In this document: positions 1-64,000 of the stretch, one piece after another
Position numbering within the stretch: position 1 is the stretch's first letter
How the letters are laid out: each line of letters opens with the position of its first letter
DNA from: Devosia sp. 1566
GTDB taxonomy: Bacteria > Pseudomonadota > Alphaproteobacteria > Rhizobiales > Devosiaceae
DNA: 64,000 nt
NCBI RefSeq assembly: GCF_004005995.1
Contig: NZ_CP034767.1
Coordinates: 2,418,001 to 2,482,000 of the forward strand
Direction of reading: 5' to 3'
Notes under the pieces: model-generated
What the model was told of the DNA's origin: nothing
Seen by the model: only the letters and a program-made list of their open reading frames with translations
The model's database searches: none
Translations under genes and position numbers: made by a program

Positions 1-848
1 ACTCTGCCTGCTCGCTGCCGCCGCAAAATCTCTCCCCCGAGATCATGGACGAGCTCAAGCGGCAGACCCGCGAACTCGCCTTTGCCCTCAAGGTGGGTGG
101 CCTGATGAACGTGCAATATGCCCTCAAGGACGGTGTCATCTACCTCCTCGAAGTCAATCCGCGCGCTTCGCGCACCGTGCCCTTCGTGGCCAAGGTGATT
201 GGCCAGCCCATCGCCAAGATCGCCTCGCGCATCATGGCCGGTGAAAGCCTGGCGAGCTTCAATCTCAAGGAAAAGACCTTCAAGCACATCGCCGTCAAGG
301 AAGCCGTGTTCCCCTTCAGCCGCTTCCCGGGCGTCGATACCGTGCTCGGGCCGGAGATGAAGTCGACCGGCGAAGTGATTGGCCTCGACTACGATTTCGC
401 CATGGCTTTCGCCAAGTCGCAGATGGGTGCGGGCTCCAAGGTCCCCACCAGTGGCGCCGCCTTCATCTCGGTGCGCGATGACGACAAGGAGTTGATCATC
501 GACACCGCCCGCCATCTCGAGCAGGCTGGTTTCACCATCCTCGCCACCGGCGGCACCCAGCGTTATCTGGTGGAAAACGGCATTGCCGCCACCAAGATCA
601 ACAAGGTGCTCGAAGGGCGCCCGCATATTGTGGATCTGATGAAGAATGGCGGCGTGCAGCTGGTGATCAACACCACCGACGGCATGAAGTCGATCTCCGA
701 CAGCCGCGACATCCGCCGCACCGCGCTCTACGCCAAGATCCCCTATTACACCACGATCGATGGGGCGATGGCGGCTGTGCAGGGTATCCTCGCTTATCGC
801 GACGGCAACCTTCAGGTCCGCCCGCTGCAGGACTACTTCGCCCACTAG
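1..848 (+). CDS. carB: Carbamoyl-phosphate synthase large subunit, C-terminal part (cut by window start)
   Basis: The frame is already open at base 3 and ends at the stop at 846-848, so only about the last 280 residues are present. The protein makes carbamoyl phosphate from bicarbonate, ammonia (from the CarA subunit) and two ATP for pyrimidine and arginine synthesis. Visible are the end of the second ATP-grasp domain (the stretch [11 protein letters not shown] followed by [12 protein letters not shown], typical of CarB) and then the C-terminal MGS-like allosteric domain, with the ATGGT motif and the INTTDG loop where UMP/IMP or ornithine effects act in the family. The internal ATG at 45 is not the start. 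Confidence 0.97.
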
Positions 849-923
849 ATTGGTCAGGAGCCAAAGTTTCGCCATCTGGCGAAGCTTTCCTGCCCATCCA
901 ACCAAAGCTCAAGGGAGGCGGTC

Positions 924-1691
924 TTGGCCCGTCAAAGCCGGCAAACCCGCCTCCCCGCTCCCTTCCTCAAGCGCCTCTGGCGCCTCCCCGATTGGGGTAC
1001 CCGCTCCGGCTATCCCTTCAACCTCCCCTGGTTGCAGGATCCCGACTGGAGCCTTGAGTTCACCACCCCCATCACCATCATCGTGGGCGAAAACGGCACC
1101 GGCAAATCCACCCTGGTGGAGGCCATCGCGGCGATGAGCGGCTATGACGAAGCCGGCGGCGGCAAGGGCTATATGCCGGTCGATCACTCCGCCGCGCTCG
1201 ACCGCAGCGGCGCCCTACTCACCGACGTGCTCCGCGCCTCCTGGCTGCCCAAGGTCACCAATGGCTGGTTCTTTCGCGCCGAGTCGTTTTATTCCGTCGC
1301 CCGCTATCTCGATGCCGCAGCCATCGACGCCGGTGGCGCGGCCCCGGACTACCTGTCGCAAAGCCATGGCGAGGGCTTTGTTGATTTCTTTGAAAGCCGC
1401 ATGACCCGCCAGGGCATCTATTTCCTCGACGAGCCCGAAAGCGCCCTCTCGCCCCAGCGCCAGCGCGAATTGCTGCGGCTACTCCATCGCCTGGGCCAGA
1501 ACGCCACGGCCCAGATCATCATGGCCACCCACTCGCCCCTGCTGATGGCGCTCCCCGGCGCCACCCTTCTCGAAATCACTCGCGATGGCCTTGCCCCGGT
1601 GCGGCTCAGGGATACGCGCCACTTCCGGCTTTACCGTGATTTCACCGCCGACCCCAAGGGTTGGATCGCCGAAGTGCTGGAAGACCTCTAG
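924..1691 (+). CDS. AAA family ATPase, ABC/RecF-like, stand-alone
   Basis: A 255-residue soluble ATPase. Walker A GENGTGKST lies at residues 55-63, an ABC-type signature-like stretch LSQSHGEGF at 144-152, Walker B IYFLDEPE at 165-172, and a switch histidine in ATHSP at 201-205. There is no coiled coil and no membrane segment, so it resembles the small predicted-ATPase group (COG3910-like) rather than a transporter or SMC protein. The TTG start at 924 is chosen because GGGAGG lies just upstream at 913-918. Its substrate or partner is unknown; it sits alone between carB and a dioxygenase gene. Confidence 0.85.
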   Translation: MARQSRQTRLPAPFLKRLWRLPDWGTRSGYPFNLPWLQDPDWSLEFTTPITIIVGENGTGKSTLVEAIAAMSGYDEAGGGKGYMPVDHSAALDRSGALLTDVLRASWLPKVTNGWFFRAESFYSVARYLDAAAIDAGGAAPDYLSQSHGEGFVDFFESRMTRQGIYFLDEPESALSPQRQRELLRLLHRLGQNATAQIIMATHSPLLMALPGATLLEITRDGLAPVRLRDTRHFRLYRDFTADPKGWIAEVLEDL

Positions 1692-1856
1692 CCTGGCGCC
1701 CGCTTGCACTCGGCGCCGCTTTTGCTATCCTTCGCCCATCATGATGATGATCCGGTCCAACAAGTTCGCCGTGTTCCTCCGCGCCTGATCGGCGCCTCCT
1801 GAGGCACACACTGGCGGCCCAGCCGCCTCCAGGCCGCCGTGCGGCCACGCGAACTC

Positions 1857-2657
1857 ATGGACATCTCAATGCCCGAAACTTCCAACGCGCTCACACCAGC
1901 GCAGATCACGGCTTTCATCACCGACGGCTTTGTGCGGATCGATAATGCCTTTCCCGCCGACCTCGCCGCCGGGGCCCGAGCCATCCTCTGGGCCGCCACC
2001 GGCTGCAATCCCGATGATCCCGCTACCTGGACCAAACCGGTAATCCGGCTCGGCGAGTTCTCCCAGCCGCCGTTCCGCGAAGCCGTCAACACGCCAACAC
2101 TGAGGGCCGCCTATAACCAGCTCGTCGGCCCCGGTCGCTGGTTGCCACGGGGCGGCCTCGGCACCTTCCCGGTCCGCTTCCCCAATCCCCAGGATGAGGG
2201 CGACACCGGCTGGCACATCGATGCGAGCTTTGGCGACGACAACCCGGACTTCCTCGAATGGCGCGCCAACATCAACTCGCGCGGCCGTGCGCTCTTGATG
2301 TTGTTCCTGTTCTCCGATGTCGGGGCGGACGATGCCCCCACCCGCATTCGCCCGGGCTCGCATCTCGAAGTCGCCCGTTATCTGGCTCCGGCTGGGGAAG
2401 ACGGACGCAGCTTGCGCGACATGCTGACGGACCGGCCTGACTGGTTCGACACCGGTCGCGAGGCCCTCGCCACAGGTCCCGCGGGCACGGTTTATCTGTG
2501 CCACCCGTTCCTCGTCCACGCCGCCCAGATCCACCGCGGCAAAACGGTCAAGTTCATGGCCCAGCCGCCACTCCTGCCCGCCGAACCCCTCCAGCTCGAG
2601 CGGGCAGACAACAACTACTCCCCGGTGGAAAGGGCCATCCGCCTGGCCTTGGGGTGA
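1857..2657 (+). CDS. Phytanoyl-CoA dioxygenase family (Fe(II)/2-oxoglutarate oxygenase)
   Basis: A 266-residue protein with the jelly-roll Fe(II)/2-oxoglutarate oxygenase signature: the HxD pair at H120-D122 in GWHIDASF, a distal histidine in the LCHPFLVHAA segment (about 216-221), and an arginine in TRIRPGSH suited to bind 2-oxoglutarate. Members hydroxylate diverse small molecules; the substrate here cannot be read from sequence. The frame also opens at a GTG at 1839 and an ATG at 1869; 1857 is a compromise. It is monocistronic, convergent with the threonine aldolase gene. Confidence 0.82.
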   Translation: MDISMPETSNALTPAQITAFITDGFVRIDNAFPADLAAGARAILWAATGCNPDDPATWTKPVIRLGEFSQPPFREAVNTPTLRAAYNQLVGPGRWLPRGGLGTFPVRFPNPQDEGDTGWHIDASFGDDNPDFLEWRANINSRGRALLMLFLFSDVGADDAPTRIRPGSHLEVARYLAPAGEDGRSLRDMLTDRPDWFDTGREALATGPAGTVYLCHPFLVHAAQIHRGKTVKFMAQPPLLPAEPLQLERADNNYSPVERAIRLALG

Positions 2658-2697
2658 AAATCAAAGGGGCGGCGGCTCGTGCTCCCGCCCCTACGTC

Positions 2698-3717
2698 TCA
2701 GCCCCCGAAAAACTCGCGCACCCCCGCCAAAGCGCCGTCCACGGCTTCGTCGTCGACATCCAAATGCGTCACCCAGCGTTGCTGCCCATATTGCCCACCG
2801 ACCGCAATGCCGCGCTCCCCCAGGAACTGCGTCATCGCCTTTTCGAGCTCGGCATCAGCCTTCACGAAGACGATATTGGTGTCCGGCATCGGAACACTGA
2901 GATCGGCAAAACTCGCAAGCCCCTCTGACAGCTGCTTGGCCCGGCGATGATCCTCGGCCAATCGCTCCACATTGTGCTCCAGCGCATAAAGCCCCGCCGC
3001 CGCCAGAATGCCCGCCTGCCGCATCCCGCCACCCAGCATCTTGCGATCGCGCCGCGCTTTTTCGATCAGCGTGCCGGCTCCCACCAGCACTGACCCAACC
3101 GGCGTGCCCAACCCTTTGGATAGGCAAATCGACACCGTATCGAACGGTGCGGCAAACTCCGAGATCTCGATCCCCAGCGCCACGCAGGCATTGAACGCCC
3201 GCGCGCCATCAAGATGCAACCCGAGCTCACGCTCGCGCGCCAGCTCGGCCACCTCATCGATATAAGCGAGCGGCAGCACCCGGCCGCCAAAGGTGTTTTC
3301 GAGCGCAATCACCCGGGTGCGGGCAAAATGCATGTCGTCAGCCTTGATGGCTGCCGCGATGTCATGGAGCGCCATCGTCCCATCAGGCTGGTGGGCAATG
3401 GGCTGGGGCTGGATTGAGCCCAGCACGGCCGCCCCGCCCGCTTCGAACATGTAGCAATGCGCGTTTTGCCCCGCGATGAACTCGTCGCCGCGCCCGCAAT
3501 GGCTCATCAGGGCAAGCAGGTTAGACATTGTCCCCGACGGCACGAACAGCGCCGCTTCCTTGCCCAGCAGCATCGCCATGCGCTGCTCAAGCTGGCGCAC
3601 CGTCGGATCATCGCCATAAACATCGTCCCCCACCTCCGCCGCCGCCATCGCCGCCCTCATGCCGGGGGAAGGACGGGTCACCGTGTCGGAGCGGAAATCA
3701 TAACGCAGCGTATTCAT
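2698..3717 (-). CDS. ltaE: Low-specificity L-threonine aldolase
   Basis: A PLP enzyme of fold type I that cleaves L-threonine/allo-threonine to glycine and acetaldehyde. The N-terminal FRSDTVT...M motif, the YGDDPT segment, HLDGAR at 168-173 (the Asp binds the pyridine nitrogen) and the Schiff-base lysine K201 in CLSKGLG are all present. The 339-residue length is usual for the family. Its start codon overlaps the stop of the upstream methyltransferase gene by 4 bases, so the two are translationally coupled. Confidence 0.93.
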   Translation of the reverse strand: MNTLRYDFRSDTVTRPSPGMRAAMAAAEVGDDVYGDDPTVRQLEQRMAMLLGKEAALFVPSGTMSNLLALMSHCGRGDEFIAGQNAHCYMFEAGGAAVLGSIQPQPIAHQPDGTMALHDIAAAIKADDMHFARTRVIALENTFGGRVLPLAYIDEVAELARERELGLHLDGARAFNACVALGIEISEFAAPFDTVSICLSKGLGTPVGSVLVGAGTLIEKARRDRKMLGGGMRQAGILAAAGLYALEHNVERLAEDHRRAKQLSEGLASFADLSVPMPDTNIVFVKADAELEKAMTQFLGERGIAVGGQYGQQRWVTHLDVDDEAVDGALAGVREFFGG

Positions 3718-4664
3718 GCTTCATCCTCAAGCTGGGCAGGATCGGGCTTTTGCGCCACTACCAGCATACCGGCAATTGGCGCGCCGCGGTCTTGGCGCAG
3801 AGTCGCGGTTTCGAACTGACACACATGCAGGCCCGCATCGGCGAGCGCCACCCGCGTCGCCGCAACCCCATGCGCATAGCGGAGCGACGGGCGCAAGAAC
3901 ATCGGCTCCTCGCCCTCATGCGCCTCGAGCGAAAAGGCCAGCAGCCCACCCGGCTTGAGTGCTCCCAACATGGCGTTGAGCACCGGGGGCAGCGCGCCGC
4001 AATAAATCAGCACATCGGCCGCGGTGATCAGATCGGCTTCGATTGGTCGGCGCTGGAGGAACCGGACAAGCTCGTCCTTTTCCAGCTGATCATAAATGTT
4101 CTTGCGCCGGGCTGTCGCGACCATCGCGGCGGAAAGATCGACCCCGTCGAGCCGCTCGACCTTGCCTCGCAGCCGCTCGCCCATCAGGCCCGTGCCACAG
4201 CCAAGGTCCAGCGCCAGGGCCCAGCGCCCGATCCCCTGCCGCGCCATTTCACGTTCGATCATTGCGTCGAGCAGTTCGGGCACCTGGTAGCCGAGTTTGC
4301 CCACCAGCGACGCCTCGAACCGCGGCGCATATTGATCAAACAGCGCTTCCACATAGCTCACTGCAGTCCCCGCGGCCGCGACCGCGGCACCATGGGCCGA
4401 AAGCTTGAGGGCGGTGCCGAACACCCCCTCGTCGTCCAGCGCTTCGAGGTGCCGCCAGGCCGAAATGGCCCCGCTCACATCGCCCGCCTTCTCACAGTAG
4501 GTGCCCAGCAGGTCCCAGCCCCCGGCCCAATCGGGCGCCAGTTCCAGGGTTTGCGCCATCACCTCGGCTGCTGCGTGGTGATCGCCTTCTTCGGATAGGA
4601 GTCGTGCGAAACCGGCACGTCGGTCGGCGATCATGTCGCCCGAACTCTGGAACGCCTTGGTCAA
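3714..4664 (-). CDS. Class I SAM-dependent methyltransferase with N-terminal TPR region
   Basis: 316 residues. Residues about 15-75 form two tetratricopeptide-like helical pairs (HAAAEVMAQTLELAPDWAGGW is typical TPR spacing), followed by a Rossmann methyltransferase with motif I LDLGCGTGL at 152-160 and an acidic GVDLS loop. The same architecture occurs in many alphaproteobacterial predicted TPR methyltransferases (COG4976); the substrate is unknown. It lies upstream of ltaE with a 4-base overlap (TGA/ATG), suggesting a two-gene operon. Confidence 0.85.
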   Translation of the reverse strand: MTKAFQSSGDMIADRRAGFARLLSEEGDHHAAAEVMAQTLELAPDWAGGWDLLGTYCEKAGDVSGAISAWRHLEALDDEGVFGTALKLSAHGAAVAAAGTAVSYVEALFDQYAPRFEASLVGKLGYQVPELLDAMIEREMARQGIGRWALALDLGCGTGLMGERLRGKVERLDGVDLSAAMVATARRKNIYDQLEKDELVRFLQRRPIEADLITAADVLIYCGALPPVLNAMLGALKPGGLLAFSLEAHEGEEPMFLRPSLRYAHGVAATRVALADAGLHVCQFETATLRQDRGAPIAGMLVVAQKPDPAQLEDEA

Positions 4665-5131
4665 GCGTATACGATCTCTGAATGGAGGTGATGGAGGGCG
4701 GATGTGACGGATTTCTTGACGAAAAGCAAGAACACGCTTTGCGCAAAAGGGTTACATTGGGATGCATTTAAGCTAACATCTTTTCATCGCCTGCAGCTTT
4801 TTGCTGCTGTCGAGCATTGGGTCCCTTACGGAGCCGTCTTCAGTTCCCACCTTGGCAGCGCGCAAGTCTATGCCAAGCACTAGAGCCATGTTGCTCTTGC
4901 CCTAGCCAAAACGAATGTTTGGCCGGGTGCTTTGGCACGATCATTCGCTGTATTGAACCCCCCATTGTTTAGAGCTAAGCTCCCCGCATCGAATAAAGCG
5001 GCCGACTGATCTGATCATGCGAATACCATTCGCTCCTGCTGACGTCATTATCCGACAATTCGATTCAACCAAGTCTTGGTCGCTGTGACCAAGGCCGCCT
5101 ACAGCAGCGACTGCACGAGGGAACGCGCATC
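4665..5131. other. Intergenic region with cspA leader
   Basis: 467 bases without a convincing reading frame, between the divergent methyltransferase and cspA genes. The part next to cspA is moderately AT-rich, as expected for promoters and a long cold-shock 5' leader. No confident -10/-35 pair was assigned. A strong hairpin near cspA is listed separately. Confidence 0.5.
5075..5093 (+). promoter_or_regulatory. Perfect stem-loop in the cspA 5' leader
   Basis: CTTGGTC (5075-5081) and GACCAAG (5087-5093) form a perfect 7-bp stem with a 5-base loop, ending 38 bases before the cspA start codon. Long structured leaders that change conformation on cold shock are known for csp genes; a role here is inferred only from position. 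Confidence 0.45.
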
Positions 5132-5341
5132 ATGGCAACTGGCACCGTAAAGTGGTTCAACGGTCAAAAGGGCTACGGCTTCATCCAGCCCGACGAAGGC
5201 GGGACCGATGTCTTCGTCCATATCTCGGCGGTTCAGCGCTCCGGCCTGAACGGTCTGGATGAGGGCCAGAAGATTACCTACGAGATCGTCAAGGACAAAC
5301 GCACCGGCAAATCCGCCGCCGACAATCTCGTCGCCTCCTGA
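5132..5341 (+). CDS. cspA: Cold-shock protein, CspA family
   Basis: A 69-residue single cold-shock domain. RNP1-like KGYGFI (residues about 13-18) and RNP2-like VFVHI (28-32) are present, preceded by the family start [11 protein letters not shown]. It binds single-stranded RNA/DNA and acts as an RNA chaperone. GAGGGA at 5117-5122 is the ribosome binding site. It is followed directly by an intrinsic terminator, so it is a single-gene unit. Confidence 0.96.
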
Positions 5342-5366
5342 CCTCAACAATCCCCCAACCGATAGG

Positions 5367-5394
5367 AAGCGCATCCCACCGGATGCGCTTTTTT
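5367..5394 (+). terminator. Intrinsic terminator of cspA
   Basis: AAGCGCATCC and GGATGCGCTT form a 10-bp perfect stem with a 4-base loop, followed by a run of T. It lies 26 bases after the cspA stop codon. Confidence 0.9.
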
Positions 5395-5784
5395 GTTGCG
5401 GCTTTGCGCTGAGACCCAAACCCAACAGCCGCCATCCCTGGGCGCTGGGCTTTTTGCCGACGGGCGCAAGCCGGGGCTTATCCGCCCCTTCCACGAGCGG
5501 CGCGCGCGAATGCTAGCCGGCAGCGCGACGCCCAAGTGCAAACAGCCCAATAATGACGGAAGAACATCGTGTTGCGAAAAGACGGCGCATTGGCAAACCT
5601 CCTCTTGACACTAGGGCGGAGCTTGAACGCACGTGTGGACACCCCATGTTCTTGAGCGTCACCCGCTTGACCGCAACGCGTCTGGCGGGCAATTTGAACC
5701 ATCTTCCCCGAAAACTAGTCGTGAAGCGGATGCCGAACGGGTTTTGGCTGGAAGACACCTGCATTTGCCCTGGAGGCGATACGA
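5395..5784. other. Intergenic region upstream of greA
   Basis: 390 bases with no convincing gene. An open frame from 5553 overlaps the greA start and reads as unstructured basic sequence without family resemblance. A TTGACA hexamer at 5605-5610 resembles a -35 box, but no matching -10 was found at normal spacing. Confidence 0.4.
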
Positions 5785-6258
5785 ATGGACAAGATCCCGA
5801 TGACGGTGGCTGGTCACAAGGCCCTCACCGTTGAATATGAGCACCGCACTGCCAATGAGCGCCGTCGCATCATCGACGCCATCTCCGAAGCGCGCGCCCA
5901 TGGCGATCTCTCCGAAAACGCCGAATATTCGGCTGCCAAGGAACAGCAGAGCCTGAACGAAGGGCGCATCCAGGAACTTGAATCGATCCTGGCGCTGGCC
6001 GACATCATCGATGTCTCCAAGCTCTCGGGCTCCACCGTCAAGTTTGGTGCCACCGTCACCTATGTCGACGAGGACACCGAAGAGGAAAAGACCTATCAGA
6101 TCGTTGGCGATCCAGAGGCCGATGCCTCGGGTGGCCGCATCTCCATTTCCTCGCCCATCGCCAAGGCGATGATCGGCAAATCCGTCGGCGATTCGTTTGA
6201 AGTGGCGGCCCCTGGTGGCTCGCGCTCCTATGAAATCCTGAAAATCCGCTACAGCTAA
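5785..6258 (+). CDS. greA: Transcription elongation factor GreA
   Basis: 157 residues, the standard GreA length. It rescues backtracked RNA polymerase by stimulating transcript cleavage. The N-terminal coiled-coil hairpin carries the acidic tip ([18 protein letters not shown], about 35-52), and the C-terminal FKBP-like domain ends in [16 protein letters not shown], the GreA/GreB C-terminal signature. GGAGG lies upstream at 5771-5775. Position downstream of carB is common in alphaproteobacteria, though here seven kilobases of other genes intervene. Confidence 0.97.
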
Positions 6259-6413
6259 GCCTGTTTAGCGAGCAAAGGCTGGTGCAGGCTGTGCTTTTTC
6301 GGTGCACAGCCCCAGCTGAATTGCCCCCGCCGTGTTGGCGGCCTTGAAACCGCCCGCACTTCGGCCTTTAACTGAGGCCAAGGGAGGCCTCGTACTCTGG
6401 GGAGAGCGTTGCG

Positions 6414-7364
6414 ATGCACGCCAAAGTCATCATCATCGGTTCGGGTCCGGCCGGCTACACCGCTGCAATCTACGCGGCGCGCGCCATGCTGGAGCCCGTG
6501 ATGATCCAGGGCATCCAGCCCGGTGGCCAGCTCACCATCACCACTGATGTTGAAAACTATCCCGGCTTTGCCGACGTCATCCAGGGCCCCTGGCTCATGG
6601 ACCAGATGCGCTCGCAGGCCGAACATGTCGGCACCCGCATCGTCAACGACGTGATCACCTCCGTCGATTTCGACCGCCGACCCTTTGTGCTCCACAGCGA
6701 CAGCGGCACCACCTACACCGCCGACAGCATCATCATCTGCACCGGTGCCCAGGCCAAGTGGCTGGGCCTGCCCTCCGAGCAGAAGTTCCAGGGCTTTGGC
6801 GTTTCCGCCTGCGCCACCTGCGATGGCTTTTTCTATCGCAACAAGGAAGTGGTCGTGGTCGGGGGCGGCAACACCGCAGTCGAGGAAGCGCTCTTCCTCA
6901 CCAACTTCGCCTCCAAGGTCATTCTCGTGCATCGCCGCAGCGAGTTCCGGGCCGAGCGGATCCTGCAGGATCGCCTGTTCAAGAACCCCAAGATCGAAGT
7001 GCGCTGGAACACCGAGATCGACGAAGTCCATGGCAGCGCCATGCCCCCTTCGGTCAACGCAGTGACCCTGCGCGACCTCAAGACCGGCCGCACCTATTCC
7101 CAGCCGATCGACGGCGTATTCGTCGCCATCGGTCACTCGCCCGCGACCTCGATCTTTGCCGGCAAGCTCGACATGAAGCCGGGCGGCTATCTGCAGGTCC
7201 AGCCCGGCACGACCCAGACCAACATCCCGGGCGTGTTTGCCGCCGGTGATGTCACCGACGACGTTTATCGCCAGGCCATCACTGCAGCGGGGATGGGCTG
7301 CATGGCCGCGCTCGATGCCGAACGGTTCCTGGCCGAACACGAACTCGCCGAAGCGGCGGAGTAG
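6414..7364 (+). CDS. trxB: Thioredoxin-disulfide reductase
   Basis: A 316-residue FAD/NADPH flavoenzyme that reduces thioredoxin. The FAD-binding GSGPAG is at 9-14, the redox-active CATC at C133-C136, the NADPH-binding GGGNTA at about 150-155, and the C-terminal second FAD motif GVFAAGDV. The length matches bacterial low-molecular-weight TrxB. The lsrB-like regulator gene follows 29 bases downstream on the same strand. Confidence 0.97.
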   Translation: MHAKVIIIGSGPAGYTAAIYAARAMLEPVMIQGIQPGGQLTITTDVENYPGFADVIQGPWLMDQMRSQAEHVGTRIVNDVITSVDFDRRPFVLHSDSGTTYTADSIIICTGAQAKWLGLPSEQKFQGFGVSACATCDGFFYRNKEVVVVGGGNTAVEEALFLTNFASKVILVHRRSEFRAERILQDRLFKNPKIEVRWNTEIDEVHGSAMPPSVNAVTLRDLKTGRTYSQPIDGVFVAIGHSPATSIFAGKLDMKPGGYLQVQPGTTQTNIPGVFAAGDVTDDVYRQAITAAGMGCMAALDAERFLAEHELAEAAE

Positions 7365-7393
7365 ACCACCCACTAAGAAGAAAGCACTGTGTA

Positions 7394-8290
7394 ATGCTCG
7401 ACTGGGACAAGCTCCGGATTTTTCACACCGCCGCAGAGTCGGGCAGTTTCACCCACGCCGCCGAAAAACTGGGAATGAGCCAATCGGCCGTCAGCCGCCA
7501 GATTTCGGCGCTTGAAGACGATCTTGGGCTTAAACTCTTTATCCGCCATGCCCGGGGCCTCGTCCTGACTGAGGTCGGCGAGCAGCTGTTCCGCACCGCC
7601 CACCGCATGCACTGGGAACTCCAGCAGGTGGAAACCCAGATGTCCGAATCCCAGGACGAGCCCACCGGCCCGCTGATCGTCACCACTACCGTGGGCATCG
7701 GCTCCACCTGGCTGTCCTCGCGCATCAACGAGTTCATCCGCCTGTATCCGCTGATCCAGCTCGAGATTCGTCTAAATGACGCCGAACTCGATCTGGCCAT
7801 GCGCGAAGCCGACGTCGCCATTCGCCTGCATCGTCCCAACCAGTCCGAGATGATCCAGCGCAAGCTGTTTACCGTGCATAACCACTTCTATGCCACGCCG
7901 GAATATCTCAGCGAGTTCGGCTCTCCCAACAGCCCCGAGCAACTCGACGATCATCGCATCATCAGCTTTGGCGAGCCGGTGCCTTCCTACCTGCCCGAGC
8001 TCAATTTCCTCGAGCGCATGGGCCGCAGCGATTCCAGCCCGCGCCGCGCTGTGCTCAAGGTCAATTCGATCTACGGCATGCTCCAGGCTTGCCAGGCCAG
8101 CATCGGCATCGCCATGCTGCCTGACTATGTCACCGAGCAGGAAGACGGCGGCCTCGTCCAGGTTCTGCCCGAAATCGAGCTGCCGGCCTATGAAGCATAC
8201 TTTGTTTACCCTCCCGCGCTGAAGAATTCCAAGCGCGTTGGCGTCTTCCGCGACTTCATCGTCGGCAAGGCGCGCGAGTGGAGCTTTTAG
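7394..8290 (+). CDS. LysR-type transcriptional regulator, LsrB/VtlR-like
   Basis: 298 residues. The N-terminal winged helix-turn-helix is clear (DWDKLRIFHTAAESGSFTHA, then MSQSAVSRQISALEDDLGLKLF), followed by a periplasmic-binding-protein-like effector domain. In Sinorhizobium, Agrobacterium and Brucella the LysR gene in this position after trxB is LsrB/VtlR, which controls oxidative-stress and envelope genes and, in Brucella and Agrobacterium, small RNAs. Assignment to that orthologue group rests on synteny and general similarity. Two small-RNA genes lie directly downstream. Confidence 0.85.
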   Translation: MLDWDKLRIFHTAAESGSFTHAAEKLGMSQSAVSRQISALEDDLGLKLFIRHARGLVLTEVGEQLFRTAHRMHWELQQVETQMSESQDEPTGPLIVTTTVGIGSTWLSSRINEFIRLYPLIQLEIRLNDAELDLAMREADVAIRLHRPNQSEMIQRKLFTVHNHFYATPEYLSEFGSPNSPEQLDDHRIISFGEPVPSYLPELNFLERMGRSDSSPRRAVLKVNSIYGMLQACQASIGIAMLPDYVTEQEDGGLVQVLPEIELPAYEAYFVYPPALKNSKRVGVFRDFIVGKAREWSF

Positions 8291-8548
8291 CGGGCGAACG
8301 CGTTCGTTGTTGGATGCGCCTTCCAAATACCCATCGCTGGGCGGACCTGCCCCGCCAGCGACACCGTCGGGGCCCCTACCCAGCTAACGCCCTGTCAGTC
8401 CCAAATATTTACGCGGAATGACGCTGCGCGCCCAGCGCAAGAATCGCGAATCTTTCTGCAGCACGCCGAGGGCCGCCGGCTCCAAGACCCACATTTGTGA
8501 TCGCGTAGCGCCTGCATGTGGCGCATGGCTGGCATGACCGATCGCGCA

Positions 8549-8577
8549 TTGCTGGCGGGACAGGTCTCCCTCATATT
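8549..8577 (+). promoter_or_regulatory. Predicted promoter of small RNA copy 1
   Basis: TTGCTG (8549-8554) and CATATT (8572-8577) separated by 17 bases, placing transcription start at about 8584, where a GTCGCTG block begins that is shared with the start of copy 2. The -10 match is weak. Confidence 0.45.
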
Positions 8578-8583
8578 GAACCC

Positions 8584-8770
8584 GTCGCTGAGGCGCGCTC
8601 CGAATCCTCCTCCCTCGGACCCCGCATCGCGACGCCGGATTTGGATCGATTCTCCTCCCTCGATCCCGGTCCATCGGTGAAGCGCTTTCCTCCTCCCTTG
8701 CGCTTCGCCATCACTATCGATTTGGCTTCGGCCCTATCATCAGCCCCATCTTCGGATGGGGCTTTTTTTT
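8584..8770 (+). ncRNA. Anti-Shine-Dalgarno (CCUCCUCCC-loop) small RNA, copy 1
   Basis: A transcript of about 187 bases is predicted with three consecutive hairpins, each showing a CU-rich anti-Shine-Dalgarno stretch in its loop. Hairpin 1 has stem TCCGA/TCGGA (8599-8619) around CCTCCTCCC (8606-8614). Hairpin 2 has stem GGATCGA/TCGATCC (8643-8666) around CTCCTCCC. Hairpin 3 has stem GAAGCGC/GCGCTTC (8679-8706) around CCTCCTCCC (8689-8697). A strong terminator closes it. This matches the cuckoo / CcsR / alpha-r14 class of alphaproteobacterial sRNAs by motif and architecture. Ends are estimates. Confidence 0.85.
8742..8770 (+). terminator. Intrinsic terminator of small RNA copy 1
   Basis: AGCCCCATC / GATGGGGCT stem with a UUCG tetraloop, then eight T in a row. 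It is nearly identical to the terminator of copy 2. Confidence 0.93.
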
Positions 8771-8870
8771 CGCCTGTTGCGGCGGGTTGCAACGCGGAGC
8801 AATGCGCCTGCTTATTTAGTGGACACATTGTCGCTGTGCCTAACGCATAGCTCCTATTCGCTCTTCCGCG

Positions 8871-8899
8871 TTGCACTAACTGATCGGGCTATCTATATA
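8871..8899 (+). promoter_or_regulatory. Predicted promoter of small RNA copy 2
   Basis: TTGCAC (8871-8876), a 17-base spacer and TATATA (8894-8899) make a good sigma-70-type promoter. Predicted start is about 8906, immediately before the GTCGCTG block shared by both copies. Confidence 0.65.
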
Positions 8900-8905
8900 C
8901 GTCCT

Positions 8906-9099
8906 TGTCGCTGCGACGCCGTCCGTTTCCTCCTCCCTCGGACCTGCGTTGCCCGACACCGGGTTCAAGCCGTATCCTCCTCCCTCGGCTTGGGTCCACC
9001 CGGTCCGGCGCATCTCCTCCTCCCTTGCGCGGGACCATTACTAGCGATTTGGCTTCGGCCCTATCCATGGCCCCATCTTCGGATGGGGCCCTTTTTTTT
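8906..9099 (+). ncRNA. Anti-Shine-Dalgarno (CCUCCUCCC-loop) small RNA, copy 2
   Basis: A second gene of the same design. Hairpin 1 is GTCCG/CGGAC (8921-8943) around CCTCCTCCC (8929-8937). Hairpin 2 is CAAGCCG/CGGCTTG (8966-8992) around CCTCCTCCC (8976-8984). Hairpin 3 is GGTCC-g-GCGCA/TGCGC-g-GGACC (9002-9036) around CCTCCTCCC (9016-9024). The stems differ in sequence from copy 1 while base pairing and loop motifs are kept, which argues strongly for a selected RNA structure. The tail GCGATTTGGCTTCGGCCCTATC and terminator resemble those of copy 1. Confidence 0.87.
9069..9099 (+). terminator. Intrinsic terminator of small RNA copy 2
   Basis: GGCCCCATC / GATGGGGCC stem, UUCG tetraloop, then eight T. 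It also separates this transcript from the convergent aminotransferase gene. Confidence 0.93.
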
Positions 9100-9164
9100 G
9101 CCCCACCCGCTTCGTTGATCGCTAGGGCGCCAGCACTAGCCGGCACCCCCACAACTCTTTTGGT

Positions 9165-10370
<1,206 letters not shown>

Positions 10371-10423
10371 TCATCTCCACATCTGTGGGATGTGATACTG
10401 GCCCGTTCGGGCACCGGCAAGCG

Positions 10424-11482
10424 CTATGGCGGCGGCGCTCCCGTGGAGCCGCGGACCACCAGCGACAGCGGAACCACCTGGCGCTCCACCGGCCCGTCGA
10501 GGATCGCCGCCACGGCCCGATGGGCAATATCCGCCAGCGGTTGCTGCACCGTGGTCAGCGGCGGCTGCGCCGCGGCGCTTTCAGGCACGCCATCAAAACC
10601 CACCACCGAAACATCCTCAGGCACGCGCAGCCCGCGCTCGCGCAGCCAGTCCAAAGCGAGAATGGCAATCCGGTCCGACATGCACAGCAAGGCCGTTGGT
10701 TTGGTCGCCCCGGTGAACACCGCCACCAGCGCCGCCCTTACGCTGGCCGGCTCATTGCGGGTTTCATGCACCGGCACGTCAGCGCGGGCAATGCCGGCAC
10801 CGTCCAGCACCTGCCAATAGCCCAGCATGCGGTCGCGCGAGGTGGAATAAATTGCCGCGGCGATCTCCGCCTCCCCTACCGGGCCCGCATGCCCCTCTTT
10901 AAGCTCGGTGCTCAGCACCGCAAAGCGCCGGTGACCCAGTTCCACCAGGTGCTGCGCCGCCCTCGCCGCGCCGGCAATATTGTCGATCCCGATCGCAGGG
11001 ATGGAGTCGTCGCCTGTTCCCAGCGCCAGCGCCACGAAAGGCAGGTCCCGCTTGCGCGTCAGCGCCACCAGTTCGTGCCCGCCTTCCACGCACAGCAGCA
11101 CAAACCCGTCCACTAAAGCTGTTTCGATGTTCCAGGCCAGCTTTTCCCGGTTCACCGCCGAGACCAGCGCCATGCCGGCGCCCCGCCGATCGCAGATTTC
11201 GGACATCTCCGCGAGCAGGCTGCGGGCCCACGGATCCTCAAAGAAATAGGACAGCGGCTCAACCGCAGCGACCCCGATGGCATTGACCTTGCCCGCCCGC
11301 AGCAGCCGCCCCTTCAGGCTCGGCCCGCCATAGCCCAACTCCTTGGCAACCGCTTGCACGCGCTCGCGCACCTCTTGCCGAACGAGTTCAGGTCGGCTGA
11401 ACACATTGGATGCCGTGCCCTGCGACACACCGGCCGCCGCCGCTACATCCCTCAGTTTTATGGTGACCGGCGGTTTGACCAC
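10424..11482 (-). CDS. LacI-family transcriptional regulator
   Basis: About 352 residues. The N-terminal LacI helix-turn-helix reads TIKLRDVAAAAGVSQGTASN followed by VFSRPELV, then a periplasmic-binding-protein-type sugar-sensing domain ending in the usual VRGSTG tail. The frame opens upstream at 11530, but GTG at 11482 is chosen because GGAGGGAAGGAG lies six bases before it and translation upstream would cover the ribosome binding site. Two LacI-type operators lie just upstream. No sugar catabolic or transport gene is next to it, so the inducer is unknown. Confidence 0.9.
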   Translation of the reverse strand: MVKPPVTIKLRDVAAAAGVSQGTASNVFSRPELVRQEVRERVQAVAKELGYGGPSLKGRLLRAGKVNAIGVAAVEPLSYFFEDPWARSLLAEMSEICDRRGAGMALVSAVNREKLAWNIETALVDGFVLLCVEGGHELVALTRKRDLPFVALALGTGDDSIPAIGIDNIAGAARAAQHLVELGHRRFAVLSTELKEGHAGPVGEAEIAAAIYSTSRDRMLGYWQVLDGAGIARADVPVHETRNEPASVRAALVAVFTGATKPTALLCMSDRIAILALDWLRERGLRVPEDVSVVGFDGVPESAAAQPPLTTVQQPLADIAHRAVAAILDGPVERQVVPLSLVVRGSTGAPPP

Positions 11483-11562
11483 GAAGAACTCCTTCCCTCC
11501 ACCACTAGCAAAAAAGATGTATCGGTTCAAATCGGGTTGACGCTGGCAATCGCAATGCTAGT

Positions 11563-11576
11563 TTGAACCGATTCAA
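11563..11576. promoter_or_regulatory. LacI-type operator 1
   Basis: TTGAACCGATTCAA, an almost perfect palindrome with the central CG step typical of LacI/PurR-family sites. It lies 81 bases upstream of the chosen lacI start. A partial half-site (ATCGGTTCAA) lies at 11521-11530. Confidence 0.8.
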
Positions 11577-11596
11577 CCCGCACTCACATCCTCGGG

Positions 11597-11610
11597 TTGA
11601 ACCGATTCAA
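11597..11610. promoter_or_regulatory. LacI-type operator 2
   Basis: An identical TTGAACCGATTCAA, centred 34 bases from operator 1. It ends directly at the GGAG ribosome-binding-like sequence of the short rightward frame, so binding here would block that transcript. Confidence 0.8.
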
Positions 11611-11906
11611 GGAGTAGTGCGATAATGATCCCTCCAAGCTATCTCTTGAAATCAGTTTACTTCGATGAATGGGAACGCCCCGCCCCGGTCGCGGCGGCTA
11701 CGCCGGCGCATTTGGGCGGTGGTAATGGCTGGCACCGGCGGGCAACAACCTGGCTCGCCAGTGCGGGTCGCCTTGCCCTGGGTTTCCGCCCTCCGCCGGT
11801 CACGCGGGGCCGCCCCTGCGTCGAAGGACCGGCCTTCGGTCACTAGCCACAGGCTTGGGGAGCGACGCGCCCCCCAAGCCCCATGCCTTGGTCCAGCGCG
11901 CCCGGC
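11611..11906 (+). other. Possible remnant of a LacI-controlled gene, then empty sequence
   Basis: Behind operator 2 a frame opens at ATG 11625 after AGGAG and runs to 11846. Its first 19 residues (MIPPSYLLKSVYFDEWERP) look like a genuine protein start; the rest is proline/arginine/glycine-rich and looks untranslated. No downstream sugar gene exists. A GGCTTGGGG/CCCCAAGCC hairpin at 11852-11880 could end transcription but has no T run. The simplest reading is a deleted operon that left its first codons. Confidence 0.4.
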
Positions 11907-12488
11907 TTATGCCTGCGCCTGTGCCTCGCGCATATTCTTGAGCCCCACGGCCCATTTATGCAGCTCATTGAACATCAGGCCGGCGCCTTGCACCATGGGC
12001 TCATTGGGTCGGAACACGCCGTCCTCGCCCAGGAAATTGGCGGTAAACGGGATCGGCACGGACTGGCTGAGCGCCACGACATTGAGATTGCTCAACAGCT
12101 GGCGCAGCACCTGGCTGGCCCGCAGGCCGGCCGACACGCCGCCATAGCTGACAATGCCTGCGGGCTTTCCCGTCCATTCCTTTGACAGGTACTGGATGGC
12201 ATTGACCACCGAAGCTGGGGGGAAATAATCATATTCCGGGGTCACGAACACAAAGGCGTCGCCCTCCCCGACGGTCTTGCTCCAGCGCTTGGTGTGCTCA
12301 TGCTCGTATTGCTGCAGCATGGGGTGCTTGGGTTCATCAAACAGCGGCAGTCCCACCTCGGCCAGATCAACCAGTTCGATGTCGAACTTGCCCTGCTCCC
12401 TGGCAAAGTCCTCCACCCAGCGGGCAACGGTCGGGCCGACGCGGCCGGGCCGGGTGCTGGCAATTATGATCTTGAGTTGGAGAGCCAT
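11907..12488 (-). CDS. NADPH-dependent FMN reductase family oxidoreductase
   Basis: A 193-residue flavodoxin-like protein. The N-terminal phosphate-binding loop IIASTRPGRVG binds FMN phosphate, and the FVFVTPEYDYFPPASVVNAI motif is the family's second flavin contact (P-E-Y/x-N-x). It is related to azoreductase/chromate-reductase-like quinone reductases. It is divergent from an HxlR-type regulator, a common arrangement in which the regulator represses the reductase until an electrophile or quinone is present. Confidence 0.9.
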   Translation of the reverse strand: MALQLKIIIASTRPGRVGPTVARWVEDFAREQGKFDIELVDLAEVGLPLFDEPKHPMLQQYEHEHTKRWSKTVGEGDAFVFVTPEYDYFPPASVVNAIQYLSKEWTGKPAGIVSYGGVSAGLRASQVLRQLLSNLNVVALSQSVPIPFTANFLGEDGVFRPNEPMVQGAGLMFNELHKWAVGLKNMREAQAQA

Positions 12489-12574
12489 TCGGAGTTTCTT
12501 TCATGAAGCAAAAAGCAGGATCGGGCCCGCCATGCTGGCGTTCCGGCTCCGACCGCTGTTGTGGTCAATTGGAT

Positions 12575-12608
12575 GTATCTTTTGGAAACCCAGGTTTCCT
12601 TGGGATAC
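12575..12608. promoter_or_regulatory. Palindromic operator between reductase and hxlR-type genes
   Basis: GGAAACC-CA-GGTTTCC (12584-12599) is a perfect 7+7 inverted repeat with a 2-base centre, flanked by outer arms GTATC (12575-12579) and GATAC (12604-12608). It sits in the shared promoter region of two divergent genes, the expected place for autoregulated HxlR binding. Confidence 0.75.
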
Positions 12609-12676
12609 CAACCTGTCGTATATGAGAGTGAGCAGCCGACACAAGACGGCACCTGCAAGATACCGAGGTCACTTCC

Positions 12677-13051
12677 ATGAGACCGTCCTACCTCAGTCAC
12701 AGCCATCCCCACTGCGCCGCCACCCGCGACATCCTCACCATCATTGGCAGCAAATGGGCGGTACTCGTCGTGGCCCTGCTGCAGGAGCGGCCCAAGCGCT
12801 TTTCCGAACTCAAGCGCGAGATCGGCGACATCACCCAGAAGTCGCTCACCTCGGTGCTGCGCGAACTGGAAAAGAACGGCATCGTCGAGCGGGTCGTGAC
12901 CCCCACCGTGCCCCCGCGGGTTGACTACAGCCTGACTCGATTGGGTCAGTCTTTGCTCGGTCCAATCGGCGCCTTGGGACTGTGGGCCGCCGAGCATCAC
13001 GAAACCGTGTTGCACGCCCGCGCCCGCTACGAAGCGCCCACTGCCGCCTAA
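12677..13051 (+). CDS. HxlR-family transcriptional regulator
   Basis: A 124-residue winged-helix regulator. The family core is visible: a Cys early in the chain (HPHCAATRDIL), the IGSKWAVLVV helix, the RFSELKREIGDITQKSLTSVLRELE recognition region, then the wing and the LTRLGQSLLGPI helix. The single Cys near residue 13 is at the place used by redox/electrophile-sensing HxlR members (HypR/YodB type). It probably controls the divergent reductase through the palindrome at 12575-12608. Confidence 0.9.
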   Translation: MRPSYLSHSHPHCAATRDILTIIGSKWAVLVVALLQERPKRFSELKREIGDITQKSLTSVLRELEKNGIVERVVTPTVPPRVDYSLTRLGQSLLGPIGALGLWAAEHHETVLHARARYEAPTAA

Positions 13052-13190
13052 GCTCGCAGCCCTGCGGTCCCGCCAATCCGGCCTGTAGGGATCCCGTTGG
13101 CAGCGCTTCGTGACGCTGCCCGCCACAATCGAACCGCATTGGGGTGACACTTCTGCGCTGCTCGATAGCTTCAAGGAAGATGCGACCCCC

Positions 13191-13487
13191 ATGCGTGAAT
13201 CTACACCTGCCCCGCGCAAACGCTTCAGGCTCTACGCTTTCGCCTCCGGCATGTTTCTGGTTCTGGGAGGCGCAGCTGCGGTCCTTGCCGGCATCACCCC
13301 TGCCACTGCCGCCACTCTCGCCCAGGAACCCGACACCCAGATCGCCGTCTTCATGGTGCCGCTGACGCTCCTGGTTCTCGCCATTCTGGTTGAAGTTACC
13401 CGCGTTGCCCTGCGGGGCAATCTCCCCGCCGAAGCCCCGGCGCGGATCAAGCCCAGCCGCCTGCCTCCCGCGCCGCCCCGGCGCTGA
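13191..13487 (+). CDS. Small membrane protein, unknown function
   Basis: About 98 residues from ATG 13191, which has AAGGAAG upstream; the frame also opens at 13110. After a basic N-terminus (PRKRFRLYAF) there are two predicted membrane segments (about 17-38 and 52-72) and a proline-rich basic tail. No family was recognised. An intrinsic terminator follows. Confidence 0.6.
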   Translation: MRESTPAPRKRFRLYAFASGMFLVLGGAAAVLAGITPATAATLAQEPDTQIAVFMVPLTLLVLAILVEVTRVALRGNLPAEAPARIKPSRLPPAPPRR

Positions 13488-13512
13488 ACCACCTCAGATT
13501 TGCTGCCAAATT

Positions 13513-13536
13513 GCCGGCCCCCGTGGCCGGCTTTTT
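13513..13536 (+). terminator. Intrinsic terminator
   Basis: GCCGGCC / GGCCGGC stem with a 5-base loop, then five T. It closes the small membrane protein gene. Confidence 0.85.
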
Positions 13537-13663
13537 GTTGCCCAGGCTCCGCCTACCTTACCAACCTTGCCAAGCTTTCACCTTCCCGCAAGGTTCTGCC
13601 CACGGCACTTGCTCTATCATCTGGCCAGCCGAAACCTCCGGCCAGACACCAGGGAGCAATCCG

Positions 13664-14524
13664 ATGAACAAGATTTCCGCCGCGGCTCTCGCGGTCCTTC
13701 TCACCGCGACCACGGGCCTTGCGGCCACCGGCCCCGCCTTGGCCCAGCCTGGCAAGCCTCCGATGGGTTACCAGTCCGGCGGCGATGACGACTGCAACTG
13801 GCAGCGGGGCGACCGCTACAGCCGCGGCGGCTGGCACGGCCAGCGCAACAGCGGCTGGGACGGTCAGCATGGCGGTCGCCGCGGCGGCGGCATGGGTGGC
13901 GACATGAACGGCCCTTCCGACCGCAACGACGGCCCCGGCATGCGCCAGAACGGCCGCCAGTTGGGCAACAGCATGACGGGCCTGTTCAACTTCCAAAGGG
14001 GCGCCGAAGCCATCGAACTGGCGCTTGTGCGGATTAGCCACCGGCTCAATCTCACCGCCGAACAGCGCCCATTGTTCGAGCAAATGCGCACCGCGGTCAT
14101 GGACGCCGTCCGCAAATATGTCGATGACACTGCGCAGGTTCGCGCCGAGCGCTCCACCCCCACGGCTCCCCTCACCATCCCCGACCTGCTGCAGCGCCGG
14201 ATCGTGCTCGACAATGCCCAGCTCGAGGCGCTCACCAGCGTTGTTCCTTCGGTCACTGCATTTTACGAAAGCCTCACCCCCGAGCAGCAGGCGCTGCTGA
14301 CGCCGCCCCAACGCGGCCAGCGCGGCGGCGGCAATTGGGGTGGGCAAGGCAACAATCAGCCGGACCAATCGGACTCGCAGCCGCCCGCTGATCAACCAGC
14401 CCAGCCGCCCGTTGATCAGCCCGCCGCACCGCCTCCAGCCGATCAGCCGGGCGCCGCACCCGCCGCCCCGCCCAGCCAGCCGCCCGCCCCGCCGTCCAGC
14501 CCGGCTCCCGCCATCCGGGGCTAA
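13664..14524 (+). CDS. Secreted LTXXQ-motif (Spy/CpxP-like) protein with Pro/Gln-rich tail
   Basis: About 286 residues from ATG 13664, preceded by AGGGAGC. An N-terminal signal peptide (KISAAALAVLLTATTGLAA...ALAQ) is followed by a Gly/Arg/Asp-rich linker, then a helical region with two LTxxQ-type motifs (LTAEQRPLFEQM and LTPEQQALL) as in periplasmic Spy/CpxP chaperone-like proteins, then a low-complexity tail of repeated QPPADQPAQPP-like units. Such proteins respond to envelope stress; no specific role can be assigned. Confidence 0.75.
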   Translation: MNKISAAALAVLLTATTGLAATGPALAQPGKPPMGYQSGGDDDCNWQRGDRYSRGGWHGQRNSGWDGQHGGRRGGGMGGDMNGPSDRNDGPGMRQNGRQLGNSMTGLFNFQRGAEAIELALVRISHRLNLTAEQRPLFEQMRTAVMDAVRKYVDDTAQVRAERSTPTAPLTIPDLLQRRIVLDNAQLEALTSVVPSVTAFYESLTPEQQALLTPPQRGQRGGGNWGGQGNNQPDQSDSQPPADQPAQPPVDQPAAPPPADQPGAAPAAPPSQPPAPPSSPAPAIRG

Positions 14525-14580
14525 CCACACCCGCGGTGCCGCGCCTTTCTCCTCGGGGAGGCGCGGCGCCGCATTGGCCG

Positions 14581-14609
14581 CCCGGCCCCGAGTGGCCGGG
14601 GTTTAATTT
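14581..14609 (+). terminator. Likely intrinsic terminator
   Basis: CCCGGCC / GGCCGGG stem with a 6-base loop followed by a T-rich stretch. A second hairpin (GCCGCGCCT/AGGCGCGGC) lies at 14538-14567 without T residues. Confidence 0.55.
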
Positions 14610-14655
14610 CGACCGGCCTTGCTCTAGCTATAGCTGGCAGCTGACCGGAACCACC

Positions 14656-15561
14656 ATGACCCGCGCCACCGCCACCCTCTGCCTTCTGCTCGCCACTGCT
14701 CTTTGGGGCTTTGGCTTCATCGCCCAAAAGCACGCCATGCTCTCCATGGGCCCGCTCAGCTTCACCGGCGTGCGTTTCATCATCGGCGGCGCCCTCCTCC
14801 TGCCGCTCGCCCTGCGCGAGCGCCGCACCAAATCCGCAACTCTTTCGCGCCGCGACTGGCTCTTTGTCGCCGCCATGACCCTCGTCTTTTTCATCGGCAG
14901 CTGGCTGCAACAGGTGGGCCTGGCCAGCACCACCGTCACCAATGGCGGCTTTCTCACCGGGCTTTACGTGCTCTTTGTGCCGCTGATCGCCTTCCTCGTC
15001 TTTCGCACTCAGCCCCATCCGCTGGTGCTGATCGGCGTCGCTCTCGCCCTTGTCGGCATCTACCTGCTCAACGGCGCCCGCCTCGACCGGCTCAATATCG
15101 GCGATGCGCTGATCGTGCTCTGCGCTGTGTTCTGGGCCATCCATGTGCTCATGCTCGGCGCCATCGCCAGCCGCACCGGCCTGCCCCTCGCCATCACCTG
15201 CGGCACCTTCATCCTTGCCGGCTTCGGCGCGATCCTGCTCGCCTTCGTCTTTGAAGCCCCCACCCTCGCCCAGATCAGCGAGCAGTGGCTCGCCGTTGCC
15301 TATGCCGGCATCGGCTCCACCGCCATCGGCTTCACCCTCCAGGCCGTCGCCCAGCAATATGTCCCCGCCACCAATGCCGCGCTGGTGCTGTCCTCCGAAG
15401 CCCTGTTCGCCGCCCTCGGCGCCGCGCTGCTCCTTGGCGAGCGCCTGCTGCCCATCGGCTATCTCGGCGCCCTCGTCATCTTCCTCGCCATTCTCCTCGG
15501 CGAAGTGTTGCCGCCCATCCTCCTGCGCCGCCGCACCCGCGCCGAGACCGTGACGACCTAG
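14656..15561 (+). CDS. DMT-superfamily (EamA) transporter
   Basis: 301 residues with ten hydrophobic segments arranged as two EamA repeats. The first contains the family-typical LWGFGFIAQKHA and TGVRFIIGGALLLPLAL, the second the GSTAIGFTLQAVAQQY and SSEALFAALGAALLLGE motif. Substrates are metabolites or drugs and cannot be predicted. ATG 14656 is chosen over the upstream open frame since the first membrane helix begins there. Confidence 0.88.
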   Translation: MTRATATLCLLLATALWGFGFIAQKHAMLSMGPLSFTGVRFIIGGALLLPLALRERRTKSATLSRRDWLFVAAMTLVFFIGSWLQQVGLASTTVTNGGFLTGLYVLFVPLIAFLVFRTQPHPLVLIGVALALVGIYLLNGARLDRLNIGDALIVLCAVFWAIHVLMLGAIASRTGLPLAITCGTFILAGFGAILLAFVFEAPTLAQISEQWLAVAYAGIGSTAIGFTLQAVAQQYVPATNAALVLSSEALFAALGAALLLGERLLPIGYLGALVIFLAILLGEVLPPILLRRRTRAETVTT

Positions 15562-15674
15562 CCCGCCCCCCGCCCAACCTGCCCCGCGCAACCCCTCCCG
15601 CCCGCCAGCAGTTTGTTGTGGACCACCCGGTGTTTCCCCTCGCACCCCCGGGCCCGCTCCGGCACAACCAGCCC

Positions 15675-16274
15675 ATGGCCAAGCTTTACTTCTCCTATTC
15701 CGCAATGAATGCGGGCAAATCCACGCTCCTGCTTCAGGCGGCCTATAACTATCGCGAGCGCGGCATGAATGCGCTGCTGTTCACCTCCGGGCTTTACGCC
15801 AGTGATGGCGTCGGCCGGATCAGTTCGCGCATCGGCATCTCCGAAGCTGCCGCGCTTTATACCGACGCCGACGATCTCTATCTCGCCATCCACGACGCCA
15901 CCGAGATCGCCAAGGTCGATTGCGTCTTTGTCGATGAAGCCCAGTTCCTCTCCCCCGAACAGGTCTGGCAACTCGCCCGCGTCGCCGATCGCCTGCGCAT
16001 TCCGGTGATGTGCTTTGGCCTGCGCACCGATTTCCAGGGCAAGCTCTTTCCCGGCTCGGCCGAACTGCTGGCGATCGCCGATATTCTGCGCGAAATCCGC
16101 ACCATCTGCTCCTGCGGCCGCAAGGCCACCATGGTGGTGCGTCAGGACCCCTCCGGCCGGGTGCTCACCGCCGGCGACCAGGTCGCCATCGAAAAGTCCG
16201 TTTATCTCTCCCTCTGCCGCATGCACTGGGAAGAAGCCGTTGGCCGCTGGCCCGTGAAAGGACCCTCCTCATGA
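15675..16274 (+). CDS. tdk: Thymidine kinase
   Basis: A 199-residue type II (TK1-like) enzyme that phosphorylates thymidine to dTMP. The P-loop is MNAGKST near the start (residues about 11-17), Walker-B-like FVDEAQF in the middle, and the lasso/zinc region CSCGRKA with a second LCRMH pair near the end. The thioesterase gene overlaps its stop by 4 bases. Confidence 0.95.
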   Translation: MAKLYFSYSAMNAGKSTLLLQAAYNYRERGMNALLFTSGLYASDGVGRISSRIGISEAAALYTDADDLYLAIHDATEIAKVDCVFVDEAQFLSPEQVWQLARVADRLRIPVMCFGLRTDFQGKLFPGSAELLAIADILREIRTICSCGRKATMVVRQDPSGRVLTAGDQVAIEKSVYLSLCRMHWEEAVGRWPVKGPSS

Positions 16275-16666
16275 TCCCTGTCCAACCCACCCCCGCCACC
16301 GAACCCTCGGGCGCCCTCACCATCCGCACCCTGGCCATGCCGGCCGATGCCAATCCCGCTGGCGACATTTTCGGCGGTTGGGTGATGAGCCAGATGGATA
16401 TCGCCGGCGCCATCGCCGCAGTTGAGCGAGTTGGCGGCCGCGTTGTTACCGTGGCGGTTGAAGCCATGACCTTTATCGCCCCGGTCAAGGTCGGGGATAT
16501 CCTGTGCGTCTACACCGCCGTTGACCGCGTCGGCACCACTTCGGTCGCCATCGCCATCGAAGCCTGGGCCCGGCGCGAGCGGCGCGATGATCGCGTCAAA
16601 GTCACCCAGGGCCACTTTGTTTACGTCGCCATGGGTGAAGACGGCCGCAAACGCACCATTACCTGA
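16271..16666 (+). CDS. Acyl-CoA thioesterase, YciA-like hotdog protein
   Basis: 131 residues. A single hotdog fold with the catalytic-region motif NPAGDIFGGWVMSQMDIAGAIAA, then the GGRVVTVAVEAMTF strand and VGDIL hairpin, as in YciA and related acyl-CoA hydrolases. ATG 16271 overlaps the tdk stop, so it is co-translated with tdk. Confidence 0.88.
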   Translation: MIPVQPTPATEPSGALTIRTLAMPADANPAGDIFGGWVMSQMDIAGAIAAVERVGGRVVTVAVEAMTFIAPVKVGDILCVYTAVDRVGTTSVAIAIEAWARRERRDDRVKVTQGHFVYVAMGEDGRKRTIT

Positions 16667-16762
16667 CTTTTTTCGAACCGGATCGTTCAGCCAGCATTCA
16701 GTTGCCATCGGGTCTTATGGACCACGCCGGCCCCAAGCGCCGGCAAGCAAGGGGAGCCCTCG

Positions 16763-17410
16763 ATGAAGTCTGTTCGCCTCGGATTGATCACCACCTTCGC
16801 CGCCGTGCTGGCCGGCACTATTGCAGCTGCCGCCGCCCCGGCCAGCGTTTCAACCAATGTCAATGTGCGCTCTGGCCCCAGCACGCAGCATCCCGTAGTC
16901 GGCTCGCTCTTTGCCAACAACACCGTTGATGTTGGCCAGTGCAGCGCTGGCTGGTGCCAGATCTCGGCCGGGCATGTTGCCGGCTGGGTCTCGAGCGACT
17001 TCGTCGTTATTGGCCGGCAGGCCCAGGCGCAGGTCGCGCCGCGTGGCAACGGCTTTGGCGAACCCGGCTTTGACCTCGAATTCAACTTCGGCGGTCCTGG
17101 CCGTCCCTTCCCGCCCCCACCGCCAGCGCCGCCGGCACCCCCGGTCTACGATGATGAGGAAGCCGGCGCCTGCTTTTATACCCGCCCCGATTTCCGCGGT
17201 GAGCAGTTCTGCGTCACCGAAGGCGAAACCTATGACTACCTGCCGGGCCTGTGGGACGACAGCTTCCGCTCGGTAGAAATTTATGGCGGCGCCCGGGTGG
17301 ATGTGTGCCGTGACGAAGAGCTTTCAGGCGCTTGCGCCACCCTGCGGCGCGACACTGCCCGGCTGCCGCGCGAACTCGACCGCCGCATCTCCTCTCTGGA
17401 CGTTTACTAG
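16763..17410 (+). CDS. Secreted SH3b + crystallin/I36-like Cys-domain protein, paralogue 1
   Basis: 215 residues. A signal peptide (residues 1-25) precedes an SH3b domain starting STNVNVRSGPSTQHPVVG and including C-x5-C (CSAGWC), a Pro-rich linker, and a C-terminal domain with the repeating pattern ACFYTRPDFRGEQFCVTEGE and ISSLDVY, reminiscent of beta/gamma-crystallin and peptidase inhibitor I36 folds. It is the first of three adjacent paralogues. Bacterial SH3 domains often bind peptidoglycan; an envelope role is inferred. GGGGAGC precedes the start. Confidence 0.82.
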   Translation: MKSVRLGLITTFAAVLAGTIAAAAAPASVSTNVNVRSGPSTQHPVVGSLFANNTVDVGQCSAGWCQISAGHVAGWVSSDFVVIGRQAQAQVAPRGNGFGEPGFDLEFNFGGPGRPFPPPPPAPPAPPVYDDEEAGACFYTRPDFRGEQFCVTEGETYDYLPGLWDDSFRSVEIYGGARVDVCRDEELSGACATLRRDTARLPRELDRRISSLDVY

Positions 17411-17546
17411 GGTCTAAAGAGCAACAGAGTCTTCGTGCTGGGCCGGAACCGTTTGTTTCCATCATCGTTTGATCAACAACAACAACAGCGTCACTGCCGA
17501 TCGGCCTAATACGGTTGTCGGCCAAGAATATAACAGGAGTTCAAGG

Positions 17547-18218
17547 ATGAACCGCTACAACCGCAAGCTGCTGAAAACCGCGGCTACGGGTATTGCCGTC
17601 GCAGCCACCGCCGTGATCGTGTTCCTGCCCGCAGCTGCCCAGGCAGCTCCCGGTACCGTGACGAGCAACATCAATGTGCGTTCCGGCCCTGGCGGCAATT
17701 ATGGGGTAGTGGACACCGTGCGCGCCGGCACCAATGTGGATGTGCAGCAGTGCGAAGGCTCCTGGTGCTATATCGCCAAGCCCGGCCCGGATGGTTGGGT
17801 TTCGGCTCAGTATCTGAGCGCAGGTGGTCGTCCCGTCAATTCCGGCCAGCCCGGCCTGTCCTTCGGCTTCTCCACCGGCCCCGGTGGCCCGCAGATCAAT
17901 ATCGGCGTTGGCAATGAAGGGCGCAATCCTCCCGGCCGTCCGCGCCCACCTGCCCCGCCCGTTTATGATGAAGAGATCGCCGAGGTCTGCTTCTATGACC
18001 GCACCCGCTTCCGCGGCGAAAGCCAGTGCCTTGAGGAAGGCGAAAGCGTGCGCAATTTGGGCGGCTTTGCCGACCGCATCTCTTCGATCGACAATCCCGA
18101 TGGCCTGCGGGTTCAGGTTTGCGCCGAAGTGAACTTCCGCAATTGCCGCACCTATACCACCAGCGCTTCTTCGCTCGGTGACTACGACGACTATATCGCC
18201 TCGATCCGCGTCCGCTGA
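17547..18218 (+). CDS. Secreted SH3b + crystallin/I36-like Cys-domain protein, paralogue 2
   Basis: 223 residues from ATG 17547, preceded by AGGAGTTCAAGG; the open frame reaches back to 17469 without sense. It repeats the architecture of its neighbour: signal peptide ending AAAQA, SH3b with SNINVRSGPGGNYGVVD and CEGSWC, a Pro-rich linker, then VCFYDRTRFRGESQCLEEGE and a closing IASIRVR strand. Cys residues are conserved in pairs between the paralogues, suggesting disulfides in the periplasm. Confidence 0.82.
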   Translation: MNRYNRKLLKTAATGIAVAATAVIVFLPAAAQAAPGTVTSNINVRSGPGGNYGVVDTVRAGTNVDVQQCEGSWCYIAKPGPDGWVSAQYLSAGGRPVNSGQPGLSFGFSTGPGGPQINIGVGNEGRNPPGRPRPPAPPVYDEEIAEVCFYDRTRFRGESQCLEEGESVRNLGGFADRISSIDNPDGLRVQVCAEVNFRNCRTYTTSASSLGDYDDYIASIRVR

Positions 18219-18239
18219 TCCCAGGCTGCAGCCATTCCC

Positions 18240-18268
18240 GGGCGCCATCCAACGATGGCGCCCTTTTT
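18240..18268 (+). terminator. Intrinsic terminator after SH3b paralogue 2
   Basis: GGGCGCCATC / GATGGCGCCC, a perfect 10-bp stem with a 4-base loop and five T. Confidence 0.9.
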
Positions 18269-18352
18269 CACACCCAGGATTCCGATAAACCTTGGCCTTG
18301 GCCCAGTGCCGCGCTAGTGTCCCCCCGCCCAGCCTTGTTGTGGAACAGCGTC

Positions 18353-18934
18353 ATGCCTTATCTTCTTCGCACTCTCGTTTTCCTCGCCATTGCTGGCGTC
18401 TCGCTGGTCACGGGCGCTCTGCCCACGCTCGCCACCTCCGAATCGGGCAGCCTTGCCTGGACCACCAAGCCCGCAACCCTCCACCAGGGTCCCGGCCGCG
18501 AATATCCCATTCTGGGGCAGATCCCGGCCGAACAGCGCATCAAGGTTCTGCGCTGCCAGAAGGTGTGGTGCATGATCGATGGCCCTGGCGGGCGCGGCTG
18601 GACCTCGATCCACGCTGTCGATTTCGGCAAGGATCCCCGCGGCATCGAGTGGAACGAATGGACCTTTGAGCGCCCCGCGCCCAAGCAGGTCTGCTTTTAC
18701 GAGGGCGAGAATTATACCGGCGGCGCGCTTTGCCTCGACCCCGGCACCAAGATCGAAGACCTGCTGCTGATCGGCGCCGACAACCGCTATTCCTCCGTGC
18801 GCATCGAAGGCAAAGTCGCCGTCGCCGCCTGCCGCGACCGCTTCTTCCAGAGCTATTGCGAACGCATCACCCACAGCCAGCCCCGCCTTGACCAATATCT
18901 CAACAAGGCCCTCTCCTCGATCGAAGTCTACTAA
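18353..18934 (+). CDS. Secreted SH3b + crystallin/I36-like Cys-domain protein, paralogue 3
   Basis: 193 residues from ATG 18353. A signal-peptide-like N-terminus is followed by a degenerate SH3b domain (ATLHQGPGREYPILG, CQKVWC), then a short linker and the same C-terminal module: VCFYEGENYTGGALCLDPGT and LSSIEVY at the end. It is the most diverged of the three. The intervening terminator suggests it has its own promoter. Confidence 0.8.
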   Translation: MPYLLRTLVFLAIAGVSLVTGALPTLATSESGSLAWTTKPATLHQGPGREYPILGQIPAEQRIKVLRCQKVWCMIDGPGGRGWTSIHAVDFGKDPRGIEWNEWTFERPAPKQVCFYEGENYTGGALCLDPGTKIEDLLLIGADNRYSSVRIEGKVAVAACRDRFFQSYCERITHSQPRLDQYLNKALSSIEVY

Positions 18935-18976
18935 CCGCGCGGCTGCCTGCCTCCAGGCACAACACATCGGACTGTG

Positions 18977-19130
18977 CCCTCCCTCCCCCTTGAGGGGAGG
19001 GCTGGGGTGGGGGTCCTTCGGTCCTATCACCGACGTCCGACCCTCCACTAGAAGTCTCAGCGCACCGGCCCAACCGTGCCCCACCCGACGACCCCCTCCC
19101 TCAATCCCTCCCCTCAAGGGGGAGGGAAGC
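18977..19130. repeat. Palindromic intergenic repeat pair (REP-like), locus 1
   Basis: Left arm 18977-19015 reads CCCTCCCTCCCCCTTGAGGG and continues GGAGGGCTGGGGTGGGGGTC; the right arm 19089-19130 is its inverted relative ending in CTCAAGGGGGAGGGAAG. Each arm is itself a hairpin and the pair faces inward. The same arms recur near 22.6-23.1 kb and, altered, near 27.2 kb. It lies between convergent genes. Confidence 0.8.
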
Positions 19131-19174
19131 CCCAGCCGACGTCCTGCACAAGCTGACAAAAACCCCAAAACCCC

Positions 19175-19732
19175 TCACGCCTCCGCTTTCGCCTCCGCAT
19201 CGGCAATCCGGTCCATCACCGCTTCGGGGGACACATCCCGCTCGAGTTCACCCAATTCCTCATCCGCTTCGGTGTGGATATCGAGCTTTCGGGCAATCGC
19301 ACTCACCAGCTCGATTAGCCGGGTGGTTTCATGCTCGTTGAGCAGACTCACCTGCAGGTCGAGATCGGCCCGGATATTGTCCTCCGCCGCCATCCGGTTC
19401 TGGTTGATCAGCACAAAGGTGCTGAGGAAAATCGCTTCCACCGACGCTTCCATCGCCAGCACCACCAGCGATGGGTCCCAGGGCTCCATGATCGGCAGCC
19501 AGCCCAGATTGATGCTGATCCACAGCCCGAAGAACACGATGTGGATGTAAACAAACATCATCGAGCCAGCGAATTTGCTGATCGCCGCCGCGGCCCGTTC
19601 CTCGAGCGAGGCCGAGCGCGCGCTTTCGCGCCGCCGCTCCATGATGGCATCGATATTGCGCGTCAGCGCGGGGTTTAATCCCTCGGCGGCCTTTTTGGTC
19701 GGGCTATTCGCCTCGGGCTGGTTTTGGCTCAT
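19175..19732 (-). CDS. DUF1003 family membrane protein
   Basis: About 185 residues from ATG 19732, with GGAG upstream; the frame also opens at 19822. Two membrane segments ([20 protein letters not shown] and [16 protein letters not shown]) with the family-typical [20 protein letters not shown] stretch, followed by [21 protein letters not shown] and an acidic helical tail. The function of DUF1003 is not established. Confidence 0.9.
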
Positions 19733-19933
19733 CTGCTCGAACTCCGTTGTCGCCCCCACAACGGCCAGCCCTGCCCTTTGTTCATCGGGGCAACCGGCAT
19801 CAACACTGCGTGCTCCTGCCACCTGCTGTCAGCACCCCCGTTCCGTCTCCGTTCGCGACCTGCTAAGACGGGGAACGTTGCAATTTGCGGCACCGTTTCC
19901 CACATCAGGTGCCTTCCCGAGCATTGGTGTCTT

Positions 19934-22603
<2,670 letters not shown>

Positions 22604-23226
22604 TCACCTACCGCGCGGTCTAGCTCCAGCCCCTCGGCTCCTGCCCTCCCTCCCCCTTGAGGGGAGGGCCGGGGTGGGGGTCCGTCGGCGCCTTCACCAA
22701 ACTCCGAGCAGCCACCGCCAAAGAGCCCACAGCCCCCGGCACCGCCAGTGCCCTCCTCCACGACCCCCTCCCTCAATCCCTCCCCTCAAGGGGGAGGAAG
22801 CCCCAACTCATCCGCTCCTGCCCGCAACGAGAGCCCCAAACCCGTCGGCCCTTGCCCTCCCTCCCCCTTGAGGGGCTTCGAGCCGTCCGCCAAAGCGGCG
22901 AGAAGGCCATGAGAGCTATGCTCGAATGGCCAAGGGGTGGGGGTCCGGCGCGCCTTCACCGAACTTAGAGCAGCCCCACTGCCAAGAGATCACAGTCCCC
23001 GGCACCACCGTGCCCTCCTCCACGACCCCCTCCCTCAATCCCTCCCCTCAAGGGGGAGGGAAGCCCCAACTCATCCGCTCGTGCCAACAAGGAGAGCCCC
23101 AGACCCTCGAATGGCGAAGGGTCGGGTCCCTCGCCTGCCCCGATCCCTCCCCCAAAAACCCACCCAAAAACTGTCGGCCCCCGACACCCCCGCGCGTCCT
23201 ATGCTGCCGAACCCGGAGCCAGGTTT
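22604..23226. repeat. Cluster of palindromic repeats, partly in tandem duplication (locus 2)
   Basis: No gene is seen in these 623 bases. Palindromic arms occur at 22643-22682, 22762-22800, 22854-22950 and 23023-23063. The segments 22673-22846 and 22937-23105 are diverged copies of one another, sharing CCTTCACC, GCCCTCCTCCACGACCCCCT and CCCCAACTCATCCGCTC. The arm at 22854-22950 is split by a ~55-base insert with its own hairpin (GGCCATGAG...CTCGAATGGCC). Confidence 0.8.
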
Positions 23227-23583
23227 ATGCCCCAACCCGTCCCCGCCAGCGTCGATCTCTACCTTGCCGCCCAGCCGCCCGAGGCGTGCGCCATCCTCGA
23301 GCGCCTGCGCGCGATCATCCACCGCGCCGCGCCTGATGTGGCGGAATCGATCAAATACGGCATGCCGCTGTTCCGGTGGAACGAGCGCTATCTCTATCTG
23401 GGCGCCTGGAAGCATCATATCGGCCTTTACCCGATCCCGCCCCTCCCCCCGGAGCTGGAAACCGCCCTCGCCCCCTTCCGCGCCCACAAGGACACGGTGC
23501 AGTTCAGATACACAGACCCGGTGCCGTATGAGCTGTTTGAGGGGTTGGTGCTCGGTGCAGACCACAGGAGGGGCCAGGCGTGA
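23227..23583 (+). CDS. DUF1801 domain protein
   Basis: 118 residues. The core SIKYGMPLFRWNERYLYLGAWKHHIGLYP is typical of DUF1801 (YdhG-like, iron-chaperone-frataxin-related fold by family annotation; function uncertain). The last ten residues (LGADHRRGQA) are close to where the AT-richer island begins, so the natural C-terminus may have been changed. Confidence 0.8.
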   Translation: MPQPVPASVDLYLAAQPPEACAILERLRAIIHRAAPDVAESIKYGMPLFRWNERYLYLGAWKHHIGLYPIPPLPPELETALAPFRAHKDTVQFRYTDPVPYELFEGLVLGADHRRGQA

Positions 23584-23604
23584 TCTCTCCGCGATGCTTG
23601 AAGT

Positions 23605-24546
23605 CTACACTATAAGAGCTTCCCGCACGGGGTGGGTAACGTCATACCTGTCACGAATAACCTCGACCAGATGCGTCGAGTACCTGTGCCCACTTGCCTT
23701 AACGTCCTTGAAGAGAGGGGAATGGGTCGCCCTTAGCATCTCTACTTTCGAGAGATCCTCTCGGGAAGTCCTGTCGTCCAAGAGACCCAAGAACCTGTCA
23801 TACTCGGACAGCGCCGGGAGTATTGTAGGTCCAAGGATGCTGAGCAAACGGTCAATAGGTGGTAGCCTGATCTTCTCCAGAAGATATGAACGCTTTTGCG
23901 ACGCTGGAAGCCCGGCAAGCTCCGCGCACATCATAAGCCCAGAGAAATAAATCAACTTTCTGGAGAAGATCAACTTAGTATAGCGAATCCCCCACGGCTT
24001 AGTCTGCTCCACCGTCTTGAATTCAAAGTCGACGCACATCTGACGATAGAAACGAATGATGTCGTTCAGGAGAAAGCGACCAATTTGCTTGTCCGTTATG
24101 TCGTCGTTTATATACCTAGCGACTACCCCGGACAAAGTGTCTCGATAAACATCATCATTTCCGATGGGCGTGGATTCAAGGATCAGCAACATTCTGCGGG
24201 TAAAGCGCCGGTTGTCGTCGCCCTGCCCACCAATTTTCTTCTTCATAGTGGAAGCCGGAATGGCAAACCCAAAGGCGCCTTCAGCAGCGAACTCCTTTAA
24301 GTTCGCCACCTGCTTAATGTCCTCGAACAGCTTTTCTGCACGGGCTTTAGCCCCGGCGGTGTAGAGCGGATAGGCGTCGAAATCAGACTGGGAAGTCACC
24401 TCACCACGGGCAAGAGAACCATTGGCCACCACACTGACCCCCTGCACCCTAGGCATCTCAAGCCGAAGCCTCTGCAGTACTTGTTGTGACGTTTCCCTCG
24501 CTTTCACGATATTAGGATGCGTAGACCTTAGCTGCTCTAATCTCAT
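23605..24546 (-). CDS. Nucleotidyltransferase-domain protein (accessory island)
   Basis: 313 residues. The N-terminal third has a DNA polymerase-beta-type nucleotidyltransferase signature: ANGSLARGE (41-49) followed by the carboxylate pair in QSDFDAYPL (D55, D57). The rest is helical, with FTRRMLLILESTPIGND and a long C-terminal region without recognised family. The third catalytic carboxylate was not identified. Codon use is AT-richer than in neighbours. Its start overlaps the end of the HD gene by 35 bases, so they are made together. Possible nucleotide signalling, tRNA/protein nucleotidylation or defence; unproven. Confidence 0.7.
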   Translation of the reverse strand: MRLEQLRSTHPNIVKARETSQQVLQRLRLEMPRVQGVSVVANGSLARGEVTSQSDFDAYPLYTAGAKARAEKLFEDIKQVANLKEFAAEGAFGFAIPASTMKKKIGGQGDDNRRFTRRMLLILESTPIGNDDVYRDTLSGVVARYINDDITDKQIGRFLLNDIIRFYRQMCVDFEFKTVEQTKPWGIRYTKLIFSRKLIYFSGLMMCAELAGLPASQKRSYLLEKIRLPPIDRLLSILGPTILPALSEYDRFLGLLDDRTSREDLSKVEMLRATHSPLFKDVKASGHRYSTHLVEVIRDRYDVTHPVREALIV

Positions 24547-25447
24547 GTCTAATCCGAATGTATCGCTTGTAGACCGTCTCTCGATCTACACTCCCTACTC
24601 GAGGATTTATTCGGAACTCTTGTGCGCCTGCAATCGCTTCCGGCCCGGTTTCGGCCCCAAACTCGTACATTATTTGTGGATAGCGGTGGACGAACTCCTG
24701 ATCAGTCATCCGGAAGTGAGTTCTCTCAAGTCGCGGCAAGTGGTTCCGTACTATTCGTTGGAAGCGCCTCTCCGCCAGCGACAGCGGGTTTTCTGAAGAT
24801 AAGACCTTGTAGAACAAGTTTTTCTGGTCCCAAAACTTGTCCATGTCCGCCAGCGACTTGTGATCTTCAACTTTTTGGCCATCGTAGAGGTCGGCCACGG
24901 CCTGAGTGAGCGAATGCACATCATAGGTTGAGAAGAAACCGAACGACCTCATACTTCGGCTGATGCCATCCAAGGTGTCGATGTTGATGGGAGACAGAAA
25001 GAAAAAGGATAGATCGTCCTCGCCGTCCACTATCCGGAAGACCCGCTCTGGTGAGATGCCGTGATCTAGTAGGATTCTGGCGACCTGCCGCTCTGCACCA
25101 CGAGGTTGAAGCAATATCTCCCTTAGGACCTCGTGATGATTTATAGTTCTTTGGCCCTTCTTGAACGCATATTCCAAGCTATGTGAAAAAGGTGGATGTC
25201 CTAGGTCATGAACCATGCAGGCCGCCAACAAGTAGGCGGACTCCACTTCATCCATGTTTATGTGCTTCGCTGCGGCCAGACCAAGATCAAGTACACCAAA
25301 CGAGTGTTCGGCTCTGCTGAAGGCTGGCCGGACCCCTTTCAACTGTTGGTTGATTTGATCCACGATACCAAGGAACGAGATGCGGCGAATCCGATTGAAG
25401 GCCCTGGTCTCGCTGAGTTCCTTCAATAACTCTGGGATGTTTGGCAT
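24512..25447 (-). CDS. HD-domain phosphohydrolase, dGTPase/SAMHD1-like (accessory island)
   Basis: About 311 residues from ATG 25447; the frame opens further at 25549 and the start is uncertain since no strong ribosome binding site is seen. Metal ligands of the HD superfamily are all present: H48 in RAEHSFGVL, H80-D81 in MVHDLGHPPFSH, and D157 in INIDTLDGISRS. The motif DLGHPPFSH is that of dGTPase/SAMHD1-type triphosphohydrolases. It is followed by, and overlaps, the nucleotidyltransferase gene. Known dGTPases deplete dNTPs during phage infection; that role is only a possibility here. Confidence 0.8.
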   Translation of the reverse strand: MPNIPELLKELSETRAFNRIRRISFLGIVDQINQQLKGVRPAFSRAEHSFGVLDLGLAAAKHINMDEVESAYLLAACMVHDLGHPPFSHSLEYAFKKGQRTINHHEVLREILLQPRGAERQVARILLDHGISPERVFRIVDGEDDLSFFFLSPINIDTLDGISRSMRSFGFFSTYDVHSLTQAVADLYDGQKVEDHKSLADMDKFWDQKNLFYKVLSSENPLSLAERRFQRIVRNHLPRLERTHFRMTDQEFVHRYPQIMYEFGAETGPEAIAGAQEFRINPRVGSVDRETVYKRYIRIRHEIRAAKVYAS

Positions 25448-25814
25448 CGTAGCGAACCGCAGTATTTTGAAATCTGGCAGGGCGCCGCAAGCTCGGCTTT
25501 CACACCCTTCATGCAACAGTACGCTGGTTCTGGCATGAAGAGTACGCAAAAGAAGTGGGACAACAAGTTTAAAAGCGGACGCACCTTGTAGCCCAGCCGC
25601 CTCAGAGAGTTAGGTTGTTGATAGCGAGGATACTCATACTTTTGTCACTCGCCCCCAAGGCTTGACCGCGGTCAGCTAACGATAAAGCTGCGAGAGGCAC
25701 AGCGATCAAGTGGCGCCGCTACAAGCCGCCGAACCGAAGATCTTGCGGGGTGCTCTTATCCCCGCCCCCTGCCCCTCCGCCAAACTCGCGGCTCCATCAC
25801 CCCCGGAGCCGCCC
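25448..25814. other. Upstream region and right edge of the accessory island
   Basis: 367 bases between the HD gene and the next rightward gene. AT-richer sequence continues to about 25.68 kb, then composition returns to the GC-rich average. Promoters for the island genes should lie here. No tRNA, direct repeat or integrase remnant was spotted. Confidence 0.4.
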
Positions 25815-26162
25815 ATGCCCATTTCAGACAAAACCATCCCCTTTGCCAATCTCGCCCGCTACGAGGCCGTGCGCCCGCGCCTGCACAACTTCGTCGCGCG
25901 GCTCAAAACCCTGGGTGAACCCGACCAGCCCGCCGCCCCGGTGGAAAAAGCCCTCGCGGCCGAGCTGATCCGGGAAACCAGGCGCACCACGTCGCGCGAC
26001 GGCTTTGGCCGCGCCCTCCCCCTGCTGCAGCCCTGCGCGCCGCACACCCGGGCGGCGCTGCTCGAAAAACTGGCGGAAGCGGAGACGGCGCTCGAGGCGT
26101 TTGCGGCTCTCTATTGCCGGGGCGAAGGCGAGGACGCGCCGCGCTGGCGCCTCGACCCCTGA
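25815..26162 (+). CDS. Small hypothetical protein
   Basis: 115 residues from ATG 25815 (ISDKTIPFANLARYEAVRP...), with GGAGCCGCCC before it. Mostly helical, with no membrane segment; no family recognised. GC-rich codon use matches the chromosome, so it lies outside the island. The frame opens earlier at 25710 but that part looks untranslated. Confidence 0.55.
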   Translation: MPISDKTIPFANLARYEAVRPRLHNFVARLKTLGEPDQPAAPVEKALAAELIRETRRTTSRDGFGRALPLLQPCAPHTRAALLEKLAEAETALEAFAALYCRGEGEDAPRWRLDP

Positions 26163-26668
26163 TTTTTCGCATTTTAAGGGTCGTTCAGGGCGCGGCGAAA
26201 GCCGTTCACAACGCGTTCAGAACCCGTTCAGTTTGGGCCCCCGGCCGTTCACTTATCCCCGCCCCTGCCGCGCCATGCGATAGTGCCGCCATTCCCGCCG
26301 AAAACACGCGGCGCCGACGAAGCGCCGGGCGGGATGTGTGGACTGTGCGGGGTCGCCCGGACAGCCGTGGTTGTGCCGACTACCGGCCGGTTCCTGGCCC
26401 GTTTGCCCCCAAAAGATCGGGAGCGGCGGGCCGGCAAACCCCTCCCTCCGGGGAAGCCGCTCGAGGCGCTACGGTCCAAAAATCCACGCGTGCAGTGCGG
26501 TTTTGGCCTCACTCTTTTGACCACCCCGATGAGGCGAAAGCCGCACCGTGCCGTGCCTGCCCCGCTCCCAAAATCCCGCGCGGCGTCCGGCCGGGCGGCG
26601 TCCCCGCTTGCCTGCAACCCAAGCCCCCTCCGCCCCGTTCGGTTGGCAACGCAACAAGGGAGCCAAAT
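26163..26668. other. Intergenic region, nothing recognised
   Basis: 506 bases upstream of the pyridoxamine-oxidase-like gene. Two overlapping rightward frames exist but read as Pro/Arg-rich noise. It may contain the promoter and a long leader of the following gene, but no motif stands out. Confidence 0.4.
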
Positions 26669-27175
26669 ATGGCCAACGACCAGCAGCACACCGACAAAAC
26701 CCCGGACGAAGTTGAAGATCGCATCTGGGATCTGATGAAAAAGATCGATTTTTGCATGTTCACCACCTGGAACGGCACCGAACAGCGCTCGCGGCCCCTG
26801 TCGGCGCGCGTGTTCCGCGACGAGCATGCCGTGTATTTCCTCGTGGATGCCAATGGGCACAAGAATATCGAGATCGAGCAATATCCGCAGGTGTCCTGCG
26901 CCTTTGCCGATAACTCCGGCCACAAATATGTGGCGATGAATGGCCTTGCCTCGCTCAGCAATGATCGCGCCAAGATCAAGGACCTCTGGAGCGACATGGA
27001 CAAGGCCTGGTGGGACGACGAGAACGATCCCGATATCCGCCTGCTGACCGTGCGCCCCGACGGCGCCGAGCTCTGGGACAGCCCCAACCAGCTGGTCGCC
27101 ACCGCCAAAATGCTGACCGCCGCCGTCACCGGCGCCAAGCCCAGCTTTGGCGACAACGCCAAGGTGGATCTTTAA
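26669..27175 (+). CDS. Pyridoxamine 5'-phosphate oxidase-fold protein (general stress protein 26 type)
   Basis: 168 residues, split-barrel flavin-binding fold. FCMFTTWNGTEQRSRPLSARV and VYFLVDANGHKNIEIEQYPQVSCAF are typical for the GSP26/COG3871 group, which binds FMN or F420-like cofactors. Start ATG 26669 is preceded by AAGGGAG. It stands alone. Confidence 0.88.
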   Translation: MANDQQHTDKTPDEVEDRIWDLMKKIDFCMFTTWNGTEQRSRPLSARVFRDEHAVYFLVDANGHKNIEIEQYPQVSCAFADNSGHKYVAMNGLASLSNDRAKIKDLWSDMDKAWWDDENDPDIRLLTVRPDGAELWDSPNQLVATAKMLTAAVTGAKPSFGDNAKVDL

Positions 27176-27226
27176 TCGTAGGGGTCTGGTTCCAGGTTTA
27201 ACTTGGCACTGGCCACCCAGTCGACA

Positions 27227-27341
27227 CCCTCCCCCATGTGGGGCTTCGAAGCGTCCCGACGGGCTGATCGCGCCAGTGGCGCGATCAGAGCAGAGAAGGC
27301 CAGGAGAGCTATGCTCGACTGGCTGATCAAGGGAGGGGGAC
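27227..27341. repeat. Split palindromic repeat with nested hairpins (locus 3)
   Basis: Outer arms CCCTCCCCC (from 27227) and AAGGGAGGGGGA enclose a nested unit. Inside, CTGATCGCGCC-AGT-GGCGCGATCAG (27264-27288) is a perfect 11-bp stem, followed by GAGAAGGCCA-GAGAGCTATGCTCGA-like sequence that is shared with the split repeat at 22.9 kb. It lies between the 26.7-kb gene and the 3' end of hemH. Confidence 0.75.
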
Positions 27342-27369
27342 GAGAGCCCCCGCCCCCAGGCTCAGGCCC

Positions 27370-28392
27370 CTACAGCCATCCAGCCAGCTCCCGTCGCACC
27401 ATGGCCTCGATCATGTCCATGCCACCCGGCGAGTCATTAAGGCACGGGATATAGGCAAATTCCTCGCCCCCCGCCTCCATGAAGGTTTCGCGCCCCTGCA
27501 TGCTGATTTCTTCCAGCGTTTCGATGCAGTCCGCGGAAAACGCCGGCGCGAGGATGGCGATTTTTTTAATCCCCTTGCCCGGCAGCGCCGCTAAAGTCAC
27601 ATCCGTATAGGGCTCGAGCCACTTGGTCGGCCCGAACCGGCTTTGGAAGGTGACCATCAGCTTTTCTTTGGGCCAACCCAGATATTCGCGCACCAGCCGC
27701 GTCGTCTTGTAGCACTGGCAGTGATAGGGGTCGCCGCGCTCCAGGTACTCCACCGGCATGCCGTGGTAGGAGGTGATCACCAGGTCCGGCTCGAACGGCA
27801 AGGCGGCAACGCCGTCGCGGATCGAATTTCCCAATGTTTCAATATACTTAGCGTCTTCGAAATAGGCCGGAGCCGTGCGCACGGCCGGCTGCCAGCGCAT
27901 CTCGCCCAGCGCATCGAACGCCTTGTCATTGGCGGTCGCCGTGGTGGTCGCCGAATATTGCGGATACAGCGGCACCAGCAAGATCTTGGTGCAGCCCTGC
28001 GCCTGCAGCTTTTCGAGCACGCTCTTGGTGGAAGGATTGCCATAGCGCATGGCATAATCCACCACCACGCCCTCGCCCGACATCCGGTCGGCCAGCGCCT
28101 CGGTCTGGTTGCGCGTGATCACCCGCAGCGGGCTTTCATTGGTGCGCTGGTCCCAGATCTGGGCATAGGCATGCCCGCTTTTCTGCGGCCGAAATGAGAG
28201 GATCACGAGGTTGAGGATCGGCCACCACAACCACTTCGGCGTCTCGATCACCCGCGGATCGCTCAAGAATTCCTTGAGATAGCGCCGTACGCTCCAGTAA
28301 TCGGTCGCGTCGGGCGTGCCGAGATTGAGCAGCAGGACGCCGATCTTTTGCTCTGGCACAGGCGGATGGTTGGGCGGCAGGTGATCGGACAT
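27370..28392 (-). CDS. hemH: Ferrochelatase
   Basis: 340 residues. It inserts Fe2+ into protoporphyrin IX, the last step of heme synthesis. LLLNLGTPDA at the start, the MRYGNPS loop, VVDYAMR, the catalytic histidine in TSYHGMPVEYLERGDPYHCQC, and the C-terminal PAFSADCIETLEEI with the glutamate E-E-I are all typical. The CxC pair in YHCQCYKT occurs in many proteobacterial enzymes. Confidence 0.97.
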   Translation of the reverse strand: MSDHLPPNHPPVPEQKIGVLLLNLGTPDATDYWSVRRYLKEFLSDPRVIETPKWLWWPILNLVILSFRPQKSGHAYAQIWDQRTNESPLRVITRNQTEALADRMSGEGVVVDYAMRYGNPSTKSVLEKLQAQGCTKILLVPLYPQYSATTTATANDKAFDALGEMRWQPAVRTAPAYFEDAKYIETLGNSIRDGVAALPFEPDLVITSYHGMPVEYLERGDPYHCQCYKTTRLVREYLGWPKEKLMVTFQSRFGPTKWLEPYTDVTLAALPGKGIKKIAILAPAFSADCIETLEEISMQGRETFMEAGGEEFAYIPCLNDSPGGMDMIEAMVRRELAGWL

Positions 28393-28470
28393 GTCAGCCA
28401 GTTTGGAAGGATTCTAGGCTGGCGCACCATAGTTCTTCCTGCCGCGCGCGCAAGGCGGCGATGGGTCGCG

Positions 28471-30111
28471 CTAAAGGCTCGCCAGCAACAAAACCACCCC
28501 AAATCCCAGCACCGCAAAGGCGCCGAGCAGCTCGGCCCACCACACAATACTCACAGTAACGGGATTCTCAGCACCCCCGAGGCGTCTGGCGAGGCCTTTT
28601 GCGCCTACCGCGACGCTGGCCAATGCCGCAACCGTGATCGCCGTACCCAGCCCCATCAGGAACACAGCCGCTATGCCGGCCGCCAGCACGCCTTGCGATA
28701 GGGCAAACACCATCACCACCAGCGCCCCCGAACAGGGCCGCAACCCTACCGCCAGCACCACGGCAAGCTGTTCACGCCAGCCACCGCTCGTTGCCTGCGG
28801 CGCTACGATATGCGCGTGCCTGTGAGCAACATTGCTAGGCGCGTGTGCATGCCCGCGCTCGTGCGCATGATCATGATGATGATCCTGATCGTGATCGTGA
28901 TCGTGATCGTGATCGTGCCCCCAGCCCAGCAGCTTGCGCAACACCAACCACAAGCCCAGCAGGGCAATCAGCGCATAGGAGCCGATGCCGATCCAGTTGG
29001 CGGCATTGCCCATGGCGAGGCTCGTCATCCCCAGCGCACCGGCAGCCACGAGCACCAATGCGACGGCGACAACGGATTGCAGCATTGCCGAAACCACGCT
29101 CAAACGGATGCCGCGGCGCAGCTGGGTCTCGTTGGCCAGCATATAGGATGAAATCACCACCTTGCCATGCCCCGGCCCGGCTGCATGAAACACTCCATAA
29201 AGGAAACTGAGACCACCCAGCAGCCAGAATGCCGTCCAGTCGCTGCGCACGGCATCAAGCGAGGCCGTCATCGCTTGGTAGAAGTTCCTTTGCTGCTGCT
29301 GCAGCCAGCCGAAAAAGCCGGACCGCGGCAGCGACAAGCTCGGCTCTGCGGGTGGGCCTCCAAATGGCGTCGCCGGCCGGGCCTGCGCCATGGCCTCAGC
29401 CGCTTCGGCAGCATTGGCGGGCTCACCCCCCGTGTCACCTGCTGGGCAGGTGATCCGGATCAACCCTTGCGTGCCGCGCATCGCGGCCGCGAGATCCGGT
29501 GGCAGTTCGAGCACATCGGGCCCGAGGGCATAGAGGCGCTCCTCGACTGCCCGATCCATCGGCCGAGGCGGCTCCACCACGGCACTACAACCGGCTGGAG
29601 CGTTCTCCAGGTGCACACTGCCGGCATCGGGGACGGTGATCGCGACGTAATATTCTGGATCATAGATGCCCAGTTCAAATCCGTCGCGGACCTCCTCTGG
29701 GGTTTCCGCCAGGACGGAATAGCTGAGGGTCGTTTTTCCGTCCGCATAAACCATGCGCTGGTCGCCCGCGGCCTCCCAGGCCATGGGCGCATCCTGCGCG
29801 CCGGCAAAGGTGTAAAAGCCGAATTCCGCGAGCCCAGCCAGGTTCTCGTCGGCAAGCTCCTGCAACTCCTCAGGACTGGTAATTCCATCACCATCGGTGT
29901 CGAGGCCCTGAACCACCCAGCTGGAGAAAGCGGCATCAAAGGTCCAGCCGTGGCGCAAACCCGACACCGCGCCATTGCCATCAAAGACAATGGTGACTTG
30001 GGCGTCGATGAAAATATGGGGATGCGCGACCACCGGTATTGCGCCGATCAGCACCAGGCTGGCTGAGGCCAGAAGGCGTTTGACGGTGCGGCGAATGGTG
30101 GGCACGTTCAT
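28471..30111 (-). CDS. DUF1007-NicO/RcnA-type nickel/cobalt transporter fusion
   Basis: 546 residues from ATG 30111. A signal peptide leads into a periplasmic DUF1007 domain beginning AHPHIFIDAQVTIVFD and holding a calcium-binding-like DTDGDGITSPEE loop. After a linker, a NicO/RcnA-like membrane domain follows with FHAAGPGHGKVVISSYM and VGLRPCSGALVVMVFAL. A His/Asp-rich cytoplasmic loop (about 380-420) lies between membrane helices. Such fusions export or handle nickel, cobalt or zinc. The LysR-type gene ends five bases upstream on the same strand. Confidence 0.88.
   Translation of the reverse strand: MNVPTIRRTVKRLLASASLVLIGAIPVVAHPHIFIDAQVTIVFDGNGAVSGLRHGWTFDAAFSSWVVQGLDTDGDGITSPEELQELADENLAGLAEFGFYTFAGAQDAPMAWEAAGDQRMVYADGKTTLSYSVLAETPEEVRDGFELGIYDPEYYVAITVPDAGSVHLENAPAGCSAVVEPPRPMDRAVEERLYALGPDVLELPPDLAAAMRGTQGLIRITCPAGDTGGEPANAAEAAEAMAQARPATPFGGPPAEPSLSLPRSGFFGWLQQQQRNFYQAMTASLDAVRSDWTAFWLLGGLSFLYGVFHAAGPGHGKVVISSYMLANETQLRRGIRLSVVSAMLQSVVAVALVLVAAGALGMTSLAMGNAANWIGIGSYALIALLGLWLVLRKLLGWGHDHDHDHDHDQDHHHDHAHERGHAHAPSNVAHRHAHIVAPQATSGGWREQLAVVLAVGLRPCSGALVVMVFALSQGVLAAGIAAVFLMGLGTAITVAALASVAVGAKGLARRLGGAENPVTVSIVWWAELLGAFAVLGFGVVLLLASL
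28881..28916 (+). repeat. Hexanucleotide tandem repeat in the His-rich loop
   Basis: Five perfect copies of GATCGT (28887-28916) after one degenerate copy. On the coding (minus) strand it encodes alternating His-Asp. Whole-copy changes would keep frame and alter loop length. Confidence 0.85.
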
Positions 30112-30115
30112 TAGA

Positions 30116-31015
30116 TCAGGCAATGGGGTGAACCGCAAACCAGTCCACCAAGTGGTCGATAAGGGCGCGCACCTTACCCGCCAAATGCCGGCGATGCGGG
30201 TATACGGCTTGCAGTGTTTGCCCGGTGGGCAGAAATTCAGTTAGTACGGGCGTCAATTCCCCTTTGGCCACCACTGGGTCTGCGAGGTAAGAGGGCAGCA
30301 CGACAAAGCCGAGGCCCATCGTGGCCGCTCGTCGCGCCGCCAAGGGTGAGTTGACCCGCAGCGGCCCGGTCACTGGCACCGATATGGTCCGCCCCTCTTC
30401 GGTGAAGCGCCAGTTCGATTGCCCCTGCAGGTTTACGTCAACGATGCAGGGCAGCTTGCGCAGATCCTCGGGATGTTGTGGCGTGCCGTGGCTCTTGAGC
30501 AGCGCCGGAGCGGCGCCCACCACCACATGCATGTCAGCAATCTTGCGGGCGATCAGCGAGCTATCGGCCATAGTTGAGATGCGCAGTGCAACGTCGATGC
30601 CTTCGTCAACAAGGTCGACATAGCGGTCCTCCAGCCGCAAATCGAGCGTCACCTTGGGGAACTTGAGGAGATAGGAAAAGATCGCGGGAGCCAGCGTATC
30701 TTCGCCGAAGTTGCGCGGCGCCGACACGCGCAGCATCCCGCGGGGCTCAGCGGTCTGGTCGGTGATGGTTGCGTCGAGCTCGTCCAGCTGTTGCAGCAGC
30801 GCGCTGGCTTCCCGGTAATAAGCTTCGCCAGCTTCGGTGAGGCTCAACTTGCGGGTGGTCCGGTTCATCAGCCGGACGCCGAGGTAATCCTCAAGATCAG
30901 TGACATATTTGGACAGCAGTGCCTTGGAGCGTCCATGCTCTCGCGCTGCCGAAGAGAAGCCGCCGGCGTCGAACACCTGCACGAAGGCACGAATGCGGGC
31001 GAGATCTTGGGTCAT
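30116..31015 (-). CDS. LysR-family transcriptional regulator
   Basis: 299 residues from ATG 31015. The helix-turn-helix is ARIRAFVQVFDAGGFSSAA...SKALLSKYVTDLEDYLG, followed by a substrate-binding domain (GMLRVSAPRNFGEDTLAPAI). This is the CrgA/DmlR-like branch, recognised by the S/PxxFG motif. Its gene runs into the metal transporter gene five bases downstream, suggesting co-transcription. Divergent from a MarR-like gene 146 bases away. Confidence 0.88.
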   Translation of the reverse strand: MTQDLARIRAFVQVFDAGGFSSAAREHGRSKALLSKYVTDLEDYLGVRLMNRTTRKLSLTEAGEAYYREASALLQQLDELDATITDQTAEPRGMLRVSAPRNFGEDTLAPAIFSYLLKFPKVTLDLRLEDRYVDLVDEGIDVALRISTMADSSLIARKIADMHVVVGAAPALLKSHGTPQHPEDLRKLPCIVDVNLQGQSNWRFTEEGRTISVPVTGPLRVNSPLAARRAATMGLGFVVLPSYLADPVVAKGELTPVLTEFLPTGQTLQAVYPHRRHLAGKVRALIDHLVDWFAVHPIA

Positions 31016-31161
31016 GGGCTCCGAACGCACACAGCAGGCTCGGGTGTCGGCATAAACTATCCGGTACAAGCGAACAACAAGCCGTCTTGGCCGTTGCACG
31101 ATTAACGATAGGATGCTTGCTTGTTCGACGTATCCAAGGAGTTCGGACTATTTTCCCACTC

Positions 31162-31584
31162 ATGGCCAAACCTACATCCAGTTCCACGCTGTACCGGCTC
31201 ATCGAAGCGGGTCAGTTGGCGCATAAAGCCTTGCTGACTCCGTTGCTGGAACGCGGATTGGAGCCGGGGGATGACGCCGTGCTCTTTATTCTCGGACGGG
31301 CAGCGACGCTTGAAAGCGATCTTGCCAGCGAACTAGGGTTGGACGAAGCCAGCCTGGCTCCTCGCCTGCGCCGGTTGATCGAGCGCGAGCTTGTCGGCCA
31401 GCAGGCGGTCGGGCCGGAGCTGGCAGTTGGGATCGCCTTGACCGAGCGTGGGATCCGGATCCGCAACAATCTCGCCGACCACTGGGCCCAACTCGAGGAA
31501 GCGCTGATCGGTGAGCTCAAGCCCAAGCAGCGCAAGAAGCTGGCCAACACACTTAAGCGCTTCGTTGAGCTGCTGACCCTCTAA
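31162..31584 (+). CDS. MarR-like winged-helix protein
   Basis: 140 residues from ATG 31162. The arrangement of helices and ATLESDLASELGLDEASLAPRLRRLIERELV followed by ALTERGIRIRNNL is typical of MarR regulators. The predicted wing is short. Divergent from the LysR gene; targets unknown. Confidence 0.75.
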   Translation: MAKPTSSSTLYRLIEAGQLAHKALLTPLLERGLEPGDDAVLFILGRAATLESDLASELGLDEASLAPRLRRLIERELVGQQAVGPELAVGIALTERGIRIRNNLADHWAQLEEALIGELKPKQRKKLANTLKRFVELLTL

Positions 31585-31682
31585 GCTACCAAGATGACTG
31601 CGGTATTCAGCTTGGGTTCATCGGCAATGGTGTTCTCTGCCGCCATCGGCAGGTGATGCCGGACGACAAGAGGAGTGGAGCA

Positions 31683-32138
31683 ATGGCCTTAAACAAGAAG
31701 CTCTTGGCTAGCGGTTTCGCTGCTTTGGCGCTGCTGGGAACCACGGTAGCAGCTTCCGCAGCCCCCGCATTTGCCAGCGCCAATGTGAATGTGCGCTCGG
31801 GCCCTGGCACCGGCTATGCCGCAGTAGACAGCCTGCAGCGCGGTCAGCCGGTGGATATCGATTACTGCCGAGGTAGCTGGTGCTATGTAACCAAGCCCGG
31901 TCCAGATGGGTGGGTTTCCGCCAGCTACCTGGAACGCGGCCGCGATCGGGGCCCTCGCTGGGATGATCGTGGCTGGGACCGCCCGCGCGGGTGGAATCCT
32001 CCCCCGCCGCCCCGCTGGCACCCGCCCCGTCCGCCGCGTCACTATGACGACTATCGGCCCTATCGGGTGTACCCAGCCGAGCCAGACGCAAGCTTCTGCT
32101 TTAACGGCCCCAACGGTTACTTCTGCGCCGGCAGCTAG
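31683..32138 (+). CDS. Secreted SH3b-domain protein with Pro/Arg/Trp-rich tail
   Basis: 151 residues from ATG 31683, preceded by GAGGAGTGGAGC. Signal peptide, then an SH3b domain nearly the same as in paralogue 2 at 17.5 kb (ANVNVRSGPGTGYAAVDS, CRGSWCYVTKPGPDGWVSA), then a low-complexity basic tail with repeated PRW/PPPPP. It lacks the crystallin/I36-like module but ends with two Cys (FCFNGPNGYFC). It is a fourth member of the window's SH3 family. Confidence 0.82.
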   Translation: MALNKKLLASGFAALALLGTTVAASAAPAFASANVNVRSGPGTGYAAVDSLQRGQPVDIDYCRGSWCYVTKPGPDGWVSASYLERGRDRGPRWDDRGWDRPRGWNPPPPPRWHPPRPPRHYDDYRPYRVYPAEPDASFCFNGPNGYFCAGS

Positions 32139-32147
32139 CCCGGCTGG

Positions 32148-32174
32148 GCGCCGCCCCTAGGCGGCGCTCCTTTT
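32148..32174 (+). terminator. Intrinsic terminator of the 31.7-kb SH3b gene
   Basis: GCGCCGCC / GGCGGCGC stem, CCTA loop, then a short T run. It overlaps the end of the leftward frameshifted gene. Confidence 0.8.
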
Positions 32175-32615
32175 ACTCGACTCGCAAGCGCTCCACATCG
32201 ATCCCATGCCGCTCCAGCGGCTCGCGCATGCGTCGCGACAGGAACTCGTTGAGACCATAGACGGCGAGCGCGCCGACGACGATGGCGATGGCAAAGCCGC
32301 GCAGTCCGTCCTGGCTCGCCGCAACGATGGCGCAAAACAGCGCTACCGCCGCCACACCCAGCAGCGTCCAGCCCTTGCGCTCACGGCAATCCCCAGATTG
32401 CGCGCCCCGGAGTGCAGCAGATCGCGCAACTCGCTGTCGCTCATCGCCGCCAGCGCCGGATTGCTGCGTTCGCGCCGTATGATCTCGAGATAGCCTTCTA
32501 CTCGCCGCAGCGTCAGCGCTTCGCGCTTGTCGGTGCCTTTGCCGCGCGCCAGGAGCTTGAAGCCGCCGCCGACCAGCAACAATACCAGCGCCAGCTCGAT
32601 CAACCAGATCATCAT
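32173..32615 (-). pseudogene. Small membrane protein gene split by a one-base frameshift
   Basis: Two overlapping frames complete each other. From 32615 the first gives an N-terminal membrane helix (IWLIELALVLLLVGGGF) and a charged helix up to ARNLG; then the reading must change frame at the CCCC/GGGG run at 32391-32394. One extra G would continue into DCRERKGWTLLGVAAVALF and a second membrane pair ending HGIDVERLRVE. Joined, about 147 residues. It may be a true pseudogene, a sequencing error, or programmed slippage. It lies 16 bases downstream of the EamA transporter gene. Confidence 0.65.
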
Positions 32616-32631
32616 CTGTTCTCCTCAGCCC

Positions 32632-33552
32632 TTAGTCTTTGCCCGGCAAGATAGGCGCGACTGCCGTTCGCTTGCGCCAGCTTTCACGCGCCATCACCAC
32701 CAAGCCCGCGGCAACAATGATGGCGGCGCCCAGCAGCGAGATGAAGTCAATCATGTGCCCGAACACAAGCACCGAAAGCACAATGGCCCAGGGCAGCGCA
32801 AAATAGTTGAACGGCTGCAAGACGCTGGCAGGAGCAAGGCTCAGCGCCTGGACCATCAGCCCATGCCCGATGCAGGTCGTTGCAATGATGACGAGGATTA
32901 GCGCAACATCAGGCCAGGCCATGGGCTGCCAGAAAAACACGCCGACCACGGTCGACAACACGAGCCCGACAAAGCTGGCATAGGCCATGCTGGTCGCCGG
33001 GGTATCGTGGCGGCTCACCTTTCGAGTGATGACGATGTAGAGCGAGTACAGCGACGCCGAAGCCATGGCATGGAACACGCCCCAATCGAGCGGCAGTCCG
33101 CCCGGGCGCACAATGATCATCGCTCCCGCAAAACCAACGCCAACCGCGACCAATCGGAACACTCCGACCTTTTCACCCAGGATCGGTATGGCAAACAGGG
33201 TTACGAGCAGCGGGTAAACCAGCGATATAGCCTGCAGTTCGGCGAGCGGCACCGTACGCAGGGCCAGGGCAAAGAACCAGATCTCCACGATCAGCAAGGT
33301 GCCGCGCAGCAGCTGCCACCCCGGGACCTTGGACGACAGCGCCTGCCTCAACGGCGCCTGACGCAGTACCAGCACGAGTGAGAAGGCAGCAAAGCCCCAG
33401 AAGCGCAGCATCGTCGTCTGGAACGGCGAGTAGTTCTGCACCAGCACCTTGGAAATGGCATCCTGCACCCCGAACACCGAAATGGTGATCAGCGTCAGCA
33501 TCATCGCCCGGCCGATCTGGTCAGGCTTGGACTGGGCTATTACAGCGGACAT
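32632..33552 (-). CDS. DMT-superfamily (EamA) transporter
   Basis: 306 residues from ATG 33552, ten hydrophobic segments in two EamA repeats. First-repeat motif FGVQDAISKVLVQNYSPFQ and MLRFWGF, then LRTVPLAELQAISLVYPLLVT; second repeat ASASLYSLYIVITRKVS. This pattern fits the RhaT/SAM-type drug-metabolite exporters. The frameshifted small gene follows on the same strand. Confidence 0.88.
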   Translation of the reverse strand: MSAVIAQSKPDQIGRAMMLTLITISVFGVQDAISKVLVQNYSPFQTTMLRFWGFAAFSLVLVLRQAPLRQALSSKVPGWQLLRGTLLIVEIWFFALALRTVPLAELQAISLVYPLLVTLFAIPILGEKVGVFRLVAVGVGFAGAMIIVRPGGLPLDWGVFHAMASASLYSLYIVITRKVSRHDTPATSMAYASFVGLVLSTVVGVFFWQPMAWPDVALILVIIATTCIGHGLMVQALSLAPASVLQPFNYFALPWAIVLSVLVFGHMIDFISLLGAAIIVAAGLVVMARESWRKRTAVAPILPGKD

Positions 33553-33764
33553 GAAGACGGCTCGCGCATGGATGAAAGCACCACCGGCCGGCGCCGGCCG
33601 GGCTGAGCCATAGCGCAAGCAGTGCCTGCACGCCACCTGCCAGCGCCGATTCAGCCCGCCACGACAGCTTGCAAAATCAGGACGGCTCACCATCTTGTTG
33701 GGAGGTTGAAGCAGGCAGTGGAAGCGGCCTATGGTCCCTTCCCGTCTCCCCTAGCCCCGCACCG

Positions 33765-34544
33765 ATGACGAATCACCCCGTTCTGCCGCACTCCCATCCT
33801 GTCGCTCTGGTGACGGGCGCCAGCGATCGCATTGGCGCCGCCATAGCGCGCACGCTGGTGCAGGCGAACTACAAGGTAGTGGTACACTATCGCACCGGCG
33901 CGGAAAAAGCCGAGCAACTCTGCCGCGAGCTTAACCGCGTTGGCTCGGCCATTGCCGTGCAGGCGGACCTAACAGTCCGTGCCGAACGCGCGAAGCTGGT
34001 GATGGAGGCAAGCGCTGCCTTCGGGCCAGTGACCGTGCTCGTCAACAATGCATCCGTGTTCGAGCCGGATAGCGCTTGGGACGTCGATGAAGCGCTGTGG
34101 GACACCCACTTCGCTATTCATGCGGAAGCGCCCGTGTTCCTCGCCCGCGATTTCGCGGCGCAACTGCCCGAGGGAGTGGCGGGCAACATCGTCAACATCA
34201 TCGATGAGCGCGTGCTGCACCCCTCGCCGGCTTATTTCAGTTACACCCTCTCCAAATCCGTGCTGTGGACCGCGACCCGCACCATGGCGCAAACTTTTGC
34301 ACCGGCCATCCGTGTCAACGCCATCGGCCCCGGCCCCGTCATGCCCCATGCCAGCCAAAGCGCCCGGGACTTCGAGCAGGAGATCGAGGATTTGCCGCTC
34401 CAGGTGCATGCCGGCGCACAGGGCATTGCCGACGGTGTGTTGACCCTGCTCAACAACCCGTCCATGACCGGCCAGATGCTGTTGCTCGATGGTGGCGAGC
34501 ATCTCCAATTTCTGCCCCGAAACGCTGCTACGCCACGAAGATGA
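33765..34544 (+). CDS. SDR family oxidoreductase, pteridine-reductase-like
   Basis: 259 residues from ATG 33765. The Rossmann [12 protein letters not shown] glycine-rich loop, NNAS motif, and catalytic Tyr/Lys in [12 protein letters not shown] identify the short-chain dehydrogenase fold. The TGAxxRIG form and [18 protein letters not shown] resemble bacterial pteridine/dihydromonapterin reductases (FolM-like). That substrate is inferred. The stop overlaps the uvrC start by 4 bases. Confidence 0.82.
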
Positions 34545-36436
34545 CCGACGATACCCGAACCGGCGCACCGCAGGCTTGCGGCCCTGATGTAATTCGCGCC
34601 TTTGTGCGCACGCTCCCGGCCGCGCCTGGCGTTTACCGCATGCTCGATTCGAGCGGCGAGGTGATCTATGTCGGCAAGGCGCGCAGCCTCAAGGCACGCG
34701 TCTCTAACTATACCCGACCTGAGGCCCTGCCCGTGCGCATCCAGCGCATGGTTGCGGCTACCTGCTCCATGGAGTTCGTGCGCACTGAAACCGAGAGCGA
34801 GGCCCTGCTGCTTGAGGCCAACCTCATCAAGCGGCTCAAGCCCCGGTTCAACGTGCTGCTGCGCGACGACAAGAGCTTCCCCTATATCCTCATCGCCACC
34901 GATCACGAGGCGCCCGAGCTGATGAAGCACCGCGGCACCCGGCGGCGCCAGGGGCACTATTTCGGCCCCTTCGCCTCCGTTACAGCGGTCAATCGCACCA
35001 TCGCCAGCCTGCAGAAGGCGTTTCTGCTGCGCAACTGCTCGGACAGCTTCTATGCCGCCCGGACGCGCCCATGCCTCATGCACCAGATCAAGCGCTGCTC
35101 CGGGCCGTGCACGCGTGAGATTTCGCTCCAGGACTATGGCGAGCTGGTGCACGAGGCCAAGGAATTCCTCAGCGGCCGCTCGCAAAGCGTCCGCGACCAT
35201 CTGCAAAAGGACATGAATGAGGCGGCCGAAGCGCTTGATTTCGAACGGGCTGCATTGCTGCGCGATCGCCTCTCGGCTTTGGCGCTGATCCAGTCGCAGG
35301 GCGATGCCACCGCCAAGAGCGTCGAGGAAGCCGACGTGTTTGCCATCCACCATGAAGGTGGCCAGTTCTGCGTTCAGGTGTTCTTTTTCCGCGCCTTCCA
35401 GAACTGGGGCAATCACGCATTCCGCCCCCGCGCCGACGCCAGCATGTCCGATGCCGAGGTGCTCGAAGCCTTTGTCAGCCAGTTCTACGAGTCACGGACG
35501 CCGCCCAAGCTGGTGCTGCTGAGCCACGAGCTCAGCGAACCCCAACTCATGGAAGAGGCCCTGTCCTCTCGCGCCGACTACCGGGTCCGCGTGCAGACGC
35601 CACAGCGCGGCGAAAAACGCGACCTCGTCAATCACGCCCTCAACAATGCCCGCGAGGCACTTGGTCGCCAACTGGCGGAGGGCGCCACCAACCGCACCTT
35701 GCTTGAAGGCGTTGGCGAGATCTTTGGCCTCCAGGAAGTGCCGCGCCGCATCGAGGTCTACGACAACTCCCACATCTCGGGCACCAATGCCGTAGGCGCC
35801 ATGATCGTGGCGGGCGAAGAGGGCTTTTCCAAAAAGCACTACCGTACCTACAACATCCGCTCCACCGACATCACCCCCGGCGACGATTTCGGCATGATGC
35901 GCGAAGTTCTCACCCGCCGCTTCAGCCGGCTTGCCGCCGAAAGCCCCGACGACGCGGAGGACGAAGCGACCGGCATGCCCGATTGGCCCGATGTCGTATT
36001 CATTGACGGTGGTGCCGGCCAGCTTAATGCGGTGCGCGAGGTCATCGCCAAGCTGAACCTGCCCAAGGACGTGACCTTTATCGGCATTGCCAAGGGCGAG
36101 GAGCGCGATGCCGGCCGCGAAAAATTCTTCATGGAAGGCCGGGATGCCTTCATGCTCCCTCACCGCGATCCGGTGCTGTATTATGTGCAGCGCCTGCGCG
36201 ACGAAGCCCACCGCTTCGCCATCGGTACTCACCGGGCCCGCCGCAAGAAGGACGTGGTCAAGAACCCCCTCGACGAGATCGAGGGTATCGGGCCCACCCG
36301 CAAGCGGGCCCTGCTCAATCATTTCGGTTCAGCCAAGGCGGTGGGCCGGGCTTCCTTGCAGGACTTGGCAGCAGTGCCGGGAATCTCCGATCAAATGGCG
36401 CAGATGATCTACGACCATTTCAACCGCGTGGAGTGA
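34541..36436 (+). CDS. uvrC: UvrABC excision nuclease subunit UvrC
   Basis: 631 residues from ATG 34541. The GIY-YIG-type N-terminal nuclease ([19 protein letters not shown]), a central Cys cluster region ([13 protein letters not shown]), a UVR domain for UvrB binding ([21 protein letters not shown]), the RNase-H-like C-terminal nuclease ([34 protein letters not shown]) and tandem helix-hairpin-helix motifs at the end. It nicks DNA on both sides of a lesion. Translationally coupled to the SDR gene. Confidence 0.97.
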
Positions 36437-36517
36437 GAGCTCCGGGATGCAGCCTTAGCCATAAGACTGAGCTCAAGGCCCTCGACTCCTCTGGAAACCC
36501 GCGCTAAGCTTCGGTTC

Positions 36518-36595
36518 ATGATCAGCGCCGCCACCTTCTCGTTTTGGTATTTTAGCTATCCGCTCCCGGCGGAGGCTACCGCGCGCTTGCACTGA
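36518..36595 (+). CDS. Aromatic-codon leader peptide of aroG
   Basis: A 25-codon frame starting ATG 36518 and ending TGA 36593-36595. Residues 7-14 read FSFWYFSY: three Phe, one Trp and two Tyr within eight codons, far above chance. It lies 87 bases before the DAHP synthase start and just before an intrinsic terminator, the classic layout of a transcription attenuator. No strong ribosome binding site is seen upstream of the ATG, which is the weak point. Confidence 0.8.
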   Translation: MISAATFSFWYFSYPLPAEATARLH

Positions 36596-36650
36596 TCCCG
36601 ACACGATCCAGTCAACCCGAAGCCAGCCGCCCCCAACAGGCGGCTTTTTT
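36568..36650 (+). promoter_or_regulatory. Transcription attenuator of aroG (terminator with competing antiterminator)
   Basis: The terminator is AGCCGCC / GGCGGCT (36625-36645) followed by a run of T ending at 36650, only 33 bases before the aroG start. The segment GGCGGAGGCT at 36568-36577, within the leader peptide frame and just beyond its aromatic codons, can pair with AGCCAGCCGCC at 36621-36631, which would prevent the terminator. A ribosome stalled at Phe/Trp/Tyr codons leaves 36568-36577 free; one that reaches the stop covers it. Confidence 0.75.
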
Positions 36651-36682
36651 GTTGGCCGCCTTCCCCTACCGAGGACCAACAA

Positions 36683-37756
36683 TTGCTCAAATCAACTGAC
36701 GACCTGCGCATCACTGCCATCACCGAGATCGCGACCCCCATCGACGTGATGCGCCAGCATCCCCGCACCGATGCCGCGACCCGTACCGTGCTGAGCGCCC
36801 GGCACGAATTCAGCAACATCCTCAAGGGCAGCGACGACCGCCTCGCCGTTGTCGTTGGCCCCTGCTCCATCCACGATCCTCTGGCCGCCATGGACTACGC
36901 GCGCAGGCTGGCGGCGCTGCGGGACCAGTTCGGCGATCGCCTGCAGCTGATCATGCGCGTCTACTTCGAAAAGCCCCGCACCACCGTGGGCTGGAAGGGT
37001 CTGATCAACGATCCCAATCTTGATGGCTCCTTCGACATCGATACTGGCCTGCGCACCGCCCGCAACCTGTTGCTCGAGATCAACAATCTGGGCCTACCGG
37101 CGGCCTGCGAATTCCTCGACCTGACCACCCCGCAATACATCGCTGACCTTGTGTCCTGGGCGGCCATCGGCGCCCGCACCACCGAGTCGCAGATCCATCG
37201 CGAACTCGCCTCTGGCCTGTCCTGCCCAGTAGGGTTCAAGAATGGCACCGATGGCAACACCAAGATCGCCTTCGACGCGGTCAGTTCCGGCCGCGAACCC
37301 CACCACTTCCTCGCTGTTACTAAATCGGGTCGCTCCGCCGTCGCTACCACCACCGGCAATCCGGACTGCCACATCATCCTCCGTGGCGGCAAAGCCCCGA
37401 ATTATGACGCCGCCAGCGTGGCGCTCGCCGCCGGGCAGGCCGGAAAATCCGGCCTGCCCGCGACCATCATGATCGATTCCAGTCACGCCAACTCGTCCAA
37501 GAAGCCCGAAAAGCAGCCCGAAGTGCTGCGCGATGTCGGCCTGCAGGTCGCCAGCGGTGATCGCCGCATCATCGGCGTCATGGTCGAATCCAACCTGGTT
37601 GCCGGCCGTCAGGACCTCGTGCCCGGCCAGGACCTCGTTTATGGCCAGTCGATCACTGATGGCTGCATAGATTGGGACACGACGGTCGCCGCACTCAGCC
37701 ATCTGGCCGATGCTGTCACCGCCCGCCGCCAGGCGACCAACCAGCAGGTCGCCTGA
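36683..37756 (+). CDS. aroG: 3-deoxy-7-phosphoheptulonate synthase (DAHP synthase), class I
   Basis: 357 residues. Condenses phosphoenolpyruvate and erythrose-4-phosphate in the first step of aromatic amino acid synthesis. VVGPCSIHDPLAAMDYA, MRVYFEKPRTTVGWKGLINDP, GARTTESQIHRELASGLS and IMIDSSHANSSK are typical for the E. coli AroFGH type, with the metal-binding Cys, His, Glu and Asp in these motifs. The TTG start at 36683 has GAGGA upstream at 36671-36675. It is controlled by the attenuator just upstream. Confidence 0.96.
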   Translation: MLKSTDDLRITAITEIATPIDVMRQHPRTDAATRTVLSARHEFSNILKGSDDRLAVVVGPCSIHDPLAAMDYARRLAALRDQFGDRLQLIMRVYFEKPRTTVGWKGLINDPNLDGSFDIDTGLRTARNLLLEINNLGLPAACEFLDLTTPQYIADLVSWAAIGARTTESQIHRELASGLSCPVGFKNGTDGNTKIAFDAVSSGREPHHFLAVTKSGRSAVATTTGNPDCHIILRGGKAPNYDAASVALAAGQAGKSGLPATIMIDSSHANSSKKPEKQPEVLRDVGLQVASGDRRIIGVMVESNLVAGRQDLVPGQDLVYGQSITDGCIDWDTTVAALSHLADAVTARRQATNQQVA

Positions 37757-37855
37757 ACCTGCCGCGCTGCGCCTGGGGCCACCGGGCCGCAGCTGCATCA
37801 ACTGGCACGCGCCTCGACCCTTGACCGGTCGGGCGCCTTCCTGTCTTGTTCGCCC

Positions 37856-38422
37856 ATGGCCAAGTCCCAGATCACCTCCATCCCGAACCTCATCACCATC
37901 GCGCGCATCTTTGCGATTGTGCCGATCGCCTGGCTGGTGATGACCGGCGACCAAAACTTGCGTACCGTGGCGCTGGTGCTGTTCATCGTTGCGGCGGCCA
38001 GCGACTGGGTGGATGGCTATCTCGCCCGCAAATGGCAGCAGGTCTCGCCCCTTGGGCGTATGCTCGATCCCATCGCCGACAAGATGCTGGTCGGCATCAT
38101 GATCGCCGTGCTCGCCTGGGATGGCAGCTTTTCGGGGTGGGACATGATCCCGGTGATCGCCATCCTCTTTCGCGAGTTCTTCATCTCGGGGCTGCGCGAG
38201 TTTCTCGGCAATGTGAAGGTCGTCCTCCCCGTCAGCCAGCTCGCCAAGTGGAAAACCACCGTGCAGCTGGTCGCCCTGACCCTGGTGCTGCTGGAGCGTC
38301 TCGTGCCTGGCCTTGGCCTGATCAGCGACCTCTTGCTCTGGCTCGCCGGCATCCTGACCCTCTGGACTGGCCTGCAATATTTCCGGGCCAGCTGGCCGCA
38401 CCTGTCGGGCGAAGCGCCGTGA
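37856..38422 (+). CDS. pgsA: CDP-diacylglycerol--glycerol-3-phosphate 3-phosphatidyltransferase
   Basis: 188 residues, integral membrane. The CDP-alcohol phosphotransferase signature D-x2-D-G-x2-A-R-x8-G-x3-D-x3-D is present as SDWVDGYLARKWQQVSPLGR and LDPIADK. It makes phosphatidylglycerol phosphate. The moaD GTG start overlaps its stop by 4 bases, the known pgsA-moaD-moaE order of this class. Confidence 0.95.
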   Translation: MAKSQITSIPNLITIARIFAIVPIAWLVMTGDQNLRTVALVLFIVAAASDWVDGYLARKWQQVSPLGRMLDPIADKMLVGIMIAVLAWDGSFSGWDMIPVIAILFREFFISGLREFLGNVKVVLPVSQLAKWKTTVQLVALTLVLLERLVPGLGLISDLLLWLAGILTLWTGLQYFRASWPHLSGEAP

Positions 38423-38670
38423 AAATCCTTTATTTCGCCTGGCTGCGCGAGCGCCTCAACCGCAGCGAAGACAACGTCACCTTGCCGCCTGAGGTTGAGA
38501 CCGCCGCCGATCTGCTGGCCTGGCTGGCTCAGCAGGACGAGGCGTTGGCACTCGCTCTTGAAAAACCCGAGCAGTTCAAGGTTTCACGCGACGCCCATAT
38601 CATCGCCCATGATGCGTCCATCATCGGCGCCAGCACAGTGGCGATCCTGCCGCCCATGACCGGCGGCTGA
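38419..38670 (+). CDS. moaD: Molybdopterin synthase small subunit MoaD
   Basis: 83 residues from GTG 38419. Ubiquitin-like sulfur carrier ending in the required Gly-Gly (PPMTGG). It starts KILYFAWLRERL, as in other alphaproteobacterial MoaD. Works with MoaE encoded two bases downstream. Confidence 0.94.
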   Translation: MKILYFAWLRERLNRSEDNVTLPPEVETAADLLAWLAQQDEALALALEKPEQFKVSRDAHIIAHDASIIGASTVAILPPMTGG

Positions 38671-38672
38671 AA

Positions 38673-39128
38673 ATGTCCGTACGCATCACCGACCAGCCTT
38701 TTGATCCCGGCTTGCTCAGCAATGCCTTTTTGGCCGGTGACAATGGCGCTGGAGCCGCGGTGACCTTTACCGGCATTGTCCGCTCCACCCCCGAGCACCC
38801 CATCAACGCGCTCATTCTCGAATGCTATCCCGAGCTCGCGGAAAACGAGATCGGCGCTATCCTTCAGCGGGCCAAACAGCGCTTCGCCCTCAACGCCGCG
38901 TCCGTGCTGCACCGCTATGGCCGCCTCGTGCCGGGCGAGCCCATCATGCACGTGATGACGCTGGCGCGGCATCGGCAGGCGGCCTTCGATGGCGCGCAAT
39001 ATCTGATGGATTATCTCAAGACCGACGCACCCTTCTGGAAGCAGGAAGAAACGCCTGCGGGCACACGCTGGGTCGAAGCCAAGCCTGCCGACGACGCCGC
39101 GCGCGAGCGCTGGCTGGCAGACCGGTAA
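38673..39128 (+). CDS. moaE: Molybdopterin synthase catalytic subunit MoaE
   Basis: 151 residues. GAAVTFTGIVRS near the start, HRYGRLVPGEPIMHVMTLARHRQAAFDGAQYLMDYLKTDAPFWKQEE with the catalytic lysine region (KT-x3-FWK). Converts cyclic pyranopterin monophosphate to molybdopterin with MoaD thiocarboxylate. Confidence 0.95.
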   Translation: MSVRITDQPFDPGLLSNAFLAGDNGAGAAVTFTGIVRSTPEHPINALILECYPELAENEIGAILQRAKQRFALNAASVLHRYGRLVPGEPIMHVMTLARHRQAAFDGAQYLMDYLKTDAPFWKQEETPAGTRWVEAKPADDAARERWLADR

Positions 39129-39156
39129 CAAAAAGGCCGGGCCTGATACCCGGCCT
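39128..39156 (-). terminator. Intrinsic terminator of ilvE (read leftwards)
   Basis: AGGCCGGG (39134-39141) and CCCGGCCT (39149-39156) form an 8-bp stem. On the minus strand it is followed by a run of T, fitting termination of the leftward ilvE transcript. Confidence 0.85.
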
Positions 39157-39170
39157 CCAACTCTCATTAT

Positions 39171-40061
39171 TTATTCGGCTGCAGCCCGCTTGGGCTGCAC
39201 TTCGGCGCCATAAGCGTCGATCAAGGTGCGGCAGCCCTGCCCCGGCGTAAACCGGAACTCGCCGATCTGCGACACGGGCGTCACTTCCGCGGCCGTGCCA
39301 GTGAGGAAGCACTCGTCGAACTGGCTCAGCTCCTCGGGCATGATGTGCCGCTCGGTCACGGTGTAGCCATTGCGCTTGGCCAGATCGATCAGGGTCTGGC
39401 GGGTGATGCCGTTGAGGAAGCAGTCGGGCGTTGGAGTGGTGATTTCCTGACCCTTGATGAAGAACACATTGGCGCCGGTCGCCTCGGCCACATAGCCGCG
39501 ATAATCCAGCATCAGCGCATCGGCATAGCCATTAGCCATCGCCGCGTCCTTTGACAGCGTGCAGATCATGTAAAGACCCGCGGCCTTGGCCGAAGAAGGG
39601 ATGGTCTCTGGCGATGGGCGCTTCCACTTGCTCCACTCGAGGCGAATGCCCTTGAGCTTTTCTTCCACCGAAAAATAGCTCGGCCACACCCAGGCAGCGA
39701 TCGCCAGATGCACAGTGTTGTTACGCGCCGGCACGCTCAGCTCTTCCGAGCCGCGCCAGGCGACGGGACGGACATAGGCGTCGATCAGGCCATTGCGCTC
39801 GAGCACGAGGCGCTTGGCTGCCTCGATCTGGTCGGCAGAATAAGGAATGGTGAAGTCCAGCGTCTTGCCGGAGCGGATCAAGCGCTCTGTATGCTCGCGC
39901 GACTTGAAGATCTCGCCGCCATAAGCGCGCTCGCCCTCAAATACCGAGCTGGCGTAATGCAAGCCATGGGTCAGGACGTGGATGTTCGCGTCCTTCCACG
40001 GCACCATTTCACCATCAAACCAAATCCAGCCATCGCGCTGGTCCATGGGCAAGCCTGCCAT
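39171..40061 (-). CDS. ilvE: Branched-chain amino acid aminotransferase
   Basis: 296 residues from ATG 40061, with GGAGAGG just before it. Fold type IV PLP enzyme: GWIWFDGEMVPW start, HVLTHGLHYASSVFEGERAY, the Schiff-base lysine in AKAAGLYMICTLSKDAAMANGY, and the FFIKGQEITTPTPDCFLNGITRQTLIDLA cofactor-binding loop. Final step of Ile, Leu and Val synthesis. Divergent from a MarR-type gene. Confidence 0.95.
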   Translation of the reverse strand: MAGLPMDQRDGWIWFDGEMVPWKDANIHVLTHGLHYASSVFEGERAYGGEIFKSREHTERLIRSGKTLDFTIPYSADQIEAAKRLVLERNGLIDAYVRPVAWRGSEELSVPARNNTVHLAIAAWVWPSYFSVEEKLKGIRLEWSKWKRPSPETIPSSAKAAGLYMICTLSKDAAMANGYADALMLDYRGYVAEATGANVFFIKGQEITTPTPDCFLNGITRQTLIDLAKRNGYTVTERHIMPEELSQFDECFLTGTAAEVTPVSQIGEFRFTPGQGCRTLIDAYGAEVQPKRAAAE

Positions 40062-40200
40062 GATCCTCTCCAAAATCGTTTATTGATCGGTGCTGCATCC
40101 TGGCAGACCCGCCTGGCCGGGGATCATGCCCGAGGCCCATACCCTTGGCAAACGGCAAAGGCTTTGGGATAAGAATGATCGGCGGTCGATAAGGAAGACA

Positions 40201-40719
40201 ATGTCAGCGCAGCAGAGAAATGTCAACATAGCTGACATAAACTTGGGCGACCAAGGCCCCCCTGATCTGCCCCTCGACATCATGGGCCTGTTCTTCTTCG
40301 CCTACCGGGATTTCACCGGCGACGCCGACGCCTTGCTTGAACGCCAGGGCTTTGGCCGGGCCCATCACCGCGTGCTCTATTTCGTTAATCTCAAGCCCGG
40401 CATGCCGGTCGCCGACCTGCTCGATATCCTCAAGATCACCAAGCAAAGCCTTGCCCGCGTGCTGCGCCAGCTAATCGACAATGGCTATATCGAACAGGAA
40501 ACCGGGCAGGCTGATCGCCGCCAGCGCCTGCTGTTTGCGACGGATAAGGGGCGCGCACTCTTCGCCAGTCTCTCAGCCAGCCAGGCCAGCCGCATCGAAG
40601 CGGCCATCAGCGGCCTGCCTGAACAAGCCGGTCACATCGTGCGCCAATTCCTCGCCGGTATGGTCGAACCCGGCGACCGGCCCGTCCTCGATGGCTTGAA
40701 GCTGACTGAAAAGCTGTAA
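40201..40719 (+). CDS. MarR-family transcriptional regulator
   Basis: 172 residues from ATG 40201. The winged helix reads GRAHHRVLYFVNLKPGMPVADLLDILKITKQSLARVLRQLIDNGYIEQ, followed by the wing DRRQRLLFATDKG. The long C-terminal helices mediate dimerisation. In this position, divergent from ilvE, MarR regulators are common in Rhizobiales; the signal is unknown. Confidence 0.88.
   Translation: MSAQQRNVNIADINLGDQGPPDLPLDIMGLFFFAYRDFTGDADALLERQGFGRAHHRVLYFVNLKPGMPVADLLDILKITKQSLARVLRQLIDNGYIEQETGQADRRQRLLFATDKGRALFASLSASQASRIEAAISGLPEQAGHIVRQFLAGMVEPGDRPVLDGLKLTEKL
40220..40238. promoter_or_regulatory. Inverted repeat near the MarR/ilvE promoter region
   Basis: ATGTCA and TGACAT arms separated by 7 bases. 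It overlaps the first codons of the chosen MarR frame, so it could be an autoregulatory site or indicate a later true start. Confidence 0.4.
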
Positions 40720-40741
40720 TCCGCTACCTGAACGAGCCAGA

Positions 40742-41566
40742 TTAGGTTCGCCCGAGTTCTTCCGAGCGCTGCCGCGCCGCGGCCACGGCCCGAGCCACCA
40801 GCGGGGTCAAGCCATCGGCCGCCATCAGCACGGCAAGGGCCTCAGCAGTCACCCCTTTGGGTGAGGTCACATTCTGGCGCAAGACGCTGGCCGGCGCCGG
40901 ATCGGCCTCCAGCAGCGCCGCAGCACCGATCACTGTCTGGCGCGCTAGCTGCATCGCGATGGCAGGGGGCAAGCCCTGCTCTTCCCCAGCCACTGCCAAG
41001 GCTTCAACCAGGTTGAACACATAAGCGGGACCCGACCCTGACACTGCCGTCAGGGCATCAATATCGCCCTCCCTCTCGAGCCAGACCACCTTGCCCGAAG
41101 CGCGCAGCAGCGCATCGACCGAAGCCTTGTCCGATGCACTGACCTCGGGGCCCGCAACGGCACCGGTGATGCCTTTGCCAACCTGCGCCGGGGTATTCGG
41201 CATACAGCGAACCACGCGACCAGTTTGCAGGGCTGCCGTCAGCTGCGCCAGCTGGATACCGGCCACGATCGAAAGTACCACCGTATGCGAACCCACCACG
41301 GGCAGCAGGCTTTCCATCACGGGACCCACAACCTGCGGCTTGACGGCCAGCACCAGCACATTGGGTTGCAGCCCGACCGCCTCGACGTTGATCGGCAATT
41401 CATAATCCTGCGCCAGCTCCTGCGCGGCTTGGCTGGGCGACGGATCCACCAACACCAGATTGTGGGCCGGCAGCCCAGCTTCGAGCCAGCCGCGCGCCAA
41501 GGCCAGGCCCATCTTGCCTGCCCCGATCAACATCACCGGACCGATAGTCTGAAGGGCTGCACTCAT
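40742..41566 (-). CDS. proC: Pyrroline-5-carboxylate reductase
   Basis: 274 residues. Last step of proline synthesis. The NAD(P) loop is MLIGAGKMGLALARGW, with VLAVKPQVV, RCMPNTPAQVGKGITG and the signature ALTAVSGSGPAYVFNLVEAL and the TSPKGVTAEAL element. The start overlaps the upstream ybjN-like gene by 4 bases. Confidence 0.96.
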   Translation of the reverse strand: MSAALQTIGPVMLIGAGKMGLALARGWLEAGLPAHNLVLVDPSPSQAAQELAQDYELPINVEAVGLQPNVLVLAVKPQVVGPVMESLLPVVGSHTVVLSIVAGIQLAQLTAALQTGRVVRCMPNTPAQVGKGITGAVAGPEVSASDKASVDALLRASGKVVWLEREGDIDALTAVSGSGPAYVFNLVEALAVAGEEQGLPPAIAMQLARQTVIGAAALLEADPAPASVLRQNVTSPKGVTAEALAVLMAADGLTPLVARAVAAARQRSEELGRT

Positions 41567-42063
41567 GCTTCACCTACCGTTTCGAACATCACATGGCTCA
41601 GGGCATCGGCAGCGGTTTTGCCGGCCCAGACCACGAACTGGAAAGCCTGATAATACAGATCGCAGGCATCGGTTGCCGAACGCAGCAGCGCCTCGCATTG
41701 CTGGGGTGACACCTCGGCGCCACCGGTCAGGAGGTGCGAATTGCGAAACAGCACCACCCCTTCCCGGTTCCAGCTGTCGAAATGCCCAATCCAGAGCTGC
41801 TCATTGATGAGGGCAATCAGCTGCTTGATCTCATTGCGCCGCCCTTCGGGCACTTTGAGATCGAACGCGCTCGCGACATGGAGCGACTCGAGGTCTTCCA
41901 TCCAGTTGAAGGAAACGTGATAATCGCACCACCCGCCGCGCACCGAGATCGAGATTTCGTCGGCGTCCTGCCGCTCGAAATTCCAGTCGTTGATCGCCGC
42001 GATCTGTTCGATGATATCAACGGGGTGGATGGTACGGTCAGCTTCGACCTGAAAAAGCGACAT
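41563..42063 (-). CDS. YbjN domain-containing protein
   Basis: 166 residues from ATG 42063. Typical YbjN fold: WNFERQDADEISISVRGGWCDYHVSFNWMEDLESLHVASAFDLKVP, then helices and WAGKTAADAL. In alphaproteobacteria this gene commonly precedes proC, as here with a 4-base overlap. Function unclear; relatives modulate stress and motility genes. Confidence 0.88.
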   Translation of the reverse strand: MSLFQVEADRTIHPVDIIEQIAAINDWNFERQDADEISISVRGGWCDYHVSFNWMEDLESLHVASAFDLKVPEGRRNEIKQLIALINEQLWIGHFDSWNREGVVLFRNSHLLTGGAEVSPQQCEALLRSATDACDLYYQAFQFVVWAGKTAADALSHVMFETVGEA

Positions 42064-42295
42064 GGCAGCTTGGTCCTGCAACGATGATCGATGCCACGGC
42101 CACAGGCCGCAGGTTCGGGTACGCAAGGGAACTGGCCGCACGCGGGATTGCCTACGAATCGTTCTTAACGAGAACCCTACACGCCATCGGCGATTCCGGG
42201 GACGAGGCCGGGGCTCAGAACAGCAATCTCTTGTGGAAGATTGGTGGCCCCGTATTAAGACTGCGTTAACAACGCTGTTTGCGTCCAGCGGAAAC

Positions 42296-42323
42296 AAAAA
42301 GGCGCCGCAACAATGCAGCGCCT
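42296..42323 (-). terminator. Intrinsic terminator downstream of ubiK-like gene (read leftwards)
   Basis: AGGCGC (42300-42305) and GCGCCT (42318-42323), extended by near-matching inner bases, with a run of T on the minus strand beyond 42300. Confidence 0.75.
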
Positions 42324-42352
42324 CTTCGGAGATGTTGTTCGTCTAGCCTGAT

Positions 42353-42613
42353 TTACAGCACGATCGGGCCGGTATCGACCTCCCGCAAGGCCGCAATTTC
42401 CTTGCGCAAAGCATCGATCTCTTCACCCTGCACCTGGACCAGCTCACGCAGCGCGTCGAAATCCTCGCGCTTGACCAAATCCATGTCCGTCACGAAGCGC
42501 TGGGCCTGGCCCCGAACCACCGTTTCCACTTCCCGGCGCACGCCATCGGCAACGCCGGCAGCTTCGTTCATCACGCGACCCAGATCGTCGAATATTCTCT
42601 TGCCTTGGCTCAT
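42353..42613 (-). CDS. UbiK-like accessory factor (BMFP domain)
   Basis: 86 residues from ATG 42613. Starts MSQGKRIFDDLGRVMNEAAG and ends in a coiled coil REDFDALRELVQVQGEEIDALRKEIAAL, the BMFP architecture. UbiK supports ubiquinone assembly in enterobacteria; relatives also have membrane-fusogenic activity. Divergent from lgt. Confidence 0.85.
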   Translation of the reverse strand: MSQGKRIFDDLGRVMNEAAGVADGVRREVETVVRGQAQRFVTDMDLVKREDFDALRELVQVQGEEIDALRKEIAALREVDTGPIVL

Positions 42614-42702
42614 CAGGACACCTGTTGGGTTGGCGCCAGCTGGCGCATTTGCCCCAAATGTAGGGGAGCGCTGCCGACTTGACCAGAGCGGGCGAAGCGG
42701 CA

Positions 42703-43548
42703 ATGGTCCACGCGACCTCCATGGAGCGCTCATTGCCCTTCCCAGATATCGACCCCATCGCCTTTGCCATCGGCCCCTTTGCCATTCGCTGGTATGCCCT
42801 CGCATACCTGTTTGGCGTTGGCCTCGGCGCCGCCTATGGCTATCTTTTGCTGCGCAAAACGCGGCTCTGGCCCAATGGACGCCCGCCCTTCAAGGCCGAG
42901 GAGATCTGGGACTTCGCCTTCTGGACCATGCTCGCCATCGTGGTGGGCGGACGTGTCGGTTACGTCCTGTTTTATAATGTGCCCTTCTACCTGCAAAATC
43001 CCCTGCAGGCCTTCAACACGCTCGATGGCGGCATGTCCTATCACGGGGGCATGTTGGGCCTGATGCTCGCCGGCATCCTGTTCACCCGCTCCAAGGGCGG
43101 CAACTGGCTGTCTGCGCTCGATCTCCTAGGCGCCGGTGCCACCATCGGCATCATGCTGGGGCGCATCGCCAATTTCATCAATGCCGAATTGTATGGCGCA
43201 CCCACCACCCTGCCCTGGGGCGTCATCTTTCCCACCGATCCGCTGCAAACCCCGCGTCATCCCAGCCAGCTTTATGAAGCCGCGCTCGAAGGCTTGCTCC
43301 TCTTCCTCGTGATCCGCTTCGTCACCCACATTGCCTATGGGCTGCGTCGCCCGGGCCTCACCGCGGGCATTTTTGCCATCGGCTATTCGCTCGCCCGCAT
43401 TGCTGTGGAATTCGTGCGCCTGCCGGACGAGCAGATCGGCTATCTTTATGGCGGCTGGCTCACCATGGGCCAGGTGCTCAGCCTGCCGATGCTGATCGGC
43501 GGCATCATCCTTGTTGTTTACGCTTCGCGAGGCCGCCATGTCCGCTGA
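42703..43548 (+). CDS. lgt: Prolipoprotein diacylglyceryl transferase
   Basis: 281 residues from ATG 42703; TTG 42679 and ATG 42721 are alternatives. Transfers diacylglycerol to the lipobox Cys of prolipoproteins. The Lgt signature GRIANFINAELYGAPT, the HGG in SYHGGMLGLM, and RHPSQLYEAALEG are present, within seven membrane segments. First gene of an lgt-midA-pgeF operon. Confidence 0.96.
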   Translation: MVHATSMERSLPFPDIDPIAFAIGPFAIRWYALAYLFGVGLGAAYGYLLLRKTRLWPNGRPPFKAEEIWDFAFWTMLAIVVGGRVGYVLFYNVPFYLQNPLQAFNTLDGGMSYHGGMLGLMLAGILFTRSKGGNWLSALDLLGAGATIGIMLGRIANFINAELYGAPTTLPWGVIFPTDPLQTPRHPSQLYEAALEGLLLFLVIRFVTHIAYGLRRPGLTAGIFAIGYSLARIAVEFVRLPDEQIGYLYGGWLTMGQVLSLPMLIGGIILVVYASRGRHVR

Positions 43549-44620
43549 CAAGCCGAGCCTGTCCGAAGTCATCGCCATGCAGATCCGCGAAACTGGCCCC
43601 ATGTCGGTCGCGACCTATATGGGCCTTTGCCTCAGCCATCCGCGCGAAGGCTATTACAAGGGCGCCGATCCGCTGGGCGCCGCGGGCGACTTCATCACCG
43701 CCCCCGAGATCAGCCAGATGTTCGGCGAGCTGATCGGGTTCTTCTGCGTCAATCTCTGGCAGCAACTTGGCCAGCCCAAGAGCTTCACCCTGCTTGAGCT
43801 CGGCCCCGGCCGGGGCACGCTGATGGCCGATATGCTGCGCGTCGCCTGCCGCGCTGAAGGCTTCCGCGACGCTCTCCAGCTGCGCCTGTTTGAAACCAGC
43901 CCCGGCCTCATTGCCGAACAGCACCGCCGGCTCGAGCCCTATGAGCCGCAATGGATCAACAGCTTCGACAAGGTCGGCTCCGGGCCGCTCCTCGTCGTTG
44001 CCAACGAGTTCTTTGACGCCATGCCGATCCGGCAATTCGTGCGCACCGATCAGGGCTGGAACGAACGCCTGGTCGGACTTTCCGACGACAAGCTCGCCTT
44101 TGGCCTTTCGCCCACTCCTATTCCCCCCACCACCATGCCCGCGGCCCTCGCCGACGCGCCGCCCAATGCCGTATTCGAGGTCGGGTTTGCCGCCGGCGAG
44201 GTGATGTCACGCCTCTCCCGCCTCGTGGCAGCGCAAGGCGGCGCCATCCTCGCCATCGACTATGGCTATGGGCGCACCCAAACCGGCGAAACCCTGCAGG
44301 GTGTGCGCCGCCATGCCTTTGCCGATGTGCTCGATGCCCCCGGTGAAACCGATCTTTCCGCCCATGTGGATTTTGAGGCCCTGGGCAATGTGGCGCGCAA
44401 TGCCGGCCTTGCGGTTCAGCCGCTCGCAACGCAGGGCGAATTCCTGTCCCGCCTTGGCATTAACGAGCGCACCCGCGCCCTCAGCGCCGCCAATCCGGGC
44501 TCGGCCAAGGATCTGGAAGCGGCCCGTAACCGCCTCGTCGCCCCCGATCAGATGGGTGATCTGTTCAAGGTCTTTTGCGCCGCCAGCCCCGGCCTGCAGC
44601 CGCCAGGATTGAGCGCATGA
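43538..44620 (+). CDS. SAM-dependent methyltransferase, MidA/NDUFAF7 family
   Basis: 360 residues from ATG 43538, overlapping lgt by 11 bases. LELGPGRGTLMADMLR is motif I; the start contains MGLCLSHPREGYYKGADPLGAAGDFITAPEISQMFGEL typical of MidA. The eukaryotic homologue NDUFAF7 dimethylates an arginine of complex I subunit NDUFS2. The same role is plausible in alphaproteobacteria but not shown by sequence. Confidence 0.92.
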   Translation: MSADKPSLSEVIAMQIRETGPMSVATYMGLCLSHPREGYYKGADPLGAAGDFITAPEISQMFGELIGFFCVNLWQQLGQPKSFTLLELGPGRGTLMADMLRVACRAEGFRDALQLRLFETSPGLIAEQHRRLEPYEPQWINSFDKVGSGPLLVVANEFFDAMPIRQFVRTDQGWNERLVGLSDDKLAFGLSPTPIPPTTMPAALADAPPNAVFEVGFAAGEVMSRLSRLVAAQGGAILAIDYGYGRTQTGETLQGVRRHAFADVLDAPGETDLSAHVDFEALGNVARNAGLAVQPLATQGEFLSRLGINERTRALSAANPGSAKDLEAARNRLVAPDQMGDLFKVFCAASPGLQPPGLSA

Positions 44621-45381
44621 ACGTTCCCCACGAACAAAGCCCCGGCCTGATCGCCATTCCCAATGTCCGGCACGCCTTTTTCGGCCGCGAGGGTGGTCTA
44701 TCGGAAGGGCCGTTCGCCAGCCTCAATCTCTCCGACACCAATGGCGACGACCCCGCTGTGGCTGATAACCGCAAGCTGGTGACGGCCGCCTTGGGCTTTG
44801 ACCCCCACCGCCTGGCGCTGCTCAAGCAGACCCATTCCGCCCGCGTGGTGACGATCACCGGGCCCCATTCCGGCCCCCGGGTCGAGGCCGATGCGATGGT
44901 CAGCGCCCGCAACGGCATGGCGCTGGGCATTCTCACCGCCGATTGCGCTCCCATTCTGCTCGCCGACCCGGTGGCCGGCGTTGTCGGAGCGGCCCATGCC
45001 GGCTGGCGCGGCGCAGCCGACAACATCATCAGCGCCACCCTCGAGGCCATGGCGGAACTCGGGGCCGATCCAGCCCGGATCATCGCCGCCATCGGCCCCA
45101 CCATCAGCGGGGCCAATTACGAAGTCGGCGAACAGTTCAAGACCGACTTCCTTGCCCTTCACCCCGGCAGCGAGCACCGCTTCAGCCAGCCACCCGAAGG
45201 CCAGGCGCATTTCGACCTTCCCGGCTTTGTCGCCGATCAGCTGGCCGCCGCGGGGGTCAGCACCGTTGATAAGGTCGGGGGCTGCACCTATGCCGATCCA
45301 GCCCGCTATTTCTCCCATCGCTACGCCACGCATGCCGGCACCACGACGGGCCGGCAGATCGCCATTATCGGTCTTGGATAA
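44617..45381 (+). CDS. pgeF: Peptidoglycan editing factor PgeF (laccase-domain, YfiH type)
   Basis: 254 residues from ATG 44617, overlapping the MidA gene by 4 bases. The conserved metal/nucleoside site is visible: [28 protein letters not shown] and [12 protein letters not shown]. Family members remove miscoded peptidoglycan precursors or hydrolyse purine nucleosides. Confidence 0.94.
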
Positions 45382-45497
45382 ATCTTCTTATCTATCCTGT
45401 GTTAGGAGCGTTGCTAGTCAGGGCTTCAGCCGTTAATGCTCCGCCCGAAACTGATAGCCCCGCCTTCCCCGGGGTCGTTGAGACAGGATCACCCCAT

Positions 45498-46430
45498 ATG
45501 AAGCTGGTCACCGGCAACTCCAACCGTGCCCTCGCTGAAGCCGTCGCCTCCTATCTGGAACTCCCTTTGACCGATTGCACGGTCAAGCGGTTCGCCGATA
45601 AGGAAGTCTATGTCGAGGTGCATGAAAACGTGCGCGGCGAAGATGCCTTCATCCTGCAGTCGACGAGCTTTCCGGCCAACGACAACCTGATGGAATTGCT
45701 TATCCTGACCGATGCGCTGCGCCGCTCCTCGGCCCGCCGCATCACCGCGGTTCTCCCCTATTTCGGCTATGCCCGGCAGGACCGCAAATCGGCGCCCCGC
45801 ACACCCATCTCGGCCAAGCTCGTGGCCAACCTCATTGCTGGCGCTGGCGTCAATCGCGTGATCACGCTTGATCTGCACGCCGCCCAGATCCAGGGCTTTT
45901 TCGACATCCCGACCGACAACCTTTATTCGGCTCCGGTGATGACGCGCGACATCGAGCAGAATTACGACACCAACAACCTGATGATCGTGTCGCCCGACGT
46001 TGGCGGCGTTGCCCGTGCCCGGGCCATTGCCCAGCGCATCGGCGCCGACCTCGCCATTGTCGACAAGCGCCGCCCCCGCGCCGGCGTGTCGGAAGTGATG
46101 AACATCATCGGCGATGTGTCCGGCCATTCCTGCCTGTTGATCGACGACATCGTCGATAGCGGCGGCACCCTGGTGAACGCCGCTGAGGCCCTGATCAAGG
46201 CCGGTGCCAAGGAAGTCTCCGCCTACATTACCCATGGCGTGCTGTCCGAAGGCGCTTCCGCCCGCATCGCCGGCTCCAAGCTCAAGGAACTGGTGATCAC
46301 CGATTCCATCGAGCAGACCGAAGCTCAGCGCAATGCCGGCAATATCCGGCGCGTTTCCATTGCCCCTCTCATTGGCGAGGCCATCGCCCGCACCGCCAGC
46401 GAACAAAGCGTTTCGAGCCTCTTCGACTGA
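45498..46430 (+). CDS. prs: Ribose-phosphate pyrophosphokinase
   Basis: 310 residues. Makes PRPP from ribose 5-phosphate and [19 protein letters not shown] start, [25 protein letters not shown] catalytic flexible loop, [15 protein letters not shown], and the PRPP-binding [16 protein letters not shown] 45498 with AGGATC upstream. Confidence 0.97.
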
Positions 46431-46741
46431 TCCAGCCCCGCACTGCGGGATGCGCCCCCGCCCGCCGGGGGCGCCAATGCTCCACGAGAGCAAAGCCGGC
46501 CAAGCCCTTGGGATGACTCACAGTCGCCCTGCCGAGCACCTGCTGCGCCAGGCCGGCCAGCGCTCCGGCGGTCCGCAAATCCCCGCCAAAACTGACCCGC
46601 ACGCTGCCGGGCGCCGAGCATTCCCTTGCTCCTCCCTCGGCTTTGGGCTATAGCCCGCCCATGAAGCGCTCGTCACCCCTGGAGGACGGGCGCGTATGCT
46701 GTTGTAAGGACGCATACACTAACCCCATGAATGGAAATTCC

Positions 46742-47362
46742 ATGGCTGAGACCAAGGTGCTCAAGGCACAGGCGCGTGAGGGAGTGGGCAAGGGGGCCGC
46801 TCGTGAGCTGCGTCGTCAGGGACTCGTTCCCGCTGTTATCTACGGTGACAAACAACCCCCAGTCACCATCTCGCTCGCCTACAAGGACGCGATGAAGCAC
46901 ATCTATGCCGGCGGCTTTCTGAGCCACGTCATCGATCTGGACGTCGACGGCACCGTCCACCGCGTGATCCCGCGCGACTACCAGCTCGATCCGGTCAAGG
47001 ACTTCGCCCTGCACGTGGATTTCCTCCGCGTCGGCGCCAATTCCAAGCTCCAGGTGGAAGTGCATGTCACCTTCATCAACGAAGAGCAGAGCCCCGGTCT
47101 CAAGCGCGGCGGCACCCTCAATGTGGTGCGTCACACTGTTGAAGTGCTGGCTCCCAACGATGCCATCCCCGAAGAGATCGTTGTCGATCTCACCGGTTCG
47201 GAAATCGGCGATTCGATCCACATTTCGGCTGTCCAGCTGCCAGCCGGCGTGACCCCGACCATCACCGATCGCGATTTCACCATTGCGACCATCGTTGCTC
47301 CTTCGGCGCTCAAGTCGTCTGAAGGCGGCGAGGCTGAGCCCGGCGAAGAAGCCACCGCCTAA
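46742..47362 (+). CDS. rplY: 50S ribosomal protein L25 / Ctc
   Basis: 206 residues from ATG 46742 (ATG 46727 also possible). L25 N-terminal 5S-rRNA-binding domain ([26 protein letters not shown]) plus the TL5/Ctc C-terminal extension ([36 protein letters not shown]) and an acidic tail. Followed by a terminator and pth, the usual rplY-pth-ychF order. Confidence 0.95.
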
Positions 47363-47389
47363 TCGGCCTGGTGTTCTGTTGCTGAATTT

Positions 47390-47417
47390 CGAGGCGGCCT
47401 CCGGGTCGCCTCGTTTT
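47390..47417 (+). terminator. Intrinsic terminator between rplY and pth
   Basis: CGAGGCG / CGCCTCG stem with a 10-base loop followed by TTTT. It sits 17 bases before the pth start codon, so it may be partial or may overlap the pth leader. Confidence 0.75.
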
Positions 47418-47433
47418 GTTTCGGGAGTTCCTC

Positions 47434-48147
47434 ATGTACCTGCTGGTCGGCCTCGGCAATCCTGGCAACCAATATGCCGGAAACCGCCACAATATTGGCT
47501 TCATGGCCATCGACGCCATCGCTCGGCGCCACAATGCCGGTCCCTGGAAAAGCAAGCATGCCGGCCTGATTTCGGAAGCCACGATCAATGGCGAGCGCGT
47601 GTTGCTGCTCAAGCCGCAGACCTTCATGAACAAATCCGGCGACAGCGTGCAGCAGGTCGCCCGCTTCTACAAGATCGACCCCGCCGAAATCATCGTGCTC
47701 TATGACGAACTCGACCTCGCCCCCGGCAAGGTGCGGGTCAAGATCGGTGGCGGCAATGGTGGCCATAACGGGCTCCGCTCAATCGACCCGCAGATTGGCC
47801 TCAACTACAAGCGCGTTCGCCTCGGCATCGGCCATCCCGGCTCCAAGGACCTGGTCACCCACCATGTGCTCGGCGATTTCAGCAAGGCCGATGCCACCTG
47901 GCTCGAGCCCCTGCTCGATGCCATCGCCGCCAATATCGGCATGCTGCTTGCGGGCGACGACAGCGGTTTCATGAACAAGCTCGCCTTGGCCACGAAGAGC
48001 GAGGGAGCCGCCTTGGCTGCGCCCAAGCCAGCCGCCAAGGCCCAGTCCCATATCCGCCAGGCTCGCCCCGCCGAGCCACAAGCCAAGCTGCCCGCCACCG
48101 GCCCAATGGCCGACATGCTCAAGCGCCTGCTAGGCAACAAGGACTAG
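47434..48147 (+). CDS. pth: Peptidyl-tRNA hydrolase
   Basis: 237 residues from ATG 47434, with CGGGAG upstream. LLVGLGNPGNQYAGNRHNIGF carries the catalytic His; LLKPQTFMNKSGDSV, YDELDLAPGKVRVKIGGGNGGHNGLRSI follow. A low-complexity Ala/Lys-rich C-terminal extension of about 45 residues is common in alphaproteobacteria. Confidence 0.96.
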   Translation: MYLLVGLGNPGNQYAGNRHNIGFMAIDAIARRHNAGPWKSKHAGLISEATINGERVLLLKPQTFMNKSGDSVQQVARFYKIDPAEIIVLYDELDLAPGKVRVKIGGGNGGHNGLRSIDPQIGLNYKRVRLGIGHPGSKDLVTHHVLGDFSKADATWLEPLLDAIAANIGMLLAGDDSGFMNKLALATKSEGAALAAPKPAAKAQSHIRQARPAEPQAKLPATGPMADMLKRLLGNKD

Positions 48148-48160
48148 GCCGCGCTCGGCT

Positions 48161-48853
48161 TCAGGCCGTGATCCACCGGATCAGCGCCGCATTGACCGCT
48201 TCGGGCTGCTCGATCGTGGAGGCATGTCCGCAATCGGGCACCACCACGAGCTCGGCCTCCGCGATCCCTTCGGCAATTTCGCGCGCCCGCTCGGGTGGCG
48301 TCAGTGGATCGCTATCCCCCACCAGCACCAGCGTCGGCACCGTGATGGCGCCAAGGCTTGGCCGCGAGTCCACCCGCGCAATGATTGCCTCCTGCTGGCG
48401 CACCATGCCCTCGAGGCCTACCGCTAGAGCCATGCGCAGGTTCACCGCCTGCAGCTCCGGGTCATCCTGCCTGTCGGGATGCAGCGTGGCACCGGTCGCC
48501 TCGATCACAACGGCCTCGAACTCGCCCGCTTTGGCGCGCGCCAGCCGCTCGCGCCGTACGGCTGTTTGCTCAGCCGTGTCCGGCCGCGCCGAGGTGTCGA
48601 GCAAAGCGAGCTTGATCACCCGTTGGGGCGCCTGCCGCATGATCTCGAGGGCGATATAGCCACCCATGGAAATGCCGGCCAAGGCAAAGCGCGGTGGTGC
48701 GGCCGCAAGTATTGCTGCCGCCATTTCCGCCATGGTCTTGCCCTGCATCGTCGAAGCAATCGTCACCGGCCCATAGGGCCACAACGCAAGTGCCTGGGGC
48801 GCAAAGATCTCCGCCGAGCACAGCAGCCCGGGCACCAGCACGATTGGGGTCAT
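48161..48853 (-). CDS. Alpha/beta hydrolase
   Basis: 230 residues. Nucleophile elbow GISMGGY (about 79-85), catalytic acid in VGDSDPLTPPE, catalytic histidine in DCGHASTIEQPEAV. Similar to esterase/3-oxoadipate enol-lactonase-like hydrolases; substrate unknown. Lies convergent to pth and divergent from ychF. Confidence 0.85.
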   Translation of the reverse strand: MTPIVLVPGLLCSAEIFAPQALALWPYGPVTIASTMQGKTMAEMAAAILAAAPPRFALAGISMGGYIALEIMRQAPQRVIKLALLDTSARPDTAEQTAVRRERLARAKAGEFEAVVIEATGATLHPDRQDDPELQAVNLRMALAVGLEGMVRQQEAIIARVDSRPSLGAITVPTLVLVGDSDPLTPPERAREIAEGIAEAELVVVPDCGHASTIEQPEAVNAALIRWITA

Positions 48854-48999
48854 GTCACATCCTTCGCCTCTATTTGGCCCGAGGCTATATGCCCATTCCC
48901 ATTCTGGGCAAGGCTGCTTCCCGCTCAGTTGGGTACCGCTGCATTGACTTCCCCGCCATTCCGACCCAAGTGGGGGCCAACAAATTTCCGGAGTTTCCC

Positions 49000-50097
49000 A
49001 TGGGTTTCAAGATGGGCATTGTCGGCCTGCCCAATGTCGGCAAGTCGACCCTTTTCAATGCGCTCACGCGCACCGCTGCGGCTGCCGCCGCCAATTTCCC
49101 GTTCTGCACCATCGAGCCCAATGTGGGCGACGTCCCCGTGCCCGATGAACGCCTGCAAAAGCTTGCCGCCATCGGCAAGTCCGTCAACGTACTGCCCGCG
49201 CGCATGAGCTTTGTCGACATCGCCGGTCTCGTGAAGGGTGCCTCCAAGGGCGAAGGCTTGGGCAACCAGTTCCTGGCCAATATCCGCGAATGCGACGCCA
49301 TCGCCTATGTGCTGCGCTGCTTTGAAGACGGCAACATCATCCATGTCGCCAACAAGGTCGACCCGCTCGCCGATGCCGAAGTGGTGGAAACCGAGCTGAT
49401 GCTGGCCGATCTCGAAAGCCTCGAAAAGCGCCGTGCCGGCGTTGAGAAAAAGGCCAAGGGCAATGACAAGGAAGCCAAGACCACGCTCGATCTGATCGAC
49501 CGCGCGCTGGTGCTGCTGCGCGAGGGCAAGTCGGCCCGTTTCGTCGAGCGTTCGCCTGAGGAAGAAAAGGCGTTCGGGGAACTGCAGCTCCTCACCTCCA
49601 AGCCCGTGCTCTATGTGTGCAATGTGGACGAAGGCTCGGCCGAAAGCGGCAACGCCATGAGCAAGGCCGTCGAGGATTACGCCCATGCCAATGGCGCCGG
49701 CGTCGTCATCATCTCGGCCGAAATCGAAAGCCAGCTGGCCCAGTTGCCCGATGAGGAACAGGCCGAATATCTGGAATCGCTCGGTCTTCACGAACCCGGC
49801 CTCAACCGGCTGATCCGTGAAGCCTATCACCTGTTAGGCCTCCAAACCTATTTCACCGTCGGCCCCAAGGAAACGCGCGCCTGGACCATCCACAAGGGCG
49901 ACAAGGCCCCGGCGGCGGCCGGCGTCATCCACTCCGATTTTGAGCGCGGCTTCATCCGCGCCCAGACCATTGGCTACGACGACTTCGTCACCCTCGGCGG
50001 CGAAGTTCCCGCCAAGGAAGCCGGCAAGGCACGCGACGAAGGCAAGGAATATGTGGTCAAGGACGGCGACGTGATGCTGTTCAAGTTCAACACCTGA
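49000..50097 (+). CDS. ychF: Redox-regulated ATPase YchF
   Basis: 365 residues from ATG 49000, with GGAG just upstream. P-loop GLPNVGKST (9-17), the Obg-type FVDIAGLVKGASKGEGLGN, a NVDE motif in place of the usual NKxD (so ATP rather than GTP preference), and a C-terminal TGS domain (LQTYFTVGPKETRAW, IHSDFERGFIRAQ). Confidence 0.97.
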   Translation: MGFKMGIVGLPNVGKSTLFNALTRTAAAAAANFPFCTIEPNVGDVPVPDERLQKLAAIGKSVNVLPARMSFVDIAGLVKGASKGEGLGNQFLANIRECDAIAYVLRCFEDGNIIHVANKVDPLADAEVVETELMLADLESLEKRRAGVEKKAKGNDKEAKTTLDLIDRALVLLREGKSARFVERSPEEEKAFGELQLLTSKPVLYVCNVDEGSAESGNAMSKAVEDYAHANGAGVVIISAEIESQLAQLPDEEQAEYLESLGLHEPGLNRLIREAYHLLGLQTYFTVGPKETRAWTIHKGDKAPAAAGVIHSDFERGFIRAQTIGYDDFVTLGGEVPAKEAGKARDEGKEYVVKDGDVMLFKFNT

Positions 50098-50222
50098 CCT
50101 CGTCTGAACGGCACCGGATCGGACGAGTACCACTCGCCCGTCCGCCTGCCCTCCCCGCTCGCATCCATCTTGCCCGCCACGTCTGAAGCGTGCACAACCG
50201 CCTTGACGTAAGGGGCAACTGC

Positions 50223-50702
50223 ATGACCGAACCGGTAATTACCTCTCCGCGCTTCTGGGAGGATCTGCAGCTCGGCGAAGTGATCGAGCTTGGTCGCACC
50301 ACCGTAACGCGGGACATGATCACGAGCTTTGCGCGTGAGTTCGACCCCTTCCCGTTTCACCTCGACGAAAGCGCAGCCCAAGCCTCGCTGCTTGGCGGCC
50401 TGGCCGCCAGCGGCTGGCAGACTGGCGCGCTATGCCTGCGCATGCTGGGCGATAGCTTCCTTGCCACTACCAAGTCCGCAGGAATCGCCAGCGTTCGGGA
50501 TCTGAAGTGGAAAAATCCGGTCATGGTTGGTGACGATATCGGCGGCACCGCTACCATTGCGGAATTGACGAGTCTGCCGAGCCAACCCGAACTCGGCATC
50601 GTCGCTCTAAACTTTGATGTCGGCAATCAGAAGCGCCAGCCGGTGCTGCAGATGCGCCTGTCCCTGCGGATACCCACCCAAGCATCGGGAGTGTCCGTAT
50701 GA
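50223..50702 (+). CDS. MaoC-family dehydratase, gene 1 of pair
   Basis: 159 residues. Hotdog fold with the hydratase-2 motif FAREFDPFPFHLDESAAQASLLGGLAASGWQT, which holds the Asp/His pair. Overlaps gene 2 by 4 bases; the two may form a heterodimer or act in sequence on acyl-CoA substrates. Confidence 0.88.
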   Translation: MTEPVITSPRFWEDLQLGEVIELGRTTVTRDMITSFAREFDPFPFHLDESAAQASLLGGLAASGWQTGALCLRMLGDSFLATTKSAGIASVRDLKWKNPVMVGDDIGGTATIAELTSLPSQPELGIVALNFDVGNQKRQPVLQMRLSLRIPTQASGVSV

Positions 50703-51256
50703 CCCGTTGGTTTGAAGACATCGTCATCGATGAAGTGTTCGATCTGGGTGCCCATGGCTTTGCGACCGAAGACATGGTCCGCTTCGCCAGCCTCTATGAT
50801 CCCCAGCCCGTGCACACCAATTCAGAGATGGCTCAAGCAAGCTATCTAGGGGGGCTGGTTGCCAGCGGCTGGCACATTGCGAGCGTCGGTCACCGCAAGA
50901 TGGTCGACGCGCTGTTCGCCGAGGAAGAGCGTCTGCGCGCCCTTGGCCGTGAGCCTGGCGTGTCCGGCCCCTCCCCCGGTGTCAACAGCATGGATTTCCC
51001 CACGCCAGTCCGGCCCGACGATGTGGTCAGCTTTCAGCTTGTCGTCACCGGCAAGCGCCCCTCCAATTCCCTGCCGGGTTGGGGCTTGCTGTTCAACCGG
51101 CTGACCGGCACCAATCAGCACGGCGATCTTGTTTATAGCGCCGAACTGGTCGCGTTCTCGAAATTGCGCGATTACCGGATGCCCTGGTGGCAAAAACTGT
51201 TGCAGGCACTCACCAACCTCCCGCTCATCGGCCCGCTCATCGCCCGACGCAGTTGA
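50699..51256 (+). CDS. MaoC-family dehydratase, gene 2 of pair
   Basis: 185 residues. The same motif as gene 1, FASLYDPQPVHTNSEMAQASYLGGLVASGWH, and additional C-terminal residues. Paralogue of the preceding gene; adjacent maoC pairs are common in this class. Confidence 0.88.
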   Translation: MTRWFEDIVIDEVFDLGAHGFATEDMVRFASLYDPQPVHTNSEMAQASYLGGLVASGWHIASVGHRKMVDALFAEEERLRALGREPGVSGPSPGVNSMDFPTPVRPDDVVSFQLVVTGKRPSNSLPGWGLLFNRLTGTNQHGDLVYSAELVAFSKLRDYRMPWWQKLLQALTNLPLIGPLIARRS

Positions 51257-51287
51257 ACAGCGCACCGAGGCGATTCACACTAACGCC

Positions 51288-51632
51288 ATGCGCCGAATCA
51301 CCCTTGCCTCCGCCTTCATCGCCCTGCTCGTTCTGCCCGCTTCAGCGCAAAGCTTTGAGGGCAACTGGAGCTGCCGCGACGAGACCGGCGGCAAGGCGGG
51401 CATTCTGACCATCTATGGTGCGGTCTATGGCTTTGCTTCCACAGCCCTTGCGGATGCAGCTTCGGGAACCGGAAGCATCACCGGCTACCAGGATGGAGTG
51501 GGCTTCAACGACGGAGGCCTCAAGTCAGCGCGCGGCATTCAGGCCGGTCGGATCGTGCCCGACCCAACCCGTGGCACTGTGATCCAGCTCGAAACAAACG
51601 ACGCCGTCGTCATGCTCTGCGCTCCCCGCTGA
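51288..51632 (+). CDS. Small secreted protein, unknown function
   Basis: 114 residues from ATG 51288. Signal peptide (RRITLASAFIALLVLPASAQ) followed by a short beta-rich domain with two Cys (WSCRDETGG at the start and MLCAPR at the end), which could form a disulfide. No family recognised. Confidence 0.65.
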   Translation: MRRITLASAFIALLVLPASAQSFEGNWSCRDETGGKAGILTIYGAVYGFASTALADAASGTGSITGYQDGVGFNDGGLKSARGIQAGRIVPDPTRGTVIQLETNDAVVMLCAPR

Positions 51633-51777
51633 ATTAACTGGGCGGCATCCTGCCGCACCGGGTTGAACTTTTCGCCGCATTTGCGCATTCTTGCTGTGCG
51701 GCGCCGGGCCCCTCTGGTCATAGTTCCCTATGGCGATGTCGGAGCTGCTCCAATGTTCACATGGAGATGGTCCGGCG

Positions 51778-52797
51778 ATGGAATCGCTTCTTGCCGCCCT
51801 TTCGGGCGATTTTCTGGGTACCCCCGTTTATTTTTGGGCCGCGTTTATCACGGTCGTTATCGCATTGCTGGTGTTCGACCTTGGCATTCTGCACAAGGAC
51901 GAACACGAAATTTCGGCGCGCGAAAGCCTGACGCTTTATGGCTTTTACGTCGCCATTGCTCTGGCCTTTGGCGGCTGGGTCTGGTGGGCCCGCGGCGCCG
52001 AAGCCGGGCTTGAATTCTATACGGGCTATTTGATCGAGCAGAGCCTGGCGATGGACAACATGTTCGTCATCGCCACGATCTTCGGTTTTCTTGGCATTCC
52101 CCGCCTCTACCAGCACCGCGTGCTGTTCTGGGGCATTCTGGGCGTGATCGCCTTCCGCGCCATTCTGATCGGCCTTGGCGCTGCTTTGGTGCACTCCTTC
52201 AGTTGGATTCTGTTCGGCTTCGGCGCCTTCCTGATCTTCACCGGCTTCCGGATGTTCAAGCATCAGGATGAAACGCCCGACATCGAGCACAACCCGATAT
52301 TTCGCTTCCTGCGCAAGCACTTCCGCATCACCGACCGCCTGCATGGCCGTGCCTTCACCGTGCGTGAGCCAGACCCCAAGACGGGTAAGGTAGTGATGTT
52401 CCTGACCCCGCTCGCCGTGGCGCTGATCATGGTGGAAGCGGTCGACCTGATCTTTGCCGTCGACTCCGTGCCCGCCGTCTTCGCGGTGACGCAGGACACC
52501 TTCATCGTCTACACCTCCAACATCTTCGCCATCCTTGGTCTGCGCGCGCTCTACTTCGCCCTGGCTGCCGCCATGAACCGCTTCCGCTATCTGCAGACGG
52601 CCTTGGCGATTGTGCTGGTGCTGGTGGGTATCAAGATCTTCCTCGTGCCACTTGAGATCAAGATCGACACCCTGCTCTCGCTGGTTGTGACCGTTGGTAT
52701 CCTGGCTGGTGGCGTACTCTTCTCCTTGTGGAAGACCCGCAACGAGCCCGATATCAGCGCTGAAGAGGCCCCCAAAACCGGTCAGCTGGAGCCCTAA
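51778..52797 (+). CDS. TerC/Alx family integral membrane protein
   Basis: 339 residues from ATG 51778, GGAG at 51763-51766; the frame opens at 51730. Nine or so membrane segments; conserved acidic motifs LLVFDLGILHKDEHE, YLIEQSLAMDNMFVIATIFG, and VEAVDLIFAVDSVPAVFAVTQDTFIVYTSNIFAILGLRALYF are those of Alx/TerC. Alx exports manganese in E. coli; a metal-ion role is inferred. Confidence 0.93.
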   Translation: MESLLAALSGDFLGTPVYFWAAFITVVIALLVFDLGILHKDEHEISARESLTLYGFYVAIALAFGGWVWWARGAEAGLEFYTGYLIEQSLAMDNMFVIATIFGFLGIPRLYQHRVLFWGILGVIAFRAILIGLGAALVHSFSWILFGFGAFLIFTGFRMFKHQDETPDIEHNPIFRFLRKHFRITDRLHGRAFTVREPDPKTGKVVMFLTPLAVALIMVEAVDLIFAVDSVPAVFAVTQDTFIVYTSNIFAILGLRALYFALAAAMNRFRYLQTALAIVLVLVGIKIFLVPLEIKIDTLLSLVVTVGILAGGVLFSLWKTRNEPDISAEEAPKTGQLEP

Positions 52798-52889
52798 CCG
52801 GCCCCGCCTGACGCCCCTTGGAGCACCCCTGCCTAGTCTTGCCGCAATTCCTTTCTAAGCAATGCGGGAATTGGAACAGGAGATCGGGC

Positions 52890-53282
52890 ATGGGTGCCAT
52901 CCACGAGATCGTCTTTGACTGCGAACAGCCAACCGAGCTCGCCTGGTTCTGGGTCAATCTGCTGGACGGCTATGCACTGCGCCAACAGGACGAGGCGGAA
53001 CTTGCCCGCCTCGCCGCCCTGGGTCTGGCTCCCGAAGCCGACCAGATGGTGATGCTCGACGGGCGCGGACCCAGCATCTGCTTTCAAAACATCGACGGCC
53101 GCCGCCCCGACAACAACCGCGTCCACTTCGACATCCTCGCTTCGGATCGCCCGAGCGAAGTGGAAAAGCTGACCCAGGCGGGTGCTGAGATCGTGCGCGT
53201 GCTACCCACTTGCACCATTCTGCGCGACCCCGAGGGCAACCAGTTCTGCCTCCTCGATAACCGGCAATCAATCGCCGCCTGA
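52890..53282 (+). CDS. VOC-family protein (glyoxalase-like)
   Basis: 130 residues from ATG 52890, preceded by AGGAG. Two beta-alpha-beta-beta-beta repeats: IHEIVFDCEQPTELAWFWVNLLDGY and NRVHFDILASDRPSEVEKL, ending LRDPEGNQFCLLD, as in the glyoxalase/bleomycin resistance-like group 6. Activity unknown. Confidence 0.85.
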   Translation: MGAIHEIVFDCEQPTELAWFWVNLLDGYALRQQDEAELARLAALGLAPEADQMVMLDGRGPSICFQNIDGRRPDNNRVHFDILASDRPSEVEKLTQAGAEIVRVLPTCTILRDPEGNQFCLLDNRQSIAA

Positions 53283-53349
53283 AGCCTGCTGACAGGCTCT
53301 GTCATCCCGTTCTGGCAGGTTGCTCCCACAACCCCAAGGGAGAATCACG

Positions 53350-53748
53350 ATGACACTTGTTGCGACCTGCCACTGCGGCTCCACCCGGATCGAGATGCTG
53401 CAAGCCCCCACCGAGGCCCATGAGTGCAATTGCACCTTGTGCAATCGCGTGGGGGCCGTCTGGGCCAGCTTTGCCCCCGAAGAGGTTCGCATCACCTCGG
53501 CCAATGACCAGGTCTACTCGGCCAGCGAAGGGGTGAACCTGCATCATTTCTGTGCCAAGTGCGGCGGCAACACGCACAGCGACTGCCCGGACTGGGGCTC
53601 ACTCTACAACCTTGACGGCACGCTCAAGCCCGGCATGACCGACGGCATCCCTGCCAACCGGATCATCACCGTCAACTTGCGCATGATCCCCGACTTCGAC
53701 CTGAGCTCCCTGCCCGTTTCCCAGGTGGATGGCCGCAATAACTGGTAG
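53350..53748 (+). CDS. GFA family zinc protein (CENP-V-like)
   Basis: 132 residues from ATG 53350. Zinc ligands in the family order: CHCGS, CNCTLC, and CAKCGG. Named after glutathione-dependent formaldehyde-activating enzyme, though that activity is doubtful for most members. Convergent with apt. Confidence 0.9.
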   Translation: MTLVATCHCGSTRIEMLQAPTEAHECNCTLCNRVGAVWASFAPEEVRITSANDQVYSASEGVNLHHFCAKCGGNTHSDCPDWGSLYNLDGTLKPGMTDGIPANRIITVNLRMIPDFDLSSLPVSQVDGRNNW

Positions 53749-54282
53749 TCAGTGCCCGTTGAACGCCATCAGCGAATAAATCTCGACCTGCTCGTGACGC
53801 AGCTTTTCGGCGCCGCCAAGGTCGGGCAGGTCGATGGCAAAGGCCGCATGGTCGCAGATGGCACCCGTGCGCCGCAGCAGCCCCACAGCCGCCAAGGCCG
53901 TCCCACCGGTGGCGATCAAGTCGTCCACCAGCAGCACCTTGTGCACGTCGGTCAGCACGTCGGCGTGGATCTCGATCGTGTCGACGCCATATTCCAGCAC
54001 ATAGTTCTGGCCGATGGTCTGGCCCGGCAGCTTGCCGCGCTTTCGAATCGGCACGAAACCCACGCCGAGCGCGATCGCCACCCCTGCCCCGAATATAAAG
54101 CCGCGCGCCTCTATTCCCGCCACATGGGTAATGCCGAGGTCGCGATGGGCCGCAGCAATACGCTCGATGCTTTCTCTGAACCCTTCGGGGTGCTCGATCA
54201 GCGTTGTGATATCGCGGAACAGGATCCCCTTCTTGGGGTAGTCCGGAATGGTGCGAACCAGCGATTGCAGGTCAAGCGGCAT
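53749..54282 (-). CDS. apt: Adenine phosphoribosyltransferase
   Basis: 177 residues. Salvages adenine to AMP with PRPP. PDYPKKGILFRDITTLIEHPEGF start, ARGFIFGAGVAIALGVGFVPIRKRGKLPG, and the PRPP motif VLLVDDLIATGGTALA. Confidence 0.96.
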   Translation of the reverse strand: MPLDLQSLVRTIPDYPKKGILFRDITTLIEHPEGFRESIERIAAAHRDLGITHVAGIEARGFIFGAGVAIALGVGFVPIRKRGKLPGQTIGQNYVLEYGVDTIEIHADVLTDVHKVLLVDDLIATGGTALAAVGLLRRTGAICDHAAFAIDLPDLGGAEKLRHEQVEIYSLMAFNGH

Positions 54283-54306
54283 GAAACACTCGCAATATTG
54301 GGAAGC

Positions 54307-54501
54307 TTAGCGCAGCCGGCGCCGAACGATCATCCGTGCCACCACTCCGGCCTGGTAGGCGGCACCTCGGGTAACGGTCACGGCTGCATCGCGCGCCTTG
54401 GGATTGTTGGCCACCGCCCGCATGCCCGCCCGCACCACGGGATGGCGGCTGGCGGCCACGGCTGCACTCACCACGGTAACGGCAATGCGGATCGCGGACA
54501 T
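54307..54501 (-). CDS. Small basic Ala/Arg-rich protein
   Basis: 64 residues from ATG 54501, which has GAGGAG upstream. Sequence is helical, with an amphipathic N-terminal stretch (IRIAVTVVSAAVAASRHPVVR) and a strongly basic end (RMIVRRRLR). No family recognised; it lies between petC and apt, 24 bases upstream of apt, and could be co-transcribed with apt. Confidence 0.55.
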   Translation of the reverse strand: MSAIRIAVTVVSAAVAASRHPVVRAGMRAVANNPKARDAAVTVTRGAAYQAGVVARMIVRRRLR

Positions 54502-54586
54502 GACGGCTCCTCGGCGAAGATTCGAGACCCATAATGCGGTCTCGCGCGAGAATAACAAGGGGATAGGCCCGAACTGGGGCATGGCG

Positions 54587-54612
54587 TGAAAAAAGGGTCC
54601 CGTAGGACCCTT
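54587..54612 (-). terminator. Intrinsic terminator of petABC (read leftwards)
   Basis: AAGGGTCC / GGACCCTT stem (54593-54612) with a CGTA loop; on the minus strand a run of T follows. 27 bases after the petC stop codon. Confidence 0.9.
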
Positions 54613-54639
54613 AACTCAACGCAGTTCGGCGGCGAGCAC

Positions 54640-55491
54640 TCAGTGCTCGACGCTCTTCCAGATGCGGTTCTTGGTGAACCACAGCAGGCCCGCGAACACG
54701 AACAGGAACAGCAGAACCACAAAGCCGGTCTGCTTGCGCGCCACAAGGCCAGGTTCGGCCAGCCACATCATGAACGCACTCACATCCTGCGAGTACTGCT
54801 CGACTGTCTGTGGAACAGTCTGGCCGTCTTCACCGGGTTCATAGGTGATCTGGTCGTCCGCCAGGGGCGGTGCCATGCCGATGGCGTGCCCTGGGAAGTA
54901 CTCGTTGTAGTACTTGCCTTCCGGTAGCTCGAAGCCTTCAGGTGGTTCGACATAGCCGTTGAGCAGCGCGTGGATATAATCCGGGCCGCCTTCAGCGTAA
55001 CCGGTAAAGTAGTTGAAGATCCAGGTGGGGAACGGATCGCTGACGCCACGTGCCTTGGCCAGAACGGAGAAGTCCGGCGGCACGGAGCCGCCGTTGGCAT
55101 CGCGAGCTTCCTGATCGGAGGCAAAAGGCGCCGGCCACCGGTCTGCTGGTACGGCCGGCCGAACGCCGCCCTCGGCTGCCGGATCGGCAACCTCATATTC
55201 GGCCGCCAGCGCCTTGACCTGTTCCTCCGAGAAGTGCGGGCCACCGGGCTCGGCCAGATTGCGGAAAGCAAGCAGATTGGCGCTGTGGCAGTTGGCACAA
55301 ACTTCCCGGAACACCTGGAAGCCGCGCTGCAGCTGGTTCTGGTCATAGGTGCCGAAAATGCCGGCGAAGCTCCAGTCCTGCCGCTCGATATGCGGAGTGG
55401 CGTGGGTATCGGCTTCCTGGGCGACAGTCGGGACTGCGATCAGAGCGGCCGACACTGCTGCGGCGGAGATGAGTGTCTTGATATTGAACAT
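54640..55491 (-). CDS. petC: Cytochrome c1 of the bc1 complex
   Basis: 283 residues from ATG 55491. Signal peptide, heme c motif C65-ANC-H69 (CANCH), the axial methionine region (IGMAPPLADDQITY), and a C-terminal membrane anchor (GFVVLLFLFVFAGLLWFT). Third gene of petABC. Transfers electrons from the Rieske centre to cytochrome c. Confidence 0.96.
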   Translation of the reverse strand: MFNIKTLISAAAVSAALIAVPTVAQEADTHATPHIERQDWSFAGIFGTYDQNQLQRGFQVFREVCANCHSANLLAFRNLAEPGGPHFSEEQVKALAAEYEVADPAAEGGVRPAVPADRWPAPFASDQEARDANGGSVPPDFSVLAKARGVSDPFPTWIFNYFTGYAEGGPDYIHALLNGYVEPPEGFELPEGKYYNEYFPGHAIGMAPPLADDQITYEPGEDGQTVPQTVEQYSQDVSAFMMWLAEPGLVARKQTGFVVLLFLFVFAGLLWFTKNRIWKSVEH

Positions 55492-55508
55492 TGACCTGAT
55501 CCCAACCG

Positions 55509-56759
55509 TCACGGCAGTGCCTTGCCCAGTACGCTTTCCGAGATGCTGGTCGGCAAGGGCCGGGGCTTCTCGAACATCGGCAGGAAGGGCAACACAACAA
55601 GGAAGTAGAAGAAGTAGTAGAACGTCGTGATCTTGGCGAGCACCACATAGATGCCTTCAGCCGGCGCCGCGCCCAGATAGGCCAGAGCCAGGAAGTTGAT
55701 GATGAACAGCCAGTAGAACCACTTGAACAGCGGGCGGAAGGTGCCCGAGCGAACCGGCGACCGATCGAGCCACGGCACGAACAGCAGGATCACGATGGAG
55801 CCGGCAAAGAAGATGACGCCGCCAAGACGCGAGTCGATGAACAGGATGTTGAAGTCGATGGCGCGCAGGATCGCGTAGAAGGGCAGGAAGTACCATTCGG
55901 GAACGATATGCGCCGGCGTCACCTGGCTGTTGGCCATGACATAGTTGTCGGGGTGGCCAAGGATATCGGGAATGAAGAACACGAACCACGCGAAAGGAAT
56001 GGCGAAGACCACGACCGCGAACAGGTCCTTCATCGTATAGTACGGATGGAAAGGCACGGTATCGCGGCTCGACTTCACATCGACCCCGGTCGGGTTGTTG
56101 TTGCCCGGCACGTGCAGCGCCCAGATGTGGAGCGCAACGAGTGCTGCGACCACGAATGGCAGCAGGTAATGCAAGGAGAAGAAGCGGTTCAGCGTCGGAT
56201 TGTCGACAGCAAAGCCGCCACGCAGCAGCTCGAGGATCGGATTACCGACAATCGGAATTGCCGCAAAGATATTGGTGATAACGGTAGCGGCCCAGAAGCT
56301 CATCTGGCCCCATGGCAGCACATAGCCCATGAAGGCCGTTGCCATCACCATGATGAAGATCAGCACGCCGATGATGTACAGGATCTCGCGCGGAGCCTTG
56401 TAGGACCCGAAATACAGGTTACGGCCCATATGGATGTAAAGGGCAGCAAAGAACATGGAAGCGCCCACGGCGTGGGTGGCCTGGATGATGCGCCCGCCAT
56501 TTACGTCACGGCGGATATGCTCAACCGAGTTGAACGCCATGGCGATATTTGGGGTGTAGTGCATCGCCAGAATGATGCCGGTTACGATCTGCACCACCAG
56601 CATGATCGCCAGAATGGCCCCGAAGGTCCAGAAATAGTTGAGATTCTTGGGCGTCGGGAAGTCCATCAGGTGCTCTTTGGCAAACCTGACAACGGGCAAC
56701 CGCTCGTCGAGCCACTTTTCTACGCCGGTACCCGGCTGGTAAGTTGAATGTTCTGACAT
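55509..56759 (-). CDS. petB: Cytochrome b of the bc1 complex
   Basis: 416 residues from ATG 56759; a GTG at 56774 that overlaps the petA stop is an alternative start. Eight membrane helices with two heme b ligating pairs ([38 protein letters not shown]) and the quinol-site [13 protein letters not shown]. Catalyses ubiquinol oxidation in the Q cycle. Confidence 0.97.
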
Positions 56760-56773
56760 CGGCGAAGCCCCCA

Positions 56774-57298
56774 CTAACCGATCTGGACCAGCGTATCGCT
56801 GACGAAATTATAAGGCGGCAGCACCAGGTTCTTTGGTGCGGGACCTTTGCGAATACGTCCGGCCGTATCGTAGTGCGAGCCATGGCACGGGCAGAACCAG
56901 CCATCGAAGTCGCCGGACTGACCCACCGGCACGCAACCGAGATGGGTGCAGTTCGCGATCATGATCAGCCACTGCTCGTGGCCTTCCTGGGTGCGCTGCT
57001 CGTCCGTCTCGGGATCCTTGAGGTCTGCCAGCGGCACAGCGCGGGCTTCCTCGATCTCGGCCGGAGTGCGATGACGCACAAACACCGGCAGGCCGCGCCA
57101 CATGATGGTGACCGCCTGGCCTTCTTCGATGCCGGTAAGGTTGAATTCGATGCTGGCCAGCGCCAACGTAGACGCATCCGGGTTCAGCTGATTGATCAGC
57201 GGCCAGGCCACGGCAGCGGCGCCTACAGCCCCTACGGCCCCGGTTGCCACAAACAGGAAATCCCGTCGCGTGGATGAATGTTCAGCTTGCGTAGCCAA
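56774..57298 (-). CDS. petA: Rieske iron-sulfur protein of the bc1 complex
   Basis: About 174 residues. Start set at TTG 57298 ([15 protein letters not shown]) by family comparison; ATG 57322 and GTG 57304 are in frame. A twin-arginine-like TRRDFL signal/anchor, then the 2Fe-2S ligands CTHLGC and CPCHGSHYD. First gene of petABC. Confidence 0.95.
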
Positions 57299-57535
57299 GG
57301 TCACGATCCCCGTACAATACACTTCGACGCGGCCGGCAAGCGCAGCCAGCTCCCACCTACGCAGAATCGGCCGCCGTCCGCCCTCAAGCGGCCCGTCAGG
57401 TGCGCTCTTTTTGCACTGTCCCCGGCGCTTGTCCAGAGCGCGCGGGAATGAACGAGGCTGGCTGCGACACTATACCCGGCGCCTTTCGCCAGCTATTGGA
57501 CTATGCCTGCGCGCTCCCTTGCCACGATCAAGCTC

Positions 57536-58006
57536 ATGCCGGTCGATCTCGCCCTTTATCAACCCGATATCGCCAACAACACCGGCACCCTGATCCGGCT
57601 CTGCGCCTGCGTGGGCACGACCATCCACATCATCCATCCCACCGGCTTCCCCTTTTCACCAAAGAACCTGGCCCGTGCGGGGCTCGACTATGTGGATCGC
57701 GCCAGCGTAGTGGAGCATACCGGGTTCAGCCAGTTCGATGCCTGGCGGCAATCGGCCGGGCGCCGCTTGGTGCTGCTTACGACCAAGGCCACGACTTCCG
57801 CCTATGCTGCGAGCTACCAAGAGAACGACATTCTGCTGATGGGCCGCGAAAGCGCTGGCGTACCTGATGCGGTCGCCGAAATCGCGGATCTCAAGATTCG
57901 CATTCCGATGCAGCCCGGTTTGCGCTCGATCAATGTCGCCGTCGCGGCAGCGCTTATTCTGGGGGAAGCCAAACGACAAACTGACGGGTGGACGAGCCTG
58001 CAATGA
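57536..58006 (+). CDS. trmL: tRNA (cytidine(34)-2'-O)-methyltransferase
   Basis: 156 residues from ATG 57536. SPOUT fold with the trefoil-knot motifs [29 protein letters not shown], and [27 protein letters not shown]. Methylates the wobble base of Leu tRNAs. Overlaps hemF by 4 bases. Confidence 0.94.
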
Positions 58007-58896
58007 CGGTACATATCCCAAGCATGAATATCCCAGACGATATCGAGACCAAGAAAACCCGCGCCACCACCTGGTTCCGGCAGCTGCGGGATCGCATTTG
58101 CGCCGAGTTCGAGGCCATCGAGCGCGAACATCAAGGCAGCCATGCTCACCTGCCCGCCGGTCAGTTCGAGCGCTCGCCTTGGGATCGTGCGGCGGGCGGT
58201 GGCGGCGAAATGTCGATGCTGCATGGCCGCGTGTTCGAAAAGGCTGGTGTGCATATCTCGACCGTGCACGGCAATTTCTCGGGGGAATTCGCCAAGCAGA
58301 TCGCCGGCACCGAGGCAGGCGCCAGCTTTTGGAGCTCGGGCATTTCCCTCATCGTGCACCCCTGGAGCCCACATGTTCCAGCCGTGCACATGAACACGCG
58401 CATGATCGTCACCGGCAAGCAATGGTTCGGCGGCGGTGCTGACCTCACCCCCGTGCTCGACCGCCGGCGCACCCAGACCGATCCAGACACCGTTGATTTC
58501 CACGCCGCCATGCGCGCAGCCTGCGACAACCGCCCCGGCGTTGATTACGAGCGCTTCAAGCAATGGTGCGACGAGTACTTTTTCCTGCCCCATCGTAACG
58601 AGCATCGCGGCGTTGGCGGCATTTTCTATGACCACCACAATACCGGTGACTGGGAAGCCGACTTCGCCTTCACCCAGGCCGTGGGCGAGGCCTTCCTCGA
58701 CATCTACCCCCGTCTGGTGCGCCGCAATTTCGAACAGGCCTGGACCGAAGCCGACCGCCATGAGCAGCTGGTGCGTCGCGGCCGCTATGTCGAGTTCAAC
58801 CTGCTTTACGACCGCGGCACTACCTTCGGCCTCAAGACCGGCGGCAATGTGAATTCGATTCTATCGTCCATGCCGCCCGAAGTGCGCTTCCCCTGA
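58003..58896 (+). CDS. hemF: Oxygen-dependent coproporphyrinogen III oxidase
   Basis: 297 residues from ATG 58003. [77 protein letters not shown] and [32 protein letters not shown] are family signatures. Decarboxylates two propionates during heme synthesis. Translationally coupled to trmL. Confidence 0.97.
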
Positions 58897-58929
58897 CCCA
58901 TCTGGACTGCTGCAGGCGCTCGGCTCCGC

Positions 58930-60117
58930 TCATACCTGGGCGGCTGCCAGCAGCGCCTGCCGGTCCAGCGCAAAATCGCTGGCCAGCCACAACGCTTCCA
59001 GTCGCCCCAGCTCCTGGCCCAATGCCGGGCCTGGCTTCATGCCCAGCTTAAGCAGATCGGCGCCACCAATGGGCAAGGGCGGCACGACGATTTCCCCGAC
59101 CCGCCGCTGCATCTCGACGGTTGCTTCGGCACTCCAGCCACCCAATGCCGCCGCGACCAGCACCCCTTCCCCGCACCCTGCTCCAAAGCGATAAAGCGCT
59201 TCACTCAACTGGCGCTGCAACAACAGCCTTGCCGCCGCGAGCACCTCTACGGCTTCGCGGACGGTTTCATTGGCCAATCGCCAGCTGTGCTGCAGCTGTT
59301 CTGGATTGCTCTCTCCCAGCAGCAGCGCCAGCCGCCCGCTCACCGCCACCCCACCCAGTTCTTCATACCGCTCCAGCGCCGCCAGGCCTGGCACCTCAAG
59401 CTCGAGCAACCCGATACCGGCCATCACCCGCAAGGTCGCCGCGATCTGCGGCAAGGCCAGCATCCGCAGCATTTCTCCGCCCACCCGCTCGGCGGAAAGA
59501 TGATCGAGCGCACCAACCGCCGCCGCACAGGCCGCCAGCGCTGCGGCATCTAGGCTCTGCCCGGCAAACCGCGCCGAAAAGCGGAAGAACCGATAAACCC
59601 GCAAACCGTCTTCGGCGATTCGCTGTGCCGGATCGCCAATGAACCGCACCCGGCCATTGAGCGCATCGTCCAATCCGCTCAGCGGGTCAAAAAGCGTCCC
59701 ATCGGCAAAGGCATAGAGGGCATTGAGAGTGAAATCGCGCCGCGCCGCATCTTCCGCCCAGTCGGACCCAAACGCCACCACCGCATGCCGCCCATCGGTT
59801 TCCACATCCCGCCGCAGCGTGGTGACCTCGACCAGCGTTTCACCCAGCCGCAGCGTCACGGTACCGTGCTCAATTCCGGTCGGATAAGACGCAATCCCCG
59901 CCTCTTCCGCGCGCCGTACCACCTCGGCTGGCAACAACTCGGTTGCCATGTCGATATCAACGTCACTGCGTCCCAAAATGGTGTCGCGCACCACCCCACC
60001 CACTGCGCGGGTGCGCCCTCTCGCGCCATCCAGCGCCGCAAAGATTGCCTGGGTTTCGGCGCGCTGCCGCCATTCGGCATCGCGCAAGCGCTGCTGCGCT
60101 TCGGCTGCCTCCGTCAT
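58930..60117 (-). CDS. cca: CCA tRNA nucleotidyltransferase
   Basis: 395 residues. Class II nucleotidyltransferase: VGGVVRDTILGR, the catalytic DVDIDMA, RRDFTLNALYA and the template-like GDPAQRIAEDGLRVYRFFRFSARF. Adds or repairs the 3' CCA of tRNAs (or acts as poly(A) polymerase-like enzyme). Overlaps the upstream Nudix gene by 4 bases. Confidence 0.94.
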   Translation of the reverse strand: MTEAAEAQQRLRDAEWRQRAETQAIFAALDGARGRTRAVGGVVRDTILGRSDVDIDMATELLPAEVVRRAEEAGIASYPTGIEHGTVTLRLGETLVEVTTLRRDVETDGRHAVVAFGSDWAEDAARRDFTLNALYAFADGTLFDPLSGLDDALNGRVRFIGDPAQRIAEDGLRVYRFFRFSARFAGQSLDAAALAACAAAVGALDHLSAERVGGEMLRMLALPQIAATLRVMAGIGLLELEVPGLAALERYEELGGVAVSGRLALLLGESNPEQLQHSWRLANETVREAVEVLAAARLLLQRQLSEALYRFGAGCGEGVLVAAALGGWSAEATVEMQRRVGEIVVPPLPIGGADLLKLGMKPGPALGQELGRLEALWLASDFALDRQALLAAAQV

Positions 60118-60734
60118 GGCCGTGCCCCCGTCACCAGGTCGCGAAACAGCCGCGTCAGATTGGCGGTGATGCCCCAGATTCGGTGGCCGTCATGGTCGAT
60201 CTGCCAGGTGCGGTGCACTGTTCCGCCCCGCTCCACCTTGACCTCGCCATAGCTTTGCGGATCGAGCACGCGGCTCAGCGGCACCTCGAAGACCGAATGC
60301 ACTTCCCCGGGATTGGGCACAAAGGGGCCGCTCGGCTCCACTGCGGCGACCACCGGGGTAATGAGATAATTGGTGCCGGTGAAATAGGTCGGCATGAAGC
60401 CCAGCACCCGCGCATCGCTGCGCACCATGCCTACTTCCTCGAAGGCCTCGCGCAGCGCCGCTGCCGCCACATCGGCGTCTTGCGGGTCAACCTTGCCGCC
60501 GGGAAACGCCACCTGCCCCGAATGCGAGCGCAGGTCGGGCGAGCGCTCGGTATAAAGCACCGTGTGCCCTTCGGGCCGCCGGATCAGCCCGATCAACACC
60601 GCCGCCGGCACGGGCGGCCGATTGAACGGGCGCGCCGGCGCCCAATCGGGAACCAGCAGGTGCCGCTCAGGCAATTCGGGAGGTTGCGCCAGCAGTCGTG
60701 CTGCCAGCGCATCAAGGTCTAGTTCTGCAATCAA
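60114..60734 (-). CDS. CoA pyrophosphatase-type Nudix hydrolase
   Basis: 206 residues. The Nudix box is GGKVDPQDADVAAAALREAFEEVGM (loosely GX5EX7REUXEEXGU) preceded by HSGQVAFPG, the NudL/CoA pyrophosphatase form. Paired with cca by a 4-base overlap, a common alphaproteobacterial order. Confidence 0.9.
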   Translation of the reverse strand: MIAELDLDALAARLLAQPPELPERHLLVPDWAPARPFNRPPVPAAVLIGLIRRPEGHTVLYTERSPDLRSHSGQVAFPGGKVDPQDADVAAAALREAFEEVGMVRSDARVLGFMPTYFTGTNYLITPVVAAVEPSGPFVPNPGEVHSVFEVPLSRVLDPQSYGEVKVERGGTVHRTWQIDHDGHRIWGITANLTRLFRDLVTGARP

Positions 60735-60823
60735 GCGTCACCGGCGCGAACAATCATCGCCCCTATCTATGACACAGCGCCCGTCCCTGCACGCGCCTTC
60801 TGCAAGCCGGGTGCAGGCAGTAC

Positions 60824-61366
60824 TCAGGCCCCGAAGGCGCCGATCACGCCGCTCAGCGACTTGGCCAGCGCCGGATCTTCGGCCAGCAGCAGCACGCGGT
60901 TGGGGTCGACCGGCCCGGGGAACTGGATGGCACCAGGCACGGTCGGGACCCACCCCAGCGGGCAATAATAATCCTGGTCACCCACCAGCAGCACGAATTT
61001 ACCCTCGTTGCGGGCCAGGGCGCGCTTGCTGACCTCAAGCGCCAGCAGCTTGCCGGCGCCGCGCTTCCGGAAATTGGGGTGCGTTGCCAGCGGGCCCAGC
61101 AGATAGCCATTGCTGCCGCCCACGCTGATCGGGGTCATCCACACCGAACCGCATGGCACGCCATCCACTTCGGCAACAAGGCTCAGGCTCTTGTCGATGG
61201 GAAAACGCTCGCGGATGCGAAAGGCCGTCCGCGCAAACCGGCCCGGGCCAAAGGCAATGGCCTGCAGCTCATCGATGAAGGTGTCATCGGCAGGAGTTGC
61301 TGGGCGAACGGAAAGCACACCGGCATGAGGAGCAGCCGAAACGGCTGTGGACGCGGCAATGGTCAT
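60824..61366 (-). CDS. GNAT-family N-acetyltransferase
   Basis: 180 residues from ATG 61366. Acetyl-CoA motif LLGPLATHPNFRKRGAGKLL, with beta4-beta5 strands around it; followed by VLLVGDQDYYCPLGWVPTV, typical of COG3153 (predicted N-acetyltransferase YhbS). Substrate unknown. Confidence 0.88.
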   Translation of the reverse strand: MTIAASTAVSAAPHAGVLSVRPATPADDTFIDELQAIAFGPGRFARTAFRIRERFPIDKSLSLVAEVDGVPCGSVWMTPISVGGSNGYLLGPLATHPNFRKRGAGKLLALEVSKRALARNEGKFVLLVGDQDYYCPLGWVPTVPGAIQFPGPVDPNRVLLLAEDPALAKSLSGVIGAFGA

Positions 61367-61378
61367 GGCAAAATCCAA

Positions 61379-61719
61379 AATGGAAGCAGCAGGCAGAAAC
61401 CCGGCGCCACAAAAAGCGCGCCGCTCAAAAACCCTCTAGGGTCGTCGTGTTGCCAGCAAAACCTTTACCATCCTGGGCGCCTCCACGCCTGAAATCCGCA
61501 TTAGCACCACCATGGCCCTGCGTAAACAAAAAGGTCGTACCGGGTGCCGGCAAAAACAAGAGCGAGCGGTCCGTGTTTCTTTTGCACAACGATTTGTTGC
61601 CGATTTGGCTGCTTATCCGGGCGGGCATTCTCCCCTATTTCCCCGTTCAATCCTGCAACAACCCGACGCTTGCGGGACTTTACCTCGCATGCGCAACAAA
61701 CTCGTGAAAGAGCCTCATC
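61379..61719. other. Intergenic region, nothing recognised
   Basis: 341 bases between divergent genes. It must hold promoters for the GNAT and glutathionyl-hydroquinone reductase genes. The composition is slightly AT-richer than average. No convincing operator, RNA or coding signal was seen. Confidence 0.4.
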
Positions 61720-62679
61720 ATGGGACAGCTGATCGACGGAAAATGGTCCGACCAATGGTATGATACCAAGAAGACCGGCGGAAAGTTCGAGCGCTCCCAA
61801 TCGGGCTTTCGCAACTGGATCACCGCCGATGGCAGCCCCGGCCTCTCTGGCGAAGGCGGCTTCAAGGCCGAAGCGGGCCGCTACCACCTCTATGTGTCCC
61901 TCGCCTGCCCCTGGGCACATCGCACCTTGATCTTCCGGCGCCTCAAGGAGCTCGATGACCTGATCTCGGTTTCGGTCGTTTCCCCCAAAATGCCCGATGA
62001 AACCGGCTGGACCTTCAAGACCGATGAAGGCTCCACTGGCGACGCCCTCTTTGGCAAGGACATGCTCTGGCAGGTCTATACCGAGGCCGACCCGCATTAT
62101 ACCGGCCGCGTCACCGTGCCGGTGCTCTGGGACAAGCAGCGCGGCACCATCGTGTCCAATGAAAGTGCCGAGATCATCCGCATGTTCAACTCGGCCTTCA
62201 ACGAGCTGACCGGCAACACCGAGGACTTCTATCCGGCCGAGCTGCGCGAGCGCATCGATGAGCTCAACCCGCGCATCTATGACGACATCAACAATGGCGT
62301 CTACAAGGCCGGCTTTGCCACCACCCAGGCCGCCTATGACGAGGCCGTGGTCAAGCTCTTCTCAGCCCTCGACTGGGTGGAGGACCTCCTCGGCCAAACC
62401 GCCTACCTCACCGGCGAGACCGTCACCGAGGCCGATTGGCGTCTCTTTACCACGCTGGTGCGGTTCGACGCGGTTTATGTCGGCCACTTCAAGTGCAACC
62501 GCCGCCGCATCGCCGATTATCCCAACCTCTCGCATTATCTCAAGGCGCTCTATGAGGTGCCCGGCGTCAAGGAAACGGTCGATCTCGACCATATCCGCAC
62601 CCACTATTACTGGAGCCACGTCACCATCAATCCGACGCGGATCATTCCGATCGGCCCCGAACTTCCTTTTCTGAGCTAA
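61720..62679 (+). CDS. Glutathionyl-hydroquinone reductase (Xi-class GST)
   Basis: 319 residues. Catalytic Cys in YVSLACPWAHRTLIFRRLKEL, the Trp-rich VLWDKQRGTIVSNESAEIIRMFN, and C-terminal VGHFKCNRRRIADYPNLSHYLKALY identify the ECM4/YqjG group, which reduces glutathionyl-hydroquinones. Confidence 0.95.
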   Translation: MGQLIDGKWSDQWYDTKKTGGKFERSQSGFRNWITADGSPGLSGEGGFKAEAGRYHLYVSLACPWAHRTLIFRRLKELDDLISVSVVSPKMPDETGWTFKTDEGSTGDALFGKDMLWQVYTEADPHYTGRVTVPVLWDKQRGTIVSNESAEIIRMFNSAFNELTGNTEDFYPAELRERIDELNPRIYDDINNGVYKAGFATTQAAYDEAVVKLFSALDWVEDLLGQTAYLTGETVTEADWRLFTTLVRFDAVYVGHFKCNRRRIADYPNLSHYLKALYEVPGVKETVDLDHIRTHYYWSHVTINPTRIIPIGPELPFLS

Positions 62680-62682
62680 GGC

Positions 62683-63159
62683 TCAGTAGCCCCAGGTCTC
62701 GCGGCGTGGCGCCCCGTCGAACACTTCGTCGACGCGCTGCGAGGTCGCGGGGGTAACCTTTTCGGGCAGTTGCGTGCGATCGAACCAGCCTACCTCGGCG
62801 ATCTCGTAATTGGGCTTGAACTCAAAGGCCTGCTCGAACTCCCGCCCAACGAAGAATGCCACATGGTCCCGGTTCGTCACTGGGCCCGTATTGTGGTAAA
62901 GCCCGAACAGCTCCAGTCGTCCCGTGCTGCGAAAGCCGGTTTCCTCGACCAGTTCGCGCTGGGCGGCCAGTTCGGCCGTTTCCCCTGGCTTCACCCCGCC
63001 GCCGGGAAACTGCCAGCCCGGCACATAAGTGTGCCGAATCAACAGCACCTTGTCGCCATCCACCAGCATCACGCGCGCGCCGATGGTCATGCGATGGGTC
63101 AGCCCCATGACGTTGAGGAATACCTTGGCCCGAATTTGCTGAAAGCGATTCATCTGCAT
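62683..63159 (-). CDS. Nudix hydrolase
   Basis: 158 residues. Nudix box GGGVKPGETAELAAQRELVEETGF (about 52-75). RHTYVPGWQFPGGGVKPGE resembles NTP-pyrophosphohydrolases of the ADP-ribose/mutT group; substrate unknown. It ends three bases from the stop of the rightward GST gene. Confidence 0.9.
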   Translation of the reverse strand: MQMNRFQQIRAKVFLNVMGLTHRMTIGARVMLVDGDKVLLIRHTYVPGWQFPGGGVKPGETAELAAQRELVEETGFRSTGRLELFGLYHNTGPVTNRDHVAFFVGREFEQAFEFKPNYEIAEVGWFDRTQLPEKVTPATSQRVDEVFDGAPRRETWGY

Positions 63160-63269
63160 GGCTTCACTCCGTTGGCTTAGGCGTAGCAGAGAGTGTTGCC
63201 GACCACAAAATCGTGCCTAGAGTGAGTTCGTCATTTTCTTGCGGCAGTGCTTCTGGCATTACAGCGACA

Positions 63270-64000
63270 ATGATCACCCTCGCCCACATTTCCGACATTC
63301 ACCTGTCCCCCATGCCTCAGGTTGCCGTCCGCGACCTGGTCGGCAAACGGCTCACGGGCTACCTCAACTGGAAGCTGCGCCGCCATGGCGAGCTCAACAG
63401 CGGCACGCTGGCGAGCCTGGTTGCTCACCTGCAGAGCCAGAATGCCGATTTCACCGCCGTGACGGGCGACCTCACCAACCTGGCGCTGAAATCCGAAATC
63501 ACCCGGGCTGGCGAATGGCTGCAAGCCTTGGGCAGCCCGGAAAAGATCTGTGTTTGCCCGGGCAATCACGACGCCTATGTTCCGGGCGCGCTGGAAGCGG
63601 CCGAGGACATCTGGGGCGACTACATGAAGGGCGAGACCGTCGACGACGCGATCTATCCCTTCGTGCGCCGCCAGGGTGAACTGGCCGTGGTCTCCTGCTC
63701 CAGCGCCGTGCCGACCCGCCCCTTCGTGGCTCTCGGCCGCTTCGACGAAAAGCAGGCCAGCCGCCTCGCGCGCATTCTCAAGGTTCTGGGCGAAGGCGGC
63801 TACTATCGCGCAGTCCTCATCCATCACCCGCCCTGCCAGGAACTGCAGCACCCCTCCTTCGGGCTCAAGGGGCATCGCCTCTTCCGTCAGGTCATCGCCG
63901 AATGCGGGGCCGAGCTGATCCTGCACGGTCACACCCATCGCTCCTCCATCCACACCATCCCCGGTGTTGGCCGCGAAGTGCCGGTGGTTGGCGTTGCCGC
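63270..64000 (+). CDS. Metallophosphoesterase, 5' part (cut by window end)
   Basis: Open from ATG 63270 to the window end, at least 243 residues. Calcineurin-type motifs in order: HISDIHLSP (metal ligands D, H), VTGDLTN, CPGNHDAY, LIHHPP and LHGHTHR. Substrate could be cyclic nucleotide, phospholipid or UDP-sugar-type; not predictable. Confidence 0.93.
   Translation, partial: MITLAHISDIHLSPMPQVAVRDLVGKRLTGYLNWKLRRHGELNSGTLASLVAHLQSQNADFTAVTGDLTNLALKSEITRAGEWLQALGSPEKICVCPGNHDAYVPGALEAAEDIWGDYMKGETVDDAIYPFVRRQGELAVVSCSSAVPTRPFVALGRFDEKQASRLARILKVLGEGGYYRAVLIHHPPCQELQHPSFGLKGHRLFRQVIAECGAELILHGHTHRSSIHTIPGVGREVPVVGVA

Follow-up and report, generated by a model that had tools for sequence, protein, structure and literature searches.

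Three-loop anti-Shine-Dalgarno sRNA units in tandem beside lsrB in Devosia, a probable variant of the NfeR1/AbcR-type system

Which small RNAs stand behind lsrB in Devosia, what might switch them on, and which messages might their loops meet? In Agrobacterium the genes follow one another as trxB-vtlR-abcR1-abcR2 (PMC7486931), and lsrB and trxB are described as sharing one operon in the Rhizobiales (PMC11975290). In the window (the whole stretch of DNA analysed, 64,000 nt from Devosia sp. 1566), trxB lies immediately 5' of lsrB, as in the lsrB-trxB operon, and the best solved relative of the regulator, 9HH1, is the deposited LsrB of Agrobacterium tumefaciens (PMC11975290). The gap between lsrB and an aspartate aminotransferase-like gene measures 874 nt (8291-9164) and holds two sRNA units in direct orientation, on the same strand (Table 1). 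Judged by gene order, the pair occupies the place where Agrobacterium has AbcR1 and AbcR2, that is, the lsrB-AbcR locus.

Table 1. Coordinates of the features at the lsrB locus, counted from the first letter of the window
Feature	Position	Strand	Basis or remark
trxB, thioredoxin reductase	6414..7364	+	TIGR01292, 411.7 bits, above cut-off
lsrB/vtlR ortholog, LysR-type regulator	7394..8290	+	best solved relative 9HH1, 368.2 bits, residues 2-298
Unit 1 LsrB/VtlR box: TGCA-N6-GCAT (8513-8526) overlapping GCAT-N3-TG-N3-T (8523-8535)	8513..8535	+	sequence
Unit 1 sigma-70-like promoter, TTGCTG-N17-CATATT	8549..8577	+	read by eye; inferred
sRNA unit 1, 187 nt	8584..8770	+	start inferred from promoter and shared GTCGCTG; fold z -6.16
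Unit 1 hairpin I, motif CCUCCUCCC 8606-8614	8584..8633	+	sequence and fold
Unit 1 hairpin II, loop CUCCUCCC 8652-8659	8637..8672	+	sequence and fold
Unit 1 hairpin III, loop CCUCCUCCC 8689-8697	8676..8709	+	sequence and fold
Unit 1 conserved mini-hairpin GAUUUGGCUUCGGCCCUAUC, 20 nt	8719..8738	+	fold; missing from 1/37 rows of alignment A1
Unit 1 terminator, UUCG loop, 8 T at 8763-8770	8742..8770	+	fold and sequence
Unit 2 LsrB-like box, core 8845-8857 GCATAGCTCCTAT	8835..8857	+	one mismatch to GCAT-N3-TG-N3-T
Unit 2 sigma-70-like promoter, TTGCAC-N16-CTATAT	8871..8898	+	read by eye; inferred
sRNA unit 2, 193 nt	8907..9099	+	start inferred; fold z -5.80
Unit 2 hairpin I, loop CCUCCUCCC 8929-8937	8906..8958	+	fold opens one base before inferred start
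Unit 2 hairpin II, loop CCUCCUCCC 8976-8984	8961..9001	+	sequence and fold
Unit 2 hairpin III, loop CCUCCUCCC 9016-9024	9002..9036	+	sequence and fold
Unit 2 conserved mini-hairpin GAUUUGGCUUCGGCCCUAUC, 20 nt	9046..9065	+	fold; divergent in 2/36 rows of alignment A2
Unit 2 terminator, UUCG loop, 8 T at 9092-9099	9069..9099	+	fold and sequence
Aspartate aminotransferase-like gene	9165-10367	-	other flank of the sRNA gap

Anatomy, covariation and spread of the two units

The first-pass annotation, made from the letters alone, had noted that a listing of coding genes would leave about 870 bases blank here, and the measured gap bears this out. Pfam gave no family match, DUF1127 included, at E values up to 1 for 14 of the 16 listed gap frames of at least 30 aa, and base-pair covariation accounts for the conservation; a protein-coding reading of the gap was rejected on these grounds. 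The annotation's two tandem units with three anti-Shine-Dalgarno (anti-SD) hairpins each were recovered, with CTCCTCCC at 8607, 8652, 8690, 8930, 8977 and 9017. These are six of the eight matches in the window, for the whole of which the chance mean is 3.44, and five of the six loop motifs in the pair are CCTCCTCCC. The proposed UUCG-loop terminators with eight T were likewise confirmed, ending at 8770 and 9099. The shared GTCGCTG start was correctly placed at 8584, but its second copy begins at 8907 and not, as had been given, one base earlier at 8906. That all six stems pair in full was an overstatement, since the folds have internal mismatches or bulges in several of them, and the annotation did not mention the lsrB neighbour, the LsrB-type boxes or the conserved mini-hairpin in each unit. 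None of 200 shuffles folds as well as either unit (z scores in Table 1). Elsewhere in the window, a terC RNA (RF03067) at 51696-51751, with 54 bits, is the sole Rfam match above cut-off.

Covariation of the stems in relatives, on which the annotation had staked its own reading, was found in both units. Unit 1 was aligned from 37 sequences (alignment A1, the window plus 36 of 51 listed units) and unit 2 from 36 (alignment A2, the window plus 35 of 52 listed units), taken from Devosia and near MAGs. Near-duplicates and ten loci outside Devosia by name were omitted by hand, as were, from A2, L140 and one of the two L152 rows, so that the covariation is demonstrated solely within Devosia and its near MAGs. 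Both-sided changes occur in 19 of 37 pairs of unit 1 (shuffled mean 8.8) and in 25 of 43 pairs of unit 2 (shuffled mean 15.1), counts that 0 of 500 shuffles reach in either case. Cells able to pair make up 97.1% of the unit 1 alignment and 95.9% of the unit 2 alignment, and pairing drops to 25-54% once partners are slid by 1-3 columns, a control in which the structures are favoured by having been derived from the same alignments. The RNA structure of the units is under selection.

The homology of the two units follows from a covariance model (R1) trained on unit 2 sequences, which gives the window's unit 1 163.7 bits; unit 2, whose own sequence is in the model alignment, scores 201.4 bits. In a tree of 102 units, comprising the window and loci with exactly two triples of the motif, the nearest neighbour has the same unit number in 97, which speaks against a simple recent duplication. 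Neither unit class is cleanly monophyletic, and the two copies of a locus are nearest each other in Arsenicitalea and the MAG L140. From the tree, the two genes are for the most part old paralogs, and the pair mostly predates the species. A genome-wide search for the further copies that the annotation had envisaged returned only two ar14 hits, both of them this pair, and the other six TCCTCCTCCC matches in the genome are single and scattered.

Of the 37 genus genomes, 36 show the triple-motif pattern and 35 have at least two copies, with none in the reversed-pattern controls; it matches 2 of 24 genomes of other families. G033, the sole genus genome lacking the pattern, likewise returned no match to lsrB at E 1e-60. 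Most named relatives of the window's LsrB come from Devosia; in one Devosia MAG the protein is identical. From the best 80 of 146 named lsrB loci, five were set aside because less than 2 kb of sequence follows the gene; of the remaining 75, 66 are followed by at least one triple and 50 by at least two, and no exact triple was found downstream in nine. Triples also lie downstream of lsrB in Pelagibacterium and Arsenicitalea, placed by NCBI with Devosia in the Devosiaceae. A model search of 297 genomes of the order matched 35 at E 1e-4, under strict filters and with eight candidates scored per genome, so that weak matches may be missed. Every match above 51 bits belongs to the family of the window; weaker matches, at about 30-51 bits in 22 genomes from other families, may be related alpha-r14 RNAs. 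At 18 lsrB loci of other families R1 found no match, and Rfam, run on 12 of these, found nothing reaching E 0.05 in 11; the adjacency of lsrB and sRNA is therefore not universal in the order.

Some loci depart from the pair in number. L152 (Devosia sp. N26CT) and L057 (G016) carry three triple-loop units at the lsrB locus, not two, and their identical unit spacings mean that they are probably the same or sister genomes. At 3492-3791 of L053 (G045:C6:917491-917790), eight CTCCTCCC motifs follow one another at intervals of 34-49 nt, most of them in the loops of predicted hairpins, an array exceeding the loop number of every sRNA discussed in the Devosia analysis. The start of the gene after it resembles that of trmFO.

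Promoter boxes and the LsrB regulator

The proposed LsrB/VtlR box is GCAT-N3-TG-N3-T (PMC7486931), which lies at -61..-49 in S. meliloti abcR1 (PMC8844928), and LsrB activates NfeR1 through TGCA-N6-GCAT at about -72 to -57 (PMC10746234). Unit 1 has an exact copy of each. Its GCAT-N3-TG-N3-T falls at -61..-49, the position in S. meliloti PabcR1, a match that depends on the inferred start; TGCA-N6-GCAT falls at -71..-58 from the same start, and unit 2 keeps only its GCAT. The distance from box to first loop motif is 84 nt in unit 1 and 85 nt in unit 2. In the genome as a whole there are six exact copies of GCATRGCTGVCAT, of which one precedes an sRNA unit (unit 1) and the other five lie inside frames of 184-797 codons, and 85 further matches with one mismatch. 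Taken in all, one-mismatch matches number 91 against 7 for a reversed control that may be compositionally unfair.

The box might be a leftover of the ancestral locus, with the units mainly under another factor. The imperfect box of unit 2 would fit this, as would S. meliloti AbcR2, which at the same locus is transcribed under RpoH1, not LsrB (PMC8844928). Against it stands the retention of box and spacing in many species. The strict box is found in the expected stretch of 88 of the 117 triple units at the named loci, as against 198 of 23,400 random windows (0.85%), and is absent from 29; a looser, data-derived form lies 82-87 nt before the first motif in 101 of the 117. Before unit 1 the strict form occurs in 32 of 36 Devosia genomes and the looser form, drawn from the alignment, in all 36. 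A leftover box is thus unlikely, and control of the pair by LsrB remains the preferred reading.

The signal to which such an LsrB would respond may differ from that in Agrobacterium, where C144/C273 and C236/C244 are the proposed redox-sensing cysteine pairs and C273 is required for peroxide resistance (PMC11975290). The LsrB of the window has a single cysteine, aligned to C236, with V, M and V opposite C144, C244 and C273. Among 77 full-length named orthologs, counted without L204 (cut) and the shorter frames L195 and L207, 24 have no cysteine, 51 have one and two have two. As the pairs are missing, disulfide sensing of the Agrobacterium type is unlikely in the window's LsrB, and a nutrient signal seems a likelier trigger than oxidants in this species.

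Predicted targets and proposed mode of action

The best explanation of the locus, and in our judgement a probable one, is that the pair encodes LsrB-activated, trans-acting sRNAs of the NfeR1/AbcR type that silence uptake mRNAs by loop pairing. LsrB would bind about 60 bp upstream of the start and activate each unit's own promoter. The two sRNAs would be transcribed separately, each presenting three near-identical CUCCUCCC loops on covarying stems, and a loop would pair with the GGGAGGAG-like Shine-Dalgarno site of a target mRNA, blocking ribosome loading. Targets would be chiefly ABC and other solute-uptake mRNAs, and three loops in each of two genes would supply both dose and redundancy.

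Candidate targets were sought through the perfect loop complement GGGAGGAG, which lies 3-10 nt before an ATG at 20 places in the window's own genome, compared with three for the reversed control. Scans of open frames of at least 100 aa gave 10 proteins from 11 rows in this genome (two rows being one gene), and Pfam finds ABC-transporter domains in six of them. In two other Devosia, 11 of 26 genes with the site have such domains and three more are TRAP/TTT parts (26 of 28 were scanned, leaving out L292, antisense to the sRNA, and L316). The control site AAAGGAGA yielded one ABC-transporter gene in 10 (10 of 11 proteins, without the 102-aa L263). Against this control the excess is marginal by Fisher's test (p 0.057 for 6/10 and p 0.064 for 17/36, each vs 1/10), the binomial values are low only if backgrounds of 8-15% are assumed, and the window's own genome encodes no fewer than 150 permease domains (of 170 candidates, 150 scored). 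One of the six ABC genes, L245, probably has its true start about 40 codons downstream, at a signal-like MKRRTF, which would leave 5 of 10 instead of 6 of 10. The wealth of transport genes among the complements agrees with AbcR/NfeR1-like targeting and stops short of proving mRNA silencing.

The six loops could also act as decoys or sponges, mimicking the 16S rRNA tail to titrate a protein or a ribosome factor and not pairing with mRNAs at all. Repeated loops suit a sponge, and the sRNA loop resembles the anti-SD tail of 16S rRNA. That transport genes turn up among the perfect complements speaks for mRNA pairing, although the statistics are marginal. Moreover, NfeR1 silencing is abolished when its three motifs are mutated (PMC10746234), and the chances of a pure decoy look slim beside those of mRNA silencing by LsrB-activated sRNAs.

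It is most improbable that the units are CcsR-like RNAs, belonging to a heat/singlet-oxygen cluster that is transcribed as a unit under RpoH and whose maturation involves a DUF1127 protein: they share tandem arrangement and CCUCCUCCC loops with CcsR1-4/cuckoo/CIN1 (RF02791), and CcsR1 matches them at 29.9 and 29.2 bits, but these scores lie far below the cut-off of 65.3, each unit has a promoter-like element, box and terminator of its own, and CcsR RNAs are co-transcribed with ccaF1 (PMC10253847) while no DUF1127 match came from the gap, of whose 16 listed frames 14 were scanned. Membership of CcsR/CIN1 was rejected on the scores and the DUF1127 result. The link to heat and singlet oxygen drawn in the first-pass annotation is not supported, given the sigma-70-like promoter and LsrB-type box of each unit and the single-cysteine LsrB.

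Comparison with AbcR and NfeR1

A third gene bears on the comparison. In 34 of 36 Devosia genomes the stretch from lsrB to unit 1 contains an additional sRNA-like unit (unit 0, motif GCG[TG]TCCCTCC), for which the alignment usually shows a separate box. Eight folded copies have a first hairpin loop of CUCCUCCC type, a linear UUCCCUCC and a terminator, a layout close to that of AbcR, with its loop CUCCUCCC and linear UUCCCCUC (PMC8844928). Rfam on one copy gave ar14 (32.7 bits) and suhB (28.3 bits) as best matches, both below cut-off, and not ar15, so that unit 0 is called AbcR-like for its layout and position. It is absent from the locus in the window species and its near twin G017, the only two such cases among the 36. 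A relocated AbcR gene was considered and rejected, as the genome has no ar15 match and the other five exact boxes sit in long frames; a relocated unit 0 without an exact box may exist, because the ar15 model is blind to unit 0 as well. In G058, from another family, an ar15 pair directly follows lsrB and six ar14 copies score above cut-off elsewhere. This genome (L054, L055, L056, L112, L116) also has a third ar15, making a large anti-SD sRNA set. The Devosia locus thus unites elements that are separate in G058.

A wider picture is conceivable, and we offer it tentatively. LsrB may drive an array of two to three anti-SD sRNAs in the Devosiaceae, with NfeR1-type RNAs sharing the AbcR job; in the window species the AbcR-like gene would have gone, the three-loop pair would have taken over completely, and an LsrB without redox cysteine pairs would probably sense a nutrient, not oxidants. 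NfeR1 and AbcR count as distinct sRNA families, even if their targets overlap and they share an activator. NfeR1-shaped RNAs that occupy the place of AbcR and lie behind its promoter box, in a species from which the AbcR-like gene next to them in most Devosia is missing, would amount to a natural replacement experiment and offer a clean test of loop number versus gene context as the setter of the regulon. The window species also allows LsrB signalling to be tested without cysteine pairs, and the pair marks RNAs overlooked by the Rfam ar14 cut-off in all 37 Devosia genomes searched. Among the matches listed in a literature search, which left subscription papers mostly uncovered, no paper joined Devosia with AbcR, NfeR1 or LsrB.

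The Rfam model search that the annotation had recommended did yield ar14 and CcsR1 matches, all of them below threshold. For ar14 (RF02344) the units score 38.6 and 37.1 bits against a cut-off of 58.8, and none of the 37 Devosia genomes rises above it (best 50.1). Together with anatomy and covariation, and weakly with the predicted targets, these sub-threshold matches support the annotation's central proposal of an alpha-r14/cuckoo-type anti-SD tandem pair acting on ribosome sites.

The alpha-r14/NfeR1 RNAs have three CCUCCUCCC hairpins with variable stems, and S. meliloti NfeR1, with three anti-SD loops, is activated by LsrB and silences through pairing of loop and ribosome site (PMC10746234). 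Hfq-independent mRNA silencing is a further mark of this family. The Devosia units resemble them in their three hairpins with unpaired CCUCCUCCC (one of the six being CUCCUCCC), in highly variable stems and in an LsrB-type box about 60-70 nt upstream, and R1 detects three ar14 members of G058 (30.4-43.4 bits). However, they are longer (187 and 193 nt from inferred start to terminator vs 115-123), carry an extra conserved UUCG mini-hairpin and stand in tandem beside lsrB. With AbcR1/AbcR2 (alpha-r15, RF02345) the pair shares the tandem position directly 3' of trxB-lsrB(vtlR), the same box in unit 1, equally far from the inferred start, an anti-SD loop and, as predicted in Devosia, ABC-transporter targets. 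In contrast to the single loop CUCCUCCC of the 5' hairpin (aSD1) plus linear aSD2 UUCCCCUC of AbcR, it has three hairpin motifs per unit, and the sequence and folds of both units are free of the linear aSD2 between stem-loops; ar15 has no match in G000, none in any of the 37 Devosia genomes, and none in 8291-9164 at E 5. Since a tested feature fails for each, the pair is not classed with ar14, ar15 or CcsR1. It is probably a Devosiaceae variant of the NfeR1/AbcR-type system known from root-nodule bacteria.
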